A stretch of DNA of 64,000 nucleotides, from contig JAFRSH010000052.1 in NCBI GenBank assembly GCA_017427685.1, positions 124,001-188,000 on the forward strand, written 5' to 3'. Origin of the DNA: Lachnospiraceae bacterium (GTDB lineage: Bacteria > Bacillota > Clostridia > Lachnospirales > Lachnospiraceae). Below are positions 1-64,000 of the stretch, piece by piece (position 1 is the stretch's first letter; each line of letters starts with the position of its first letter). The notes below the pieces were generated by a model. It searched no databases, had not been told where the DNA came from, and was given only the letters and a program-made list of their open reading frames with translations. Position numbers and translations under genes: made by a program.

Positions 1-145
1 GCCTGAGACCATATATGCATTAAGTTGACCGATAGTTTCCGCCCGGATCAAAGAAGTGTTTTTTTCCGGGAAGACAAACGGACCACAGTTACAGTTAGTA
101 CATGCAATGAATTAAGAAAACACAAGGATAAGAGGAATTACAGTC

Positions 146-1528
146 ATGGCGAATATGTCACTTAAAAAGAATGAGATGCCTGTACAGGCACCCGATGTCA
201 GAAATAAAAACTTCAGTGAGGTTGCTCTCGGATACACAAGAGAGACAGCTCTCGACGAGGCTTCGAGATGCCTCAATTGCAAGAAACCCATGTGTATCGA
301 GGGATGTCCCGTAGGTATCAACATCCCCGGTTTTATCGAGAAGATCAGACAGGAAGATTTCGAAGGCGCATACGATGTGATCTCGGTTTCGAGCTCACTT
401 CCCGCTGTCTGCGGTCGTGTTTGTCCTCAGGAGAAGCAGTGTGAATCGAGATGTGTCAGAGGCGTGAAGGGCGATCCCGTCGGTATCGGAAGACTTGAGC
501 GTTTTGTTGCGGATCTTCACAATGCGAACAAGTCGGCAAGCGCCGCAGTTAAGGAGCCCACAGGCAAGCAGGTTGCCATCGTAGGATCCGGTCCTTCCGG
601 ACTTACATGTGCCGGCGACCTTGCTAAGAAGGGCTACAGAGTTACCGTCTTTGAGGCGCTCCACACTGCAGGCGGCGTGCTTGTTTACGGTATCCCCGAG
701 TTCCGTCTCCCCAAGGATATCGTTAAGGGCGAGATCGAAGGCTTAAAGAGCCTCGGTGTCAAGTTCGAGACCAACGTTGTCATCGGCAAGTCGATCACAG
801 TCGACGAGCTCTTCGACAAGGGCTTTGAGGCAGTGTTTATCGGTTCCGGTGCAGGACTTCCCAGATTCATGAACATCCCCGGAGAGAACCTTAAGGGTGT
901 TTACTCCGCTAATGAGTTCCTTACACGTATCAATCTCATGAAGGCATACAGAGAGGTTAACGACACACCTGTCATGAGAGCAAAGAAGGTTGCTGTAGTC
1001 GGCGGCGGTAACGTTGCCATGGACGCATGCAGATGCGCCAAGAGACTCGGTGCCGAAGAAGTATATATCGTTTACCGCAGATCGCTCGACGAACTTCCCG
1101 CAAGAAAAGAAGAGGTTGAGCATGCTATGGAAGAGGGCATCATCTTTAAGCTCCTCAACAATCCCGTTGAGATCCTCGGCGACGACACCAAGAGTGTTTG
1201 CGGCATGAAGTGTATCGAGATGGAACTCGGCGAGCCCGACGCATCAGGCAGAAGAAGCCCCGTTGAGAAGGCAGGCTCCGAGTTCGTACTTGATGTTGAC
1301 TGTGTCATCATGGCGATCGGAACATCACCCAACCCGCTCATTAAGTCGACCACCGAAGGACTTGAGATCAACAAGAAGGGCGGTATCGTAGTCAACGAGG
1401 ACGGCCTTACCTCACGCGATCACGTTTATGCGGGCGGCGATGCTGTTACCGGCGCAGCTACGGTTATCCTTGCAATGGGTGCCGGCAAGACTGCTGCGGC
1501 AGCTATCGATGCGGAGCTCTCTAAATGA
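146..1528 (+). CDS. gltA: NADPH-dependent glutamate synthase small-subunit-like flavoprotein (GltA/NfnB type)
   Basis: A 460-residue flavin/Fe-S oxidoreductase that moves electrons between NADPH and Fe-S clusters. The N-terminus carries two cysteine sets for 4Fe-4S clusters (RCLNCKKPMCIEGCP near residue 41; CGRVCPQEKQCESRC near 88). An FAD-binding GSGPSG motif follows near residue 148 and an NADPH-binding VVGGGNVAMD motif near 287, with a closing AGGDAVTGAATV motif. Length fits the family. The start has an upstream AGAGGA. It overlaps aroK by ATGA, implying translational coupling. Stand-alone copies in Clostridia are often the NfnB subunit of electron-bifurcating NADH-dependent ferredoxin:NADP oxidoreductase. 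The NfnA partner would lie upstream, and only a few bases before the window edge are visible, so GltA and NfnB cannot be separated here. Confidence 0.9.
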   Translation: MANMSLKKNEMPVQAPDVRNKNFSEVALGYTRETALDEASRCLNCKKPMCIEGCPVGINIPGFIEKIRQEDFEGAYDVISVSSSLPAVCGRVCPQEKQCESRCVRGVKGDPVGIGRLERFVADLHNANKSASAAVKEPTGKQVAIVGSGPSGLTCAGDLAKKGYRVTVFEALHTAGGVLVYGIPEFRLPKDIVKGEIEGLKSLGVKFETNVVIGKSITVDELFDKGFEAVFIGSGAGLPRFMNIPGENLKGVYSANEFLTRINLMKAYREVNDTPVMRAKKVAVVGGGNVAMDACRCAKRLGAEEVYIVYRRSLDELPARKEEVEHAMEEGIIFKLLNNPVEILGDDTKSVCGMKCIEMELGEPDASGRRSPVEKAGSEFVLDVDCVIMAIGTSPNPLIKSTTEGLEINKKGGIVVNEDGLTSRDHVYAGGDAVTGAATVILAMGAGKTAAAAIDAELSK

Positions 1529-2028
1529 GTGATTTATTGAGATCGAAGAACATTTACCTTATCGGAATGCCCGGCAGCGGCAAGAGCACGGTCGGGCGCA
1601 GGCTTTCGGGCGCGACCGCGGCTCCTTTTATCGATTGTGACGAGGAGTTTGAGAGGGTCACGGGCAGACAGCCGTCCGAGTACATAGCTTCGGAGGGTGA
1701 GCCCGCTTTCAGGGACAAGGAGTGCGAGATACTCCGCAACCTTTCGAAGAAGACCGGCTTTGTTATCGCCACGGGCGGCGGTGTGATCATCAGGGAAGAG
1801 AACCGCAGAGCCATGAAAGAAACGGGCGTGGTCATATACGTTAAAAGAGACCTTAAAGACCTGCCCGTTGAGGGAAGGATACTTTCGGTCAGGAACTCGG
1901 TCGAGGCTCTTTACGAGCAAAGACGTGCGTTCTACGAAGGGACGGCGGATCTCACCGTGGAGAGTACACTGATCGATGTTATGATCGAAAAGATACTGGC
2001 CTTTACCGAAGGCCTGAACAATTGTTGA
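1525..2028 (+). CDS. aroK: Shikimate kinase
   Basis: Phosphorylates shikimate with ATP to shikimate-3-phosphate, the fifth step of the chorismate pathway. The 167-residue protein has the Walker A GMPGSGKST near residue 14, the shikimate-binding FIDCDEEF and FRDKE segments, the ATGGGV glycine triplet near residue 82 and a C-terminal EQRRAFYEG arginine-lid segment. Length is normal for AroK. The start codon lies inside the gltA stop (ATGA), so translation is probably coupled. It is the only shikimate-pathway gene not in the cluster at 18-25 kb, which it completes. Confidence 0.93.
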   Translation: MSDLLRSKNIYLIGMPGSGKSTVGRRLSGATAAPFIDCDEEFERVTGRQPSEYIASEGEPAFRDKECEILRNLSKKTGFVIATGGGVIIREENRRAMKETGVVIYVKRDLKDLPVEGRILSVRNSVEALYEQRRAFYEGTADLTVESTLIDVMIEKILAFTEGLNNC

Positions 2029-2046
2029 TTTACGAGGTTTGTAGAG

Positions 2047-3396
2047 ATGAGGATTATCGTTATTGGATGCGGAAAGGTCGGACTTGCGCTTGTTGAGCAA
2101 CTTAACAGCGAAGGCCATGATATCACCGTTATTGACAACGATTCAAACAGACTTAAGTCGGCGCTTTCGAATCTTGATGTTATGACGCTTGTCGGCGACG
2201 GTACGAGCTACACGACGCTCGTTGCTGCCGGAGTCGAGAGAGCCGATGTCGTGATCGCCGTTATGGACTCGGACGAGACGAACCTGCTTTGCTGCGTAAT
2301 TGCCAAGAAAGCCAGCAACTGCAAGACCGTTGCACGTGTCAGGAATCCCATCTACAACGGTGAGATCGATTTCTTCAAGAGAGAGCTTGATCTGGGGCTG
2401 ATCTTCAATCCCGAGATGACCTCGGCCGAGGAGATCGCAAGGCTCTTCAACTTCCCGAACGCGCTCCGTATCGATGTTTTCTCGAACCGCAAGATCGAGC
2501 TCGTTCACTACAAGATCCCCGCAGACTCTAAGCTCGTGGGCACCAAGCTCATGTCCCTGAGGAGTGATTATCACTGTAACCTGCTCGTCGCTACGGTTAC
2601 TAGGAACGACGAAGTGCTCATCCCCGGCGGTGATTTCGTGATCGCCGAGAACGATATACTCGGAGTAGTGGCTTCGAGAAGCGAGATACATGAGTTCTTC
2701 AGGACTTTCGGTGTCGGCACCAGGAAGGTTTCCGACGTTATGATCGTCGGAGGCGGCAAGATTGGTTACTACCTTGCCCATTGCCTTATCGATTCCGGCA
2801 TCCATGTCAAGATCATAGAGGGCAGGCGCGAGAGATGCGAGTTCCTAAGCTCGGGTATCCCGGACGCTGACATCATCTTCGGTGACGGAACTGACAGAGA
2901 CCTCCTTGTTGAGGAGGGCCTCATGAACACTTCGGGCTTTGCGGCACTCACCAATATCGACGAGGAGAACATCCTCCTGTCGCTTTTCGCGCGTAAGTAT
3001 GCTCAGAAGACGATCACCAAGATCAATCGTATCAACTTTGACGAGGTCATCAACCAGCTTGACCTTGATACGATCATCAATCCCAACACGATCTCGACCA
3101 ACCTGATCATTCAGTACGTGCGCTCGCTGCAGTACACGATGGGAAGCAATATCGAGAACTTCAGGAAGCTTTCCGATCAGGCTGAGGCACTTGAGTTCGT
3201 TGTTACCAAGAAGAGTGAGGTTGTCGGCATCGAGCTCGCCGACCTCAAGAAGAAGCCCAACGTCCTGATCTGCTGCATCACCAGGGGTGACAAGATCATC
3301 ATCCCCGGCGGTCATGACAAGATCGAAGTGGGCGACAGAGTCATCGTTATACACAACGGATCTGAGATCCATAATCTTGATGACATTATGGAATGA
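2047..3396 (+). CDS. trkA: Trk potassium uptake system, cytosolic NAD-binding regulator TrkA
   Basis: Regulatory RCK ring that gates the TrkH potassium channel in response to bound nucleotide. It is 449 residues with two tandem RCK units: the first begins with IVIGCGKVGLAL at the extreme N-terminus, the second with MIVGGGKIGYYLAH near residue 235. Each Rossmann half is followed by a TrkA-C half (for example DKIEVGDRVIVIH at the end). This double-RCK architecture and length are classical for TrkA. It lies 18 bases after aroK and 82 bases before trkH on the same strand, consistent with one operon. Confidence 0.95.
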   Translation: MRIIVIGCGKVGLALVEQLNSEGHDITVIDNDSNRLKSALSNLDVMTLVGDGTSYTTLVAAGVERADVVIAVMDSDETNLLCCVIAKKASNCKTVARVRNPIYNGEIDFFKRELDLGLIFNPEMTSAEEIARLFNFPNALRIDVFSNRKIELVHYKIPADSKLVGTKLMSLRSDYHCNLLVATVTRNDEVLIPGGDFVIAENDILGVVASRSEIHEFFRTFGVGTRKVSDVMIVGGGKIGYYLAHCLIDSGIHVKIIEGRRERCEFLSSGIPDADIIFGDGTDRDLLVEEGLMNTSGFAALTNIDEENILLSLFARKYAQKTITKINRINFDEVINQLDLDTIINPNTISTNLIIQYVRSLQYTMGSNIENFRKLSDQAEALEFVVTKKSEVVGIELADLKKKPNVLICCITRGDKIIIPGGHDKIEVGDRVIVIHNGSEIHNLDDIME

Positions 3397-3478
3397 AACG
3401 ATGAAATAGTGTGACCCGACGTTTAGGTGTTGGGCCCGGAAACGCATTCGGCAAATTGAATGCAAAGAGGAGTTTATT

Positions 3479-4921
3479 GTGAATTACGGAGTTGTCAGGT
3501 ACATACTCGGAAGGATCCTTCAGGCGGAAGGCTGTTTCCTCGTATTTCCGATAATCGTCGGGATCATCTACGGGGAAAGCGACATTTGGGCGTACCTTAT
3601 CACTATGGGTATATGCCTTGTTGTCGGCACGCTTCTGTCGATCCGTAAACCGCAAAAGGGTGGCCTTTTCCTCAAGGAAGGCTTCTTTGTCGTGGGTCTC
3701 GGCTGGATATTCATGAGTTTGTTCGGCGCGATCCCTTTTGTTATCTCGGGTGATATCCCCAACTATATTGATGCTGTCTTTGAGACTTCGTCGGGTCTTT
3801 CGACGACGGGTGCTTCGATCCTAACCGATGTAGAGGCGCTCAGCCGCACCAATCTTTTCTGGAGGAGCTTTACCCATCTGCTCGGCGGAATGGGTGTCTT
3901 CGTGTTCCTCGGTGCGCTTCTTCCCATGCTCGGCGGCAATTCCATGAACCTTATGAAAGCGGAGAGTACAGGACCCTCCGTTGACAAGCTTGTTCCGAGA
4001 CTTAAGGACACGGCCAAGATCCTCTACGCCATCTACCTTTCGATGGGATTTGTCGAGGCAGTTATACTCGTGGTGCTCGGACTCCCCGTTTACGACAGCT
4101 TGCTTCTCACGTTCGGTACGATCGGTACCGGTGGTTTCGGTGTTCTCAACACAAGTATTTCGACCTACAGCCCCGCGATCCAGTGGACCATCACCGTGTT
4201 CATGTTCCTGAGCGGCGTGAACTACGCGATGTATTTCCTTATCCTTCGCAGGAAGTTTAAGAGTGCTCTGAAGCTTTCCGAGGTAAGGCTCTACTTCTTC
4301 GTATATGTGATCTGTGTCGCGCTCATCTGCTTTGACCTCAGGAATGTCTACACATCTTTCTCGGAGAATATCAGGCAAAGTGCTTTCCAGGTATCGACAC
4401 TGCTTACCTCTACGGGATATATGACAGCCGATTTCAACACATGGCCCGAGTTCTCGAAGAGCCTGCTGATCCTCATCATGCTTGTGGGTGCCTGCGCCGG
4501 CAGTACGGGCGGCGGTATCAAGATGAGCCGAGTGCTCATCATATTCAAGAGCATCAAAAAGCAGCTTCAGATGCTCATCCACCCGCGTGCCATCAAGAAG
4601 ATCAAGGTCGACGGAGCCGATGTCGATCACGATGTTGTTCGTGCCACTAACGCTTATATCGCCGTGTTCTGCGTTTTCCTCGCAGCTTCGACCGTGCTGC
4701 TGTCGTTCGACGGGCACGATTTCACCACGAATTTCACAGCGACACTTGCCACGCTCAACAATATGGGTCCCGGATTCAATCTCGTCGGACCGACATGTAA
4801 CTACAGCTTCTTCTCGCCGTTCTCCAAGATCGTGCTTATCATAGACATGCTTGCGGGACGTCTCGAGTTGTTCCCCATACTGCTTCTCATGACACCGGGA
4901 AGCTGGAAGAGAAGACTATGA
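3479..4921 (+). CDS. trkH: Trk potassium transporter membrane subunit TrkH
   Basis: Integral membrane potassium channel/transporter that pairs with TrkA. The 480-residue protein has the four pseudo-repeated pore signatures of the TrkH/KtrB family: SSGLSTTGAS near residue 105, TIGTGGFGV near 212, LLTSTGYMT near 305 and ATLNNMGPGF near 420, each flanked by membrane helices. The start is GTG with an AAAGAGGAG ribosome site ending about 6 bases upstream. The stop overlaps an ATG of a short reading frame at 4918. The usual second gene of the trkA-trkH pair. Confidence 0.94.
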   Translation: MNYGVVRYILGRILQAEGCFLVFPIIVGIIYGESDIWAYLITMGICLVVGTLLSIRKPQKGGLFLKEGFFVVGLGWIFMSLFGAIPFVISGDIPNYIDAVFETSSGLSTTGASILTDVEALSRTNLFWRSFTHLLGGMGVFVFLGALLPMLGGNSMNLMKAESTGPSVDKLVPRLKDTAKILYAIYLSMGFVEAVILVVLGLPVYDSLLLTFGTIGTGGFGVLNTSISTYSPAIQWTITVFMFLSGVNYAMYFLILRRKFKSALKLSEVRLYFFVYVICVALICFDLRNVYTSFSENIRQSAFQVSTLLTSTGYMTADFNTWPEFSKSLLILIMLVGACAGSTGGGIKMSRVLIIFKSIKKQLQMLIHPRAIKKIKVDGADVDHDVVRATNAYIAVFCVFLAASTVLLSFDGHDFTTNFTATLATLNNMGPGFNLVGPTCNYSFFSPFSKIVLIIDMLAGRLELFPILLLMTPGSWKRRL

Positions 4922-5016
4922 CAGAAAAACGCTCTTTGCATTCGGATGAATGCCCGGGTTGCGATCATATACCGTTTATAAAGAAAGACTATGATAACTA
5001 TGGAGCCTACTACTAA
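4918..5016 (+). CDS. Possible 32-residue peptide overlapping trkH stop and rlmD start
   Basis: A short frame that starts at an ATG overlapping the trkH stop (ATGA) and ends just inside the next gene. The peptide is polar with a central ECPGCDHIP segment holding a CxxC pair. No family is recognised. It could be a translated coupling peptide between trkH and the methyltransferase, or chance. The only support is the ATGA overlap and the CPGC motif. Confidence 0.2.
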   Translation: MTEKRSLHSDECPGCDHIPFIKKDYDNYGAYY

Positions 5017-6229
5017 AGCAGAGTGTTTGACAAGGAATCAGATGCGGTTAAAAACCGAATCTAAAGAGGAACAAGAATACTTGTTTAACTGTCCTCATGC
5101 AAAAAAATGCGGAGGATGCAGCTACAACAATATCCCATACGAAAAACAGTTGGAAAAGAAAGAGGGCCGTGTACGCGGCCTTTTTGCGCAATTACCGGGC
5201 TATAAAAACTTTAAACCCGACAGGATCATAGCGACAAGTCCCTACCACTACAGAAACAAAGTACACGGGGTGCTGGGATTTAAGAATTCGAGGATCATCA
5301 GCGGTCTCTACAGTGAAGACAGCCACCATGTTGTGAGTGTCACGGACTGTCTTATAGAGGATGAGGATGCTTCGGCTGTTATAGCAGGTGTGGCAGAACT
5401 TGCCGGACCTTTTAAGTACACAGCGTTCGATGAAGACAGGGGGCGTGGTTTCCTGCGGCACGTACTTGTGAGGGTCGCTCATTCGGACGGAGTCAAGAAG
5501 CTGCTTGTGGTGATCGTTACGGCACTCAGGGAGTTCCCGAGGAAGAACGACTTCGTTAAGGCTCTGACGGGCAGATTCCCCATGATAGAGACGATCATAT
5601 GGAACTATAATCCGAAAAGGACGAGCATGGTCCTCTCGGACAACAACACGGTGATATACGGACCAGGGTACATAGTCGACGATATGCTCGGCCTCAGGTT
5701 CGCAATCTCGGCCGGGTCTTTCTATCAGGTAAACCACGAAGGTGCCGAGCGGATGTACTCGCTAGCAAGAGATCTCGCAGGACTCACAGGTAAGGAAAGA
5801 GTACTTGACGCGTACTGCGGGACAGGGACCATAGGCATGCTCATGTGCGATAAAGCGGAGAGCGTTATGGGCGTTGAGCTCTGTGAGTCGGCCGTGAGGG
5901 ATGCCGTCTTCAACAAGAAGCTCAACAAGCTGAAAAACTACAGAGTCCTCTGCGCAGATGCCACTAAGTATATCACGGGTCTCAGGGGCGAGAACGCTTT
6001 CGACGTAGTGATCATGGATCCGCCGAGAGCGGGCAGCACTCCTGCCTTTATAGACGCAGTGGTACATTCGGGTGTAAAACGTGTTGTTTACATCTCGTGC
6101 GATCCCGAAACTCTCGTCAGGGATCTGAGGCTCTTTATCAAGGGCGGCTTTAAACTCCAAAGAGCCGTGCCGATAGACATGTTCCCGGGCACGGGGCACG
6201 TCGAAACCTGTTGTCTTCTTGACAAGTAA
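4991..6229 (+). CDS. rlmD: 23S rRNA (uracil-5-)-methyltransferase, RumA/RlmD/RlmCD family
   Basis: S-adenosylmethionine-dependent methyltransferase making 5-methyluridine in 23S rRNA. Seen: a 4Fe-4S ligand set (CPHAKKCGGC near residue 34, plus a later Cys in VTDCLIED), the SAM-binding VLDAYCGTGTIGML near residue 272, the base-binding MDPPRAG motif and the catalytic nucleophile in YISCDPETL near residue 369. The usual N-terminal TRAM domain is absent or very short. An alternative start at 5042, with AAGGA five bases upstream, has the better ribosome site and would give about 395 residues beginning MRLKTESKE. That shorter form still contains every motif. Confidence 0.9.
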   Translation: MITMEPTTKAECLTRNQMRLKTESKEEQEYLFNCPHAKKCGGCSYNNIPYEKQLEKKEGRVRGLFAQLPGYKNFKPDRIIATSPYHYRNKVHGVLGFKNSRIISGLYSEDSHHVVSVTDCLIEDEDASAVIAGVAELAGPFKYTAFDEDRGRGFLRHVLVRVAHSDGVKKLLVVIVTALREFPRKNDFVKALTGRFPMIETIIWNYNPKRTSMVLSDNNTVIYGPGYIVDDMLGLRFAISAGSFYQVNHEGAERMYSLARDLAGLTGKERVLDAYCGTGTIGMLMCDKAESVMGVELCESAVRDAVFNKKLNKLKNYRVLCADATKYITGLRGENAFDVVIMDPPRAGSTPAFIDAVVHSGVKRVVYISCDPETLVRDLRLFIKGGFKLQRAVPIDMFPGTGHVETCCLLDK

Positions 6230-6310
6230 GGACGGAATCAGAGAGATGCCGCATGTATTCACTGAACAAGGAATATATTTGCCGGTAAGAGTACTCAAAG
6301 GAGGATTTGC

Positions 6311-6985
6311 ATGACGGTAATCGAAAGACTTAAGGAATGCGGAAACGATAAATACAGGGAGTTTCAGAGCAAGCTTGTTCCAAACATTGACAAGAACACG
6401 ATCATCGGTGTCAAAACGCCGGACATGCGCCGTATAGCCAAAGAGATCAAGGGAACGAGCGAGACACAGGAATTCCTCAGGGAGCTGCCTCATAAGTACT
6501 ACGAGGAGAATCTCGTGCACTTCTTCCTGATCTCGATGATCAAGGATTTCGACGAATGCGTTTCTGAAGTTGAGCGCTTCCTGCCCTATGTTGATTGCTG
6601 GCCCGTGAGCGACCAGTCGAGCCCGAAGGTGTTCACGAAGCATCATGACAGGCTCCCCGGTATCATTAAGGGCTGGATAGACTCCGAACACGTTTATACC
6701 GCAAGATTCGGCATCCGCATCCTTATGAACGAGTTCCTCGGTGAGGATTTTAAGGAAGAGTATCTTGAATGGGTTGCTAAAAAACGAGGAGAAGATTACT
6801 ATATCAAGATGATGATAGCGTGGTATTTTGCAACCGCACTCGCCAAGCGCTACGATGAGAGTGTTGTCTTTATCGAGGAGAAAAGACTTGATACTTGGAC
6901 GCACAACAAAGCGATCCAAAAGGCCCTTGAAAGCTTCAGGGTAAGTGATGAACATAAAGCATACCTGAGGACATTAAAACGCTGA
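6311..6985 (+). CDS. DNA alkylation repair protein, AlkD-like HEAT-repeat family
   Basis: A 224-residue all-helical protein of the AlkD family, whose studied members are DNA glycosylases removing N3- and N7-alkylated bases. Visible family features are the N-terminal VIGVKTPDMRRIAKEIK segment, the VDCWPVSDQ segment near residue 95 and repeated HEAT-like helices with conserved aromatics. Length matches the family. The ribosome site AAAGGAGG lies just upstream of the ATG. It is followed by a thioesterase and a Fur regulator in the same direction with gaps under 100 bases. Activity of this branch on alkylated DNA is inferred only. Confidence 0.85.
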   Translation: MTVIERLKECGNDKYREFQSKLVPNIDKNTIIGVKTPDMRRIAKEIKGTSETQEFLRELPHKYYEENLVHFFLISMIKDFDECVSEVERFLPYVDCWPVSDQSSPKVFTKHHDRLPGIIKGWIDSEHVYTARFGIRILMNEFLGEDFKEEYLEWVAKKRGEDYYIKMMIAWYFATALAKRYDESVVFIEEKRLDTWTHNKAIQKALESFRVSDEHKAYLRTLKR

Positions 6986-7080
6986 ATCAGGCGTTAAAAA
7001 TGTGCTGCAACATGTGGCCTGTATATCGGATCTTTAAGAACCGTATAAGACAGAATAAGTATTTAGGTGAGGTATAAGAG

Positions 7081-7467
7081 ATGGAATTATCGACAGGTAT
7101 CATATTCAGTAAAGAAGAAACAGTAACAAGCGAACTGACAGCCCGCGCACTCGGCAGCGGCGGACTTGATGTTTACGCCACTCCCGCCATGATAGCTCTC
7201 ATGGAGCATACCGCGTGGGAGAGTGTTGAGGGCTGCATGGAAGAGGGCTGCAGTACCGTGGGAACTCTTATGAATGTAAAGCATCTTTCGGCAAGTCCGG
7301 TCGGTGCACATATACGTGCCGAAAGCGAACTCACGGAAGTGGACGGCAGAAGACTTGTGTTCAAGGTATCGGCCTTTGACGATGCGGGGCTGATCGGAGA
7401 GGGTGTTCATGAGAGGTTCATCATTAAGACGGACAAATTCATGGCCAAGACAAATTCCAAGTTGTGA
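7081..7467 (+). CDS. Hotdog-fold thioesterase, FlK-like
   Basis: A 128-residue single-domain hotdog protein resembling the fluoroacetyl-CoA thioesterase (FlK) family. The segment ATPAMIALMEHTAWE near residue 40 holds the Thr/Glu pair and VKHLSASPVG near residue 62 the His expected at the active site. The C-terminal VHERFII strand is typical. Members hydrolyse small acyl-CoA thioesters and many have unknown substrates; nothing here indicates fluoroacetate. The reading frame overlaps a longer upstream extension of the Fur gene by four bases, but the preferred Fur start leaves a 47-base gap. Confidence 0.8.
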   Translation: MELSTGIIFSKEETVTSELTARALGSGGLDVYATPAMIALMEHTAWESVEGCMEEGCSTVGTLMNVKHLSASPVGAHIRAESELTEVDGRRLVFKVSAFDDAGLIGEGVHERFIIKTDKFMAKTNSKL

Positions 7468-7514
7468 TATATAAAGCAATTCGCGAGTTTGACTCTGAGA
7501 GAAGGAGCTTTCTG

Positions 7515-7919
7515 ATGAAAGGTGAGTATAAGACAAAAGCCAGGAACATGATCGTAGATTACCTGAAAGCAAATGCCGACAAGCGCTTCACCGCCGGTGA
7601 TATCGTGAAGGCTCTTTCGGAGAGGGGGGCTACGATCGACCGTTCCACCATATACCGCAATATCGATCGCCTTTGCGAAGACGGAAAGCTCGTCAGGTAC
7701 AAGGAGAACGACGTCAACGGCGCGTGTTTCCAGTATTCGGAAGGACACGGCTCGTGTCATCAGCATATGCATGCGCAGTGCGCAAACTGCGGGAAGATAT
7801 ATCATCTCGACAATGAGATCTTTGCCGGAGCGGAAGAGAAGCTTAAAGAAGAATACGGTTTGGAGATCGATTTCGGTAAGACCGTTATAATCGGAAAATG
7901 CGAGGATTGCAATAAATGA
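7515..7919 (+). CDS. Fur-family metalloregulator (Fur/Zur/PerR type)
   Basis: A 134-residue DNA-binding repressor. The winged-helix domain (RFTAGDIVKALSERG through STIYRNIDRLCEDGKLVRY) occupies residues 15-65. The dimerisation domain has a His-rich metal site (HGSCHQHMHAQC) and two structural zinc CxxC pairs (CANCGK and a C-terminal CEDCNK). The start at 7515 is preferred over the upstream 7464 because AAGGAG sits at 7502-7507. Which metal or peroxide it senses cannot be read from the sequence. It may control its small operon or a distant regulon. Confidence 0.88.
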   Translation: MKGEYKTKARNMIVDYLKANADKRFTAGDIVKALSERGATIDRSTIYRNIDRLCEDGKLVRYKENDVNGACFQYSEGHGSCHQHMHAQCANCGKIYHLDNEIFAGAEEKLKEEYGLEIDFGKTVIIGKCEDCNK

Positions 7920-7965
7920 TGCTTTCACTGAGTATTCCGGCGGAACTTATCGCGCAGGAGGGTAT

Positions 7966-9165
7966 TTACAAGACCTTCGTTGAAGGACGTAAGGAAGCCG
8001 CTTCATGGAAGATAGCGTGAGACTGCCTTTTCTTCCTTCTGACACGGTTGATATGTCTTTCGAAATCACCGCTCCTTAAGAGTTCCGCAAGCACGAATTG
8101 CTCGAAAAGAGGAACCGTGCATGAATAGAATCCGAGTTTCTCCTTGAAGGTTTCAAGCAGATCCGCAGGGAGCAGCATATATCCGACACGAAGTGACGGA
8201 GCAATGGTCTTTGAAAATGTGTTCAGGTATATGACGCGTTTTCCTCCCGACATGGAGAACAACGTGTCCTCGGCTTTGCTTGAAACGGTAAGCTCGGAAT
8301 CGTAGTTGTCTTCTATGATGATGCCGTTATGTGCGTCAGCCCAGCGCAGGTATTCCTTCTTCTTTGAGATACCGACGGAGATACCGCTCGGGAAGCTGTT
8401 AAAGGGAGTTACATGCAGTACATGGGCTTTCGTGGCGGCAAGCTCCGGTGAATAGAGTCCCTCAGAAGTGAGAGTGATATGGTCACATCTGATACCGAGA
8501 GATTCGTAGACCTTCTCGATCTTGTTGTAACAGGGATCCTCAGTTGCGTATATATGGTCCCGACCGAGTAGCTGTGCGATAAGTCCGTACAGGTACTCGG
8601 CTCCGGCGCCTATGACTATCTGTTCGGGATCGGCGAATATTCCGCGGCTGCGTGCCAGGTATCCGCTTATCTCTTCTCTGAGCTCCTCGCTTCCCTGATT
8701 GGGAGATTTGACGAGGATGCTTTCGCTCTTATCAAGAAGAACCTTTCTCATCGTTTTGGCAAGTATCGTAAAAGGAAAATCACCGTTATGCGTGGTATGG
8801 GTGTGTTTTTGAACAGAGCCTTCGTCCGCGGTCGGCAAAGTGTTCGATGTCTTACCCCGTGAGCCGGCAGCGGTATCGATGCTGCTGTTTTTTGAGGAGT
8901 GAACTGGATCGGTCAGGAAATCGCCCTCACGGTATATCACGTAGTAGCCGCTTCTTTCGCGCGACTCGATATAACCCTCGTCGCACAGGAGAGAGAGAGC
9001 ATGCTCTACGGTGATAACGCTCACGCCCACTTCGTCAGTTATGGTGCGCTTTGAGGGAAGTTTGCTCCCGCAAGGGTAAACACCCGACGTGATATCACGG
9101 ACAAAGAGCCGGTAAAGCTGCAGGTATGCGGGTACATGTGAAGAGGAGTTTATCGTATATATCAT
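7966..9165 (-). CDS. MocR-type GntR/aminotransferase-like regulator, C-terminally short
   Basis: A 399-residue transcription factor with an N-terminal GntR winged helix (SKRTITDEVGVSVITVEHAL near residue 38) and a PLP-binding aminotransferase-like domain. The likely PLP lysine is in FSKTIAPSLRVGYM near residue 320. MocR/PdxR proteins usually run 450-480 residues. Here the protein stops soon after the ERHINRVRRKKR helix and lacks the C-terminal small domain. It may be a decayed copy or a functional short variant. It is divergent from the FIST gene with facing promoters between them. The effector is unknown; some family members sense PLP or GABA. Confidence 0.8.
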   Translation of the reverse strand: MIYTINSSSHVPAYLQLYRLFVRDITSGVYPCGSKLPSKRTITDEVGVSVITVEHALSLLCDEGYIESRERSGYYVIYREGDFLTDPVHSSKNSSIDTAAGSRGKTSNTLPTADEGSVQKHTHTTHNGDFPFTILAKTMRKVLLDKSESILVKSPNQGSEELREEISGYLARSRGIFADPEQIVIGAGAEYLYGLIAQLLGRDHIYATEDPCYNKIEKVYESLGIRCDHITLTSEGLYSPELAATKAHVLHVTPFNSFPSGISVGISKKKEYLRWADAHNGIIIEDNYDSELTVSSKAEDTLFSMSGGKRVIYLNTFSKTIAPSLRVGYMLLPADLLETFKEKLGFYSCTVPLFEQFVLAELLRSGDFERHINRVRRKKRQSHAIFHEAASLRPSTKVL

Positions 9166-9211
9166 CTGGTAATATCAAATCCTTTCGTAACAGTCGTTTG
9201 CTTATGATCAG

Positions 9212-9241
9212 ATTATAGTTTAAAACACTGCGGGATGTAAA
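9212..9241 (-). promoter_or_regulatory. Sigma-70-type promoter for the MocR gene
   Basis: Read on the minus strand, TTTACA (9236-9241), an 18-base spacer and a perfect TATAAT (9212-9217) stand about 47 bases upstream of the MocR start at 9165. Seen directly; function is inferred from match and position. Confidence 0.6.
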
Positions 9242-9249
9242 TGCTTTCC

Positions 9250-9278
9250 TTGACATTAATATCCATAAAATGTAGACT
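9250..9278 (+). promoter_or_regulatory. Sigma-70-type promoter for the FIST-kinase unit
   Basis: Consensus TTGACA at 9250-9255, a 17-base spacer and TAGACT at 9273-9278, about 85 bases upstream of the FIST start. It lies back to back with the MocR promoter, so a MocR operator here could affect both units. Confidence 0.6.
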
Positions 9279-9361
9279 TTCCCTGTATGGTTTTTTACGG
9301 ATTCCGGTTGCGTGGGATCCGGTTAAGGGTGAAAAGACCATAATCAGAAAGGATGGGTTTT

Positions 9362-10549
9362 ATGATCAAATCAAAAGTAGTTTTCACGGAAGAGATCGAC
9401 GATCTTGAGACAGCGGTTGAAGAACTTTGCGAACAGGTCGGAGACTTTACTCTTCAAAAGAATTCCGTCGGTATCATCTTTATGGATGAAGATACCGAGT
9501 ACGGCGAGCTTTATCCCATGCTCAAAGAAAAGTGGGATATCCCCTTCGTTGCATGTACCGCACTTGCACTTCTGACAGGTGATGAGGGCCTTAAGAAAAG
9601 CGGTATTTCTTTAATGCTTATGTCAGCCGATGACTGTAACTTTGCTGTCGGCATGGCCGAAGATCTTTCTATCGACGATTATTCCTGGAAGATCAAGGAT
9701 GTATATTCACAGAGCGAGAAGCAGCTTGCTCCCGAAGAGATCAAGCTTGTTTTAACAATGGGCGGTAAGGCACCCGGCATGGTTGGAGACGACGTTATAG
9801 ACGTTATCGACAGCTTCGGGAAGAATATCCCCATTTACGGTCTGTTTGCATCGGATGCTTTCAATTTCAGCAAGTACAGAGTGTTCTGTAACGAGAGGAT
9901 CGGTCAGAACGCTCAGGCATTCGTATTTGTGTCCGGTAATGTGAATCCCAGATTCCTTCAGGTTAAGTCGATCTCCGGTAAAGCAAACTTCTCATACGAA
10001 GTTACCAAATCAAACGAGAATCAGGTGTTCAGACTCGGAAACGGTACTTTTGTTGAGGCGCTTGAGAAAGCGAACATGATCTCACAAAAGAACAATGTTA
10101 TCGCAGACTACATCATGACACCTTTCATCACTACCATCAAGAAGCCGAGCGGAAGAGTCGTTGAGTCCATGAGAAACCTCACATTCCTCAATTTCGTAAA
10201 CGGCAGCGGTATGTTCCTCGGTGGTATTCCCGAGGGTGCATCCCTTGAGGTAGGCTACATAAACAGTGAGCAGGTTCAGAAGACGATAGACGAAGCGTTT
10301 GAAACTATCTGCGGATGGATCGGAGAGGACGGAAGTACCGATCACACCATGCTTGTAATATCATGCGCAGCCCGTTACATGAGCCTTGGCAAGAACGTAA
10401 CGATCGAGGCTGAGACCTTTAAGAAGAAGCTCCCGGGCAACGTTTCCGTTATGGGAATGTATTCTTACGGCGAGTTCTGTCCCATCGGCGAGGGTGCCGA
10501 AATGGACAACACCTTCCACAACTCTACATTCACGGTCCTTTTCTTATAA
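9362..10549 (+). CDS. FIST-domain sensory protein
   Basis: A 395-residue soluble protein with FIST-N (roughly residues 30-215) followed by FIST-C (roughly 220-375). Recognisable pieces are SVGIIFMDED, PFVACTALALLTG, the FGKNIPIYGLFASDAF region and the C-terminal NVSVMGMYSYGEFCPIG, a typical FIST-C ending. FIST domains were described bioinformatically as small-ligand (possibly amino-acid) sensors feeding signal transduction; no ligand is known here. The ATG at 9362 is chosen over 9353 because AAAGG at 9348-9352 is correctly spaced. The gene ends 48 bases before a hybrid histidine kinase, the likely partner. Confidence 0.85.
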   Translation: MIKSKVVFTEEIDDLETAVEELCEQVGDFTLQKNSVGIIFMDEDTEYGELYPMLKEKWDIPFVACTALALLTGDEGLKKSGISLMLMSADDCNFAVGMAEDLSIDDYSWKIKDVYSQSEKQLAPEEIKLVLTMGGKAPGMVGDDVIDVIDSFGKNIPIYGLFASDAFNFSKYRVFCNERIGQNAQAFVFVSGNVNPRFLQVKSISGKANFSYEVTKSNENQVFRLGNGTFVEALEKANMISQKNNVIADYIMTPFITTIKKPSGRVVESMRNLTFLNFVNGSGMFLGGIPEGASLEVGYINSEQVQKTIDEAFETICGWIGEDGSTDHTMLVISCAARYMSLGKNVTIEAETFKKKLPGNVSVMGMYSYGEFCPIGEGAEMDNTFHNSTFTVLFL

Positions 10550-10597
10550 GCGTAGCGGTAGTTTTGTGTATAAGCGTCAGAAACAGTGGTGAGAATA

Positions 10598-12859
10598 ATG
10601 GAAGAAAACAAAGGGATCATCGACCCCGCGGCACAGGATTCGGGGGTTGTTGATGTTGAAAAAGAGCTCAAGGAGCTCAGACTGAAGCAGAAGAAGCTTG
10701 AGCGTGAGAATAGGCGTCTCCAGATAGAGATGGACACGATCAAGGACATGAACGAACAGATCGCGCGCACTCAGGGATTTATGAAAAAGGAGAATCAGCG
10801 CCAGATCTTCTATAATACGCAGCTTCTTAAGGTTTCACCGTATCTTGTTCTGATGGTGGACGAGAAGCTTAAGACGGTTATGGCTTCGGATGTCCTTACT
10901 CAGATGACGGATGTGAGCCTTGATGCGGTTCGTGACGGAATGCAGCTCGACGAGGTACTTTCAAAGGTCCTTGAAGAGTCCGTGCTCAACAGTCTTCTTG
11001 AGAAGTGTCATTCCGTACTCGAAAACAGAGTCAGTGACACCTTCATGCTGAACAATTATTTCGGCGAAGAAGAGAAGATCTACAAGGTCGATATTAACTT
11101 CTACTCGTCTCCCGTAGAGGGAGCCAGCGGTCTGTGTATCCTCTTTACGGACATGACCGAGGTTATCGAGGCCAAGGAAAGAGCGGAAAGAGCCGACAAG
11201 GCCAAGAGTAATTTCCTCGCGAATATGTCTCACGAGATCAGAACTCCCATGAATGCCATCAACGGCATGTCGGAGTTTATTCTGCGTGACAGTACGGACG
11301 AAGAGGCCAAGAAGAACGCCGCCATGATCAAGTCGGCAGCCAAATCTCTGATATCCATCATCAACGATATCCTGGACTTCTCCAAGATCGAATCCGGAAA
11401 GATGGAGATCATCAACGATACATACAGTCTTGCCTCGCTTGTAAATGACGTGGCGACTATGATCAGGATCAGGCTTCAGGAGAAGAAGGTCGGTCTTGTT
11501 GTCAACCTTGATCCCGATACTCCGAGCAGACTTTACGGTGATGAGGTCAGGATCAAGCAGGTAATGATCAACATTCTGAACAATTCCGTTAAATTCACAA
11601 ACGAAGGACAGATCACCTTTACGATCAAACACGAGTGGGACGGAAAGGGCGATTGCTGTCTGCATGTGAGCATATCTGATACCGGTATCGGTATCAAGAA
11701 GGAAGAACTCGGAAAGATCTTTGAGAGCTTCACTCAGGTCGATACCAAGAGGAACCGTTCGATAGAGGGCACCGGACTCGGGCTCGCGATCAGCCGCAGA
11801 CTTGTTACGATGATGGGCGGTGAACTCAGAGTCGAAAGCGTATACGGAGAAGGCTCCACTTTCTCCTTTGATATCTATAACAGTGTCATCGACGCGGAAC
11901 CCGTGGGTGTTCTGGCTGACAATTACGACGTCAAGCTCGTGCATGAGGTCGACAAGTCGTTCCAGAGACCTGACGCCAGGATCCTCGTTGTTGATGATAA
12001 CGACATGAACCTTAAGGTTGCTGCGGGTCTTCTCAAACCATACGGTATTGTTCCGGATCTTGCCACAAGCGGCCCGGAGTCTCTCGAGCTTGTTAAGGAT
12101 AAGAAGTACGACATCATCTTCATGGATCACATGATGCCTAAGATGGACGGCGTCGAGACTATGCACAGGATGAGAGAGATGAAAGGCGGAGACAAGTGGA
12201 AGATCATCGCACTCACGGCCAACGCCATCAGCGGTATGGAGGCCAAGTACGTTGAGGAAGGCTTTAACGGTTATCTTGCAAAGCCCATAGACCCCGCCAC
12301 TATGGAAGATCTCCTTAAGAAAGAACTTCCCGAAGGATCCGAAGAGATACTTGAATTCGGTCCCGATGACGAAGCGCTTGAATTCGGACCCGAAGATGAT
12401 GCGCTTGAGTTCGGCCCCGGCGAAGATGTACTTGAGTTCGGATCGGAAGAAAACACCTCGGGAGGATCTGACGGATCCGGTGCATCCGTTAAAAAGAGCA
12501 CGGAAGAACTGCTCGCACTGCTTGAAGGACTCGGTATCAATACCAAAACAGGTATTGCGCATGCGGCAGGTGACAAAGAGTTTTATCTTGAACTCGTCAG
12601 TGACTACGTCAAAGGTTTTAAGGAGCGTTCCGCGCAGCTGCAGGGATTCTATGACAGCGGAAGCCTTGGGGATTACAGCATACTCGTGCACGCCCTTAAG
12701 AGCAATTCAAACACTCTCGGGATTGAAGACATCGGCGCCAGAGCCAAGGATCTCGAGTTCGCATCCCGGGATGATGATGCGTCGTTTGTAAGTTCGCACC
12801 ACGATGAGCTTATAGAGGCATATCGAAAAAGAACCGAAGAGATCGGCAGGATCTTCTAG
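10598..12859 (+). CDS. Hybrid histidine kinase with receiver and HPt domains
   Basis: A 753-residue cytoplasmic phosphorelay protein with no membrane segments. Order: N-terminal coiled coil (residues 15-60), a PAS-like region (65-190), HisKA with phospho-His in NMSHEIRTP (about 211), HATPase with N-box NILNNSVKFTNEG, G1 DTGIGI and G2 GTGLGLAISRR. A receiver follows (ILVVDDNDMNLK; phospho-Asp in IIFMDHMMPKMDG, about 508). Next comes an acidic linker with four LEFG repeats (584-615) and an HPt domain with His in VHALKSNSNTLG (about 697). ATG 10598 is preferred to GTG 10586. Lacking its own membrane sensor, it probably takes its signal from the FIST protein. The output regulator is not in the window. 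Confidence 0.9.
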   Translation: MEENKGIIDPAAQDSGVVDVEKELKELRLKQKKLERENRRLQIEMDTIKDMNEQIARTQGFMKKENQRQIFYNTQLLKVSPYLVLMVDEKLKTVMASDVLTQMTDVSLDAVRDGMQLDEVLSKVLEESVLNSLLEKCHSVLENRVSDTFMLNNYFGEEEKIYKVDINFYSSPVEGASGLCILFTDMTEVIEAKERAERADKAKSNFLANMSHEIRTPMNAINGMSEFILRDSTDEEAKKNAAMIKSAAKSLISIINDILDFSKIESGKMEIINDTYSLASLVNDVATMIRIRLQEKKVGLVVNLDPDTPSRLYGDEVRIKQVMINILNNSVKFTNEGQITFTIKHEWDGKGDCCLHVSISDTGIGIKKEELGKIFESFTQVDTKRNRSIEGTGLGLAISRRLVTMMGGELRVESVYGEGSTFSFDIYNSVIDAEPVGVLADNYDVKLVHEVDKSFQRPDARILVVDDNDMNLKVAAGLLKPYGIVPDLATSGPESLELVKDKKYDIIFMDHMMPKMDGVETMHRMREMKGGDKWKIIALTANAISGMEAKYVEEGFNGYLAKPIDPATMEDLLKKELPEGSEEILEFGPDDEALEFGPEDDALEFGPGEDVLEFGSEENTSGGSDGSGASVKKSTEELLALLEGLGINTKTGIAHAAGDKEFYLELVSDYVKGFKERSAQLQGFYDSGSLGDYSILVHALKSNSNTLGIEDIGARAKDLEFASRDDDASFVSSHHDELIEAYRKRTEEIGRIF
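12349..12441 (+). repeat. In-frame LEFG acidic linker repeats in the hybrid kinase
   Basis: Four successive units of the form (I/A/V)LEFG followed by Pro/Ser and acidic residues, encoded as a 24-30 base imperfect tandem repeat between the receiver and the HPt domain. It gives a flexible acidic tether and is prone to copy-number change by slippage. Confidence 0.8.
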
Positions 12860-14196
12860 TCAACCAGGTTTCTGACCCACTTGTACTTCTTGTAGTGGAT
12901 ATAAACGGCCGGGAGTTTCACGATCTCGTCGAGGTTAAGGATAAAGAAGACCGCGAGAACGGGGAGCTCGAACACGAAAGCGGCAAGAGCACCCACAGGG
13001 ACGATAAATCCCCACATTGTGATCGTGTCGCAGATAAAGCCGAATTTGGTGTCACCGCCTGCAGTGAAGATACCGGTGATAACGTTGCCGTTGATCGAGC
13101 GCCCTACCATGTAGTAAACGCACATCACGAGCATCCAGAAAAGGTAGTCTTTGGCCTGATCGGTCAGATTGACTGCGTTGACGATGAGAGGTGAGAGAGC
13201 GAGTATCACGAGTCCCGCGACAGCACCGCTGATGATGGCAAGTCTGACAACCTTACGTCCGCAGACACGTGCTTCATCAAGACGTCCGGCACCAAGCTCG
13301 TTTCCGACAAGGATAGAGCCTGCCGTCGAGAGTGCGAAGCAGAAGCATGAGATCAGGTCCTTTACAACAGCTACGATCGAGTTCGCAGCGATAGCATCGG
13401 AACCCAGATGTCCCATGATGACGCTGATCATCGTGAAGCCGATACCCCATGTGAGCTGGTTGAGCAGCACGGGGAAGGTGTGCTTCCTGTAGATCGAAGT
13501 AATCTCCTTCGGAGTGGAGAAGATCGAAGAGATCTTAAACCTGAGTACCTTCTTCTTTAAGCGGACAAAGACGCAGAGCAGGTATCCAACAAGGGCGGAG
13601 ATGGTTGTCGCGAGAGCGGCACCCGCTGTCTCCATCTGGGGCAAACCCAGTAAACCGTAGATAAACACAGCATTGAGGCCGACGTTTGTAAGCACCATGA
13701 TAATGCTTATGACCGTCGCCTCTTTTACTTGGCCGATGTTTTTCATGATAGAGAGCTCGATGCTTGCAAGACTCATTAAGACGCATGAAAAGCTGACAAC
13801 CCTCAGGTAAGAGATACCGTACCTGACGATCTCGGGTTCATCCGTAAAGATGCGGATGACTGCGCCAGGGACTATAAGCGTTAAAGCAAAGAATACGAGG
13901 GCTATCGGAAGAGCGAGCTTGTAGATGTATCCGAGAAGCTTCTCTATCGAAGCAATGTCGCCCTTGCCCCAGTACTGTGCGGCAAGCATGCTCGCTCCGG
14001 CTGTGATCGCGAAGAGGAACAGATCCCTGACGAAAGAGACCTGAGCGGAGAGAGAAACGGATGACATCGCGTCCTGATTGAGCGCAACAAGCATGACCGC
14101 GTCCGCAACCGGGACGAGGGCATACATGAAGTATTGAAATGTCATGGGGAGGACGAGCGAGCGTAGCCTCTTACCGAAAGTGTCGTTGTTGTTCAA
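12856..14196 (-). CDS. MATE-family multidrug/metabolite exporter
   Basis: A 446-residue membrane protein with about 12 hydrophobic helices in two homologous halves. It has the MATE signatures of the clostridial branch: VPVADAVMLVALNQDAMSSV near the start, AAQYWGKGD near residue 60 and ANSIVAVVKDLISCFCFA in the second half. These export cationic drugs or metabolites using Na+ or H+ gradients; the substrate is unknown. The start is TTG with GAGGT upstream. Its stop codon shares the palindromic CTAG (12856-12859) with the stop of the convergent kinase. It is paralogous to the exporter at 39338-40702. Confidence 0.88.
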   Translation of the reverse strand: MNNNDTFGKRLRSLVLPMTFQYFMYALVPVADAVMLVALNQDAMSSVSLSAQVSFVRDLFLFAITAGASMLAAQYWGKGDIASIEKLLGYIYKLALPIALVFFALTLIVPGAVIRIFTDEPEIVRYGISYLRVVSFSCVLMSLASIELSIMKNIGQVKEATVISIIMVLTNVGLNAVFIYGLLGLPQMETAGAALATTISALVGYLLCVFVRLKKKVLRFKISSIFSTPKEITSIYRKHTFPVLLNQLTWGIGFTMISVIMGHLGSDAIAANSIVAVVKDLISCFCFALSTAGSILVGNELGAGRLDEARVCGRKVVRLAIISGAVAGLVILALSPLIVNAVNLTDQAKDYLFWMLVMCVYYMVGRSINGNVITGIFTAGGDTKFGFICDTITMWGFIVPVGALAAFVFELPVLAVFFILNLDEIVKLPAVYIHYKKYKWVRNLVD

Positions 14197-14488
14197 ATCT
14201 ATATACCTCGTTATATCTTTCAGAAATGATCAGCATGTCTTTAACGCTTATGATCCAATGTTTGCAGTTCCCGGAGAGAGTTTCCGGGTATCATTTCCTT
14301 ATACGGTGTGTTTACTCAGATTTAGAAGTATACATCTTTTACACGGTTGAGGCAAGCGAGAGTAAATTGAATTCTCTAATCATTCATGATGTGGTAAAAT
14401 TTTTTGTGTTAAATGGTAGATCAGCGGAATACCGCCCGTGTTTTGTGCTTCGGGGTCAGGAAAGACCGCGTATTAAGAGGAGATAGAA

Positions 14489-16090
14489 ATGGCTATTATG
14501 GAGAGACCTGTCGTTCAGACCCTGAGCGACGGAACAAAGTATTGGGAACACGCTTATGAAAGCTTCTTTTTGAAGGTTGTTGTACCCGTATCTAAAGTTG
14601 AGGGAGACATCAATAATTACGGTTTCAGGGCGCCGCTTCAACTTGTGTTTGAGGAAGAGCGACTTGACAGAGACGGCGCGGTGGCATTCGCCAGGGAGAC
14701 CGGACTCGCCGATATTGCGGCAGACGTTGACTCGAGCGTGATCTTTGTTTACCCCGCGTGCGACGGCGGCTGGAAGAACGCCACTACTCAGATGTACATA
14801 GATCTTATCGCCGAGATCAAGATGGACTCGAACTACACCGACGGGTACGTTTCAATCACGGATTTCTTTACAAGAGAATTCAAAGGCTATTTCGTCCGCG
14901 GCGCCAAGTTCAGGACTGACATCTACAGTAAGGGCGCTTCGGCTGATTATGTTGCAAAGAACCTCCTTAAGACGATCGAGGGCGAGTACCTTTGGGGACC
15001 CGGCGAGATCACACCCGCCATGTGCTCAATGGAAGGACTCTCGGTTACTCCCGAGATCGAGCGCAGGGATATCGCCGTTCTTTCTGTCGGTAATTCCCCC
15101 GAGATCAACAAGGCGTTTGAGGGCTGTGAGAATCTCCTTATTAAGGATAAGTCCGACTACAAGGCTGATTTCAAGAGCTTTGTACGCAAGTTCAAGATGT
15201 GGTGCGGCCATATCGATATAGAGCCCGATTTCGAGGCACTTGATATGACCGAGAAGGCCGGCAAGTGCACGGTACACACTTCCTCGTACAACATGGGCAA
15301 GTATAAGGGGACCGCAGAGCATCCCGTCGGCTACTTTGCATATTACAACAACGATCTCTTTAAGAACGGTCCCGTTCCGCTTCTTGTGGGATTCCACGGC
15401 GGCGGAGATTCATCAATGTACCTCACCTTCGTTGTTGACTGGTGGGAGATCGCTCACAGGTACGGCTTTATGTATGTGGCTGTTGAGAACCATCAGGACG
15501 TTACCGCGGCCGAGGCGATGGAGCTTATCGAGCACATCACGAAGAATTACGATATTGATAAGAAGAGGATCTACGCAACAGGCTTCTCGATGGGAAGCGG
15601 CAAGACATGGGATCTCTTCATGGAGTTCCCCGAGAAGTTTGCCGGCATGGCTCCCGGAAGCGCGCTCTTCCCTGTTAAGAACAATTTCTTCGGCAGACCT
15701 TGGGAAGACGGTGCATGGGTTAACAGGACAGTGCCCGTTCCGATCTTTTACTCGGGCGGAGAGAAGACCTTCCTCCCCGAGCTCCCGAGAGGTGACGCTA
15801 CGGCACTTGAGAGGGTACAGTACGCTGCTGAGGTCAACAAGTTAAAGAAAAAGTTCGACCTTAAGTTCGAGGATAAGGACAACTGGCCCGATCCGCTCTG
15901 GGGAGAGGTTGCCGACAGGAAGGAAGTTGTTCACGATGACGGTCGCAACGCCAACCTCACGATCAACTACTTCGACAGCGAGGACGGCGTTTGCCGCACG
16001 GCTTTTGCGAGCATCGATAATCAGGTCCATGAATTCAGGCATCACACGGCCGAAGAGGCATGGAAATTCATCAGTAAGTTCACCAGATAA
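14489..16090 (+). CDS. Alpha/beta hydrolase, polyhydroxybutyrate-depolymerase/esterase-like
   Basis: A 533-residue protein without a signal peptide. The N-terminal 250 residues are not recognised. The C-terminal half is an alpha/beta hydrolase: oxyanion-hole region LLVGFHGGGDSSMY near residue 300, nucleophile elbow TGFSMGSGKTWDLF near 368, and a final His in NQVHEFRHHTAEEAW near 515. The gap 14197-14488 before it separates it from the divergent MATE gene. The TTACACGG and AAATTTT stretches there hold no convincing promoter pair. The natural substrate cannot be inferred; an intracellular esterase is most likely. Confidence 0.75.
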   Translation: MAIMERPVVQTLSDGTKYWEHAYESFFLKVVVPVSKVEGDINNYGFRAPLQLVFEEERLDRDGAVAFARETGLADIAADVDSSVIFVYPACDGGWKNATTQMYIDLIAEIKMDSNYTDGYVSITDFFTREFKGYFVRGAKFRTDIYSKGASADYVAKNLLKTIEGEYLWGPGEITPAMCSMEGLSVTPEIERRDIAVLSVGNSPEINKAFEGCENLLIKDKSDYKADFKSFVRKFKMWCGHIDIEPDFEALDMTEKAGKCTVHTSSYNMGKYKGTAEHPVGYFAYYNNDLFKNGPVPLLVGFHGGGDSSMYLTFVVDWWEIAHRYGFMYVAVENHQDVTAAEAMELIEHITKNYDIDKKRIYATGFSMGSGKTWDLFMEFPEKFAGMAPGSALFPVKNNFFGRPWEDGAWVNRTVPVPIFYSGGEKTFLPELPRGDATALERVQYAAEVNKLKKKFDLKFEDKDNWPDPLWGEVADRKEVVHDDGRNANLTINYFDSEDGVCRTAFASIDNQVHEFRHHTAEEAWKFISKFTR

Positions 16091-16101
16091 TAAACATCAA
16101 A

Positions 16102-16130
16102 AAGCGGCTTCGGAATCACCGGAGCCGCTT
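16102..16130. terminator. Bidirectional hairpin terminator
   Basis: A 12-bp stem (AAGCGGCTTCGG paired with CCGGAGCCGCTT, one G-U) with a 5-base loop lies between two convergent genes. Read on the minus strand it is followed by a T-rich stretch (TTTTTGATGTTT), and on the plus strand by ATCTT. It fits both the hydrolase and acyltransferase transcripts. Confidence 0.8.
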
Positions 16131-16133
16131 ATC

Positions 16134-16952
16134 TTATGCATCTGCTTCTTTCTCTTTCAAAGCGCCCGAATCCTTGGGTCTGTAGACGTAACAGATGTAC
16201 TCGTACTTGGGATATCTGTCGACGGTGCTTTTCATCTCGTTATAGATCTCGTCCCTGAGCTTCCTTTTGGCTGCCTGCTTGGGAAGCGTACGGTCTGCGT
16301 AAAAAGGACCTGCGACATAGGAAACGACGCGTGGACGCTTCACAAAGGGGAGAGCGCGCTTCTTGTAGACGTTTGTAAGTGTAAAGCAGGGAACATCGAG
16401 CTCGTACGGGTATGCCATCGAGATATCGGGGAAAGGTCTTATATCGGTATAATACGGCCAGATATGGGCCTCGGGGTAGATTATGATCGCTTTCTTCTGC
16501 CTGATCCTCTTAGCAACGGCTTCCTTGAAACTGCGAGCGTGGGAGACATCGGTGAAGGTCGGCATAGCTCCGAGCATCTGTACAAGACACCTGATCCCGG
16601 GGATCGAGGTGACGTCAGGATTACAGATCAGGAAATCCTTCTTGGGGAATGTGAGCATGGTCGGAGTGAACGCGTCGATGTCTGTACCGGTGTGGTTGGC
16701 ATAGACGAAGTAGCCTGTTTTGCGGAACCTGCGAAGCTTTCTGCGTCCCACAAAGCGCTGATGGAACTTGAGCTTGATCCAGATAGTTACAAGAGGTCTG
16801 ACGATGATATTGTAGATAAAGAATTCCGAAACGACCCAGAAGGGGTTGGTATGGATGTACTTGTAGTTTGCGGGCAGCTTCTGTGTGACGATCGAATTGC
16901 CTGCGAAGTCATCGTTCAAAGGATCGGAATAATATATCGTCCGTTTCTTCAT
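16134..16952 (-). CDS. 1-acylglycerol-3-phosphate/lysophospholipid acyltransferase-like protein
   Basis: A 272-residue PlsC-superfamily protein probably acylating a lipid at the membrane. The acceptor motif reads YFVYANHTGTDIDAF: the His-to-Asp spacing is three or five residues rather than the canonical H-x4-D. The second block is IIYPEAHIWPYY instead of FPEGTR, a pattern I associate from memory with a clostridial subgroup. A ribosome site AGGAAAGG precedes the ATG. It starts three bases after the stop of the glycosyltransferase gene, so the two form an operon suggesting glycolipid or membrane lipid assembly. The exact acyl acceptor is not known. Confidence 0.78.
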   Translation of the reverse strand: MKKRTIYYSDPLNDDFAGNSIVTQKLPANYKYIHTNPFWVVSEFFIYNIIVRPLVTIWIKLKFHQRFVGRRKLRRFRKTGYFVYANHTGTDIDAFTPTMLTFPKKDFLICNPDVTSIPGIRCLVQMLGAMPTFTDVSHARSFKEAVAKRIRQKKAIIIYPEAHIWPYYTDIRPFPDISMAYPYELDVPCFTLTNVYKKRALPFVKRPRVVSYVAGPFYADRTLPKQAAKRKLRDEIYNEMKSTVDRYPKYEYICYVYRPKDSGALKEKEADA

Positions 16953-16955
16953 GTA

Positions 16956-18101
16956 TCAACCTTTCCTGTCAATAGCATCAGTGAGCATCTTACGCATGCG
17001 GATCATGCATTCCATCTGACTTTCGGCATAAGGAGAAGCGAGGTAACGCTTCGAATACTCCTGTCTGATATCCTCGTGCTCGAGGAAGAAATCGATCTTA
17101 CGGGCCAGATCGCGGTAATCGTTGTATTTGAAAAGTGATCTTTCGTCAAGAGCAAAGGCCTTGGTCGCGCATCTTGGCGAATTGTTAATGATAGGTACAA
17201 GTCCGCAACTGATAGCCTCAAGACAAGCGATCGCTTCGATCTCGATCTCGGCGGGATGGCAGTAGAGGTCAGCGTAGTTGATGATCCTTGCGAGCTGGGT
17301 TCTCGTAAAGAACTTCATGATCGGCATCTTGATGCCGGCTTTCCTGACGGCTCTGAGAATCTGAAGCTTTCTGGGACCGTTGCCGGCGAAGATAAGTCTG
17401 ATCTTATCCTTATACTTACTGCATCCGACAGCCTTAACGAGCAGAGTATGGGATTTCTCTTTCGAGTAGCGACCCGTAAAGAGGATGATGAACTCATCTC
17501 TGAGACGCTCGGGCTTCTCGGTGGGAGCGTACTTGTACGCCTCGTTCACACCGTTCGAGATCACGAAACCGTTTGTCTTATGACCGACTGTTTTCTCGAA
17601 GAGATCCCTGATGAACTGAGTAGGGTAGTGGATCGCGTCGACATATTGATAAAGTTTCTTGTAAAAATGCTTATAAACAAGCTTGTTAAAGAACTTAGAG
17701 TTCATAAACATCAGAATATGGCTGGAGAAGTTCTCAGCCTGGCAATGGAAACCAGCCGTAACAGGTATCCCGAGTTCTCCGGCGATCTCTGCCGCGCAAA
17801 TCCCGACGGGGAAGGGCATCATGATGTGAACAACATCGGAACCCTCGACTGCTTTCCTGATGATATTTTTGTCGGGTTTGGCAATTGTAACGTTGTTTTT
17901 TTCTATTATTTTATTTATTATGAAACCAAGGTTGAGCGTTTTAACGATATAGTAACCTTCGATTCCCTCGCGTGACTTGTCGGGACAGACAACTCTGACT
18001 GTGTCGCCGCAAGACTTGAGGTATCTGATGAGGTTCATGCAGGCAATGGTGGTACCGTTGTTCTCCTCCCCGAGAACGTCGGCTATGATGGTAACTATCA
18101 T
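16956..18101 (-). CDS. Family 4 glycosyltransferase, likely lipid glycosyltransferase
   Basis: A 381-residue GT-B fold enzyme that transfers a sugar from a nucleotide donor. Visible are the N-terminal acceptor loop GEENNGTTIACMNLIRYL, LFTGRYSKEKSHTLLVKA near residue 208 and the donor-site E-x7-E (PAEIEIEAIACLEAISCG near residue 288). The protein resembles diacylglycerol glucosyltransferases, and the downstream acyltransferase supports a membrane glycolipid role, but this is inference. GGAGG stands before the start. It is transcribed divergently from the aro operon across a roughly 160-base gap. Confidence 0.82.
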   Translation of the reverse strand: MIVTIIADVLGEENNGTTIACMNLIRYLKSCGDTVRVVCPDKSREGIEGYYIVKTLNLGFIINKIIEKNNVTIAKPDKNIIRKAVEGSDVVHIMMPFPVGICAAEIAGELGIPVTAGFHCQAENFSSHILMFMNSKFFNKLVYKHFYKKLYQYVDAIHYPTQFIRDLFEKTVGHKTNGFVISNGVNEAYKYAPTEKPERLRDEFIILFTGRYSKEKSHTLLVKAVGCSKYKDKIRLIFAGNGPRKLQILRAVRKAGIKMPIMKFFTRTQLARIINYADLYCHPAEIEIEAIACLEAISCGLVPIINNSPRCATKAFALDERSLFKYNDYRDLARKIDFFLEHEDIRQEYSKRYLASPYAESQMECMIRMRKMLTDAIDRKG

Positions 18102-18176
18102 TGAGGGGTTCCTCCAAATTAAGCTAGTGATAGTTTACCATATCATTAAAAAAATGCAAACAACCATAAACAATTC

Positions 18177-18205
18177 TTGACATCAACGCGTTAAAGTGCT
18201 ATAGT
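18177..18205 (+). promoter_or_regulatory. Consensus sigma-70 promoter of the aro operon
   Basis: TTGACA (18177-18182), a 17-base spacer and TATAGT (18200-18205), 58 bases upstream of the aroF start. This is the best promoter match in the window and would drive aroF-tyrA-aroB-aroA-aroC. The leader of about 50 bases is too short for a T-box or large riboswitch. Confidence 0.8.
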
Positions 18206-18262
18206 GCCATACAACGAGACGAGTAAATGAATAAGGACAATGATCCACAGGAGGATAAATAT

Positions 18263-19264
18263 ATGATAGTAGTATTAAAGCCCGATGTTGCGGCAGAAAA
18301 ACAGGAACGTCTTATAGACTGGCTTAAGAGCCTTTCTCTTAATGTACATGTTTCAACAGGAGAATATCAGACAGTGCTCGGACTTGTGGGCGACACAAGC
18401 GCCGTTGACACCGCACTTCTCGAGAGCCTCGAGATCGTCGATACCGTTAAGCAGGTATCCGATCCCTTCAAGAGGGCGAACAGGAAATTCCATCCCGAGA
18501 ACACCGTGATCGATGTGAACGGTGTCAAGATCGGCGGCGGAAACTTCTGCATGATCGCAGGCCCCTGTTCGGTTGAGTCGGAGGACCAGATCATCGGTAT
18601 CGCAAAGGCAGTTAAGGCTTCCGGTGCCGGAATGCTCCGCGGAGGCGCTTTCAAGCCCCGTACTTCCCCTTACGATTTCCAGGGCCTCAAGAAGGAAGGT
18701 CTTCGTCTTCTTTCTGCAGCCAAGCAGGAGACGGGACTCCCCATCGTTACCGAGATCATGAACGCAGCCGATCTTCCTCTTTTTGATGATGTCGACGTGC
18801 TTCAGGTCGGTGCCCGTAACACCCAGAACTTCGATCTCTTAAAAGAGCTCGGAACTGTCGGAAAGCCCATCCTCTTAAAGAGAGGTATTGCAGGCACATT
18901 AAAGGAGCTCCTCATGAGCGCCGAGTACATCATGGCGAGCGGCAATGAGAACGTCATCCTTTGCGAGCGCGGTATCAGAACTTACAGCGATTACCTTCGT
19001 AACACACTCGATCTTTCGGCGGTTCCCATGCTTCATGAGCTTACTCACCTGCCCGTGATCGTTGACCCTTCACATGCTACCGGAATCGCAAGGATGGTTT
19101 CTCCCATGGCTCTCGCAGGTACGGCTTGCGGCGCCGACGGACTCATCATCGAGGTACATAACGATCCCGAGCACGCTCTTTGCGACGGTGCCCAGTCACT
19201 TCGTCCCGAAGACTTCGACAAGCTTGCCTCCAAGGTCAGAGCTGTCAGGGAAGCGGTTATTTGA
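18263..19264 (+). CDS. aroF: 3-deoxy-7-phosphoheptulonate (DAHP) synthase
   Basis: Condenses phosphoenolpyruvate and erythrose-4-phosphate, the entry step to chorismate. The 333-residue protein is the type I-beta form with an N-terminal ferredoxin-like regulatory domain (residues 1-70) that often mediates feedback inhibition. The barrel follows, with MIAGPCSVES near residue 97, PILLKRG near 198, ILCERGIRTY near 233 and VDPSHATG near 267. The start at 18263 is chosen because AGGAGG (18249-18254) is ideally spaced; the frame is open 12 codons further upstream. First gene of the aro cluster. Confidence 0.95.
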   Translation: MIVVLKPDVAAEKQERLIDWLKSLSLNVHVSTGEYQTVLGLVGDTSAVDTALLESLEIVDTVKQVSDPFKRANRKFHPENTVIDVNGVKIGGGNFCMIAGPCSVESEDQIIGIAKAVKASGAGMLRGGAFKPRTSPYDFQGLKKEGLRLLSAAKQETGLPIVTEIMNAADLPLFDDVDVLQVGARNTQNFDLLKELGTVGKPILLKRGIAGTLKELLMSAEYIMASGNENVILCERGIRTYSDYLRNTLDLSAVPMLHELTHLPVIVDPSHATGIARMVSPMALAGTACGADGLIIEVHNDPEHALCDGAQSLRPEDFDKLASKVRAVREAVI

Positions 19265-19285
19265 TTTGGAAAAGGAGATGATCAT

Positions 19286-20116
19286 ATGCGTTTGGGCGTT
19301 GTCGGACTCGGCCTGATCGGCGGGTCATTTGCCAAAGCATACAAAAAAGACGGCCATGAAGTAATGGCTCTTGATACAGACAAGAAAACACTCGGATTTG
19401 CGGCGCTTTCCGGTGCTATCGACGGAGAACTCACTGACGAGATCATTCCTACCTGCGATCTTATACTGATCTGCACATACCCCGAAGCGGCCATCAGCTT
19501 TATGACCGAAAAGGGCCCGATATTCGGCAAGCGCCCCGTTGTGATCGACGCCTGCGGAACCAAGGAAGTGGTCGTTAAGGCAGGCATGGAGCTTGCCGGG
19601 AAGTACGGATTTACCTATGTCGGCGGACACCCCATGGCAGGCACACAGTTCTCGGGCTTTAAGTACGCCAAGGAGAACCTCTACAAGGGTGCTCCCATGG
19701 TCATCATCCCGCCCGTGTACGATGATCCGGTCTTCCTTGACAACATCAAGAAGCTCCTTGCACCCGCAGGATTCGGTAAGCTCACCATCACGACTGCCGA
19801 AGAGCATGACAAGGTCATAGCGTTTACATCGCAGCTCGCGCATGTTGTCTCCAACGCTTATGTGAAAAGCCCTTCGTCCCGCCTCCACAGCGGACTTTCG
19901 GCAGGAAGCTACAAGGATCTGACCCGTGTCGCATGGCTCAATCCCGGCATGTGGACGCAGCTGTTTATGGAGAATTCGGAGAATCTGATCTTCGAGATAG
20001 ATACATTGATTGCCAACCTGAAGGAATACCGTGATGCCATTGAGGCAGGCGATAAGGATACACTTTACCGCATTCTTGACGAAGGCAGAAAGATCAAAGA
20101 GGAGGTTGACGGCTGA
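19286..20116 (+). CDS. tyrA: Prephenate dehydrogenase
   Basis: NAD(P)-dependent oxidative decarboxylation of prephenate to 4-hydroxyphenylpyruvate in tyrosine synthesis. It is 276 residues: Rossmann motif VVGLGLIGGSFAKAY at the N-terminus, catalytic-region VGGHPMAGTQFSGF near residue 112 and AFTSQLAHVVSNAY near 183. There is no C-terminal ACT domain, so tyrosine feedback through ACT is not expected. AAGGAG precedes the ATG; the stop overlaps the aroB start by one base. Confidence 0.94.
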   Translation: MRLGVVGLGLIGGSFAKAYKKDGHEVMALDTDKKTLGFAALSGAIDGELTDEIIPTCDLILICTYPEAAISFMTEKGPIFGKRPVVIDACGTKEVVVKAGMELAGKYGFTYVGGHPMAGTQFSGFKYAKENLYKGAPMVIIPPVYDDPVFLDNIKKLLAPAGFGKLTITTAEEHDKVIAFTSQLAHVVSNAYVKSPSSRLHSGLSAGSYKDLTRVAWLNPGMWTQLFMENSENLIFEIDTLIANLKEYRDAIEAGDKDTLYRILDEGRKIKEEVDG

Positions 20117-21174
20117 TGCATACAGTTACAGTGAACGCCAGTAAAAAGTATGATGTGCGTATCGGAACCGGTTTTATTGACAGGCTCGGCGAAGAGATCG
20201 CTCCACTCATGTCCGGAAAAAAGATAATGCTCGTTTCGGATGACAAGGTTTTCCCGCTCTACGGTGAGCGCGCGATCAAGTCACTTGAGGAAGCGGGCTA
20301 CACGGTTACGGTATTTACCTTCCCTAACGGTGAGGACAGCAAGAACATCAAGAATTACACCGACCTTGTCGAGGCTTTGTTTGAGGCACAGCTCACGAGG
20401 AAGGATCTCGTTATTGCCATCGGCGGCGGAGTCGTTACCGACCTCGCAGGATTTGCCGCTGCAACCTTCCAGAGAGGAGTGGGACTCGTTATGCTTCCCA
20501 CAACGCTTCTCGCGGCCGTTGACGCTTCGGTCGGGGGAAAGAACGGTATCAATCTTACGCACGGTAAGAATCAGGTGGGAACCTTCTATCAGCCGAGTCT
20601 TGTTCTTTGCGATATAGAAACGCTTTGGTCGCTCCCGCGTGAAGAATATACAAATGGGTGCGCCGAGGTCATCAAATATGCCATGATCGTGAACGATGGT
20701 CTGTTTGACCTGATCAGAGAAACGGATATCAAAGATCAGTACGAAGAGATCATTACCAGATGTATAACCATCAAGAAGGATTACGTTGAAGCCGACGAGT
20801 TTGATACCGGAAAGCGTATGATGCTCAACTTCGGTCATACTATCGGACATGCCGTTGAGGCTTGCAGCGGTTACACGATCCCTCACGGAAGAGCCGTGGC
20901 TATCGGCATGGCAGCGATCACCAAGGCAGCCGTTGTTAACGGTTACTGTACGGAAGACACCAGGATGCAGCTTGACGAGCTGCTTGAGCAGTACGATCTT
21001 CTCGATGACCTTAAGTACAAGGCAGAAGATCTCATGGAATGTGTCAAGGTTGATAAGAAGAACAGCGCCGGAATGCTCAGGATCGTTATCCCGAAGGGTA
21101 TCGGCAGCTGCTGGATAAAAGAGATCTACAAAGAAGAATGTCTTAAATGGATCGTTCTCGGAGGTGCAAGATGA
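20116..21174 (+). CDS. aroB: 3-dehydroquinate synthase
   Basis: Converts DAHP to 3-dehydroquinate using NAD and a divalent metal. The 352-residue protein has the NAD-binding IGGGVVTDLAGFAAATFQRG near residue 98 and the MLPTTLLAAVDASVGGK stretch near 130. Metal ligands are visible: Glu in NGCAEVIKYAM, His in NFGHTIGHAVE and His in PHGRAVAIGM. Length is standard. It overlaps tyrA by one base and aroA by four, indicating coupled translation. Confidence 0.95.
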   Translation: MHTVTVNASKKYDVRIGTGFIDRLGEEIAPLMSGKKIMLVSDDKVFPLYGERAIKSLEEAGYTVTVFTFPNGEDSKNIKNYTDLVEALFEAQLTRKDLVIAIGGGVVTDLAGFAAATFQRGVGLVMLPTTLLAAVDASVGGKNGINLTHGKNQVGTFYQPSLVLCDIETLWSLPREEYTNGCAEVIKYAMIVNDGLFDLIRETDIKDQYEEIITRCITIKKDYVEADEFDTGKRMMLNFGHTIGHAVEACSGYTIPHGRAVAIGMAAITKAAVVNGYCTEDTRMQLDELLEQYDLLDDLKYKAEDLMECVKVDKKNSAGMLRIVIPKGIGSCWIKEIYKEECLKWIVLGGAR

Positions 21175-22418
21175 CAGAAACTGTCGGATGCGGACAGCGC
21201 AGCGGTTCCGTCAGGGTACCCGCCTCAAAGTCCGTTGTCCACAGAATGCTCATTTGCGGTGCACTCTCGAAGGATCCCTGTTCTGTCGGTGTTGACAGCG
21301 TATCGAAGGATATATCCGCCACGTCGGAATGTCTGATCGGCATGGGTGCGGGGCTGTCGCAGACCGTGGGCCGTATAGACATCACATCGGGAGTCACAAG
21401 AGGCGGAGAATGCGACGTGTGCTGCGGTGAGAGCGGATCGACGCTTAGATTCCTGATCCCGGTTGCGGCCGCACTCGGAAAGACGGTCAGGTTCCGCATG
21501 GAAGGACTTCTTTCGAAGCGTCCTCATGACGTCCTCACGAACGAGCTTATGAAGCACGGCGCGGTGATCTCGCAGAACGATGACATACTCACCGTAGGCG
21601 GACAGCTTGAGCCCGGAGATTACACGATTGCGGGAAACATTTCATCGCAGTTCATATCGGGTCTTCTTTTTGCACTTCCTCTGCTTGACGGTGATTCAAG
21701 CATTATCATTACGGGTAAGAGGGAGTCTGTTTCATATATCGATATGACGCTGGATGCTCTGAGAGACAGCGGTATCGCCATCAAAGAAACTCCCGAAGGA
21801 TATTTCGTGGCAGGCAAACAGACCTATCGAAGAACAGGCTTCAGCGAAGCTGAACGCGACTGGTCGGGAGCCGCATTTTTCCTGTGTATGGGCGCCATGT
21901 CCGTGAAGGGCATCACTCTTGACGGAATGAACATGTCATCACGTCAGGGTGACATGAAGGTAATGAACATACTGAAGGATTTCGGCGCCGATATAAGCGT
22001 TTCAGGAAGCACTGTTACAGTCAAAAGAGGAGCGTGCCGTCCGTGCGATATCGATGCGGGCGATATCCCCGATCTTGTGCCTGTGCTTTCGGTACTTATG
22101 TGTGCTGCACAGGGCAGGAGTGTTATAAGGAACGCTCAAAGACTCAGGTTCAAGGAGTCGGACAGACTTGCTTCGACATCCGGGATGATCAGAGCGCTCG
22201 GCGGTGATGTTGATGTCACTGAGGACGGTCTTATCATAAACGGTACGGGGAAGCTCGGCAGCGGTACGGTCGATGCTGTGAACGATCATCGCATCGCTAT
22301 GTCGGCCGCTACGGCAGCGAGTATCTGCTCGGGTGATGTGGTCATACCCGAAGCGCAGTGCACCGATAAGTCTTACCCCGGATTCTTTGAGGATCTCGGC
22401 AGGTTGGCTGTAGACTGA
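21171..22418 (+). CDS. aroA: 3-phosphoshikimate 1-carboxyvinyltransferase (EPSP synthase)
   Basis: Transfers enolpyruvate from PEP to shikimate-3-phosphate. The 415-residue protein shows SGSVRVPASKSVVHRML at the N-terminus, GESGSTLRFLIP near residue 87, DWSGAAFFLC near 230, RLRFKESDRL near 325 and VNDHRIAMSAATA near 368. The start at 21171 overlaps the aroB stop (ATGA) with GGAGGTG upstream; an in-frame ATG 24 bases earlier is less likely. The PEP-site GESGSTLRF has Glu-Ser in place of the plant-type GNAGTAMRP, and herbicide class cannot be judged by eye. Confidence 0.95.
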   Translation: MTETVGCGQRSGSVRVPASKSVVHRMLICGALSKDPCSVGVDSVSKDISATSECLIGMGAGLSQTVGRIDITSGVTRGGECDVCCGESGSTLRFLIPVAAALGKTVRFRMEGLLSKRPHDVLTNELMKHGAVISQNDDILTVGGQLEPGDYTIAGNISSQFISGLLFALPLLDGDSSIIITGKRESVSYIDMTLDALRDSGIAIKETPEGYFVAGKQTYRRTGFSEAERDWSGAAFFLCMGAMSVKGITLDGMNMSSRQGDMKVMNILKDFGADISVSGSTVTVKRGACRPCDIDAGDIPDLVPVLSVLMCAAQGRSVIRNAQRLRFKESDRLASTSGMIRALGGDVDVTEDGLIINGTGKLGSGTVDAVNDHRIAMSAATAASICSGDVVIPEAQCTDKSYPGFFEDLGRLAVD

Positions 22419-22432
22419 AGAGGAGGAAGAAT

Positions 22433-23500
22433 ATGTCCAGTTCATACGGAGAGAACATCAGACTTACAATATTCGGACAGTCGCATTCACCGGCGATCGG
22501 CATGACTCTTGAGGGGATACCCGCGGGGAACCGTATTGATATGGATGCCCTTCGAAAGTTTCTCGGCAGGCGTGCTCCGGGCGGCGCTTCATGGTCTACC
22601 CCGAGGAAAGAAGCGGATCTTCCCGAGTTTTTGGGTGGAATCGTGGATGATACGACATGCGGTGCACCTCTTGCAGCGATAATCCATAATACAAATACAA
22701 AGTCATCAGACTACGAAGAACTGAAAAGAGTCCCCAGACCCGGTCACGCAGATCTTACTGCTCAGATCAAATACGGCGGATTTCAGGATGTGAGCGGTGG
22801 AGGTCATTTCTCCGGAAGGCTCACCGCCCCCATGTGCATTGCAGGCGGGATCTGCAGGCAGCTGCTCGCACAGGAAGGCATAAGCGTTATGGCCAGAGTC
22901 CTTTCGGTGGGTGATATAGTTGACGGGGGTGAGCTGACAGCTCCTCTTGACGACAAGCTTTTCCCTGCAGTCGATGACAAACAGGGCGAGAAGATGAAAG
23001 AACTCATCGATCTGGTACGCTCCGAAGGCGACTCGATCGGTGGCGTGATAGAATGTGTTGTTACGGGACTGCCCGCCGGGATCGGTGATCCGATGTTTGA
23101 CGGAATGGAGAACAGGATCGCACAGATCGTTTTCGGGATACCTGCAGTTAAGGGTCTTGAATTCGGTGCGGGCTTTGAAGTCGCTAAGAAGAGAGGCAGC
23201 GAGAACAACGATCCCTACAGAGTCGAGGACGGCAGGATAGTAGCCGAAAGCAACAATGCAGGCGGGATCCTCGGCGGCATCACAAACGGAATGCCGCTTG
23301 TGTTCAGAGCAGCATTTAAACCGACACCTTCTATCGCCAAGGAACAGAAGAGCGTTGACATGAAGGCGGTTAAAGACGAAACACTTGAGGTAAAAGGACG
23401 CCACGATCCTTGCATTGTGGTGCGCGCGGTACCCGTCGTCGAGGCAGCGGCTGCGATCGCATGCTATGATGCGATATTGGGACGCAAGAAAGAAATTTGA
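22433..23500 (+). CDS. aroC: Chorismate synthase
   Basis: FMN-dependent final step to chorismate. The 355-residue protein carries the N-terminal GQSHSPAIGMTLEGIPAGN signature, the VPRPGHADLT and GGGHFSGRLTAP motifs near residues 100-125 and the C-terminal GRHDPCIVVRAVPVVEAAAA. AGGAGG precedes the start. Reduced FMN is required but no FMN reductase is encoded next to it. A 268-base gap holding a foldback element separates it from aroE. Confidence 0.95.
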   Translation: MSSSYGENIRLTIFGQSHSPAIGMTLEGIPAGNRIDMDALRKFLGRRAPGGASWSTPRKEADLPEFLGGIVDDTTCGAPLAAIIHNTNTKSSDYEELKRVPRPGHADLTAQIKYGGFQDVSGGGHFSGRLTAPMCIAGGICRQLLAQEGISVMARVLSVGDIVDGGELTAPLDDKLFPAVDDKQGEKMKELIDLVRSEGDSIGGVIECVVTGLPAGIGDPMFDGMENRIAQIVFGIPAVKGLEFGAGFEVAKKRGSENNDPYRVEDGRIVAESNNAGGILGGITNGMPLVFRAAFKPTPSIAKEQKSVDMKAVKDETLEVKGRHDPCIVVRAVPVVEAAAAIACYDAILGRKKEI

Positions 23501-23519
23501 ATCTGTAATGCTCGCGGAT

Positions 23520-23739
23520 GTGGTCCCTTGGGGACGGGGGGTGGTTAACCATTTTTGCTTTACTTTCTCCTGCCACGAACTGTTCTCCGAAAGGCGCTCT
23601 CGCTCTCGGTCTCACGTAGCGGTACATAACCGCCCTGAGATACGGGCGCTAAGTACCGACGTTCGACAGAGCATTTCGGAGAACACTTCGGGCGCGGAGA
23701 AACGCAAAAACGGTTTGTATCGCTACCCCTCGGGACCAC
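23520..23739. repeat. 220-nt foldback element (MITE/REP-like or structured RNA)
   Basis: The sequence folds back on itself almost throughout. Seen pairs, outside in: GTGGTCCC 23520-23527 with 23732-23739; GGGG 23530-23533 with 23726-23729; TTTTTGC 23552-23558 with 23704-23710; TTTCTCC 23564-23570 with 23696-23702; the 12-bp TGTTCTCCGAAA 23581-23592 with 23674-23685; GCTCT 23596-23600 with 23668-23672; CGGTAC 23620-23625 with 23653-23658; and a tip CGCCC 23631-23635 with 23644-23648. No target-site duplication is obvious. The GGTCCC/GGGACC ends resemble REP palindromes of REP-associated transposases. It has no convincing coding frame and sits between aroC and aroE. Confidence 0.75.
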
Positions 23740-23768
23740 CCTTGAACAAATACGAAAGGTTTTAGAAT

Positions 23769-24524
23769 ATGCTCAGATGCGGTTTGTTAGGGAGGAAGCT
23801 CGGTCACAGCATCTCCCCCAAAATACACGGAATGCTCGCCGACTACTCGTACGAACTCTTCGAGAAGGAAGAGGACGAGGTCGGGGCGTTTATTATGGCT
23901 AAAGAATACGATGGTCTCAATGTTACAATCCCTTACAAAAAAACTGTGTTTCAGTACATGGATGAAGTGAGCGAAGTGGCAGGGAAGCTTGGCAGCATAA
24001 ATACGATAGTAAAGCGCAAGGACGGTACACTCTTCGGCGATAATACCGATGTGTTCGGTTTCAGTGAGCTCTTAAGAGTATTCGGGGCGAAGCCAGCCGG
24101 GAAGAAAGTGCTCGTGCTCGGCAGCGGCGGTGCTTCGGTTTCCGTTAAGTATGTTCTTGATTCGCTCGGAGCTGATACTGTCATTATAAGCAGGAGCGGT
24201 GAGGATAATTACGAAAACCTCGGAAAGCACGCTGACGCGTCTTATATCGTCAATACGACCCCTGTCGGGATGTACCCGAATGTCGGTGAGGCTCCGCTTG
24301 ATCCGGCATGTTTTAAGGCATGTGAAGGCGTTGTGGATATCATCTATAACCCTGCTGTGACGAAGCTCATGGAGCTGGCAGACGGGGCAGGGATACCTTC
24401 GGTGAACGGGCTTTATATGCTTGTCGTACAGGCAGCGAAGAGTTCGGCAGAGTTCAGGGGTATCGAGCCTGATTATTCGAAGATAGAAGAGATTTATGAG
24501 AAGCTTAAGACACAGACGTTATAA
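23769..24524 (+). CDS. aroE: Shikimate dehydrogenase
   Basis: NADPH-dependent reduction of 3-dehydroshikimate to shikimate. It is 251 residues, slightly short for AroE (usually 270-285). Substrate site: GRKLGHSISPKIHGML at the N-terminus and catalytic Lys in GLNVTIPYKK near residue 62; DNTDVFGF near 95. The cofactor motif VLGSGGASVSVKYVL is near residue 115 and the closing GLYMLVVQAAKSSAEF near 218. It is preceded by the foldback element, so its expression may depend on readthrough or a promoter within it. Confidence 0.93.
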   Translation: MLRCGLLGRKLGHSISPKIHGMLADYSYELFEKEEDEVGAFIMAKEYDGLNVTIPYKKTVFQYMDEVSEVAGKLGSINTIVKRKDGTLFGDNTDVFGFSELLRVFGAKPAGKKVLVLGSGGASVSVKYVLDSLGADTVIISRSGEDNYENLGKHADASYIVNTTPVGMYPNVGEAPLDPACFKACEGVVDIIYNPAVTKLMELADGAGIPSVNGLYMLVVQAAKSSAEFRGIEPDYSKIEEIYEKLKTQTL

Positions 24525-24636
24525 GATATAAGCCGATCGCGAAAACATGCTGTTAAAAGAATAATATGGCAGGACTTATATTTCGTCGCTTTTTTGGCAA
24601 AGATCATGGGGAGACAGGAATTGAAAAGGAGTAATC

Positions 24637-25080
24637 ATGAAGATACTTGTTATAAACGGACCCAACATTAATATGCTCGGTATCAGAGAGCCCGGTATCT
24701 ACGGAACACAGGATTATATGTCGCTTCGTAAGCTTATCGAGGATACCGGAGCGGAGTGCGGCATAAGCGTTGAAGAATACCAGTCCAACCATGAGGGCGA
24801 TATCGTCGACAAGATCCAGCACGCGTATCGCAGGTTTGACGGGATAGTTATCAATCCCGCGGCATACACCCACACGAGTGTTGCGATCCTTGACGCGCTC
24901 AAGGCTGTCGGGATCCCGACCGTCGAGGTTCATATCTCCGATGTTTCGTCGCGTGAGGATTTCAGGCAGATCTCTTATGTGAGATCGTACTGCGTAAAGA
25001 CCATCACGGGACTCGGGATCGAGGGCTACAGGCAGGCGATCCTTTACCTCAAGGATCTGATCGGGCTCAGTTCGAAATGA
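24637..25080 (+). CDS. aroQ: 3-dehydroquinate dehydratase, type II
   Basis: Dehydrates 3-dehydroquinate to 3-dehydroshikimate. The 147-residue type II enzyme is recognised by INGPNINMLGIREPGIYG at the N-terminus (catalytic Tyr), SNHEGDIVDKIQ near 50, INPAAYTHTSVAILDAL near 73 and EVHISDVSSREDFR near 98 (catalytic His). AAAAGGAG precedes the start. It closes the aro cluster and is followed by a hairpin terminator. Confidence 0.95.
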   Translation: MKILVINGPNINMLGIREPGIYGTQDYMSLRKLIEDTGAECGISVEEYQSNHEGDIVDKIQHAYRRFDGIVINPAAYTHTSVAILDALKAVGIPTVEVHISDVSSREDFRQISYVRSYCVKTITGLGIEGYRQAILYLKDLIGLSSK

Positions 25081-25167
25081 CAGTAAACGTTGATTAAAAA
25101 TCTTGATCTGATCGGTGGCGCAATAATTTGCTTTATGATATAATAAGAGTTGGTACACGATGTGTTT

Positions 25168-25206
25168 TCCGACTCTTTTTGTTTTACGAAAAGGAGTCGG
25201 AGTTTT
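25168..25206 (+). terminator. Hairpin terminator after the aro cluster
   Basis: TCCGACTC pairs perfectly with GAGTCGGA (25168-25175 with the arm ending at 25201), extended inside by T-run/A-run pairing, and is followed by GTTTT. It separates aroQ from the alcohol dehydrogenase. Confidence 0.65.
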
Positions 25207-25274
25207 AACCAAAATTAGCGATTTCGTGAGATTATTGTTATTCCCATAAATAAATTTTCTGAAAGGAGCCTGTC

Positions 25275-26480
25275 ATGAATAATTTTGTTTATGATACGCC
25301 CACCAAGGTTTATTTCGGCAGAGACGAAGAGCTCAAGGTCGGAAAACTGATCGCGAATTACAGGCCCAAAAAGGTTCTGCTCCATTACGGCTGTTCGCAT
25401 GCGAAGAGAACGGGACTTCTCGACAAGGTTCGTGACTGTCTGAACGCTGAAGGCATAGCATTTGTCGAGCTGGGCGGCGTTGTTGCCAATCCCGAGCTCG
25501 GACTTGTTCGCGAGGGTATCAAGCTCTGTAAGGCAGAGGGAGTCGATTTCATACTGGCTGTCGGCGGCGGTTCCGTTATGGATTCGGCCAAGGACATCGC
25601 CAACGGTGTGGCCAACCCTGCGGACGATGTCTGGGATTTCTCGAGCGGTAAGGCGGTACCCCAGTACACTCTCAACAAAGGAGCGATCCTTACGATCGCC
25701 GCTGCCGGTTCGGAGATGTCCAATTCCTGTGTTATCACGAACGAGCAGACGGGTGAGAAGAGAGGCTACGGTTGTCCTCAGAACAGGATGGATTTCGCGA
25801 TCGAGAATCCGGAGCTCACATACACCGTCAGTGCGTACCAGACGGCATGCGGTGCGGTCGATATCGCGATGCACACCATCGAGAGGTATTTCTGTCCCGG
25901 TGACGGTACCTATCTGACAGATTCGATCGCGGAAGCAGTCATTAAGAACGCGATCAGAGCGGGTAACGAATGTCTCGCCGATCCGAGGAACTACGACGCA
26001 AGAGCCAACATGATGTGGGCTTCGTCTCTCGCACACAACGGTCTTACGCAGTGTGGCAGGAGATTCCAGCTCACGGTTCATCAGCTCGAGCATGAGGTTT
26101 CCGGCATGTATCCCGGTGTTGCTCACGGAGCGGGGCTTGCGGCTCTTTGGTGCAGCTGGGCAAGGTACACCTACTCCGCTAACCCCGGAAGGTGGATGCA
26201 GTACGCGGTCAAGGTTTGGAACGTAGATCCCGACCTTGAGAATCCCGACAGGATGATCCTTGAAGCGATCAGGAGACAGGAGGATTGGTACAGGTCGATG
26301 GGTATGCCCACGTCGCTTAGAGAGCTTTCGGTCAGGGAGAGCGACCTGCCGACACTCGCACTCAAGTGCTCTCGTGACAAGAAGCGTACACTTGACGGTT
26401 ACATGAAGCTCGGTTATGACGAGATCCTTGATATCTACAAGATGGCATACGGGGAGAAGACGGAAGACGATATTATATAA
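25275..26480 (+). CDS. Iron-containing alcohol dehydrogenase (butanol dehydrogenase-like)
   Basis: A 401-residue class III NAD(P)-dependent alcohol dehydrogenase reducing aldehydes in fermentation. Cofactor motif VGGGSVMDSAKDIA is near residue 97. Metal ligands are in CGAVDIAMHTIERYF (Asp, His) near 197, VHQLEHEVSG near 266 and GVAHGAGLAALW near 278. The sequence is closest by memory to NADH-dependent butanol dehydrogenase BdhA of Clostridia and related YqhD-type enzymes; the physiological aldehyde is unproven. AAAGGAG precedes the start and a terminator lies upstream, so it has its own promoter region in 25207-25260. Confidence 0.9.
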   Translation: MNNFVYDTPTKVYFGRDEELKVGKLIANYRPKKVLLHYGCSHAKRTGLLDKVRDCLNAEGIAFVELGGVVANPELGLVREGIKLCKAEGVDFILAVGGGSVMDSAKDIANGVANPADDVWDFSSGKAVPQYTLNKGAILTIAAAGSEMSNSCVITNEQTGEKRGYGCPQNRMDFAIENPELTYTVSAYQTACGAVDIAMHTIERYFCPGDGTYLTDSIAEAVIKNAIRAGNECLADPRNYDARANMMWASSLAHNGLTQCGRRFQLTVHQLEHEVSGMYPGVAHGAGLAALWCSWARYTYSANPGRWMQYAVKVWNVDPDLENPDRMILEAIRRQEDWYRSMGMPTSLRELSVRESDLPTLALKCSRDKKRTLDGYMKLGYDEILDIYKMAYGEKTEDDII

Positions 26481-26495
26481 TTTACGGAGGTTAGT

Positions 26496-27119
26496 ATGGG
26501 AGTTGAAGAGTATATTTGCGGTATCGTTTCCGGCGGAGACAAAGCACCGCTCGACGGGATCGAGGAGTGCGGGCTTATAATCGCATGCGACAGAGGGTAC
26601 ACACATCTTACCGAGGAAGGGATCGAGGCAGATCTCTTTGTCGGAGATTTTGATTCGTGCGATGAGGGTACGCTCGACAATATCCCGCGTCTTGAACTCG
26701 AGAAAGAGAAGGATGACACGGATACTCTTGCGGCCATAAGATTCGCAATTGATCAGGGGATAACACAGCTGCGCATGTATTGCTGCTTCGGAGGCAGGAT
26801 GGATCATTTCCTCGGGAATATCCAGGCGGCTTCGTTTGCCGCTTCGAAGGGCATCAAGGTCAGCATGTGTGATGAGAACACGGAGATGTACTTCCTTAAT
26901 TCCGGTTCCATCACCGTTGAGAAGAGGGACGGTTACTCGCTGTCGCTGTTGTCTGTTTCGGACAGTTCGTCGGGAGTCTGGATCGAGGGCGCCAAGTACC
27001 CCCTGAGCGACAAAACGATCTCGAACGTTTTCCCTATCGGTATCAGTAACGAATGGATCGACGACGTTACAATCACCGTTAAGAGCGGTGTGGTCGTAGT
27101 CATGTGCTGTAGGCTGTGA
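26496..27119 (+). CDS. thiN: Thiamine pyrophosphokinase
   Basis: Transfers pyrophosphate from ATP to thiamine to make the active cofactor. The 207-residue protein has the family motifs IIACDRGYTHL near residue 27, LFVGDFDSCDEG near 48, KDDTDTLAA near 73 and FGGRMDHFLGN near 97. The C-terminal beta domain ends in VVVVMCCRL. CGGAGG precedes the start, 15 bases after the alcohol dehydrogenase. No TPP riboswitch was found upstream. Confidence 0.93.
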   Translation: MGVEEYICGIVSGGDKAPLDGIEECGLIIACDRGYTHLTEEGIEADLFVGDFDSCDEGTLDNIPRLELEKEKDDTDTLAAIRFAIDQGITQLRMYCCFGGRMDHFLGNIQAASFAASKGIKVSMCDENTEMYFLNSGSITVEKRDGYSLSLLSVSDSSSGVWIEGAKYPLSDKTISNVFPIGISNEWIDDVTITVKSGVVVVMCCRL

Positions 27120-27163
27120 CCGCTTCCGTATCAGTAGCTTTGAAAGGACTCAGTAGTAGTTTT

Positions 27164-28039
27164 ATGTCTGAAAACACGATCAATAATTCATCAGAGAAAA
27201 GTGAGCTTTTACGCGGGTTTTGCACCGGTGAACGCGCACTTTTCCGCGCTCATGATCTGAAGATCAGCGAAACGCTGTTTGCCGACGGAGAATCACCTCT
27301 TAAGCACAGCAACAATATCGAGTTGTTCCACTCCACCTTCAGGTGGAAGTATCCGCTTTGGTATTCCAAGCACATTGTTATCAGGGACTGCGTCCTTGAA
27401 GATACGGCCAGGGCCGGCATCTGGTATACCGAGGATCTTGATGCCGACAGTGTTATCATCGCCGCACCCAAGAACTTCAGACGCAGCAGTAACATCAGAC
27501 TTAAGGATGTTACGTTTTATAACGCAGCCGAGACTCTGTGGGAGTGCTCCGACGTGACACTCGAGGGAGTGCGCGCGAAAGGCGATTATTTTGCCATGAA
27601 CAGCAGCAATCTTACGGTCAGGGATTTCGAGCTTGACGGCAATTACGGCTTTGACGGCTGCAGCAATCTTGTTATCGAGAACGGAAGGCTTCTCACCAAA
27701 GACGCTTTCTGGAACTGCAAGAATGTGACTGTCAGGAATTCTTATATCTGCGGTGAGTATCTCGGTTGGAACAGTGAGAACGTAACATTTGAGAATTGCT
27801 CGATAGAGAGCCTTCAAGGGCTTTGTTTCATCAAGAACCTCGTGATGAAGAACTGCAGGCTTATTAACACAACGCTTGCTTTCGAATACTCGGAGGTTGA
27901 CGCCGAGATAAAGGGTCATATCGACAGTATCAAGAACCCGGCATCCGGAACTATCAGGGCCGGTTCCATTGGCGAGATCATCATGGAAGAAGACATGGTC
28001 GACACAAAAGCCACGAAGATCATTTTGGAAGAGGATTAA
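27164..28039 (+). CDS. DUF3737-family right-handed beta-helix protein
   Basis: About 291 residues of short repeating units such as SNNIELFHSTF, SKHIVIRDCVL, CSDVTLEGVRA, SSNLTVRDFEL and CKNVTVRNSYI: an Asx/Ser-x-hydrophobic turn about every 20 residues, typical of a beta-helix. The set matches the DUF3737 family, with characteristic FCTGERALF and YPLWYSKH segments. Function is unknown; no signal peptide is present, so it is cytoplasmic. The frame is open from a GTG at 27116 overlapping the thiN stop; ATG 27164 just before the conserved region is preferred, with AAAGGA 17-24 bases upstream. It is directly followed by the MalY-like gene. Confidence 0.8.
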   Translation: MSENTINNSSEKSELLRGFCTGERALFRAHDLKISETLFADGESPLKHSNNIELFHSTFRWKYPLWYSKHIVIRDCVLEDTARAGIWYTEDLDADSVIIAAPKNFRRSSNIRLKDVTFYNAAETLWECSDVTLEGVRAKGDYFAMNSSNLTVRDFELDGNYGFDGCSNLVIENGRLLTKDAFWNCKNVTVRNSYICGEYLGWNSENVTFENCSIESLQGLCFIKNLVMKNCRLINTTLAFEYSEVDAEIKGHIDSIKNPASGTIRAGSIGEIIMEEDMVDTKATKIILEED

Positions 28040-28040
28040 C

Positions 28041-29219
28041 ATGAAATACGATTTTGATAAGAAAACGGACAGAACCGGCACGGGAAGCGTCAAATGGGAC
28101 TTTGCCGGAGACGCGCTCCCTATGTGGGTCGCCGACATGGATTTTGAATCTTTCCCGGGGATAAAAGAAGCGGTGCTGAAACGTGCCGGACACGGCATTT
28201 ACGGATACACATACGCCGAAAAGGAGTGGGGAGACGCGTACGCCAACTGGTGGAGGACGCGTCATTCGTTTGATTTCGACCCCAAACGGCTTGTATTCGT
28301 GACGGGTATCGTTCCTGTCATCTCCTCAGCAGTCAGGAAGCTCACCACGGTCGGAGAGAACGTCCTCATACAGACACCCGTTTACCCCGTCTTTTTCAAC
28401 TCGATCCTCAACAACGGCAGGACAGTTGTTGAGAACAAGCTTCTTTACGACAGTGAAACAGGACTCTTCTCGATCGACTGGGATGATCTTGAGAAGAAGC
28501 TTTCGGATCCGCAGACAACGCTTATGGTCCTCTGTAATCCGCAGAACCCCACAGGCAACATCTGGGACAGGGAGACGCTCTCAAGGATTGGAGAACTCTG
28601 TGAAAAGAACGGTGTTTGTGTCGTTTCCGACGAGATACACTGCGACATCACAGCACCCGGCAAGGAGTATGTTCCCTTCCTCTCGGCATCGGAGACGAAC
28701 AGGAGGATCGGTGTGGCGTGCATCTCGCCGACCAAGACATTCAATATTGCAGGCGTCCAGACCGCAGCCTTTCTGGCTTTGGATCCCAAGCTGCATCACA
28801 AGGTTTGGCGACAGGTCAATACGGACGAAGTAGCCGAAGGAAATTGCTTTTCTTACGATGCGGCGATCGCTGCGTTCACGCCCGAAGGAGCGGAATGGCT
28901 CGATGAACTCAGAGAATACCTGTGGGATAACAGGCGTTTTGCGGAAGAGTTTATACGCAATGATATAAGCGTTTTAAAGACCGTTCCCTCTGATGCTTCG
29001 TATCTTATGTGGGTGGACTGCTCCGGGATCACGGACGATAGCAACAGGCTTGTCGATGACCTCAAGAAGAAAGCGAAGGTGTTCTTTAACCCCGGAGCTG
29101 ATTTCGGTGGCTGCGGAAATTCGTTCATCAGGATCAATCTGGCGTGTCCGAGAGAGATGTTAAAAGAAGCCCTTGATAGACTCAAATCGGGTATTGAAAG
29201 CGTGTCAAATGAAAGGTAA
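28041..29219 (+). CDS. MalY/PatB-family PLP-dependent C-S lyase/aminotransferase
   Basis: A 392-residue fold-type I PLP enzyme, probably cleaving cystathionine or cysteine conjugates. Family marks: LPMWVADMDFESFPGI near residue 24, GHGIYGYTYAE near 50, NPQNPTGNIWDRETL near 166, VVSDEIHCDI near 194 and the Schiff-base Lys in ISPTKTFNIAG near 228. AGAGGA precedes the ATG. Some MalY-type proteins also act as regulators. Physiological substrate not determinable. Confidence 0.9.
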   Translation: MKYDFDKKTDRTGTGSVKWDFAGDALPMWVADMDFESFPGIKEAVLKRAGHGIYGYTYAEKEWGDAYANWWRTRHSFDFDPKRLVFVTGIVPVISSAVRKLTTVGENVLIQTPVYPVFFNSILNNGRTVVENKLLYDSETGLFSIDWDDLEKKLSDPQTTLMVLCNPQNPTGNIWDRETLSRIGELCEKNGVCVVSDEIHCDITAPGKEYVPFLSASETNRRIGVACISPTKTFNIAGVQTAAFLALDPKLHHKVWRQVNTDEVAEGNCFSYDAAIAAFTPEGAEWLDELREYLWDNRRFAEEFIRNDISVLKTVPSDASYLMWVDCSGITDDSNRLVDDLKKKAKVFFNPGADFGGCGNSFIRINLACPREMLKEALDRLKSGIESVSNER

Positions 29220-29227
29220 GTATTATT

Positions 29228-29920
29228 ATGTCTGCGAAGAGTTTGCTCGAAACAACATATAACACAAGAGATCTGGGAGGGCATAGAACAGCTGATGGTC
29301 GTATTACCCTGTTTGATCGTATATATAGAAGCGACAGGCAGGAGAACCCGAGTTCTAATGATATAGATACGCTCATCTCAAAGAGCATCAATACTATTAT
29401 AGACCTCAGGACCGATTGGGAGATCGAGCAAAAACCGAGCGGATTTGCAGGGCTTGAAGGGTTTGATTACCACAACTACTCAGTCCTTGAAGGAAGCGGT
29501 ATCCCCGACGCCGTTGAAGCGGTTCCGGGGAGTTATATCGATATCGCTTGCGAGAAGAATATGAAAGCTGTTTTTGAAACGATCGCGGGTTCAGAGGGCG
29601 GCGTTATGTACAACTGCGCAGCCGGAAAGGACCGTACCGGTGTTGTAACCGCGATACTTCTTATGCTGTGCGGAGTTCCCGACGATGAGATAATAGCGGA
29701 CTATATGGTCACTAAGGAGTGCAACAGGGAAAGGTTCGAACTTATCCATCAGAGGTGGCCTGAACTGAACATGGATATCGTTATTCCCAGGGAATCGTTT
29801 ATGGCGGATTTCCTGAAACTCTTTAAGGAGAGATTTGGAAGCGCCGAAGGGTATTTTAAAGGTATTGGGGTTTCGAAAGAAAATGTTGAAAAGATAAAAG
29901 AAAAGCTTTTATCATACTGA
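29228..29920 (+). CDS. Tyrosine-protein phosphatase, Y_phosphatase3-like
   Basis: A 230-residue protein of the IphP/Y_phosphatase3 type. The N-terminal TYNTRDLGGHRTADG motif and the catalytic P-loop YNCAAGKDRTGVVTAILL (C-x5-R, near residue 138) are intact. Members dephosphorylate phosphotyrosine or phosphoinositides. No kinase partner is nearby. The gene begins 8 bases after the MalY-like gene and precedes the lower-GC island. Confidence 0.87.
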   Translation: MSAKSLLETTYNTRDLGGHRTADGRITLFDRIYRSDRQENPSSNDIDTLISKSINTIIDLRTDWEIEQKPSGFAGLEGFDYHNYSVLEGSGIPDAVEAVPGSYIDIACEKNMKAVFETIAGSEGGVMYNCAAGKDRTGVVTAILLMLCGVPDDEIIADYMVTKECNRERFELIHQRWPELNMDIVIPRESFMADFLKLFKERFGSAEGYFKGIGVSKENVEKIKEKLLSY

Positions 29921-29944
29921 TTCGTAAAACCGGAGGACGGAGAT

Positions 29945-30598
29945 ATGGCAAAAATTTTTTTGTATCACGGCACTCCTAATAAAACAGTGGTGCCTACTTA
30001 TGGTCTCGGAGACGATAAGCATGATTACGGTCGTGGCTTATATTTAACCGAGGATTATGAATTAGCTAAGGAATGGGCAGTATGCAGACCTAACGAAAAA
30101 AACGGATGGGTTCATAAGTATGAGCTTGAGACCAACGGCTTGAAGATACTGGATTTTGAAAAACTGGGTGTTCTGTGCTGGCTCGCGGAGTTGATGAAAC
30201 ACAGGTCTGCTGCGGATTCGAGAAGATATCACATGCTGGCTGCACAGTTCATCAGAAAATATGGAGTAGACACATCCGGATATGATGTCATTAAAGGATG
30301 GCGTGCCAATGCGTCATACTTCTATATCGCAAGAGAATTTGTCAGAGATAATATTGACATTGATATTTTGGAAGAACTGCTCTTGCTTGGAGGCCTTGGC
30401 ATTCAGTATTGCATCAAGTCAGAGAAGGCATATTCTCAGCTGACGGAGATAGATGAGGAGCTTTCCGCGGTGGACTATGAGGTGTTTAATACCAAATACA
30501 ACGAGCGGGATTCTAAAGCCAGACAAAACATGAAAGATCTGGTGGATTCTGATGCTAACAAGGTTACAAAGGTGTTTAGCACTCTTGTTGGGAGGTGA
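29945..30598 (+). CDS. DUF3990-family protein (ADP-ribosyltransferase-like, putative toxin)
   Basis: A 217-residue protein opening with LYHGTPNKTVV and DYGRGLYLTEDYELAKEWA, the conserved blocks of DUF3990. The HGT and Y-L-T patterns plus QYCIKSEKAY near the C-terminus resemble the H-Y-E core of ADP-ribosyltransferases; that relation is inference. DUF3990 genes in Clostridia commonly sit with one or two small genes, as here, and have been suggested to be toxin-antitoxin modules. GGAGG precedes the start. The end carries the ribosome site of the next gene. Base composition is more A+T-rich than the genes to the left. Confidence 0.78.
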   Translation: MAKIFLYHGTPNKTVVPTYGLGDDKHDYGRGLYLTEDYELAKEWAVCRPNEKNGWVHKYELETNGLKILDFEKLGVLCWLAELMKHRSAADSRRYHMLAAQFIRKYGVDTSGYDVIKGWRANASYFYIAREFVRDNIDIDILEELLLLGGLGIQYCIKSEKAYSQLTEIDEELSAVDYEVFNTKYNERDSKARQNMKDLVDSDANKVTKVFSTLVGR

Positions 30599-30603
30599 TT
30601 TAT

Positions 30604-31020
30604 ATGCAGGCATATGCGGAAGCATATTTAAATGAAGTGGTCGAGAATCAGGGCAAGCTGTTTGACATGATCGCCCAGGATTATCCCGACAAAGATACCA
30701 AGGACTTTATCAATGCCTACATGCTCAGCAAGACGAGAAAGAGTATTGATGAAGCAAAAGCCTATGTCAATACGATGGGTGCCGGAGAACTGTTGAGGTA
30801 TTTCATGAGTACCGAGAATTATGCTTTGAAAACCGGCAAAGCTATTGAGGGTTTTGCTCCGGACTGGATGGGCGAGTTTTATGCATATTACCAGTGGTAT
30901 TACAATATACCCAGTGCAGAGATAATCAAGAAAATCCCTGTGGACTTTCTGATGAAGGCATATCACGGCCTTCATGATCTGGATCTTGACCTGGCGGTAA
31001 AAAAAGTGGGTGAAGTTTGA
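30604..31020 (+). CDS. DUF3990-partner small protein (possible antitoxin)
   Basis: A 138-residue mostly helical acidic protein (AYAEAYLNEVVENQGKLFDM at the N-terminus; EFYAYYQWYYNIPSAEIIKK and LMKAYHGLHDLD near the C-terminus). I recognise the arrangement, not a named domain: proteins of this kind follow DUF3990 genes and may relate to DUF3791. GGAGG sits at 30591-30595, inside the end of the DUF3990 gene. The ATG at 30604 is therefore the start, not the GTG at 30595. The overlap implies coupled expression. The antitoxin role is inferred from context only. Confidence 0.7.
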   Translation: MQAYAEAYLNEVVENQGKLFDMIAQDYPDKDTKDFINAYMLSKTRKSIDEAKAYVNTMGAGELLRYFMSTENYALKTGKAIEGFAPDWMGEFYAYYQWYYNIPSAEIIKKIPVDFLMKAYHGLHDLDLDLAVKKVGEV

Positions 31021-31464
31021 TGAAGGTGGTTTGACAAATAAAGAGTATTCTCCTCGTAACTGGCAGAATTGCTTCAATTATTCTCCTTTTGGATTCTGAT
31101 ATGAAGAATACCAAGTATGTTTTTAATTCAGAGGTAGATGAATGTGATCTCAAAAGAAGGTGTACGCTGATAAAGTATGTAGTCGCTCAAGTCGTTATTC
31201 AACACAGTGGAAATGATATAGACTGTGCTATTGCTGAAAAACGGCGCGTGTTGCTGGTGGCTATGAACTCCTGGATATTCCTTCACTGCCGCAGCGTGTG
31301 TGGACAGCGGATGAATGGTTGACGTAGACGGATATTACGTCACGCACGATGAAGATGGAGTTTGTCCGGCTATGTATACCGATATAGAGTCGTTATTCTT
31401 TTTGAATAACACTAGAATACAACCAGTAGATAACTTAAAAGGGGATGTTGCATGGATTATTTAA
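31021..31464 (+). pseudogene. Decayed coding remnants between two accessory genes
   Basis: This 430-base gap holds protein-like fragments in different frames. The frame from 31031 (LTNKEYSPRNWQNCFNYSPF) stops at 31099. The frame from 31253 (GGYELLDIPSLPQRVWTADE) stops at 31325. A shifted frame from 31315 (DGYYVTHDEDGVCPAMYTDI) runs into the next start. An ATG frame at 31089-31322 overlaps these. The two last pieces read as one protein broken by a frameshift near 31320. The family is not recognised; the remnant supports a history of insertion and decay. Confidence 0.4.
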
Positions 31465-32651
31465 GCCTTATAATAGATGCTTTGGGTTTTTTAGCAACTA
31501 TAATAATATTTCGATTAACTGTATTTAGAAGCGTTAAGGAGACAAAAGAACAAACCAGAAGGGAATGTGTTCGAGCTACGCTTACAGACTTTAATACTAT
31601 ACGTAGGACACATCAAGGATTTTATCAAAAGAATAGCCCTCAAAAAACAAATGAGAGTATGAAAGAATACTTGGCCGATTTAGAGCGATTTGCTGTTGGG
31701 TGCTCAAACAAGGCCTATGCAGTTGATATTGTAAATTCTATGAGCGGGGGGATGCTTGTAGGTCAATATGAGAAGCATTTCCGAAATTATATATTTGATA
31801 AGCGAAAAAATATGGGGATAAATGGGAATGTAAAGCCATGGAATCTGTATACGGAATTTGAAAAGATGATGGAAGAAATATATTTCCTTCGGAATCTTCA
31901 ATGGAGCACTCCATTTTTGCATACAGAAGAAGAAAAAGTGTTGGACTATTTTATAAATATGGAGATTAGTTCGTCAGATGAGGTTTTTAGAATGTTTGGC
32001 GGTTTGGACGATGTAATTGAGCGACATGGTAAGGGCAAAGAACGTTTTTTGTTAGTTTTAGGCAAAAGAAAAGATAGGTGTTTGATAGTTGCACATGCAG
32101 ATACCTTTTTTGATGAGAGTTATTTAAATGAGGTTAGAGAGCACAAACTCGGATTTAAAGAGGGGGTATATTATAGCGAAGTGGATAATTGTGGGATAGG
32201 TGCTGATGATCGGGCAGGTTGTGCTTTGTTGTGGTTATTACGCGAAAGCGGTCATTCTATTCTGGTCTTAGACGGAGAAGAAAAGGGTCAAGTAGGTGCG
32301 AATTACTTAAAAGAAAAGCATCCAGAAATACTTAAGATCATAAATGAACATTCATTTATGATTCAATTGGATCGAAAAGGAAAAACAGATTATAAATGTT
32401 ATAACCTTTCAGTGACAAAGAAATTCAAGAATTTTATTGAAAAATCTACAGGATATACTTTTACGACGGGGAAAGGAAAAACAGATATTTGTACTTTATG
32501 TACAGATGTGTGTGGCGTAAATCTAAGCATTGGATATGAAAACGAGCATAAATCCTCGGAAACGCTTGATTATAAGGCTTGGTTGAATACTTATCAGATT
32601 GTAAAGAATATGCTAAATAAGCCGCTCAAGAGATATCCCCTAAAAAAATAA
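31452..32651 (+). CDS. Membrane-anchored protein with DUF4760-like helices and an M20/M28-like metallopeptidase domain
   Basis: A 399-residue protein. Residues 1-25 form one membrane segment (LSLIIDALGFLATIIIF). Residues 30-165 are helical and resemble DUF4760-type regions (RATLTDFNTIRRTHQGFY). Residues 185-390 look like a zinc aminopeptidase: LIVAHADTFFDE (H-x-D), CGIGADDRAGCALLW (bridging Asp), LVLDGEEKGQVGANYL (Glu-Glu), MIQLDRKGKTD and a final His in YENEHKSSETLDY. All expected metal and catalytic residues appear present. The gene is markedly A+T-rich and lies among remnants, so it was probably acquired. Role unknown; defence or stress proteolysis is speculation. Confidence 0.65.
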   Translation: MDYLSLIIDALGFLATIIIFRLTVFRSVKETKEQTRRECVRATLTDFNTIRRTHQGFYQKNSPQKTNESMKEYLADLERFAVGCSNKAYAVDIVNSMSGGMLVGQYEKHFRNYIFDKRKNMGINGNVKPWNLYTEFEKMMEEIYFLRNLQWSTPFLHTEEEKVLDYFINMEISSSDEVFRMFGGLDDVIERHGKGKERFLLVLGKRKDRCLIVAHADTFFDESYLNEVREHKLGFKEGVYYSEVDNCGIGADDRAGCALLWLLRESGHSILVLDGEEKGQVGANYLKEKHPEILKIINEHSFMIQLDRKGKTDYKCYNLSVTKKFKNFIEKSTGYTFTTGKGKTDICTLCTDVCGVNLSIGYENEHKSSETLDYKAWLNTYQIVKNMLNKPLKRYPLKK

Positions 32652-32715
32652 AACTATTAAACATTCGGAAAAAGCGAGTTAACAAAAAAGATAAATATGA
32701 GAGGATGCATATGAA

Positions 32716-32880
32716 TTGTTGGAATCAATAGCCATTATTAGTGGTTCGCAAGATAGGTTAAAGAGAATTTTTATGAAAAAGATAGAAGGATGTAAAACGA
32801 TAGCAAGACCTTCATACTTTACTTATAATGGTGAATTACTTACAGCACTAGCTGAGAGAAGACAATGGAAGAATAATTAG
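32716..32880 (+). CDS. Possible small or truncated protein
   Basis: An open stretch ending at TAG 32880 encodes about 54 residues if started at TTG 32716 (ESIAIISGSQDRLKRIFMKK then CKTIARPSYFTYNGELLTAL), or 35 residues from ATG 32773. AGAGG is about 10 bases before the TTG. The text looks protein-like but no family is recognised and it may be the tail of a lost gene. It abuts the structured element that begins at 32892. Confidence 0.35.
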   Translation: MLESIAIISGSQDRLKRIFMKKIEGCKTIARPSYFTYNGELLTALAERRQWKNN

Positions 32881-32891
32881 GGTTTGATAAG

Positions 32892-33117
32892 GCGCGTCCG
32901 GCTGTATAAAAGCTGAACCGCATACGTAGGAGCCGTGCCGATTCACGAAGCTGCTTGACACCGATCGGGAGCGAGGCAAGGATGCCGAGCTAGCGTGTAC
33001 GAGCCATGGACGGCTCGTAAAGCGCGCCCCGAAAGCCATGAAGATGATTTCGGCAGCTTCGATTGAATCGTCGGCGACGGAGTCCTAAGGTTCAGGGTTT
33101 ATACAGTCGGGACGCGC
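32892..33117. ncRNA. Large structured RNA-like element closed by a 26-bp stem
   Basis: A GC-rich block inside A+T-rich surroundings. The closing stem pairs GCGCGTCC 32892-32899 with 33110-33117, GGCTGTATAAA 32900-32910 with 33098-33108 (one G-U, one bulge) and CTGAACC 32913-32919 with 33089-33095. Inside are a perfect 8-bp hairpin (TACGAGCC 32998-33005 with 33012-33019), a stem with tandem G/A pairs (AGC-GA-GGCA 32970-32978 with 32983-32991), CCGAT 32938-32942 with 32964-32968 and CCGAAA 33029-33034 with 33048-33053. The plan is a multibranched RNA of about 226 nt with no coding frame. Size and clostridial setting suggest testing against raiA RNA; strand and identity are unproven. Confidence 0.6.
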
Positions 33118-33391
33118 TATTAAATCAGATAGTGAGAAATCATTTGATGACATTCCTTGATAGATTTAAGAAGATTTAAAAGAAGGATAATTACTCCGAA
33201 ACGATTATCGGGACGGTCATGGAAAATGCGTCTGAAAGCCTTATTTTACTGCAATGTTAACTTCTCGGGACAATCTTCCAAGTCCCGTTGGTAGATTTAA
33301 TTGACATTACAAAATAAGCTTTTGGACGAGGACCGGGGCATGAGATCATCGTCCGGTCGGATATTTTTTGATATGATCAGGAGGAATTATA
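33118..33391 (+). promoter_or_regulatory. Leader region of the HTH gene with alternative hairpins
   Basis: No gene is seen here. A hairpin CGGGAC 33266-33271 with GTCCCG 33282-33287 is followed by TTGACA at 33301. Then come two mutually exclusive pairings: GGACGA 33324-33329 with TCGTCC 33349-33354, or GACCGG 33331-33336 with CCGGTC 33353-33358. The second is followed by ATATTTTTTG, a terminator form. This could be an attenuator or simply the terminator of the upstream element. GGAGG for the HTH gene follows at 33381-33385. Confidence 0.4.
33331..33369 (+). terminator. Candidate hairpin terminator
   Basis: GACCGG pairs with CCGGTC across a 16-base loop and is followed within a few bases by six consecutive T. 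It lies 23 bases before the HTH gene start. Confidence 0.45.
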
Positions 33392-34135
33392 ATGGTATTC
33401 AGTGAACAACTTATTTGCAGAAGAAAGCAGCTCGGTCTTTCTCAGGAACAGCTTGGGGACAGGATAGGCGTTACGAGACAGACGGTTTCAAAATGGGAGC
33501 TTGGGGAGACGACTCCCGATATGGACAAGCTCATACAGCTCTCTGACCTTTTCGGTGTCAGTATCGATGAACTCGTCGGTAAGGATGACGGCCCTTCCAA
33601 GCAGGAATCTGCGTGCCTCATGCAGCAGTACGGGAGGTATGAGTACAAGAGTAAAAGGACATTTAGAGGAATCCCGCTTGTGCATATATGCATTGGGCGC
33701 GGTATCTGCAGAGCAAAGGGGATCATCGCTATAGGTACGATAGCACAGGGAGCCGTAGCGATCGGACTGCTCTCGATGGGTCTCGTGTCGATCGGATGTG
33801 TGGGGATCGGACTGATCGCGATCGGTTGCCTCGCTCTGGGTATCCTTGCGGGATTCGGCTCGATAGCGACAGGTATCTTTGCATTCGGAGGGATCGCGGT
33901 CGGGATCGTCGCATTCGGCGGACTCGCGTACGGACAGTATTCGCTCGGCGGATGCGCTATAGCAAGTAAGATCGCCAAGGGCGGTTACGCGAGTGCCAAG
34001 ATCGCAATCGGAGACAAGGCCGACGGAGACATCATTTTCGATATACATAAGAACGGACAGTCCGAAGCGATCAAAAACGCCATTATTACGGAGTTCCCGA
34101 ACACCTGGAGGTTCATCGTGAATCTTTTCTCATGA
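33392..34135 (+). CDS. XRE-family HTH protein with glycine-rich IAIG repeats
   Basis: A 247-residue protein. The helix-turn-helix domain (QLGLSQEQLGDRIGVTRQTV, KWELGETTPDMDKLIQLSDL) spans residues 8-65. After a linker with YEYKSKRTFRGIPLVHICIG comes about 100 residues of five- or six-residue units of IAIG/VAIG/IAFG type (GIIAIGTIAQGAVAIG onward), ending in GDKADGDIIFDI. Similar proteins occur in Clostridia. Whether the repeat region inserts in the membrane or forms a solenoid is unknown. GGAGG at 33381-33385 supports the start. Confidence 0.8.
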   Translation: MVFSEQLICRRKQLGLSQEQLGDRIGVTRQTVSKWELGETTPDMDKLIQLSDLFGVSIDELVGKDDGPSKQESACLMQQYGRYEYKSKRTFRGIPLVHICIGRGICRAKGIIAIGTIAQGAVAIGLLSMGLVSIGCVGIGLIAIGCLALGILAGFGSIATGIFAFGGIAVGIVAFGGLAYGQYSLGGCAIASKIAKGGYASAKIAIGDKADGDIIFDIHKNGQSEAIKNAIITEFPNTWRFIVNLFS

Positions 34136-34169
34136 TGCCTCCTAAGTACTTATAATCAAGGAGTCAGAT

Positions 34170-35267
34170 TTGAAGATCATTCATTGTGCGGACATTCATT
34201 TGGACAGCGGACTTTCCTCCAACTTCGACAAAGAGAAGGCGCGTGAGAGGAAGGCAGAACTTCTGCGCACTTTTATACGCATGACGGAGTACGCGGCAGA
34301 GAACGGGGTGGATGCGGTGCTGATAGCCGGCGATCTTTTCGACCGTGATGCCGTTTCGGCCACATCACGTAATGCCGTTATCGGTGCGATTGAAGGCACT
34401 CCCGGGATCAACTACTACTATCTGCGGGGCAATCATGACCGAAAGGATGTTTTCGGCACACTTCCCTCGGTACCGGACAACCTTAATTTCTTCGGACCTT
34501 CATGGACTTCTTACAGTCTTTCGGACAAGGTGAAACTCTACGGTATGGAGTTTGACAGGGATAATGCCGCAAGCGCTTCGGATACACTCGTTACCGATCC
34601 TTCCGACATAAACATCGTTATGCTTCACGGACAGGAATCACCGTCCGCATCTGACAAGACCGAAGTCATCAATCTCAAATCCTTCAGAAACAGAAATATA
34701 GATTACATGGCTCTCGGGCATATACATTTCTACAAACAGGCACAGCTTGACGGACGAGGTGTCTATTGCTATCCCGGTTGTCTTGAGGGGCGCGGTTTTG
34801 ACGAGAGCGGAGATCACGGGTTCGTCGTTCTTGATATAGATGAGGAGACCGGCAGGATCGAGACCGGTTTTGAGAGCGTCGCCGCGAGACGGTTCGTAAA
34901 TGTTGAAACGGACATATCGGGACTCTCCGACACTTCGGGGATCATAAGAGCGATCTCGGAGAAGATCGAAGGATCGGGAGCGACGGCGGAGGACTGCGTC
35001 AGAGTCGTTCTGAAAGGCAAGACGGATATTGAAGCCGAAAAGGACGAGGCACTAATCGAGAAGACTTTTGAAGGCAAGTATTGCCTGTTCAGGCTGTATG
35101 ACGAGTCGTCTTTTGCGATCGATTACGAAAGCTACGCGGCGGACAAGTCTTTAAAGGGCGAGTTCATCCGTCTGATAAAGAATGATCCGTCCATCTCGGA
35201 AGATAAGAAAGCGGAGACTATCAGGTACGGGATACGGGCGCTGCTTGGAGAAGATATACTGGGCTGA
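34170..35267 (+). CDS. SbcD/YhaO-like DNA repair metallophosphoesterase
   Basis: A 365-residue Mre11/SbcD-type nuclease subunit. Metal-binding motifs are complete: HCADIHLDS (D-x-H) at residue 5, IAGDLFDRD near 52, LRGNHDRKD near 88, VMLHGQES near 151 and LGHIHFY near 185. The start is TTG with AAGGAG at 34158-34163. The next gene encodes the matching SMC-like ATPase, so the two are expected to form a nuclease-ATPase complex acting on DNA ends, by analogy with Bacillus YhaO/YhaN and SbcCD. Confidence 0.88.
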   Translation: MKIIHCADIHLDSGLSSNFDKEKARERKAELLRTFIRMTEYAAENGVDAVLIAGDLFDRDAVSATSRNAVIGAIEGTPGINYYYLRGNHDRKDVFGTLPSVPDNLNFFGPSWTSYSLSDKVKLYGMEFDRDNAASASDTLVTDPSDINIVMLHGQESPSASDKTEVINLKSFRNRNIDYMALGHIHFYKQAQLDGRGVYCYPGCLEGRGFDESGDHGFVVLDIDEETGRIETGFESVAARRFVNVETDISGLSDTSGIIRAISEKIEGSGATAEDCVRVVLKGKTDIEAEKDEALIEKTFEGKYCLFRLYDESSFAIDYESYAADKSLKGEFIRLIKNDPSISEDKKAETIRYGIRALLGEDILG

Positions 35268-35370
35268 GCAGGCCGGACAGATTTGAAATATACTGTGAGC
35301 CGTTTTTAAGAACGTGTTACGGTGACAGGACGCAGATACATAGTTTATGGTGACGCAGGAAGGTGACGCT

Positions 35371-37722
35371 TTGAGAATCATTGAATGTAAGATAATCGAC
35401 TTTGGAACGCTTCATGACTCCTCGTTCGATTTCTCAAAAGGGATCAACAGGATCGTGCGCGAAAACGGATTCGGCAAGAGTACGCTTGCCGCTTTTATCC
35501 GTGTAATGCTGTACGGTTTTGAGGGAGAAGGAAAGCGTGACCTGCTCGGGCGTGAAAGAAAGTTCTACGAGCCGTGGCAGGGCGGAAGGTACGGAGGAAG
35601 CCTCGTCTTCGAAACGAAGGGCAAGACCTACCGCGTAACCCGCACATTCGGTAAGAAGGCGGAGGAAGACACATTCGAACTCCTTGATCTCTCAACAAAT
35701 CTCGAATCCGGAGACTATTCCTCAAAGCTCGGACTCGAACTCTTCGACATGGACTCGGATACTTTCCGCAGGACCGTGTTCGTGGGGCAGGACAGTATCG
35801 AAACATCGGTCAATGACACCATTAACGGCAGGATCGGCGCTCTTGTTGATAACACGGATGATCTTGATGCCTATGATAAGGCAAAAGAGTCGCTCGAAGC
35901 CGTTACCAATTCTCTTACACCTCGCAGAAAAACAGGTGAAGTCAGCAAGCTTAATGAAAGGATCACATCGCTTGATGCGGACATCCTCCCTGCGGACAAG
36001 ATCGAGGCCAGTTTGGAGAGCGTGCTTGCCATGAGAGCGGAAGAGAGCGATAAACTGCATGCTCTTAAAGAAGAAAAGGAGATCCTCACGGCACGCGCCA
36101 AGGAACTCGGTTCATACATGGAGATAGCAGGCAGGAAAGAACGCTATGAAACACTGGTCTCCGACAAAGAGGAGAAAGAAAAGGCTGTCCGGGAATTCGC
36201 ACTGAATCTGCCCGCGGGTGTTTTAAAGGAACCGATCCCCGACACGGATGAAATGCGGAATATGTCGCGAGAGTACATGACTGCATCATCACAGCTTTCG
36301 GGAAGCAAGCTTCTCGACCTTTCCGAAAGAGAAGAACTCGCTTTAAACAAACTGATATCCGTATACGGAGAAGAGGATCCCACACAGGAAGCCCTTACAC
36401 TCATCGACGAATGGAAGGAATACAGAGCCGGAGACAAGGAACTCGAAGAACTCGAGGAAAAGCTTAGATCGATGCGTGCGAATGCCGAGAACGAGTCGGC
36501 CTCGGCGCGGAAGAAGATGAAAGCCTTTTTGATCCTTACCGTGATCCTCGGGATCGGCGCGGTTGTGCTGTTCCTGATCCCGGGACTCTTTATCGCGGGT
36601 GCGGCTGTTGCTGCAGCGACACTGCTGTGCGCCTGCCTGACATTTGTCTTCAAACCGTCCGGGAAAAAGGACTACGATCCCGGGGAGGACGAGCTTTCGA
36701 ACCTTGAAGATACCGTAAACAGTATCAAAACCGAGAGAGCTGAGACGCTTTCAAGCATTGACTTCTTCCTTTCGAGATACGGTAAGGACAGCGAACCCGA
36801 GATGATCCCCGTTTCTCTCAAAGAAGTACTCAGTGACAGAGCAACACTTCTTGATCTGCGCAGTAAAAAGGACCGTGCGGAGAGTGCGGCTTCTTCGTCC
36901 AAAGAAGTCATGAACAGGGTTGAGAGGTTCATTACGGAAGAGCTTGGGACAGAGCTTTCGGGAGATCCCTGCACGCAGCTTCAGCAGACAGCCGACAGGA
37001 CTGACCGCTACCGCGATGCACTACGGGCTCTTAGGGAGACCGAGGAACTTCTGGCACGCTTTGAGCGCGAAAACGATGTTGAAATGCTCCGAAATACTAC
37101 GGTTCCCAAGGACGACGCGACACTTTCGGAAGTGACACAGAGATTGTCCGAGGTTTCACGTCTTGCCGATGAATCAGCAGAGAGACTTGCCGGCTTTGAT
37201 AAGCGAAGCGACGAGCTCTCGGAAGCTATCGAAGAGATCGCTCAGAAGCGCGCCGACAGGGAGGCTCTTACGGAAGAGCGCGACAGAAAGAAAGAGATCT
37301 TTGAATGCTGTGAGCTGGCAAAAGAGTACCTCACCAAGGCCAAGGAGACTCTTTCTGCACGCTATATAGAACCGATCCAAAAGAAGTTCATATACTACCA
37401 CGGGATGATCACCGGTGAGAAGACTGCTGAGTATATGGTCGATGCAAACATTGATGTATCCGTGAGTGAAAACGGATTGAAGCATTCTGTTTTGCAGCTG
37501 AGCCGCGGACTTCGCGATGTCGTCGGACTGTCACTTCGCATGGCTTTTATAGACGTCATGTTCCCGCAGGAGAAGCCCGTCCTGATCCTCGACGATCCTT
37601 TCGTAAATCTTGATCGTACGAACTACGAAGCGGCAGAGAAGCTTATGGATCTGATCGCAGAGGACTATCAGGTTATCTACTTCGCCGCGAGAGACGAAGG
37701 TCACGAGGAGATAGTTCTGTAA
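35371..37722 (+). CDS. YhaN/SbcC-like SMC-type ATPase with central membrane hairpin
   Basis: A 783-residue ATPase: N-terminal RIIECKIIDFGTL and Walker A ENGFGKST near residue 34, long coiled coils, and the C-terminal signature QLSRGLRDVVGLS near 710 with Walker B PVLILDDPFVNLD near 735. Unlike SbcC, the middle contains two membrane-spanning stretches (AFLILTVILGIGAVVLFLIP, LFIAGAAVAAATLLCACLTF, about 385-430), as in YhaN. TTG 35371 is chosen because the protein text conserved in this family starts there and GGAAGGTG precedes it; the frame is open to 35347. Its partner is the preceding SbcD-like gene, which also starts with TTG. Confidence 0.85.
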   Translation: MRIIECKIIDFGTLHDSSFDFSKGINRIVRENGFGKSTLAAFIRVMLYGFEGEGKRDLLGRERKFYEPWQGGRYGGSLVFETKGKTYRVTRTFGKKAEEDTFELLDLSTNLESGDYSSKLGLELFDMDSDTFRRTVFVGQDSIETSVNDTINGRIGALVDNTDDLDAYDKAKESLEAVTNSLTPRRKTGEVSKLNERITSLDADILPADKIEASLESVLAMRAEESDKLHALKEEKEILTARAKELGSYMEIAGRKERYETLVSDKEEKEKAVREFALNLPAGVLKEPIPDTDEMRNMSREYMTASSQLSGSKLLDLSEREELALNKLISVYGEEDPTQEALTLIDEWKEYRAGDKELEELEEKLRSMRANAENESASARKKMKAFLILTVILGIGAVVLFLIPGLFIAGAAVAAATLLCACLTFVFKPSGKKDYDPGEDELSNLEDTVNSIKTERAETLSSIDFFLSRYGKDSEPEMIPVSLKEVLSDRATLLDLRSKKDRAESAASSSKEVMNRVERFITEELGTELSGDPCTQLQQTADRTDRYRDALRALRETEELLARFERENDVEMLRNTTVPKDDATLSEVTQRLSEVSRLADESAERLAGFDKRSDELSEAIEEIAQKRADREALTEERDRKKEIFECCELAKEYLTKAKETLSARYIEPIQKKFIYYHGMITGEKTAEYMVDANIDVSVSENGLKHSVLQLSRGLRDVVGLSLRMAFIDVMFPQEKPVLILDDPFVNLDRTNYEAAEKLMDLIAEDYQVIYFAARDEGHEEIVL

Positions 37723-37831
37723 GCAGTTTCCGGCATTCAAAATGCTTGTGGAAAAACGGTACGGAGAATATAATTAATCCTGTGCGATAGAAACATATAT
37801 CCTACAAATCCCGGAACAAAGGAATAAGTAT

Positions 37832-39262
37832 ATGGACTTACAATTCAACCAGAAAAAAGCCTTAAATCCCTACCTGCCTTCATGGGAGTACGTCCCCGAT
37901 GGTGAGCCGCACGTGTTCGGTGACCGTGTATATGTGTACGGTTCTCACGACTTCTTTAACGGGTGGGTTTTCTGCCTTGGGGACTATGTTTGCTGGTCTG
38001 CGCCCTTAAGCGACCTTTCGGATTGGAGATACGAGGGCGTTATCTTTAAAAGGACCGATGATCCCATCAACGAAGACGGCAGGATGGTTCTTTATGCTCC
38101 GGACGTTTGTCAGGGGCCTGACGGTCGTTATTACCTCTATTACTTCTACGATAAACGTTCCTGCATAAACGTTGCCGTATCCGATAAGCCCGAAGGTCCT
38201 TTCGTGTTCTACGGCCGTGTGCGTGACGATGAGGGCGGACTTGTCGGAGAGAGATACGGAGATGAGCCTTATTTCGATCCCGCAGTGCTCGTGGAAGGCA
38301 ATTATGTCTATCTCTACGGCGGATTCTGCGGACATGGGGACAAGTCCAGAACAGGATGTATGGTGACGGTGCTTGATGCGCGCGATATGCTCACTGTTGT
38401 TGAGGAGCCTGCGTTTGTCATCCCCGGGAATTGTTACTCCACAGGCACCGGTTACGAAGGTCACGAGTTCTTTGAGGCGCCTTCGATCAGAAAGATCGGC
38501 GAGAAGTATTATCTTGTTTATTCATCCTCACGTATGTGCGAGCTGTGCTACGCTGTGAGCGATTCGCCCGACGAGGACTTTGAGTACAAGGGCTGTATCG
38601 TGAGCAACAACGATATCGGAATAGATTCATACAAGCCGGCAGACAAGCCCACAGCCTACGGCGGGAACAACCACGGCGGACTTGTTAAGCTTGGTGAAGA
38701 TTGGTACATTTTCTATCACAGACAGACCAACGGAACGTGGTATTCGCGTCAGGGATGTGCCGAGAAGATCACGATTGAAGAGGACGGCACGATCCCGCAG
38801 GTTGAGATGACTTCGTGCGGTTTGTCCGATTCACCTCTTGAAGGAAGAGGATTCATACCTGCTTATATCGCATGCAACCTCTTTGTTAAAAAGGGCATGA
38901 GCCCGATCGTGGCTATGGGAAGCGGCTCGGATGCAATCCCCAGGATCACTCAGGACGGTCGTGACGGTGACGAAGAGCCCGGGTATATCACAGGCATCAG
39001 AGACGGTGTGACTGCGGGCTTTAAGTACCTTGATATCAAAGGTGTTAAAGAGGTGAGCGTTATCACCCGTGGCTACGGAGACGGATCCTTCGAGTTCTCA
39101 ACCTCTATCGGAGGCAGATCACTCGGTTCGGTGGAAGTATCGAACACGAACTACTGGGAGAAGTTCACCGCACCCATTAAGATCAAAGACGGAGTTACAG
39201 CGATCTACGTGACATATAAGGGCGGCGGATCGCCCTCACTTCTGGGATTCGTTCTGGAGTGA
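37832..39262 (+). CDS. Glycoside hydrolase family 43 with C-terminal CBM6-like domain
   Basis: A 476-residue probable beta-xylosidase or alpha-L-arabinofuranosidase. The five-blade propeller shows NPYLPSWEYVPDGEPHVF at the start (general base Asp), YAPDVCQGPDGRYYLYY near residue 88, YFDPAVLVEGNYVYLYGG near 148 and the acid Glu in HEFFEAPSIRKI near 213. The last 130 residues (YLDIKGVKEVSVITRGYGDG onward) look like a CBM6-type beta-sandwich. There is no signal peptide, so it should act on imported oligosaccharides in the cytoplasm. A strong terminator follows. Confidence 0.88.
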   Translation: MDLQFNQKKALNPYLPSWEYVPDGEPHVFGDRVYVYGSHDFFNGWVFCLGDYVCWSAPLSDLSDWRYEGVIFKRTDDPINEDGRMVLYAPDVCQGPDGRYYLYYFYDKRSCINVAVSDKPEGPFVFYGRVRDDEGGLVGERYGDEPYFDPAVLVEGNYVYLYGGFCGHGDKSRTGCMVTVLDARDMLTVVEEPAFVIPGNCYSTGTGYEGHEFFEAPSIRKIGEKYYLVYSSSRMCELCYAVSDSPDEDFEYKGCIVSNNDIGIDSYKPADKPTAYGGNNHGGLVKLGEDWYIFYHRQTNGTWYSRQGCAEKITIEEDGTIPQVEMTSCGLSDSPLEGRGFIPAYIACNLFVKKGMSPIVAMGSGSDAIPRITQDGRDGDEEPGYITGIRDGVTAGFKYLDIKGVKEVSVITRGYGDGSFEFSTSIGGRSLGSVEVSNTNYWEKFTAPIKIKDGVTAIYVTYKGGGSPSLLGFVLE

Positions 39263-39289
39263 TACAGTCATAGCTAAGTAATACTGAAC

Positions 39290-39322
39290 AGCCCGCACCT
39301 TTGGTGCGGGCTGATTGATTTT
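39290..39322 (+). terminator. Rho-independent terminator after GH43
   Basis: A perfect 10-bp stem AGCCCGCACC/GGTGCGGGCT with a TTT loop, followed by GATTGATTTTTG. It also separates the gene from the convergent MATE exporter. Confidence 0.9.
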
Positions 39323-39337
39323 TGCGCGCTGATATGA

Positions 39338-40702
39338 TTATCTCGTAAGATTTCTAACCCATTTGTACTTTCTGAATCTCACCATTACCCACGGGATCTT
39401 CCCGACTTCGTCGAGGCATGTGCAGGCAAATACTGCGAGTACCGGCCAGTCGAAGACGAATGCACCGAGAAACGCAAGCGGGAGAGCAACACCCCACATG
39501 CTGACTGCGAGGCTGTACATATCGAAAACTGTATCACCGCCGCCGTCGATCACGCCGTTAATGGTGATCGTGTTGACGCATCGTCCGATGATATAAAGAG
39601 CGGTGATCAGCATCATCCCGTCGAGGTAATCGCCGGCAGTTCCGGAGAGCTTAACGAGGTGTCCCATAAGCGGTGTAACGGCAAGCACAACTGCGGAAGA
39701 CGCGAATCCGATGACCCATGAGATGGTCTTGAGCTTACGACCGTACGCTTTACCTTTCTCAAGGTCTCCGGCGCCGAGCTCGTTACCGACCATGATCGCA
39801 GCCGCATTGGCGATACCGTTGCAGACGCAGCAGATAAGCTCGCGCACAACTGTGACTATTGAATTGGCAGCCGATGCGTCCTCGCCCATATGTCCGATGA
39901 TAGCGGTGTAGGCAGTGAATCCGACTCCCCAGAGTAGCGAACCTCCCAGAAGCGGGAGAAGCTGCTTGAAGAAGTCTAGAGTCAGTCCCTTTTCACCCAG
40001 CCAGATCTTGAGATTCGGCCTTATGTGGTTCTTACCGGAAGCCACGATAAAACAGAGCATGAGCTCAACGATACGTGCAATGACCGTCGCGATAGCGGCA
40101 CCGCGGGCGTTCATCGCGGGGATACCGAAGAGTCCGAAGATGAACACGGCGTTGAAGAGGATGTTACCGACTACGGCGCTGCTGCTGATGATAACGCTCG
40201 CAGGCACATGACCGCTCACCTTCATCATCGCGAGGTAGCTTTGCGAAACTCCCACGATGAGATATGAGAATCCGGCGATCCGCAGATAATCGCAGCCGAT
40301 CCTGATCAGCTCGGGTTCATTCGTGAAGGCCATCATGAGCAGATCGGGTATGAACATGCACGCAAGGAAGAAGAGGATCGACACTATTGATGTGAACCTG
40401 ATCATAAGGTTGAAGATCTTCTTCAGAGAGACTGTGTCGCCCTTACCGAAATACTGGGCTCCGAGGATGGAACCGGCTCCGGTGACGGCGAATATGAACA
40501 TGTTCTGAACGAACTGGATCTGGGAAGCGAGAGATACAGCCGTCATCTCGCTCTGAGCGATACGTCCGAGCATAAAGGCGTCGCCGGCAGCTACCGCCGA
40601 GCCCATCAGACTTTGAAAAGCGATCGGGAGAGCGAGTGCCCAAAGCTTTCTGTAAAAGGTTTTCTTGTCTATAACGTAATTCATCGGATCATTCACTTTC
40701 AT
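39338..40702 (-). CDS. MATE-family exporter (second copy)
   Basis: A 454-residue 12-helix transporter with MATE signatures VAAGDAFMLGRIAQSEMTAV near residue 33, GAQYFGKGDTVSL near 82 and ANSIVTVVRELICCVCNG near 270. It shares motifs and the KYKWVRNL C-terminal tail with the exporter at 12856-14196, so the two are paralogues. Substrate unknown. The ATG at 40702 lacks a strong ribosome site; a second in-frame Met six codons later (MNYVIDKK) is an alternative. Confidence 0.88.
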   Translation of the reverse strand: MKVNDPMNYVIDKKTFYRKLWALALPIAFQSLMGSAVAAGDAFMLGRIAQSEMTAVSLASQIQFVQNMFIFAVTGAGSILGAQYFGKGDTVSLKKIFNLMIRFTSIVSILFFLACMFIPDLLMMAFTNEPELIRIGCDYLRIAGFSYLIVGVSQSYLAMMKVSGHVPASVIISSSAVVGNILFNAVFIFGLFGIPAMNARGAAIATVIARIVELMLCFIVASGKNHIRPNLKIWLGEKGLTLDFFKQLLPLLGGSLLWGVGFTAYTAIIGHMGEDASAANSIVTVVRELICCVCNGIANAAAIMVGNELGAGDLEKGKAYGRKLKTISWVIGFASSAVVLAVTPLMGHLVKLSGTAGDYLDGMMLITALYIIGRCVNTITINGVIDGGGDTVFDMYSLAVSMWGVALPLAFLGAFVFDWPVLAVFACTCLDEVGKIPWVMVRFRKYKWVRNLTR

Positions 40703-40787
40703 AATTTGTTTAAGAATATCCTAAGGGATACAGGAGAAATAATCAAGAAAGTTATAGTTTGGAAAAGCCGGTAAAATATAGTTTGAT

Positions 40788-40816
40788 TTGTTTTTTATGC
40801 TCTCAGATGATATAAT
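40788..40816 (+). promoter_or_regulatory. Promoter of the tRNA-Arg gene
   Basis: TTGTTT (40788-40793), a 17-base spacer and a perfect TATAAT (40811-40816), placing the start of transcription roughly 15-18 bases before the tRNA. Confidence 0.6.
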
Positions 40817-40839
40817 AAAATACCGTAGTGTTTTTTATT

Positions 40840-40912
40840 GCACCTGTAGCGAAGTGGATAACGCGCAGTCTTCCGAAGTCTGAGATCACAGGTTCAAATC
40901 CTGCCAGGTGCG
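40840..40912 (+). tRNA. tRNA-Arg (anticodon CCG)
   Basis: A 73-nt cloverleaf without encoded CCA. Acceptor GCACCTG/CAGGTGC pairs perfectly; the D stem is GCG/CGC. The anticodon loop TTCCGAA gives CCG at positions 34-36, reading the CGG codon. The T loop is TTCAAAT. Two non-pairs are seen: T-T in the anticodon stem (CAGTC with GTCTG) and A-C at the base of the T stem (ACAGG with CCTGC). A T-run follows at once. It reads as a functional but somewhat divergent tRNA. Confidence 0.88.
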
Positions 40913-41000
40913 CTTTTTGTTTACGGGTGGTCACATCAGAGTTGTGCTCACCCGTTTCGAATTAAGGTTATTGACTCATTCGGATATAAGTGAGGTATTT

Positions 41001-42119
41001 ATGCCCTTTTTCTTTTCGATGGTAGTAATACTTATGGTCGTCTTTTTGTCTTTCTCGGGTGTCTTCTACATGAAGCTCGTTCCGAAGAAACGCAAGATCA
41101 GGATACCTGCGATCATAGGAATAGTACTTGTTGATATCGGAACGCTCTACTTCATGGTGAACGGCAGCTCCGATACAGACAGCTTCTTTTACAGAGTATG
41201 TATGTTCCTTGTGACGATCTGTTTCATAGCGAACATTTACGGCTCGATATTTTACGCGCTTTCGCTTTTGGCTCGACTTGTTTTCAGATTGCTCAAAAAG
41301 ACCAAAGCGGGCGTTTATGAATTCCTCAGGAGCAAAAGCCTCAGGGTCAGCGTGCTCGGATTCACCTGCTTTATGGCTGTTGCGGGTTACCTGAACATGT
41401 CGATAGTCAGTGTAAATGACTACAAGATCTTCACTGACAAGCTTCCGGCAGGGGAGGAGTACAGCTTCGCGGTCGTTACCGATATGCATATGTCCACCGG
41501 CGTATATGCGAACCGTATTGACGATCTCTTCGAAAAGATCAACGAGACAGGTTGCGACGCGGTACTGTTTGTCGGTGATATTGCCGACAACAGATCGTCC
41601 AAGGGAGCCTACGAAGAACTCAGGAAAGCTCTCGCGACACTTGATCGTCCGCTCGGCGCTTTCTATGTGGACGGCAACCATGACGATTCGGGTTCCGAGA
41701 ATATGCGTACCCTGATGCGTAATGCGGGCATTACGGTACTTTCCGACGAGAAGTTTGAGCTGACCGATGAGATCACACTTTACGGAAGAGACGATCCGTC
41801 GTCCTTCAGAGGTCGCAAGACCGTGATCCCGAACGATCTGAGTCCCGACAAGTTTAATCTTATCATGACTCATCAGCCCATTGATCTCGCTGATTTTGCC
41901 GATGCCGGCGGAGACCTCTCTGTCAGCGGTCATACACACGGAGAGCAGTTCCCGCTCATGTACCCGATAATAGCCTCATCGAACGATGCGGTCATGGGGC
42001 ATACCGTGATCAACGGAATGGACGTTGTTGTCAGCCGCGGAGTCGGCGGATGGGGACTTCATTTCTCGCTTCCGTCTCCCAAAGAGATTGCACTTGTTCA
42101 CGTGATCGGTAAACAGTAG
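41001..42119 (+). CDS. Membrane-bound metallophosphoesterase, YkuE/YaeI-like
   Basis: A 372-residue protein with about four membrane helices in residues 1-165 followed by a calcineurin-like phosphoesterase domain. The metal motifs are VVTDMHMST, LFVGDIADN, VDGNHDDSG, MTHQP and VSGHTHGEQ, all intact. YkuE-type enzymes hydrolyse lipid-linked pyrophosphates such as UDP-diacylglucosamine, but the substrate here is unproven. The start at 41001 (GTGAGG upstream) avoids the artificial extension of the frame back into the tRNA gene. Confidence 0.85.
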   Translation: MPFFFSMVVILMVVFLSFSGVFYMKLVPKKRKIRIPAIIGIVLVDIGTLYFMVNGSSDTDSFFYRVCMFLVTICFIANIYGSIFYALSLLARLVFRLLKKTKAGVYEFLRSKSLRVSVLGFTCFMAVAGYLNMSIVSVNDYKIFTDKLPAGEEYSFAVVTDMHMSTGVYANRIDDLFEKINETGCDAVLFVGDIADNRSSKGAYEELRKALATLDRPLGAFYVDGNHDDSGSENMRTLMRNAGITVLSDEKFELTDEITLYGRDDPSSFRGRKTVIPNDLSPDKFNLIMTHQPIDLADFADAGGDLSVSGHTHGEQFPLMYPIIASSNDAVMGHTVINGMDVVVSRGVGGWGLHFSLPSPKEIALVHVIGKQ

Positions 42120-42131
42120 GAAGGATTCGAT

Positions 42132-43049
42132 ATGGCAGATACTCCTTTGATACTCAGAACAGATGACCTCTTTATCAGTCCTATACCCGATGTAGAACTT
42201 GAAAGGCTCGGAAACAAAGAATTCGAAGCTCCCGACGCATCCGGTATACAGACCGAAGAAAAAGAGGAAGTATTACGGAAGATCAGTCTTCTGAGCGAGA
42301 AAGACCCTCTGAGCGGTGACAGCATCTTCTTCGGAGGGCACATGTCGGACAGATCGGACATTAACGAACGTAAGTATCTTACAAGCGAGCTTTGTTCCGC
42401 GATTTGTGATAACATGACAGAAGAGAGTTCAGGGAGTGACCCGGGCATGAACGGGCATCCCGCAACGGATCCCTTTATATGGAACACGGTCTGGAGGGTT
42501 TTCCTGCGAGCCAATGCAAAAGAACAGGTCGGTCTGTTCCGCTTCCTCGGGACGCAGAAGAGGGGCAGAGTCGGATTTGAACTCGTGATATTTCCTGAGT
42601 ACAGACACATGGGTTACGCCCGTCAGCTTGTAGCCAAGATGAGGGCATTTGCCTTTGATAAGAACGACGTTTATTACCTGTATACGAACATACCCGGAAC
42701 GGAAGAACCGGAGGAATACGAAAGGCTTCTGAGACGTCAGGGTTACAGGACCGAGCAGGAACTGACGGATCCGTTGTACGGACAGTTCCCGGATCCGGAG
42801 GATGACGGTACACGAAGGATCTCCGAAACGCTTATGATCGAAGCCCCCGTCGCTTCCTATTCGGCGGTTTACGTGATGATCGGGTTGTGCTTCGGTATGA
42901 TAGCAAGTCTGTTTTCGGGCAAGATGTTGGAGGGACTTGCGGGAGGATTGATACTTTCGACACTTATTGGCGTATTATTTGATCATTTTGAACTGAAACA
43001 CCGTAAAAGAGTTATGAGTTGTGATGAGGTTAGCTCCGGAAAGGCGTAA
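42132..43049 (+). CDS. GNAT N-acetyltransferase-like protein with C-terminal membrane hairpin
   Basis: A 305-residue protein. The acetyl-CoA-binding motif A is visible as FPEYRHMGYARQLVAKMRAF near residue 155, within a GNAT core of about residues 115-205. The N-terminal 100 residues are not recognised. Two adjacent hydrophobic helices near residues 238-280 (YVMIGLCFGMIASLF and GLAGGLILSTLIGVLF) suggest tethering to the membrane, unusual for GNAT proteins. AAGGA precedes the start. It runs directly into the EAL gene with a 2-base gap. Substrate unknown. Confidence 0.72.
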   Translation: MADTPLILRTDDLFISPIPDVELERLGNKEFEAPDASGIQTEEKEEVLRKISLLSEKDPLSGDSIFFGGHMSDRSDINERKYLTSELCSAICDNMTEESSGSDPGMNGHPATDPFIWNTVWRVFLRANAKEQVGLFRFLGTQKRGRVGFELVIFPEYRHMGYARQLVAKMRAFAFDKNDVYYLYTNIPGTEEPEEYERLLRRQGYRTEQELTDPLYGQFPDPEDDGTRRISETLMIEAPVASYSAVYVMIGLCFGMIASLFSGKMLEGLAGGLILSTLIGVLFDHFELKHRKRVMSCDEVSSGKA

Positions 43050-43051
43050 AC

Positions 43052-45460
43052 ATGAGTATTAGATCATCAGAAAGCTTGGTAGGTGCAATGCAGGATGCGA
43101 TCGATCCGATGACCGGATTTTTGAATCGCGGAGGATTTTACAATTGTCTGACCAATGTCCTTGCCCTGGGCTCGGCAGGCAAAAGAAACGTTCTTTTGTT
43201 TACGGTTAAGCTCAAGGATCTGTCTCGGATCTGTGAGCTTTGGTCCGAGAACGAGAAAAAAAGCGTTATAAATGCCGGTGCGAAGCTTATCGCACATGTT
43301 GTCCGCGGTCGTGCTGTCTGCGCCAGGATTTCCGAAGGTCGTTTCATGTTCGTTACCGACGTGGCGGTTGATGACGTTACGACCGCAAGCTCGATCCAGG
43401 AAGAGCTGACGTTCCGCTTTGACCGGTTTAATGAGATCTCTTCAAAGGATTACAGTCTTAATGCCGCTATATCATATATGCTCATCGCTCCGGATTCCGG
43501 ACTTACTCCCGATGAAGTGCTCTCACAGATGATCGCTAAAAGCAGAGAGATGCTCGATTCCGAGTCTCAGGGCCGTTATGCGGCTATACAGGACGGAGAC
43601 GATGATCCCAAGCTCAGAAGCTCGGTTATCAAGATCCTTGATAACAACGAGTTCGACTATCACTTCCAGCCCATTATCAGCGCCAAGACCGGAGATATCG
43701 TCGGTTATGAGGCTCTGATGCGTATGCCCGCCAAGTACGGTCTGTCGCCTCTTACACTTCTCAAATACGCAAGTGAAGAAAACAGACTCGGTGATGTGGA
43801 AAGAGCGACTGTTTTCAATGTCATGAAGAAGATGACGGAGCTAAAAAAGGAGATCGGAGACAGGAAAGTATTCATCAACAGTATTCCGGGTCATTATCTG
43901 TCCGAGGATGAATTTGGTGTTCTTACGGACAAGTACGGCTCGCTTTTTAACAGGGTCGTTATCGAGGTTACCGAAGAGACCAACATGGAGGACAAGACGT
44001 TCGAGCTCTTGAACAAAAGAACAGGCAAGAACGGTATCCAGGTTGCGGTAGATGACTTCGGAACAGGCTATTCAAACGTTAAGAATCTGCTCAAATTCCT
44101 GCCCCATTATGTCAAGATAGACAGGTTCCTCATCTCGGAGCTCCATATGGATCCGAGAAAGCAGCATTTCGTAAATACGATCATTCAGTTCGCGCATGAC
44201 AACGGGTTCCAGGCTCTCGCGGAAGGCGTTGAAACATCCGAGGAGTTAAATGCCGTTATCCGTATGGGCGCTGACCTGATCCAGGGCTTCTATACAGCCA
44301 AGCCGGCTCCCGAGCCCCTGAACGCTCTGCCCGCTAATCTCCTTACCGAGATAAGCAGAGCCAATCTCGATATGCTTTCCGGTAATTCGAGACAGAAGAT
44401 ATATCTTGTTAAGGATGAAACCGAGCTTTCACTTGTCGATCTTACTCTCCGTAAGTATAATGTCATCTTGCTTTCGGGCGGGGACATTACCCTGGTCGGC
44501 AACTCCGATTTTACATCGGCTGTATCGATCCGTGTCAAGGATCATGCGGAGTGCAGACTTACCGTCAGGGATGTTAATATTGGCGATGTTGACGCAACGC
44601 CTTGTATAGATCTCGGGAAGGAGTCTTCACTTACCCTGAATATCGAGGGCTATAATGTATTCACCGGTAACGGTATCCGCGTTCCGGACGGCTCTGAACT
44701 CAACCTTGAAGGAAACGGTGTTCTCTCGATCAAGCCTACCTTTACAAATGCGTACGGTATCGGAAACGATTATCACAGCACCTTCGGAAGGATTGCTTCC
44801 ACGATGACCGGTACTCTCGAGATCATCATAAGCGGTGAAAACTGCGTATGTGTCGGCGGTAAGTCATCCGATCACGAGAGAGCCATCGATCTTCAGTCCG
44901 GCATCTTTAAGGGTGTATGCGCGGCTTCCAACTGTGTCTGCATCGGGTCATATACCGACAAAACATCTATTTATATCGCACAAATGGATGTTTCGATCGA
45001 TGTCAGGATCAATACCGGAGCCATGGTCGGATCGATGTTCGGCGAGCAGGATATTCATATCAACAACACACTTCTGAGGATCTTCGGATCAGGCAACAAA
45101 GTCACGGGTGTCGGTTCGCTCGAAAAAACAAGCGGCGGCATCTATGTCAAGGACAGTACCGTCGATGTTTCGCTCAAGGGCTGGAATATCATGGAGATCG
45201 GAGCGGAAGGCGGAGATCTTCTGATCGACTGCAGCTACAGCAGAGTGTTGCTCACCGCCGAAGGAAACAGCTCGACAGGTATCGGCTGTCGCGATCATGA
45301 GGCTACTGTTTCACTTAACAATGTCGGCATCGATATGTGCCTGTTCAGTGCAAACTGTGTATTGTTCGGTTGCAAACCCGAAACATTCAGGGATCAGATG
45401 AATGCCTTCACAATAAAGCGTGACGGTATGATGGCAGAGAGGACCAAATGGTTCAACTGA
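43052..45460 (+). CDS. EAL phosphodiesterase with degenerate GGDEF and C-terminal beta-solenoid-like domain
   Basis: An 802-residue protein. Residues 15-180 are GGDEF-like, but the active-site loop reads ARISEGRF, so no cyclase activity is expected. Residues 195-435 form an EAL domain with catalytic motifs kept: GYEALMRM, VFINSIPG, VIEVTEETN, AVDDFGTGYSN, VKIDRFLI, ALAEGVET and GFYTAKP. It probably hydrolyses cyclic di-GMP. Residues 450-800 are short beta-strand repeats (SSLTLNIEGYNVFTGNGI, GGIYVKDSTVDVSL) like bacterial carbohydrate-binding beta-helix proteins, with recurrent CVC(V/I)G motifs. There is no signal or membrane segment. The role of the tail is unknown. Confidence 0.85.
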   Translation: MSIRSSESLVGAMQDAIDPMTGFLNRGGFYNCLTNVLALGSAGKRNVLLFTVKLKDLSRICELWSENEKKSVINAGAKLIAHVVRGRAVCARISEGRFMFVTDVAVDDVTTASSIQEELTFRFDRFNEISSKDYSLNAAISYMLIAPDSGLTPDEVLSQMIAKSREMLDSESQGRYAAIQDGDDDPKLRSSVIKILDNNEFDYHFQPIISAKTGDIVGYEALMRMPAKYGLSPLTLLKYASEENRLGDVERATVFNVMKKMTELKKEIGDRKVFINSIPGHYLSEDEFGVLTDKYGSLFNRVVIEVTEETNMEDKTFELLNKRTGKNGIQVAVDDFGTGYSNVKNLLKFLPHYVKIDRFLISELHMDPRKQHFVNTIIQFAHDNGFQALAEGVETSEELNAVIRMGADLIQGFYTAKPAPEPLNALPANLLTEISRANLDMLSGNSRQKIYLVKDETELSLVDLTLRKYNVILLSGGDITLVGNSDFTSAVSIRVKDHAECRLTVRDVNIGDVDATPCIDLGKESSLTLNIEGYNVFTGNGIRVPDGSELNLEGNGVLSIKPTFTNAYGIGNDYHSTFGRIASTMTGTLEIIISGENCVCVGGKSSDHERAIDLQSGIFKGVCAASNCVCIGSYTDKTSIYIAQMDVSIDVRINTGAMVGSMFGEQDIHINNTLLRIFGSGNKVTGVGSLEKTSGGIYVKDSTVDVSLKGWNIMEIGAEGGDLLIDCSYSRVLLTAEGNSSTGIGCRDHEATVSLNNVGIDMCLFSANCVLFGCKPETFRDQMNAFTIKRDGMMAERTKWFN

Positions 45461-45495
45461 CTGTCTGACTAATTAAACAATCCGGGTAAAACAGT

Positions 45496-48294
45496 ATGCA
45501 ACGATTGGTTATCGGAATCCTTGCGCACGTCGATGCGGGGAAGACTACGCTGTCCGAAGCGATCCTTTACAAGACGGAGAAGATCAGGAAACTGGGAAGA
45601 GTCGACAAGAAAGACGCCTTCCTTGATAACTATTCGCTTGAACGTGAGCGCGGCATAACCATATTCTCAAAACAGGCAGTATTTAACCGTGGAGATGTGT
45701 CTTTTACGCTTATAGACACGCCCGGACATGTTGATTTCTCAACCGAAACTGAAAGATCGTTGTCAGTTCTTGATATAGCCGTTCTGGTCATCAGCGGAAC
45801 TGACGGTGTAGAGGCTCACACCAGGACTCTCTGGCGACTTCTTGAGCACTACGACATCCCGACTTTTATCTTTATAAACAAGATGGACCGTGACGGAACA
45901 GACCGTGACGCACTCGCCCAAGAGCTTGCGTCGCAGCTTTCCGATGCCTGTATTCCTTTCGATGATCCGGACTTTAAAGAGCATATCGCCATGTGCGACG
46001 AAGAGGTCATGGAGAATTACCTTGAAACCGGTGATATCTCAGTTGAAGACATCAGGGAGCTTGTCGGCGAAAGGAAGCTATTCCCTTGTTTCTACGGGTC
46101 TGCATTAAGGCTGGACGGAGTGGATGAGTTTCTTGACGGACTTGTCGGATATTCACCGCGTGTACCCCTTGAAGAAGAATTCTCCGCAAGGGTATATAAG
46201 ATAGGCCGCGACGCCGAGGGCAACAGGCTCACTTACATGAAACTGACGGGCGGAGTCTTAAAGAACAGAATCGTGCTTGAATACACGGCTCTTCGTGATG
46301 AAACGGTCTTACTGCGTAAACAGGACGATGAAGCGGATGATTCGCCCGCGATCGTCGATTACAAAGAGAAGGTCACGCAAATCCGTATATATGACGGTGA
46401 AAAGTTCGAAACATCGGAGACTGCCGAACAGGGTATGGTCGTGGCTGTACTCGGCCTTACCGCCACATTTGCGGGACAGATAATGGGCCCGGAAGACGAT
46501 GAACCCGCGAAACGGATCGTCCCCGTTATGACTTACAAGGTGATCGCCCGTGACAGGTCGGCACTCACCGCGCTTTTACCTAAGCTTAAGATCCTCGAGG
46601 AAGAGGATCCTACACTCGGCGTGGTATGGAACGATGAGCTCAGGGAACTGCAGATCAGGGTTATGGGAGAGATACAGCTTGAGATCATCAAGCGCCAGAT
46701 GTCGGACCGCTTCGGGGAAGATGTGGATTTCGACAAAGGAAGCGTTCTTTACAAAGAAACTGTCTCGGAACCTGTACTCGGTGTAGGTCATTTTGAGCCG
46801 CTCAGGCACTACGCCGAAGCACAGCTTCTTATCGAGCCCGCCGCGAGAGGGATGGGACTCTCAGCCGAATCGAGAGTTGCCGTCAACGACCTTGAACTCA
46901 ACTGGCAGCGACTCATCCTCACTCACATATACGAAAGAAGACATAAGGGAGTCCTCACGGGGGCTGAACTTACGGACGTGAACATAGCCATTGTGGCGGG
47001 ACGAGCGCACCTCAAGCACACAGAAGGCGGAGACTTCAGACAGGCCACCTACAGGGCTGTCAGACAGGGACTGATGCGTGCGCGGGAGGAAGGCAAGTGC
47101 GTGCTCCTCGAGCCCTTCTACGAGCTTACGATCGAGCTTCCGCGCGCTAATTGCGGTCGTGCGATGACCGATATAGAGAGCCGCTCGGGACGCGTGACAT
47201 CTCAGTACGAGATAGGGGTTCATGACATGGTCGGGATCACGGGTGTGGCGCCTGTTTCGACCATGCAGGGATACTCACGCGAGGTTGCGGCCTACACCAA
47301 GGGCCTCGGGAGCGTTTACTGCTCGTTCCTCGGGTATCTCCCGTGCCATAACACTGACGAAGTTGTGGCTGCGAGCGCTTATGACCCCGAGAAGGATCTG
47401 CGCAACCCCTCGTCATCTGTTTTCTGCGCTCACGGTGCGGGCTTTGTTGTTGAATGGAACGATGTCGACAGCTATAAGCATCTTGACTGGGATATAGACA
47501 CAGGGACCCTTAAGGAAGAAAAGGTCACTGATCCCACAGCTCCGATACGCTTTATCTCTCATGCCGGAGAAGAACCCTCTATCGGTACGGAAGAGATCGA
47601 TTCGATCCTTGCCAAGACCTTCCATGCAAACAAGAAGGACAAGACATACAGGAATCCCTTCAGAAAGCACAAGGGGACGATTGCAGCTTATTCATACGAT
47701 TCGGGTCGAAGCAGAAGAGCGTATGACGGCGCTAATGCAGGTGACGCAGGCGCAAACGGAGCTTCGGGCGATAAAACGGTTGAGGTAAAAGACAGATACA
47801 CCAAGAGCATTAAACCGGACACGAGGGAGAGATACCTGCTTGTAGACGGCTATAACATCATCTTCAAGTGGCCTGAACTCTCGGACATCGCGAAAGTCAA
47901 TATCGACGGTGCGAGGGACAGACTCAACGACATCCTCTGCGATTATCAGTCACAGAAGGGATGCAAGCTGATGGTCGTATACGATGCTTACCGAGTCAGC
48001 GGACATCCCACAGAATACTTTAACTACCACAACATCATCGTGGTATTCACGAAGGAAGCGGAGACTGCGGACAAGTTCATAGAGCGCTTCGCGCACGAGA
48101 ACGCGAAGCAGGCAGACATAAGCGTGGCGACGTCCGACGGACTTGAGCAGATAATCATACGAGGTGCGGGATGCGCTCTCGTGACGGCTAATGATCTCTT
48201 AGAAGACGTGAAGAACTTACGATCTGTAATTCGTGACAAAATAGAAGGGAAATATATACAGAGTGCTACCACCAGAATCGGGGACTTGATGTAA
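45496..48294 (+). CDS. TetM-like translational GTPase fused to a YacP/Rae1-type NYN nuclease domain
   Basis: A 932-residue fusion. Residues 1-660 follow EF-G/TetM order: GTPase motifs AHVDAGKTTLSE, ERGITIF, DTPGHVDFS and NKMDRDG, then domains II-V (QIRVMGEIQLEIIKRQMSDR; IESRSGRVTSQY). A low-complexity linker of Gly/Ala/Asn/Asp follows around 735-765. Residues 775-925 are a NYN/PIN-like domain (LLVDGYNIIFKWPEL, RDRLNDILCDYQ, MVVYDAYRVSG, VVFTKEAETADKFIER, VATSDGLEQIII), matching YacP, whose Bacillus member Rae1 is a ribosome-dependent mRNA endonuclease. The pairing suggests a GTPase that brings a nuclease to the ribosomal A site. Tetracycline resistance should not be assumed. A terminator overlaps the last codons. 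Confidence 0.85.
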   Translation: MQRLVIGILAHVDAGKTTLSEAILYKTEKIRKLGRVDKKDAFLDNYSLERERGITIFSKQAVFNRGDVSFTLIDTPGHVDFSTETERSLSVLDIAVLVISGTDGVEAHTRTLWRLLEHYDIPTFIFINKMDRDGTDRDALAQELASQLSDACIPFDDPDFKEHIAMCDEEVMENYLETGDISVEDIRELVGERKLFPCFYGSALRLDGVDEFLDGLVGYSPRVPLEEEFSARVYKIGRDAEGNRLTYMKLTGGVLKNRIVLEYTALRDETVLLRKQDDEADDSPAIVDYKEKVTQIRIYDGEKFETSETAEQGMVVAVLGLTATFAGQIMGPEDDEPAKRIVPVMTYKVIARDRSALTALLPKLKILEEEDPTLGVVWNDELRELQIRVMGEIQLEIIKRQMSDRFGEDVDFDKGSVLYKETVSEPVLGVGHFEPLRHYAEAQLLIEPAARGMGLSAESRVAVNDLELNWQRLILTHIYERRHKGVLTGAELTDVNIAIVAGRAHLKHTEGGDFRQATYRAVRQGLMRAREEGKCVLLEPFYELTIELPRANCGRAMTDIESRSGRVTSQYEIGVHDMVGITGVAPVSTMQGYSREVAAYTKGLGSVYCSFLGYLPCHNTDEVVAASAYDPEKDLRNPSSSVFCAHGAGFVVEWNDVDSYKHLDWDIDTGTLKEEKVTDPTAPIRFISHAGEEPSIGTEEIDSILAKTFHANKKDKTYRNPFRKHKGTIAAYSYDSGRSRRAYDGANAGDAGANGASGDKTVEVKDRYTKSIKPDTRERYLLVDGYNIIFKWPELSDIAKVNIDGARDRLNDILCDYQSQKGCKLMVVYDAYRVSGHPTEYFNYHNIIVVFTKEAETADKFIERFAHENAKQADISVATSDGLEQIIIRGAGCALVTANDLLEDVKNLRSVIRDKIEGKYIQSATTRIGDLM

Positions 48295-48310
48295 GTTCTC
48301 GATTCTTTTT
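48275..48310 (+). terminator. Terminator overlapping the 3' end of the GTPase-nuclease gene
   Basis: A 13-bp stem (GAATCGGGGACTT 48275-48287 with 48293-48305, two G-U pairs) and a 5-base loop are followed by TTTTT. The stop codon TAA (48292-48294) sits at the loop, so the stem includes the final coding codons. Confidence 0.8.
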
Positions 48311-48341
48311 ATGTAAATCCCCGCATTAAGATCCGCGCCCG

Positions 48342-50123
48342 TTATGCTATATCATCCAACTGGCTAGTATAGAGCTTATAATACGCCCCCTTAGCAGCCA
48401 TTAGCTCGTCATGATTTCCGGCTTCAACAATTCCTCCGTCATCCACGTACATGATCAGATCGCACCCGCGTATCGTCGAAAGCCTGTGCGCGATAATGAA
48501 CGAAGTACGTCCTTTGAGCATCGTATCAAGTCCCTTCTGGAGCGCCTTCTCGGTCTGCACATCAATGCTTGACGTTGCTTCGTCGAGGATCAGGATCGCG
48601 GGATCGGAGAGCAGCGTCCTTGCGAAGGAGATGAGCTGCTTCTGGCCCTGGGAGAGGAGTGAACCGCGCTCTTTGACCTCGGTGTCGTAGCCTGCAGGCA
48701 TGTTCTTGATGAAGTTGTCCGCGCAGACCATCTTGGAGGCTTCGATGATCTCTTCGTCGGTCGCGTCAAGCTTTCCGTAACGGATGTTGTCCTTGATCGT
48801 GCCGGAGAAGATAAAGCTGTCCTGAAGCATGATACCCATCTGCGAGCGCAGGGATTCAAGCGTAACCTTGCTGATGTCTGTACCGTCTATCAGGACACGT
48901 CCGCTCTCCACGTTGTAGAATCTTGAGATCAGGTTCACGATCGTACTCTTGCCGGCGCCTGTGGGTCCGACGAGCGCAACGCTCATGCCGGGCTCGATCT
49001 TAAAGGACACGTGGTGGAGCACCTCTTTGTCTTCTTCGTAACTGAACGAAACGTTGTCAAACTCGACTGCGCCTTTGATGGGAGGAAGCTCCGTAGCATC
49101 CTCTGCGTTGTCGACTGTGACCTTCTGACCCATGGTCTCGAAGATCCTCTCGAGATATGCCATGTTGTTCATGAAGTTGTTGAAGATATTTCCGAGGTTC
49201 ATGATGGGCTGCCAGAAGCGTGCCGCATACGACGAGATCGCGATGATAACTCCGACAGACTTGGCACCCGCACCGAACAGTATCATACCGAACAGGAAGA
49301 TCGCTGCTCTGATGAACACCGAGATACCGTCGATACCGGGCCAGATAAGGTTGTTGTAAGTAACAGCCTTCATCCAGGTCTTACGGCAATCCTGCGAAAG
49401 GTCTGCGAAGATCTCGGCATTTTCCTGCTCACGGGCAAAGATCTGTGTGATACGTGCGCCCACGATATTCTCCTGAAGGTACGCGTTGAGGTTTGAGTTC
49501 TTGTTCGAAACACGTTGCCATGCCCTGCGCTGTCTGTTCTTGATGAAGAAGAGAAACGCGGCAAGTATCGGAACGCCGCACAGAACAACGAGCGACATCT
49601 CGACATCCTCGATAAGCATGAAGATCACGATGAAGATCAGGTTTATCATCTCAAGGATGGTGTTTATAAGTCCGTTTGAGAGCATATCCGAAACGGAGTT
49701 GACGTAGTTAACGACACGGATGAGGATCTTGCCGTGAGGACGTGAGTCGTAGTAATCGAAGGAAAGCTTCTGCAGGTGTGCGAAGAGGTCCTTTCTGATG
49801 TCGAAGATGATGCTCTGCGATACCTTCACCATGATCCTCTGACGGATCGTTACGAAGATAATGCTTACAACGAAAGCTACGACCAACAGGATCACGAGTG
49901 TGATCAGATATTTTACGTCACCGTCCGGGATCGCGTGATCGAGCGCCTGCTGAGTGATCATGGGCGAGAAGAGAGCGGCACCGCCGGCGATCGCGCTCAT
50001 AAGCATTGCGAGGATCATGCGTGAAAGGTATTTTTTAATGTATTTCGAGGCGAGCAGGATGTGCTTCATGCTGAATTCTTCTTCAAGCTGCTCATCGACT
50101 CTGAAGGTGTTTCTTTTAGCCAT
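48342..50123 (-). CDS. ABC exporter half-transporter with consensus catalytic site
   Basis: A 593-residue type IV exporter subunit: six membrane helices (residues 30-325) then an ATPase domain with Walker A GPTGAGKST near 388, Q-loop GIMLQDSFIF, signature LLSQGQKQLISFA and Walker B LILDEATSSID with the catalytic Glu. It starts two bases from the stop of the paired half-transporter, so both form one heterodimer. The signature LSQGQ deviates from LSGGQ and would face the partner's degenerate site, the usual arrangement in asymmetric exporters such as TM287/288. Substrate is unknown; the annotation multidrug would be a guess. Confidence 0.9.
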   Translation of the reverse strand: MAKRNTFRVDEQLEEEFSMKHILLASKYIKKYLSRMILAMLMSAIAGGAALFSPMITQQALDHAIPDGDVKYLITLVILLVVAFVVSIIFVTIRQRIMVKVSQSIIFDIRKDLFAHLQKLSFDYYDSRPHGKILIRVVNYVNSVSDMLSNGLINTILEMINLIFIVIFMLIEDVEMSLVVLCGVPILAAFLFFIKNRQRRAWQRVSNKNSNLNAYLQENIVGARITQIFAREQENAEIFADLSQDCRKTWMKAVTYNNLIWPGIDGISVFIRAAIFLFGMILFGAGAKSVGVIIAISSYAARFWQPIMNLGNIFNNFMNNMAYLERIFETMGQKVTVDNAEDATELPPIKGAVEFDNVSFSYEEDKEVLHHVSFKIEPGMSVALVGPTGAGKSTIVNLISRFYNVESGRVLIDGTDISKVTLESLRSQMGIMLQDSFIFSGTIKDNIRYGKLDATDEEIIEASKMVCADNFIKNMPAGYDTEVKERGSLLSQGQKQLISFARTLLSDPAILILDEATSSIDVQTEKALQKGLDTMLKGRTSFIIAHRLSTIRGCDLIMYVDDGGIVEAGNHDELMAAKGAYYKLYTSQLDDIA

Positions 50124-50124
50124 C

Positions 50125-51975
50125 CTAGTTCACCCCCTTACCTGCGAGTTGCGCAGTCATATTAACGGAATCTTTAAGTACTCCGTCCTTAAGCTCCAGA
50201 CCTGTCTGAAGCTCAACAAGATTGGCATAGTAGCCGCCCTTCATGCAGAGCTCTTTATGGGTGCCTTCCTCGATGATGCGTCCGTCACCCATAACAAAGA
50301 TCTTGTCGCAGTACTTGGTGGTCGAGATCCTCTGTGCGATGATGATCTTCGTGCAATTGAAGTCAAGCTCGTTGAGGGAATCCCTGATGTGTTTCTCGGT
50401 CTCCATATCGACCGCGGAAGTCGTGTCGTCGAGGATCAGGATCGAGGGCTTGATGGCAAGCGCGCGTGCAAGCGAGATACGCTGCTTCTGACCGCCCGAA
50501 AGTCCGACGCCGCGTTCGCCGACGATCGTCTCGTAGCCGTCGGGCATCTTGTCGATGAATTCCTGTGCGGCTGAGTAGCGCGCGTACTTCACAACCTCGT
50601 CCTGTGAGAGCGAGCTGTCACCGTACGCGATATTGCCTTCGATCGTGTCGGAGTAGAGGAGCACGTCCTGAGTCGCAAGACCGATGTTGTGTCTGAGGTC
50701 GGTGAGCTCGTAGTCACTGACGTTTATGCCGTCGATCCGCACTTCCCCTTCAGCCGGGTCATAGAAGCGGGGGATCATATGAATTAAAGATGTTTTACCG
50801 CATCCCGTTTCACCGATGATGGCTACGGTCTGTCCGGGTTCGATCTTCATGGAGATATCACGAAGTACGGGGACCGCTCCGCCTTCATAGCCGAACGATA
50901 CATGATCGAATTCGATGAGACCCTTGAAACGGTCGGGATGCTTGATCGCGTTCTCCTTGGAAACAATGCCGGCCTGAGAGTTGTATATCTCCATGACCTT
51001 CTTTGAAGCAGCGGCAAAGCGCTGGAATTCGTTCATGATATTGCCGAGCATACGCATGGGATTGGCGATAGCCCATATAAGCATTGAGAAGGAAACGTAC
51101 TCGCCGATCCCGATCCTGCCGTTGATGATGAAGAGTCCGCCGGCAAGCAGCAGGATAACGGGCAGCAGGTTGGCAAACGTCTCGATTACGGGGAAGTATC
51201 TGAGCCATGTACGCTGTGTGTCCATGTTCGCTTCGGCGTAGTCGGTATTGGAACGGTTGAATTTGTCCTTCTCGTACTCTTCGCGGGCAAAGGCCTTAAC
51301 AACACGGTTACCGGAGATGTTCTCCTGAGCGTCCGTGTTGAGGTTGGAGAGCTTGTCACGCAGTATGCGGTGCTTCTGTGCGGAAGCCTTCTTAAAGCGA
51401 AGGATGACCAGAAACAGGAGAGGAGTGATCGAGAGCACGCAGAGCGCGAGCAACCAGTCCATGATAAAGAAGTAAACGGCGGTGGCTATAAAGAGCGAGA
51501 AGCTGTCGACCACCGACTTGATAACCCATGCGACGTTATGACGTACAGCATCAAGATCACCGGTGAGACGGGTCATAAGGTCTCCGGTGCGGTACTCGTT
51601 GTAGAAGTTCATGTCCTGATGCTCGATCTTGTCGAAGAGGAAGTTCCTGATCTTGTAAAGAGCGTGCTGCGAGACATACTCGTAAGCCATGCACGTAAAA
51701 TAAACGATCGTGATCCTGACAAGCGTCAGACCGATCATGAGTGAGAGGTTGAGTATGAATTCGTCAAGATTGTCTGTAAGAGGTGTGCCCTTCGCACCCG
51801 CCTCTTCGAAAAGCGTAACAATACGTCCCGAATAATACGGAACGATGAGCTGCATTATGTTATAAACGATCGTCATGATAATGGCCGTAACGTAGAGGAC
51901 ACGATGTCCCTGCATGTTCCCCCAAAGCCATTTCATCCATGATCTTTGCTTTACTTCACGGACTGTCTTATCCAT
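50125..51975 (-). CDS. ABC exporter half-transporter with degenerate catalytic site
   Basis: A 616-residue partner subunit with six membrane helices and an ATPase domain: Walker A GETGCGKTS, Q-loop GLATQDVLLY, canonical signature VGLSGGQKQRISLARAL, and Walker B LILDDTTSAVD in which Asp replaces the catalytic Glu. This marks the degenerate site of a heterodimer. The start at 51975 is chosen over the longer frame to 52032 because AAAGAGGAG precedes it. A 7-bp hairpin stands immediately upstream of that ribosome site. It is the first gene of the two-gene operon. Confidence 0.9.
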   Translation of the reverse strand: MDKTVREVKQRSWMKWLWGNMQGHRVLYVTAIIMTIVYNIMQLIVPYYSGRIVTLFEEAGAKGTPLTDNLDEFILNLSLMIGLTLVRITIVYFTCMAYEYVSQHALYKIRNFLFDKIEHQDMNFYNEYRTGDLMTRLTGDLDAVRHNVAWVIKSVVDSFSLFIATAVYFFIMDWLLALCVLSITPLLFLVILRFKKASAQKHRILRDKLSNLNTDAQENISGNRVVKAFAREEYEKDKFNRSNTDYAEANMDTQRTWLRYFPVIETFANLLPVILLLAGGLFIINGRIGIGEYVSFSMLIWAIANPMRMLGNIMNEFQRFAAASKKVMEIYNSQAGIVSKENAIKHPDRFKGLIEFDHVSFGYEGGAVPVLRDISMKIEPGQTVAIIGETGCGKTSLIHMIPRFYDPAEGEVRIDGINVSDYELTDLRHNIGLATQDVLLYSDTIEGNIAYGDSSLSQDEVVKYARYSAAQEFIDKMPDGYETIVGERGVGLSGGQKQRISLARALAIKPSILILDDTTSAVDMETEKHIRDSLNELDFNCTKIIIAQRISTTKYCDKIFVMGDGRIIEEGTHKELCMKGGYYANLVELQTGLELKDGVLKDSVNMTAQLAGKGVN

Positions 51976-51989
51976 TTTTGCTCCTCTTT

Positions 51990-52010
51990 GGATGCGGTTT
52001 TTTCGCATCC
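51990..52010 (-). promoter_or_regulatory. Leader hairpin next to the ABC operon ribosome site
   Basis: GGATGCG pairs with CGCATCC around a 7-base A/T loop (T-run on the plus strand), a few bases upstream of the ribosome site of the ABC operon. It may limit translation initiation or stabilise the mRNA end; function is inferred. Confidence 0.4.
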
Positions 52011-52083
52011 GATCACTTGCCCGGATCATCACCGAAGTACCGGGCCGAACCGGTTTTTTCTTTAAATAAACACATCTTATAAT

Positions 52084-52112
52084 ATAATAATTGTGCCGTG
52101 TCTTCCGTACAA
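52084..52112 (-). promoter_or_regulatory. Promoter of the ABC exporter operon
   Basis: On the minus strand TTGTAC (52107-52112), a 17-base spacer and TATTAT (52084-52089), about 110 bases upstream of the first start codon. Confidence 0.55.
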
Positions 52113-52185
52113 TCCATTTTTTGCGTTTTTATGATACAAATTTTGTTCTTGAGCGCTAATATGACCCGGCAAAAAAAGACTTTGG

Positions 52186-52214
52186 TTGCGTGTTACGTCG
52201 AAAAAAAGTATAAT
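52186..52214 (+). promoter_or_regulatory. Promoter of the small lipoprotein gene
   Basis: TTGCGT (52186-52191), a 17-base spacer and a perfect TATAAT (52209-52214), 84 bases upstream of the start. Confidence 0.5.
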
Positions 52215-52220
52215 CAGGGT

Positions 52221-52238
52221 ATCCGTACAGATACGGAT
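52221..52238 (+). promoter_or_regulatory. Perfect inverted repeat at the predicted transcription start
   Basis: ATCCGTA and TACGGAT are separated by CAGA, starting seven bases after the TATAAT box. It could be a repressor operator or the first hairpin of the leader. Confidence 0.4.
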
Positions 52239-52242
52239 GAAA

Positions 52243-52284
52243 ACAATCAAACAATCAAAGAACAGACAATCAAAACAGTCAACG
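52243..52284 (+). repeat. Short direct repeats in the lipoprotein leader
   Basis: ACAATCAAA occurs at 52243, 52251 and 52266, with a variant ACAGTCAAC at 52275, between the inverted repeat and the ribosome site. The A-rich unstructured repeat may keep the ribosome site open; meaning unknown. Confidence 0.5.
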
Positions 52285-52297
52285 AAAGGAAGAAACT

Positions 52298-52492
52298 ATG
52301 AAAAAAAAGATCATGATCGTACTCGCACTCGTTCTCAGTGCATGCATGCTCACAGCATGCGGTTCATCAACCTGCAAGAAGTGTGACAATGAAGTTTATA
52401 AGGATGGTTTATGCCAGGAGCACTACTATGAGGCACATCCTCTTGAGGCACTCGGAGATCTTGCAAGCGGCTTAAAGGATCTGTTCGGTTGA
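52298..52492 (+). CDS. Small lipoprotein with zinc-ribbon-like motif
   Basis: A 64-residue protein: lipoprotein signal peptide (MKKKIMIVLALVLSACMLTA) with lipobox LTAC, giving a mature peptide of about 44 residues anchored outside the membrane. The mature part has a CKKCDNEVYKDGLCQEH segment, a C-x2-C plus C-x2-H arrangement that may bind zinc. Conserved partners are not known. AAAGGA stands before the ATG. It has its own promoter and precedes superoxide reductase by 44 bases. Confidence 0.75.
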   Translation: MKKKIMIVLALVLSACMLTACGSSTCKKCDNEVYKDGLCQEHYYEAHPLEALGDLASGLKDLFG

Positions 52493-52536
52493 TAGGGTGA
52501 GTAAGTCAGGCTTAGTTTGAGGATCGGAGGTTTACT

Positions 52537-52911
52537 ATGGAACAGAAGTTTTACAAATGCGAGCATTGCGGCAACATAATTGCCATGGTCAAGAATTCGG
52601 GAGTTCCCGTTGTTTGCTGCGGCGAGAAGATGAAAGAGATCATCCCCGGAACGGTTGATGCATCGCTTGAGAAGCATGTGCCTGTATTTGAGATAAAGGA
52701 CAATGTGGTTTATGTTACAGTCGGTGCTGTGGCTCATCCCATGGAAGAGAAGCACTTCATTGAGTGGATCTCACTCCAGACAAGCGGCGGAAACCAGCGC
52801 AAGGTTCTTACACCCGGTTCGGAGCCGAAGGCAGCCTTTGCCATCTGTGACGGAGAAACGGTCGAAGCCGTTTACGCATACTGCAACCTTCACGGCCTTT
52901 GGAAGGCATAA
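52537..52911 (+). CDS. Superoxide reductase (desulfoferrodoxin)
   Basis: A 124-residue two-domain iron protein that reduces superoxide to hydrogen peroxide in anaerobes. The N-terminal desulforedoxin-type centre has YKCEHCGN and the adjacent pair VVCCGEKM (four Cys ligands). The catalytic iron site is built from EKHVPV, AHPMEEKHFIEWI and the C-terminal YCNLHGLWKA (Cys and His). GGAGG precedes the start. It supports a strictly anaerobic host exposed to transient oxygen. Confidence 0.94.
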   Translation: MEQKFYKCEHCGNIIAMVKNSGVPVVCCGEKMKEIIPGTVDASLEKHVPVFEIKDNVVYVTVGAVAHPMEEKHFIEWISLQTSGGNQRKVLTPGSEPKAAFAICDGETVEAVYAYCNLHGLWKA

Positions 52912-52916
52912 AAAGA

Positions 52917-52959
52917 GAAGAGAAATTCCGACAACAATTGGGATCGGCCGTTTCTCTTC
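52917..52959 (+). terminator. Hairpin after superoxide reductase
   Basis: GAAGAGAAA pairs with TTTCTCTTC (9 bp) with inner CCGA/TCGG, followed by CGTATCGTTTTCTT. A likely terminator with a weak T-tract. Confidence 0.6.
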
Positions 52960-53053
52960 CGTATCGTTTTCTTAATTCTAGTCGATGATTATGTTAGATT
53001 TATGACAGAAAAAAGAAAGTTTAAGGTCATTTAAACAGAAATCCAGACATACA

Positions 53054-53095
53054 AAGACGGTTGCCGGGTAAAAGGCAGCCGTCTTGTTTCTCTTG
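53054..53095 (+). terminator. Second hairpin before the secreted protease-like gene
   Basis: AAGACGGTTGCC pairs with GGCAGCCGTCTT (12 bp, one G-U) around an 8-base loop, followed by GTTTCTCTT. It insulates the next gene from upstream transcription. Confidence 0.65.
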
Positions 53096-53172
53096 AAAAT
53101 GATTTGTGGTAAAATGAACTGTATGCTTTTGAAGCAAAGTCAAAACATTGAGCAGTAAAGAAAGGAATCCGC

Positions 53173-55620
53173 ATGAAAAGATCACGTATATTCGCGTTGC
53201 TATTGTGTCTGAGCCTTATCGCGGGTCTGACCGGAGCTTTGCCCGCTCAGGCAAAACAAGCAGGAAAAGACGAGCTGCTTTATTATCATGGATTCAGCAC
53301 AATGGCTCCCTTTGGCAGCTGGTTTACTTATGATGTCGATATTGACGTGACAGTCAACAGAACTACGAAAAAGGCAGATGTTTCATTCTCACGCAGCAAT
53401 TACAAAGCGGACTGGGAGTGGCTCGAAGAAGAGGAGCCGAAAGCAGCCGCATCCTACAGAACTTTCATGGCCACCAATACGGCTTATGGACATCTTACTG
53501 CGGATATCACGGATGATCAGTATGATAAAGGCAGTAAGAATGCTTTCGTGCTCGAAAATATTGTCTGGGATACAGAAAAATTCAATATCGACGGTTCAGC
53601 CGGATTCCCGAAGTACCCGGGACGGCAGATTCGTATCAACGGGTGGCAGACGAAGTATGTCGGAGGTCTGAGTTCCGGATATATTGCGTGTGAAAACACG
53701 GATTATTCCGGTTGGAATATCTTTTTTGAACTTCAGGACGGACCGCCCAAGAAGCAGATAAGCGAGTACACGATCAAAAAGGACAACTTCAGTTTCGTAA
53801 ATGCCTACAGTTCGTTCTTTAAAAAATCCGCGGGTTCGGTAAGGCCCAAGATCTTTAAGGGTAAATCTTTTGCCTACGGGACTTCGGGTTATATGCTCGA
53901 TAAAAAAACATACAATGCGTTGATCAAAGGTCACTCGAACGGTATGATAGCCGCTATTAATATATATCTGAGCGGCAGGTGGAGAGGTGACTGCAGGGGT
54001 ATGGCCATCATGAGCGACCTGCTTTTTGAGGGCAAGATCGGTCTCGGAAGCGTCGGAGGGGCACAGGATGCCTACAGCCTCAAAAAACCTGTAAGCAATA
54101 AGGAACTTGCTAACTATATCACTTATTACCATTTGAGCAGCAATTTCAAACGCCTCAAAAATTGGAATGCTAATATCGGTAATAATGCGAGCAGTGCAGA
54201 CAGCGCCTTGGATCTTGTCAAGAAACTGACGGACAAGCCCTTAAGTCCCGTTATTGTCGGATTCTCTTTCGAGCGCAACGTCGGCAGCGGCGTAAGGCTT
54301 TCTCACGCGGTACTCGCGTTTAAGCTTGAGGACACCGGACACGATTATAAGATAAGCGTTTATGATCCCAATGAACCGAAGAAAGCCCGCTATATCTATA
54401 TAACTAGGGACGGTGACGCTTCCTTCGCGGAGTACGGAACCGATATCTTCATTAAGCCCGTCGAGAGAGCGGATGATGTTTTTGATACGGAACTTACGTA
54501 CCCCGAGATTCCTGACGGGTATGTGGTCGTTACCTCGGACGGCGATCTTGAACTTGAATCAAACGGGCAGAAAGCAAAAATCTCAGGTAATCAGAAGACA
54601 GGCGATCTCGAAGTATATGCCGAAAGAGAAGAAGGAAGCGACCCCGATGACAGTGAGCTCATCGTACTTGTACCTGTAAGCAAGGGTAAAGATGTCTCCA
54701 TCAGACGTAAGGGCGGTACAAACGCAAGTGTACAGACAGGTGATCTTACAGCCCTGATCACAGACGGTGCGAAGGAAATGACCGTTTCCTCTGACGGTAC
54801 CGTTAAAGCAAAGACAGACGGAACAGAGGGTACGATCGCTGTCGGTTCTGATAAGACGGGCGGAGACCTTGTTGGCACAACCGTTACAACGAAGGCCGGA
54901 GAAGTTACTTTTAAGCCCACTAAAGGCGGCGCGAATGTGAAGACCGACGGCGGGAAGAGTGATCTGATCGTTTCGGGCGAAAAGGGCGACTACGAATTTA
55001 CCGGTGTTGATACCACAAAGGGTGTGGACATCAAGGTTAAAGGCAAAAAAGCTACTGTAAAATCAAACGGAGAAAAAGTTTCGTCTTCTGAAAAGAAGGA
55101 TAATAAAGAGAACAAAGACAATAAAGATAGCAAAAAAGATAAGGACAAAGACAGTTCCGGCAGCGGTTCCAAGAGTAAATCGAAGTCTTCGGGCAAATCG
55201 AGCGGACATACGCTTTCCGAGACCAAGGACAAAACCAAATATAAGCCCGAGGATTGGAGCTGGGATGCCTCAGGCGAAGGTTACGGACGCAAGTATTTCA
55301 CGTCCGGCAAATATGTTCGTGACGACGGACTTGCCGTGATTTATATTGACAGCAGTGACAGTACGGATGGCTTCTGCTTCCAGGCTTTTTCAAAAGCTTC
55401 GGGCAAGGGCAAGAGCGATTACACGACCTATGATTATGCGACGGGTTCGCCGAACCTCTGGGCAAATAATACGAGTGAATCAAAGGCAGATTGCGGGACC
55501 TGGTATTTCCACAGCCTCGGCAACGGATGTATGATCGTTACTACCGACTGGCTTGATGAAATGTATGGTGTCTACGATGACCCGGCAGGGGTTTATTACC
55601 TCGTAAAGGAAAAATACTGA
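53173..55620 (+). CDS. Secreted papain-like cysteine-protease-related protein with repeat and Lys/Ser-rich regions
   Basis: An 815-residue exported protein. A signal peptide of about 28 residues ends near ALPAQAKQ. A papain-like core seems present around residues 230-400: Cys in WRGDCRGMAIMSD (about 274), His in RLSHAVLAFKLED (about 377) and Asp/Asn in ISVYDPNEP (about 396). Residues 450-635 are beta-strand repeats rich in Thr/Gly/Asp. A Lys/Asp/Ser low-complexity stretch follows at about 635-690. The last 130 residues form a separate domain (CFQAFSKASGKGK, WYFHSLGNGCMIVTTDW). No sortase motif or membrane anchor is seen. Activity and target are unknown. Confidence 0.7.
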   Translation: MKRSRIFALLLCLSLIAGLTGALPAQAKQAGKDELLYYHGFSTMAPFGSWFTYDVDIDVTVNRTTKKADVSFSRSNYKADWEWLEEEEPKAAASYRTFMATNTAYGHLTADITDDQYDKGSKNAFVLENIVWDTEKFNIDGSAGFPKYPGRQIRINGWQTKYVGGLSSGYIACENTDYSGWNIFFELQDGPPKKQISEYTIKKDNFSFVNAYSSFFKKSAGSVRPKIFKGKSFAYGTSGYMLDKKTYNALIKGHSNGMIAAINIYLSGRWRGDCRGMAIMSDLLFEGKIGLGSVGGAQDAYSLKKPVSNKELANYITYYHLSSNFKRLKNWNANIGNNASSADSALDLVKKLTDKPLSPVIVGFSFERNVGSGVRLSHAVLAFKLEDTGHDYKISVYDPNEPKKARYIYITRDGDASFAEYGTDIFIKPVERADDVFDTELTYPEIPDGYVVVTSDGDLELESNGQKAKISGNQKTGDLEVYAEREEGSDPDDSELIVLVPVSKGKDVSIRRKGGTNASVQTGDLTALITDGAKEMTVSSDGTVKAKTDGTEGTIAVGSDKTGGDLVGTTVTTKAGEVTFKPTKGGANVKTDGGKSDLIVSGEKGDYEFTGVDTTKGVDIKVKGKKATVKSNGEKVSSSEKKDNKENKDNKDSKKDKDKDSSGSGSKSKSKSSGKSSGHTLSETKDKTKYKPEDWSWDASGEGYGRKYFTSGKYVRDDGLAVIYIDSSDSTDGFCFQAFSKASGKGKSDYTTYDYATGSPNLWANNTSESKADCGTWYFHSLGNGCMIVTTDWLDEMYGVYDDPAGVYYLVKEKY

Positions 55621-55622
55621 AG

Positions 55623-56855
55623 ATGATCTACCTTGATAACGCCGCGACCACGCGGATCTGCGATGAAGCGCTTGAAGAGATGATGCCGTTCCTCAAAGAG
55701 GAGTATGCATCACCTCTTGGGCAGTACGCCCTGGGATTCAGAGCCAATTCTGCGCTTAATACCGCGAGGGGGCGTGTCGCTGCGCTTATCGGTGCAGACG
55801 TTTCTGAGATCATATTTACGTCCTGTGCAACTGAGAGTAATAATCTGTTTTTGAGGGGGTTGATCCGCAACCTTTTGAACGCAGGGACGGATCCTGCGCA
55901 TAAATCAATAAGCATAGTGACTCAGACCACAGAACACGCGTCCGTCCTTAATACATGCGAAGATATTGCCCGCGAGTACGACCGTGTCAGGCTTATCAAG
56001 GTACCCGTCGACAGAAACGGCTTTGTGAATGAAGCGGCGTACAGGGAAGCCTTGAAAGAAAGACCGGATGTTGTCAGCATCATGCATGTGAACAATGAGA
56101 CAGGCGCGGTTAATGATATCAAAAATCTCTGCGGGCTTGCCCACGAAGCAGGTGCGATCTTCCATACGGATGCGGTCCAGTCCGTCCCGCACATGCGCGT
56201 GAATGTAAGGGAAATCGGGGTGGATGCTCTGTCTGTCTCGGGACACAAGCTGCACGGTCCGAAGGGTTCGGGATTCCTTTATCTGAGAAAAGGTGTTATC
56301 ATCAAACCGCTCTTAACGGGCGGAGGTCAGGAGAACGGACTGAGGTCGGGTACTCCCGACGTGGCTGCGTGCGTGGGACTCGGGAAGGCATGCGAGGTTC
56401 TCGCGGACAGGCTGATCCCGGATACGAATGCAGCGCTTGCCGCAGACAGGTTTGCCCAAGTGATAAAAGAGGTTTTGCCGCATGCTATCGTGAACCGTCC
56501 CACGGGGTCTGATGTGTCGTATTATGACCCGAATCGAGACTTGTGCGAACAGTCATCAAAGCTGTACCTGAGGGAGATAGTCTCTGTAAGCATCCCCGGG
56601 GGTGACGCGCTTTCGCTGATCCACGATCTTGATATGGCAGGGATCTGCTGTTCGTCGGGCGCAGCTTGCAGCGCAGGGAAGAAGGGAGTTTCGCATGTTC
56701 TTACCGCGATGGGGATAGGTGAAAAGCTTGCCAAGGGGACGCTGCGTTTCTCTTTTTCGCGTTACAATACAGAGGAGGAAGCAACAGAGGCAGCCGTGAT
56801 CGTCGGAAGAGTTGTTCAAAAAAATCTTGAAAATCACGGTATACTGTTCAAATAA
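55623..56855 (+). CDS. Cysteine desulfurase (NifS/IscS-like)
   Basis: A 410-residue PLP enzyme that takes sulfur from cysteine for Fe-S clusters or thiolation. Motifs: MIYLDNAATTRICDEAL at the N-terminus, ATESNNLFLRG near residue 70, HTDAVQSVPHM near 182, the PLP Lys in SGHKLHGPKGSGFLYLR near 207 and the catalytic Cys in CCSSGAACSAGKKG near 345. It starts 3 bases after the secreted protein gene. No IscU/NifU scaffold is adjacent. Confidence 0.92.
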   Translation: MIYLDNAATTRICDEALEEMMPFLKEEYASPLGQYALGFRANSALNTARGRVAALIGADVSEIIFTSCATESNNLFLRGLIRNLLNAGTDPAHKSISIVTQTTEHASVLNTCEDIAREYDRVRLIKVPVDRNGFVNEAAYREALKERPDVVSIMHVNNETGAVNDIKNLCGLAHEAGAIFHTDAVQSVPHMRVNVREIGVDALSVSGHKLHGPKGSGFLYLRKGVIIKPLLTGGGQENGLRSGTPDVAACVGLGKACEVLADRLIPDTNAALAADRFAQVIKEVLPHAIVNRPTGSDVSYYDPNRDLCEQSSKLYLREIVSVSIPGGDALSLIHDLDMAGICCSSGAACSAGKKGVSHVLTAMGIGEKLAKGTLRFSFSRYNTEEEATEAAVIVGRVVQKNLENHGILFK

Positions 56856-56946
56856 AATATCACGGCAATGTTTGTTTACAGGGGAAACGCATTTTGCGCT
56901 TTTTATGAAAGACGTTGCTTTAAAGATTTCGGAGGAGAGGATTATT

Positions 56947-57804
56947 ATGATCTTATATGACTGTCACATGCATACCGATTATTCGGATGACAGTGAAGAA
57001 AAAATGGAAGAACAGGTAAAGGGTTCGATCGAAAAGGGTCTTAAAGGTATCTGTATCACAGACCATATGGACTACGAGTTCCCTGATTCCGAAAAGTATA
57101 ATCTTGTGTTCGAATATGATGTCGACAAGAACTACAAAGAAATTGACGGACTCAGGATCAGGTATCCGGAAATTGAGATATTAAAAGGCATAGAGCTCGG
57201 GCTCAGAAACGAGCCGGGTGTTGCCGAAAGGACCAAGGCAAGATATAAGGAATTGCTCTCGCGTGGAGATATCGATTTTGTGATCGGCTCCACACACTGC
57301 CTTGAGTATTCCGATCCGTACAGACCCGAATACTGGGCGGGAAAGACGGTAAAAGAAGGGCTCAGGACCTTCTTTATCGCTACTCTTGAAAACATCCGGA
57401 ACAACGATTATGTTGACACACTCGGCCATCTCGATTATGCCGCAAGGTATGCCCGCAAAGAGTCAATGGAAAAACGTGTATTTGACGGCAGGGACGAATA
57501 TATCGAAGGTGATAACGGGGATGTTGTCGATGAGATTTTAAAGTTCATAATCGATCGTGGGATCGCGCTTGAGATCAACAGTGCGGGGCTTAAATACGGC
57601 CTCGGATATGCACATCCGCGCGGATGGATCCTAAAAAGGTACAAGGAGCTCGGCGGAGAGCTTATCACCGTCGGTGCGGATGCTCATAAGCGTATACATA
57701 TAGCATATGCGTTTGACGAAGTCGCAAAGATCCTTACAGATGCGGGCTTTAAGTATTACACCGTATACAGAGCGAGAAAGCCTTATATGTATCCGATCGA
57801 TTGA
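56947..57804 (+). CDS. hisJ: PHP-domain phosphatase (histidinol-phosphatase HisJ-like)
   Basis: A 285-residue metal-dependent phosphoesterase of the PHP family. Metal ligands are visible in YDCHMHTDYSDDS (H-x-H) at the N-terminus, CITDHMDYE near residue 35, EILKGIELGL near 77, VIGSTHCLEYS near 112, DTLGHLDYAARYA near 157 and the C-terminal VGADAHKRIHIAYAFDE. It resembles the HisJ type of histidinol-phosphatase, although other PHP phosphatases are possible and no other his gene is nearby. The start at 56947 follows GGAGGAGAGG; the frame is open about 45 codons upstream without conserved sequence. Confidence 0.85.
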   Translation: MILYDCHMHTDYSDDSEEKMEEQVKGSIEKGLKGICITDHMDYEFPDSEKYNLVFEYDVDKNYKEIDGLRIRYPEIEILKGIELGLRNEPGVAERTKARYKELLSRGDIDFVIGSTHCLEYSDPYRPEYWAGKTVKEGLRTFFIATLENIRNNDYVDTLGHLDYAARYARKESMEKRVFDGRDEYIEGDNGDVVDEILKFIIDRGIALEINSAGLKYGLGYAHPRGWILKRYKELGGELITVGADAHKRIHIAYAFDEVAKILTDAGFKYYTVYRARKPYMYPID

Positions 57805-57880
57805 TGCGAAAATATAGTTTTTATGCCGGGAGAATACTGAAGCCTCTCCGGTGAGAATGAGATTGTAAAAAGGAAATATC

Positions 57881-59641
57881 ATGGCATTTGACGGACTAAT
57901 AATAGCCGATCTCGTGAGTGAACTAAGGAGCAGGACGATCGGCGGCAGGATCACGAGGATCGTTCAGCCCGAGCATGACGAACTGATCATCACGGTCAAG
58001 ACGCAGGATACCATCAGGATCCTCATGTCGGCGGACGCGAGCCTGCCTCTTATATACATTACAGACGCTAAAAAAGAAGCACCCGACCGTTCACCGGCAT
58101 TCTGCATGCTTCTTCGCAAGTACATCATGGGTGGTAAGATCAAAGACGTATCTCAGCCCGAAAACGAACGTGTTATCTACATCGACATCGAGCACTACGA
58201 CGAGCTCGGTGATCTCAGAGTGCGCAGGCTTATCATCGAGATCATGGGTAAGCACAGCAACATCATCCTCTGCGACGAGGACAGGATCATAATCGACAGT
58301 ATCAAGAGGATCCCAGCGACCGTCAGTTCCGTCAGGGAGGTTCTGACGGGCAGACCCTACTTTATCGCCAAGACTGCTGAGAAGCTCGATCCCACGATCT
58401 GCGACACCGAGACCTTCATATCGACCCTGAAGTCCAAGAACCAGGCTGTCCAGAAGGCTTTGTACATGTCGTTTAACGGCATAAGCCCGCTTATGGCCAA
58501 CGAGTTTGTGTACCGCGCCGGACTCGACGGTGACATCCCGGCTTCCGATCAGCCGGAGGAGGGTCTGAAGAAACTGGCAGGTGTTTTCATGGCCTGCATG
58601 GATGACCTTAAGAACGAAAGGTTCGCAACATGCGAAGCGTTCAAGGACGGTCTGCCTTTTGAGTATGCCGCTTTTGAGCTCACGAGCCTTGCATGCCTTG
58701 ACGGGATTACCGTGAGGAGAGTGGACAGCCCTAGCGCACTTCTTGAGAGCTTCTTCATGGAGAAGAACCTGGCAGAGCGCATCAGGCAGCGGTCCGCGGC
58801 ACTTCGTCACAGCGTGTCGACCATCAGGGAGAGGATAGTCAAGAAGTACGAGCTCCAGCTCTCGCAGCTCTCCGACACCGAGAAGAGGGGGACCTTCAAG
58901 CTCTACGGTGAACTTCTTTGCGCATATGCCCACGAGCTTAAGGTCCCCGGCAAGTCAGTAACTGTTACCGACTACAACACGGGAGAGGAAATCACGATCC
59001 CCGTCGACGAGGATCTTTCGGCGATCGACAACTCGAAGGTATACTTTGACAAGTACAGAAAGATGAAGCGTACCTATGACGCCCTCACAGGCTACATCGA
59101 GAAGACAAAGGAAGACCTTGATCATATAGGTTCCGTGGCACTTGAGCTTGAACTCGCTACATGCGAGGAAGACCTTATCACCATCAGGCGTGAGCTTGAG
59201 GAGGCGGGGTACTTAAGACCCTCCCGCACCGAAGGCAAGGGCAAGAAGCGCCCCAAGAAGGATGCATCCGCTCCGGTACATTACGTGACCAAAGACGGCT
59301 TCCACATATACGTTGGGAAAAACAACTTCCAGAACGATGAGCTCACCTTCAAGCTCGCAGGCGGAAGCGACTGGTGGTTCCACCTCAAGGGAGCACCGGG
59401 CTCCCACGTTATCCTTAAGACCGAAGGTCGCGAGGCCTCAGACAGCGCGATGGAGCAGGCAGCGGCAGTAGCGGCTTATTACTCGAGCGGTCGTGAGAAC
59501 GCCAAGGCCGAAGTGGACTACCTCGAGCGCCGTAACGTCAAGAAACCGGGTGGCGCGAGACCGGGCTTTGTGGTATACTATACTAATTATTCGATGGTTG
59601 TTAAACCGTCGCTGGATGCCGTTCAACGCGTGGAGGACTGA
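57881..59641 (+). CDS. rqcH: RqcH (NFACT-family ribosome quality-control protein)
   Basis: Binds stalled 50S subunits carrying peptidyl-tRNA and recruits tRNA-Ala to add C-terminal alanine tails. The 586-residue protein has NFACT-N from residue 1 (MAFDGLIIADLVSELRS, then EIMGKHSNIILCD near 123), a helical coiled-coil middle, and the C-terminal NFACT-R domain (HIYVGKNNFQNDELTFK, DWWFHLKGAPGSHVILK, KKPGGARPGFVVYYTNYS). It was formerly annotated as fibronectin-binding protein. With the ribosome-linked fusion at 45.5 kb it gives the window two likely ribosome-surveillance factors. Confidence 0.93.
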   Translation: MAFDGLIIADLVSELRSRTIGGRITRIVQPEHDELIITVKTQDTIRILMSADASLPLIYITDAKKEAPDRSPAFCMLLRKYIMGGKIKDVSQPENERVIYIDIEHYDELGDLRVRRLIIEIMGKHSNIILCDEDRIIIDSIKRIPATVSSVREVLTGRPYFIAKTAEKLDPTICDTETFISTLKSKNQAVQKALYMSFNGISPLMANEFVYRAGLDGDIPASDQPEEGLKKLAGVFMACMDDLKNERFATCEAFKDGLPFEYAAFELTSLACLDGITVRRVDSPSALLESFFMEKNLAERIRQRSAALRHSVSTIRERIVKKYELQLSQLSDTEKRGTFKLYGELLCAYAHELKVPGKSVTVTDYNTGEEITIPVDEDLSAIDNSKVYFDKYRKMKRTYDALTGYIEKTKEDLDHIGSVALELELATCEEDLITIRRELEEAGYLRPSRTEGKGKKRPKKDASAPVHYVTKDGFHIYVGKNNFQNDELTFKLAGGSDWWFHLKGAPGSHVILKTEGREASDSAMEQAAAVAAYYSSGRENAKAEVDYLERRNVKKPGGARPGFVVYYTNYSMVVKPSLDAVQRVED

Positions 59642-59729
59642 CAAAGCTCTTTGTCCGTTCATGGGGCGGGATCCGTCGGGGGAACGACAGAGGAAAGCTC
59701 TGCAAACATTTAAAAAAGTAACGAGAGGG

Positions 59730-59746
59730 GAAAGCCGCCGGCTTTC
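59730..59746 (+). promoter_or_regulatory. Small hairpin next to the ribosome site of the rhomboid-like gene
   Basis: GAAAGCC pairs with GGCTTTC around a 3-base loop, 12 bases before the start codon at 59759. It may influence translation; no T-run follows. Confidence 0.35.
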
Positions 59747-59758
59747 GTTCAAAGGATT

Positions 59759-60649
59759 ATGATCGAAAAACTTGTCAAGAAATGGGAACGCCACAAGATC
59801 GAAGGCTTCATGAAATACATCGTCCTGCTTTATGCCGCAGGATTCCTCGTGGGGATCATCAACCCGCTTTTTTACTATGAGTGGCTGATGCTCGACATCG
59901 ACAAGGTGTTAGAGGGTCAGGTTTGGAGACTCCTCACGTTCATCATCCAGCCCATGGACAGATCGAGCATCTTCATGGAAGCGCTCATGCTCTTTGTTTA
60001 CTATTCGATCGGTACGAGCATTGAGCGTCTGCGCGGTGCTTCGAGGTTCAACCTTTTCTATTTCAACGGCATCATCATCAACATCGTCTGCCAGATCATC
60101 ATCTACGTCGGAACATACCTTTACTACGGCTACGGTCTTTCGTATCCCGTATCGCTCACGTATTTCAACAATACGCTGTTTTTAGCCATGGCGCTTATGT
60201 TACCCGACATGACGTTCCTGCTCATGTTCTTTATCCCTGTCAAGGCCAAGTACTTTATCTTCATATATGCGCTCACGTTCGGCTACCAGATCTATGAGGG
60301 CTTCAGCGCAAGCGTTCTTGTGGGACTTTGCATGACGCTGCTCATCCTGGCCGCCGTATTCAACATGCTTCTCTTTTACAGGCCGTGGGGTAACGGACTT
60401 CCCGGTCAGAGGAGGCGTGCGAAGGCCTTCCAAAAGGGCTACGCGAGCGGCATGCGCTATCAGCAGCCCGGACAGAACGGACCCGCAAGCGTTTATCCCT
60501 TCCCCGGCAACGTGACACGCCATAAGTGCGCTGTCTGCGGAAGGACGGAGCGTGACGGTGACAACCTCGAGTTCAGGTTCTGCTCCAAGTGTAACGGTAA
60601 CTACGAGTACTGTATGGACCATATTTCTAATCATACTCACGTTGAGTAG
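59759..60649 (+). CDS. Rhomboid-like membrane protein with C-terminal zinc ribbon
   Basis: A 296-residue protein with about six membrane helices in residues 20-215. EGQVWRLLTFIIQP near residue 52 resembles the rhomboid/derlin loop, but no GxSG serine or catalytic His pair is seen, so it is probably an inactive rhomboid-like fold. The cytoplasmic tail ends in a zinc-ribbon-like CAVCGRTERDGDNLEFRFC with a further CSKC, YCMDH and HTH. The predicted start has AAGGA unusually close (2 bases). It lies between rqcH and two ABC-2 permeases on the same strand. No specific function can be given. Confidence 0.68.
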   Translation: MIEKLVKKWERHKIEGFMKYIVLLYAAGFLVGIINPLFYYEWLMLDIDKVLEGQVWRLLTFIIQPMDRSSIFMEALMLFVYYSIGTSIERLRGASRFNLFYFNGIIINIVCQIIIYVGTYLYYGYGLSYPVSLTYFNNTLFLAMALMLPDMTFLLMFFIPVKAKYFIFIYALTFGYQIYEGFSASVLVGLCMTLLILAAVFNMLLFYRPWGNGLPGQRRRAKAFQKGYASGMRYQQPGQNGPASVYPFPGNVTRHKCAVCGRTERDGDNLEFRFCSKCNGNYEYCMDHISNHTHVE

Positions 60650-60662
60650 GATGAGGTTTTAA

Positions 60663-61727
60663 ATGATCGGAAAAGACATCAAGCTTTTCATAAGCGACAC
60701 GAAAACACTCCTTGTACTCCTTGTGCTTGCGCTCCTGGGGATCGCGGGTGTTTTTCTTGCGAGCGGAATTACTCCGCCCACGGTGATCACCGTCGGGATC
60801 GTCGATCATGAACAGTCCAATTATTCCGAGATGCTCAAGACCTATTTCGCCGAGAACGAGGACTTCAATGCCTTCGTTAACATCTACGAAGGAACGGAAG
60901 AAGAGGTGAACGCACGGTTCGAAAAGGGTGAGCTAGATTTCTACTTCATCATCCCCGAGAACTTCACTTCCGAGATGATCGGGATGAAGAATACTCCGAT
61001 CAAAGCCGTGATCAACAGTGATGACAAGGCAAAAGCTGCGGTTTACGGGGCACTCCTTGAGTCGTACTCCCGGTACATCACATCGGTCGAGGTCAACATC
61101 GAATCTCTGACCTTCAGGATGAGGGAGGAAGACTACGACCGCCAGCTCATCAGGGACAAGAACGTCGAGATCTCATGGGATCTTGTCATGACGGCTCTCG
61201 GCAAGGACGCGTTCTTCGAGCGCGAGGCCTTTGACAGGATGGCTTCACTGCCGCTCACCGACCACTACATATACTCCGTACTCATCCTCCTGGTTCTTTA
61301 CTCCGGGATGCTCACGGGTTACGCGGTACTCCTCGAGAGGAAGAGCGGAGTTCGCTCGAGACTTGTTTCGTGCGGCATCAGCCCCGCACGTACGATCATT
61401 TCGAAGGTACTTGTCTACGGAACGCTTATGTCGGCTGCCTTTCTCGCCGTCATGACCGTTATGAAGCAGTTCGGTAAGATAGAATTCTCTTTCGGCATCG
61501 GACTCTATCTTACGGCACTCATCTTCGGAGCGGGGATCGTTTTCTCCGTACTTGCTTTGCTCATACGTTCGAAAAACGGCTACTGCTTCTTTTCGAACAT
61601 GGCTATACTTTTGATGACTGTACTCGGAGGCGGGATCATCCCCGTTATGTATCTGCCGAACGCTCTCTCCGGATTCGCACAGTTCATGCCGAGCTACAGA
61701 TTTATTACTTTTATTTTGCAGAAGTAG
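60663..61727 (+). CDS. ABC-2-type permease (first of a pair)
   Basis: A 354-residue membrane protein: one N-terminal helix (TLLVLLVLALLGIAGVFLAS), a 170-residue extracytoplasmic loop and about five C-terminal helices (YSVLILLVLYSGMLTGYAVL onward) with the ABC-2 loop LVSCGISPARTIISKVLVYG. This is the layout of ABC-2/YhgE-type exporters of lipids, polysaccharides or peptides. ATGAGG precedes the start. It is 15 bases before a second permease of the same design. No ATPase is visible in the window. Confidence 0.8.
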   Translation: MIGKDIKLFISDTKTLLVLLVLALLGIAGVFLASGITPPTVITVGIVDHEQSNYSEMLKTYFAENEDFNAFVNIYEGTEEEVNARFEKGELDFYFIIPENFTSEMIGMKNTPIKAVINSDDKAKAAVYGALLESYSRYITSVEVNIESLTFRMREEDYDRQLIRDKNVEISWDLVMTALGKDAFFEREAFDRMASLPLTDHYIYSVLILLVLYSGMLTGYAVLLERKSGVRSRLVSCGISPARTIISKVLVYGTLMSAAFLAVMTVMKQFGKIEFSFGIGLYLTALIFGAGIVFSVLALLIRSKNGYCFFSNMAILLMTVLGGGIIPVMYLPNALSGFAQFMPSYRFITFILQK

Positions 61728-61742
61728 GAAAGGAACGTTTGC

Positions 61743-62819
61743 ATGGGGGCATTTGTACTGAGACTCAAGCTTCTCCTGACGGACCGCATAGCGACAGTTT
61801 GTTACGCGCTGTGCGTTATCGTCATGCTCTCGGTATTCTTCAACATGAACCTTCATGCATCCGATAACAGCAGAGTTCCGATGGGACTCCTCTGCGAGAG
61901 CGAGTCACCCGTTGCGGTGAGACTTCGCGACAGGCTTCTCGGAAGCGACGCCCTCAGGGTTACGACAGGCAGCATGGAAGAACTTACCGAGTTACTCATG
62001 GACGGGTACATAGGCAGTATCTTCGTGATAGGAGACGACTACGAGACTAAGCTGCGTGACGGCATCAGGGAGGACCTTATCAAGGTGATCACACCCAGTG
62101 ACGATACCTCCTCGATAATTGTTCAGGATATCGTTGCCGGTTATATGATGTACGATGTGTGCTTCTTCAGGACTTACGATGAGTACAGGACTCTGCCCGG
62201 TAACGGGGCTGAGACCCTCACAGAGGAGGAGTACGCCGCATTCGTTGCGGAAGTGGCGGAGGACCCCGATTACGGATTTGACTTTGACATACGGTACGTC
62301 GATATAGAGAACCCCGACAAGTCAGGCATAAGCGTTACAACCGCCATGATATACAGACAGATCATTGCGGGGCTCATAGGGATGCTCCTCTTGGTGCTCG
62401 TTGTTTGCGGATGCAACGGATTTGCGCTCGAGCACGGGCAGAGCATCACTGCAAGACGCAGGACTACGGGAGGCAACCTCTTTGCCGCTTACGCGCTCGA
62501 ATTACTCGCGGTGCTTGTTTACCTGACACCCGCGGTACTGCTTTCGTCGCTTATCATGATCAAAGAGAGCGGCTTCGGCGGATCGGTAGTCATATTCCTG
62601 CTGGGAGAAGGGCTTTGCGCGTTCTTTGTCATCGTTTGCTTTGCTCTTACAAGAGCTGTACGGAGCGCTTCGTCTTATCAACTCGTGGGGACTGTCGTGT
62701 GTCTCTTTTTCGGAGCATGCGGGTTTATCAGTACTTTCTCGGCACTGACGGGGACGCAGGTACTTGGTGCCACACCGGTGGCTGTGTATATCAAACAGTT
62801 CGCGGAGATGCTGGTATAA
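61743..62819 (+). CDS. ABC-2-type permease (second of a pair)
   Basis: A 358-residue protein with the same plan as its neighbour: N-terminal helix (IATVCYALCVIVMLSVFFNM), a large outer domain, then five helices (IIAGLIGMLLLVLVVCGCNG onward) and the loop QSITARRRTTGGNLFAAYAL. The two permeases probably form the membrane heterodimer of one exporter whose ATPase is encoded elsewhere. AGGAAAGGA precedes the ATG. Confidence 0.8.
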   Translation: MGAFVLRLKLLLTDRIATVCYALCVIVMLSVFFNMNLHASDNSRVPMGLLCESESPVAVRLRDRLLGSDALRVTTGSMEELTELLMDGYIGSIFVIGDDYETKLRDGIREDLIKVITPSDDTSSIIVQDIVAGYMMYDVCFFRTYDEYRTLPGNGAETLTEEEYAAFVAEVAEDPDYGFDFDIRYVDIENPDKSGISVTTAMIYRQIIAGLIGMLLLVLVVCGCNGFALEHGQSITARRRTTGGNLFAAYALELLAVLVYLTPAVLLSSLIMIKESGFGGSVVIFLLGEGLCAFFVIVCFALTRAVRSASSYQLVGTVVCLFFGACGFISTFSALTGTQVLGATPVAVYIKQFAEMLV

Positions 62820-62827
62820 AAAATAGT

Positions 62828-62850
62828 GTCTGTTGTTGGGGACAACAGAC
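62828..62850 (+). promoter_or_regulatory. Perfect 9-bp hairpin before the last gene
   Basis: GTCTGTTGT and ACAACAGAC flank TGGGG, starting 9 bases after the permease stop and ending 25 bases before the next start. There is no T-run, so it is more likely an mRNA-processing or stability element or an operator than a terminator. Confidence 0.45.
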
Positions 62851-62875
62851 ATGAATACAGGTTTAAGGAGTTCAG

Positions 62876-64000
62876 ATGGAAAAGAAGTTAGAGAGGATCT
62901 TTCAGGCTTATCACTACGTCGGAGGTTACGAGCTGTTCTTTAAGACAGGTGCCTTCACGGAGTATCTTTTTGATAAATATGAGGCAGAAAAACCCGAGTG
63001 GTATGGGCAGGCTCTTGAGGTCTTAAAGCTCATCCGTGAGGCCGGAAGCGCAGAACCCGAAGAGTACGGCAGGATAGCGGGAGAGCTTGAGAAGATCAGA
63101 GATGAGGTCGAAGGACAGATGCGCGGAGTTGTAGAGCTTCGTGACAACCTTTCTGTCTGCGAGTATGTACTCAGAAGACTTTGTGAGCCGGATCCCGCAG
63201 CTCCCGCAGACGACGCTAAGGAAGCATCTTCAATCATCAGCCTGATCTTCAGGTCAAATGACAGTGTTGCGGTGCGCGAGGGCGTTAAGGCTGCGATCGC
63301 GTCTCTTCCACTGAGGATCGCGAAATCGAGATTCTTTGATATCGTGGAAGGTGCGCTTGAATCACAGCTTGGACGCACAGAGAAGGATATCGATGATATC
63401 GTTTCGAACATCGAGGGCTTCGGAGGACTTAAGGTTTCAGAGGGTGTTGCCGGCGGAGATGCAGACGCGTCCGAGATCGTAGACACGGTGTTCGGAAGTG
63501 ATTTCGCAGAAACATCGGCAGAGGAGCTTACAAAGCTCTACGGCCGATGCGGTGAAGCGACGGTCAGAACCGCAGTCAGGATCGATGCTTTCTCGGATAT
63601 CGGGCTTATGATCAATGCGGCTCTGCTTGAGCTGGCTGCGTCCGTACATATCGGAAAGGGACGCGGTGAAGTGTTTACAAACGCTTCAGTTACCACGTTC
63701 ATCAATAATCTCCTTGACGCGTTCGAGTCGGGAGACAGGAAGACCTTCGAAGACGGAATGCTCTACGAGGGAATCGATGAATCCGAGCTTGAGAAGCTTG
63801 AAGAGGTAAGACTTAAGATCCCGGGATACGAGGATTCGTTCCTTCAGATGGCAGAGGCTGATTCGCCGGATCTCTACAGAGACGCGCAGAGATGCGTCGC
63901 ACTGATCTCTGATTCGATCTTCGCGGCCCTCTCGGAAAGCGATCCCGGGAAGACCGTAGACAGGGATATGATCATGCAGAAGGCGAAGGAGCTTAAGTAC
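62876..64000 (+). CDS. Uncharacterised acidic helical protein, cut by the window edge
   Basis: At least 375 residues with no stop before the end of the window; AAGGAG precedes the ATG. It begins MEKKLERIFQAYHYVGGYEL and is rich in Glu/Asp/Lys with helical heptads; no signal peptide, membrane helix or known catalytic motif is seen. It follows the two ABC-2 permeases by 56 bases and may belong to the same unit. No family is recognised from the visible part. Confidence 0.6.
   Translation, partial: MEKKLERIFQAYHYVGGYELFFKTGAFTEYLFDKYEAEKPEWYGQALEVLKLIREAGSAEPEEYGRIAGELEKIRDEVEGQMRGVVELRDNLSVCEYVLRRLCEPDPAAPADDAKEASSIISLIFRSNDSVAVREGVKAAIASLPLRIAKSRFFDIVEGALESQLGRTEKDIDDIVSNIEGFGGLKVSEGVAGGDADASEIVDTVFGSDFAETSAEELTKLYGRCGEATVRTAVRIDAFSDIGLMINAALLELAASVHIGKGRGEVFTNASVTTFINNLLDAFESGDRKTFEDGMLYEGIDESELEKLEEVRLKIPGYEDSFLQMAEADSPDLYRDAQRCVALISDSIFAALSESDPGKTVDRDMIMQKAKELKY

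Follow-up and report, generated by a model that had tools for sequence, protein, structure and literature searches.

The question raised by this locus is what a protein does in which a translational GTPase and a nuclease domain of the Rae1 (YacP) type are joined in one reading frame. The gene lies in the window, by which we mean the whole analyzed stretch of 64,000 nucleotides from a Lachnospiraceae genome. A preliminary description of the window had proposed a GTP-driven mRNA cleavage or ribosome-rescue factor, or an antibiotic-responsive one, rather than a tetracycline-resistance protein; GTP-driven cleavage or rescue by the fusion is a prediction. The fusion itself is not a new discovery: Atkinson 2015 (PMC4342817) described YacP-like NYN domains attached to Tet proteins in ten Clostridiales species, with the same architecture of a Tet/EF-G GTPase and a C-terminal YacP-like NYN RNase, and suggested an RNase activity tied to resistance, so the architecture was already known. 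Those fusions were filed under Tet resistance, whereas the fusion in the window has a non-Tet tip loop and belongs to a genome without any other Rae1. No experimental follow-up of the fusion was found in the literature searched, a search that did not take in the primary Rae1 papers.

The gene is a single ATG-initiated frame with zero internal stops, as the preliminary description had stated, and the reverse strand across it is full of stops. The EF-G/Tet-type translational GTPase part extends over residues 4-660, with Pfam matches to GTP_EFTU (residues 4-221, 177.7 bits), EFG_III (343-412), EFG_IV (416-529) and EFG_C (536-619). The intact G1-G5 motifs, which are also kept in the fused and unfused relatives, the presence of domains III-V and the EF-G fold of the model place it in the EF-G/Tet (EF2) family. 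The NYN domain announced for the C-terminus was confirmed by a match of residues 781-920 to NYN_YacP (PF05991), which scores 155.8 bits against a curated cut-off of 24.6, and it is separated from the GTPase by a linker of about 100 amino acids that is predicted to be disordered. The coordinates are collected in Table 1.

Table 1. Features of the fusion gene and its neighbors (window positions; residues are those of the fusion protein).
Feature	Positions	Strand	Residues	Remarks
EAL/GGDEF-domain protein gene	43052..45460			35 nt upstream of the fusion
Complete fusion gene (translational GTPase + linker + Rae1-like NYN nuclease)	45496..48294	+		932 aa
GTP-binding domain	45505..46158	+	4-221	G1 AHVDAGKT, G2 RGITI, G3 DTPGH, G4 NKMD, G5 GSAL intact
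EF-G domains III, IV, V	46522..47352	+	343-619	Pfam and model alignment to EF-G/TetM
Domain IV tip loop GRAHLKHTEGGDFR	46999..47040	+	502-515	Replaces TetM/TetO GLYYSPVSTPADFR
Family-specific GTPase C-terminal extension	47311..47499	+	606-668	Cys617, His618, Cys644, His662 conserved, fused and unfused
Variable linker	47518..47820	+	675-775	Mostly pLDDT < 50
NYN_YacP/Rae1 domain	47836..48255	+	781-920	Pfam, phmmer, conserved acids
Intrinsic terminator-like hairpin over stop codon	48274..48306	+		15 bp stem, T-rich tail; pattern match only
Heterodimeric ABC exporter pair	48342..52032	-		Converges on the fusion gene

An AlphaFold2 model with a mean pLDDT of 73.5, based on 17 fused sequences, comprises an EF-G-like lobe, a low-confidence linker (675-697, 704-775) and an NYN lobe. 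In fold searches, residues 1-633 of the model aligned to EF-G with Z up to 34, and residues 1-656 aligned to TetM (3j9y) with Z 29.5 over 601 aligned residues and an rmsd of 9.8; the large rmsd values probably reflect differing domain arrangements. Folded alone and without an alignment, the NYN part reached a pLDDT of 38, and this model was not used; the fold searches listed EF-G-type chains only, so the comparison of the NYN domain with Rae1 was made by sequence only. The same architecture in many independent genomes rules out an artefactual or sequencing join of two genes. A congener carries a fusion with 81% identity to the window protein from end to end, and dN between the two was low for the two domains (0.110 and 0.143) against 0.319 for the linker (dN alone was used because dS was saturated). 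Both modules are intact and under strong constraint.

Rae1, the sole characterized YacP protein, cuts mRNA in the ribosomal A site (PMC12320835; PMC6613710), and the NYN domain of the fusion is clearly related to it. Against PDB sequences, residues 760-932 matched only the Rae1/YacP structures 5mq8 and 5mq9 (phmmer, E=7.5e-24). The fusion residues D784, D830, D859, E863 and D881 correspond to Rae1 D7, D53, D81, E85 and D104, and these five acidic active-site columns were invariant in 47/47 fused and 32/32 free-standing NYN domains aligned, in line with the catalytic conservation expected by the preliminary description. In contrast to the B. subtilis protein, which is a free-standing polypeptide of about 170 amino acids encoded next to rlmB, the window domain is fused, lies away from rlmB and keeps neither R118, which is a leucine here, nor the LExxRR tail. 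Statistics that are inflated by shared ancestry extend this difference to the family, with R118 kept in 33/34 free-standing and 69/117 fused domains and the tail motif (LEKxRR type) in 27/34 and 5/117, respectively. The loss of R118 in many fusions means that nuclease specificity may differ. In a B. subtilis efp mutant, a suppressor allele that had lost Rae1 function carried R166P in this tail (PMC6613710). Tail loss in most fusions would be expected if the GTPase had replaced the tail for ribosome docking, and part of this task has, we infer, passed to the GTPase, although docking by the tail is itself only deduced. Some fusions (L045, L046) keep a tail remnant, indicating that erosion went on after fusion. 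The NYN part is thus orthologous to Rae1 but, in its new setting, not a canonical Rae1 protein.

This fused domain is the only Rae1 of its host. A separate intact rae1 was sought elsewhere in the genome (98.6% complete) and none was found: the fused domain is its single NYN_YacP match, and none of the sequence-based refuters set out in the preliminary description applied. Free-standing rae1 of relatives mostly adjoins rlmB, often with mrnC and cysS; the cysS-mrnC-rlmB region of the host is without rae1 and has a PTS_EIIC gene between mrnC and rlmB. The survey of fused against separate forms that had been suggested was run in the family Lachnospiraceae: the NYN_YacP domain is present in 137 of 150 genomes, and, counted from frame sizes in the table of family genomes, about 125 of the 137 have fusion-size frames and eight are clearly free-standing. 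At the class level both forms are common, and a few genomes hold both, such as G430 with an 883 aa fusion and a 174 aa Rae1 beside rlmB.

The phylogenies, "quick" trees with moderate support, are compatible with the domain having relocated and fused only once. All fusions fall into one group of the GTPase tree (SH-aLRT 94), separate from the unfused 650-aa sisters and from the Tet proteins; of the two labels in this group that are unfused, one is a fragment at a contig end and the other a split gene. The NYN tree places every fused domain with the free-standing Rae1 proteins of the same family, and the genes of most of these are still located beside rlmB. These groupings are consistent with derivation of the fused form from one fusion event. 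The co-occurrence counts that follow are raw and ignore phylogeny. This type of GTPase is missing from all 12 family genomes without NYN that were tested, as expected if the fused gene was lost; where Rae1 is free-standing, 7/9 family genomes encode such a GTPase, unfused, at another locus (one an interrupted frame). In four genomes of other families the unfused GTPase is present and the NYN domain absent, which indicates an independent function for the GTPase. In one genome (G033, L149) a GTPase of 711 aa and an NYN protein of 190 aa occupy two adjacent frames of one contig, which may reflect either a frameshift or recent splitting of the fused gene, and one clostridial genome (G255) has two unfused GTPases (L132, L133) together with a free-standing Rae1.

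The GTPase half has distinctive features of its own. The tip loop follows the pattern KHTxGGDF in 107/108 fusions, with H505 of the window protein at the column of the EF-G tip histidine, and the Cys...FC..G...His pattern of the C-terminal extension (47344-47481) occurs in 106/108; near the position of the TetM C-terminal helix, this extension is possibly a metal site. The unfused clostridial KHTEGGDF GTPases (e.g., L126 and L128; 44-47% identity), a sister clade of the fusions, share the tip loop and the Cys/His extension, but they are uncharacterized and without the nuclease domain. In the divergent fusions L109/L138 (G150) and L052 (G034) the tip loops are altered (KHTEPPDF in L138, KHTGGGDF in L052) and the tip histidine is missing, a possible case of functional drift.

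On balance, we lean toward the interpretation that the fusion is the organism's Rae1, moved from the rlmB operon onto an EF-G-like GTPase, and that it acts as a GTPase-delivered A-site mRNA endonuclease. More tentatively, and with somewhat less confidence than in that core statement, we propose that nuclease delivery to the A site is gated by GTP, that it has replaced free-standing Rae1 in a large group of gut Clostridia, and that stalled ribosomes are recognized by a tip of neither the EF-G nor the TetM kind. Entry into the A site together with GTP is known for EF-G and Tet factors (PMC8161019). On the proposed reading, the GTP-bound GTPase half would occupy the EF-G/TetM site of ribosomes that have stalled or slowed, and its domain IV would probe the A site when no tRNA is there. 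The flexible linker of about 100 amino acids could then let the NYN domain cut mRNA in or beside the A site, although the model leaves the position of this domain relative to the A site unfixed. GTP hydrolysis would release the factor, and the truncated mRNA would be left for tmRNA and exonucleases; tmRNA is present in the host genome. In such a cycle the GTPase would stand in for Rae1's own tail in docking.

The alternative that fares best among three, and that we nevertheless regard as unlikely, is that two independent housekeeping activities are merely co-expressed: an EF-G-like translocase or recycling paralogue and an ordinary Rae1 that docks by itself. The long disordered linker and the occurrence of both halves apart in other genomes are compatible with this, and the free-standing Rae1 of B. 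subtilis works without any GTPase. However, a single fusion has persisted in many families and has hardly ever split again, and the missing Rae1 tail of the fusions suggests reliance on the partner.

Rather unlikely, in our view, is antibiotic ribosome protection, in which the GTPase would dislodge an A-site drug by means other than the TetM proline loop and the nuclease would clear drug-stalled mRNA. Such a role is close to the suggestion of Atkinson 2015 (PMC4342817), and outside EF-G the nearest characterized relatives are indeed Tet proteins: the fusion shares with Tet(M)/Tet(O) the domain order, the G motifs and an overall fold that matches TetM over its full length. Nonetheless, identity to TetM in the structural alignment is only about 26%, the C-terminal extension differs and the nuclease domain is extra. 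TetM P509 sits in the drug-binding site (PMC8161019), and the corresponding column is occupied by K507, part of a Lys-His-Thr loop that is invariant in the fusion family. Of the "complete TetM/EF-G motifs" of the preliminary description, the EF-G/Tet architecture and all G motifs were thus recovered, but not the drug-displacing YSPVST loop of TetM, which is absent. The window protein scores 377.5 and the fusion family 361-468 with the NCBI tet_protect model, against a cut-off of 775, and the window protein is below all NCBIfam tet cut-offs, while a genuine Tet protein from another clostridial genome (L151), used as a control, passes with 852.9. A canonical TETRACYCLINE-resistance protein is ruled out by the replaced P509 loop and these scores, in agreement with the preliminary description. 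The distribution also argues against antibiotic protection, being vertical and near-universal in the family rather than patchy or mobile. Further uncharacterized Tet-like GTPases (L153, L154 and L155) carry HxxH(T/S) rather than YSPV in the tip loop and are possibly miscalled as resistance genes.

The neighborhood gave no evidence for the antibiotic-responsive factor that the preliminary description had allowed for. The EAL/GGDEF gene, which has a long C-terminal region without a Pfam match, is probably co-transcribed with the fusion, and the 35 nt between them leave no room for an attenuator; no leader is present in the window, which also speaks against antibiotic protection, and the upstream gaps vary among relatives. 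No conserved operon partner was found: the congener aside, only ABC exporters recurred as neighbors of more than four fused loci, and these occur near homologues at about background density. In the window, the fusion gene and a heterodimeric ABC exporter pair are convergently oriented. In B. subtilis, Rae1 has been reported to cut the mRNA of the bmrCD exporter. A phage-defence function was also considered and rejected, as PADLOC yielded only a weak GTPase-like match (LeoA, E=2.5e-4).

Very improbable is cleavage of rRNA or tRNA instead of mRNA, in maturation or in stress inactivation of ribosomes: free-standing rae1 adjoins the rRNA maturation genes mrnC and rlmB, and YacP-type NYN domains were first proposed to act in rRNA/tRNA maturation (Anantharaman and Aravind 2006, as cited in PMC4342817), but the only characterized member, Rae1, cuts A-site mRNA (PMC12320835; PMC6613710).

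Within the literature searched, the new elements are the dominance of the fusion in the family, the replacement of Rae1, the divergence of the tip loop from Tet, the unfused sister clade and the erosion of the tail. Fusion genes are probably miscalled as tetracycline resistance in resistome surveys, and the loop and score differences provide a way to separate them from tetracycline-resistance genes. Since mutations in the GTPase can trap the complex on the ribosome for structural work, the two-domain protein makes Rae1 substrate recognition directly testable. If the two halves cooperate, mRNA cleavage in a major group of gut bacteria is tied to a GTPase that enters the ribosomal A site. To our knowledge, translation-linked mRNA decay or ribosome rescue that works in this way has not been described elsewhere.
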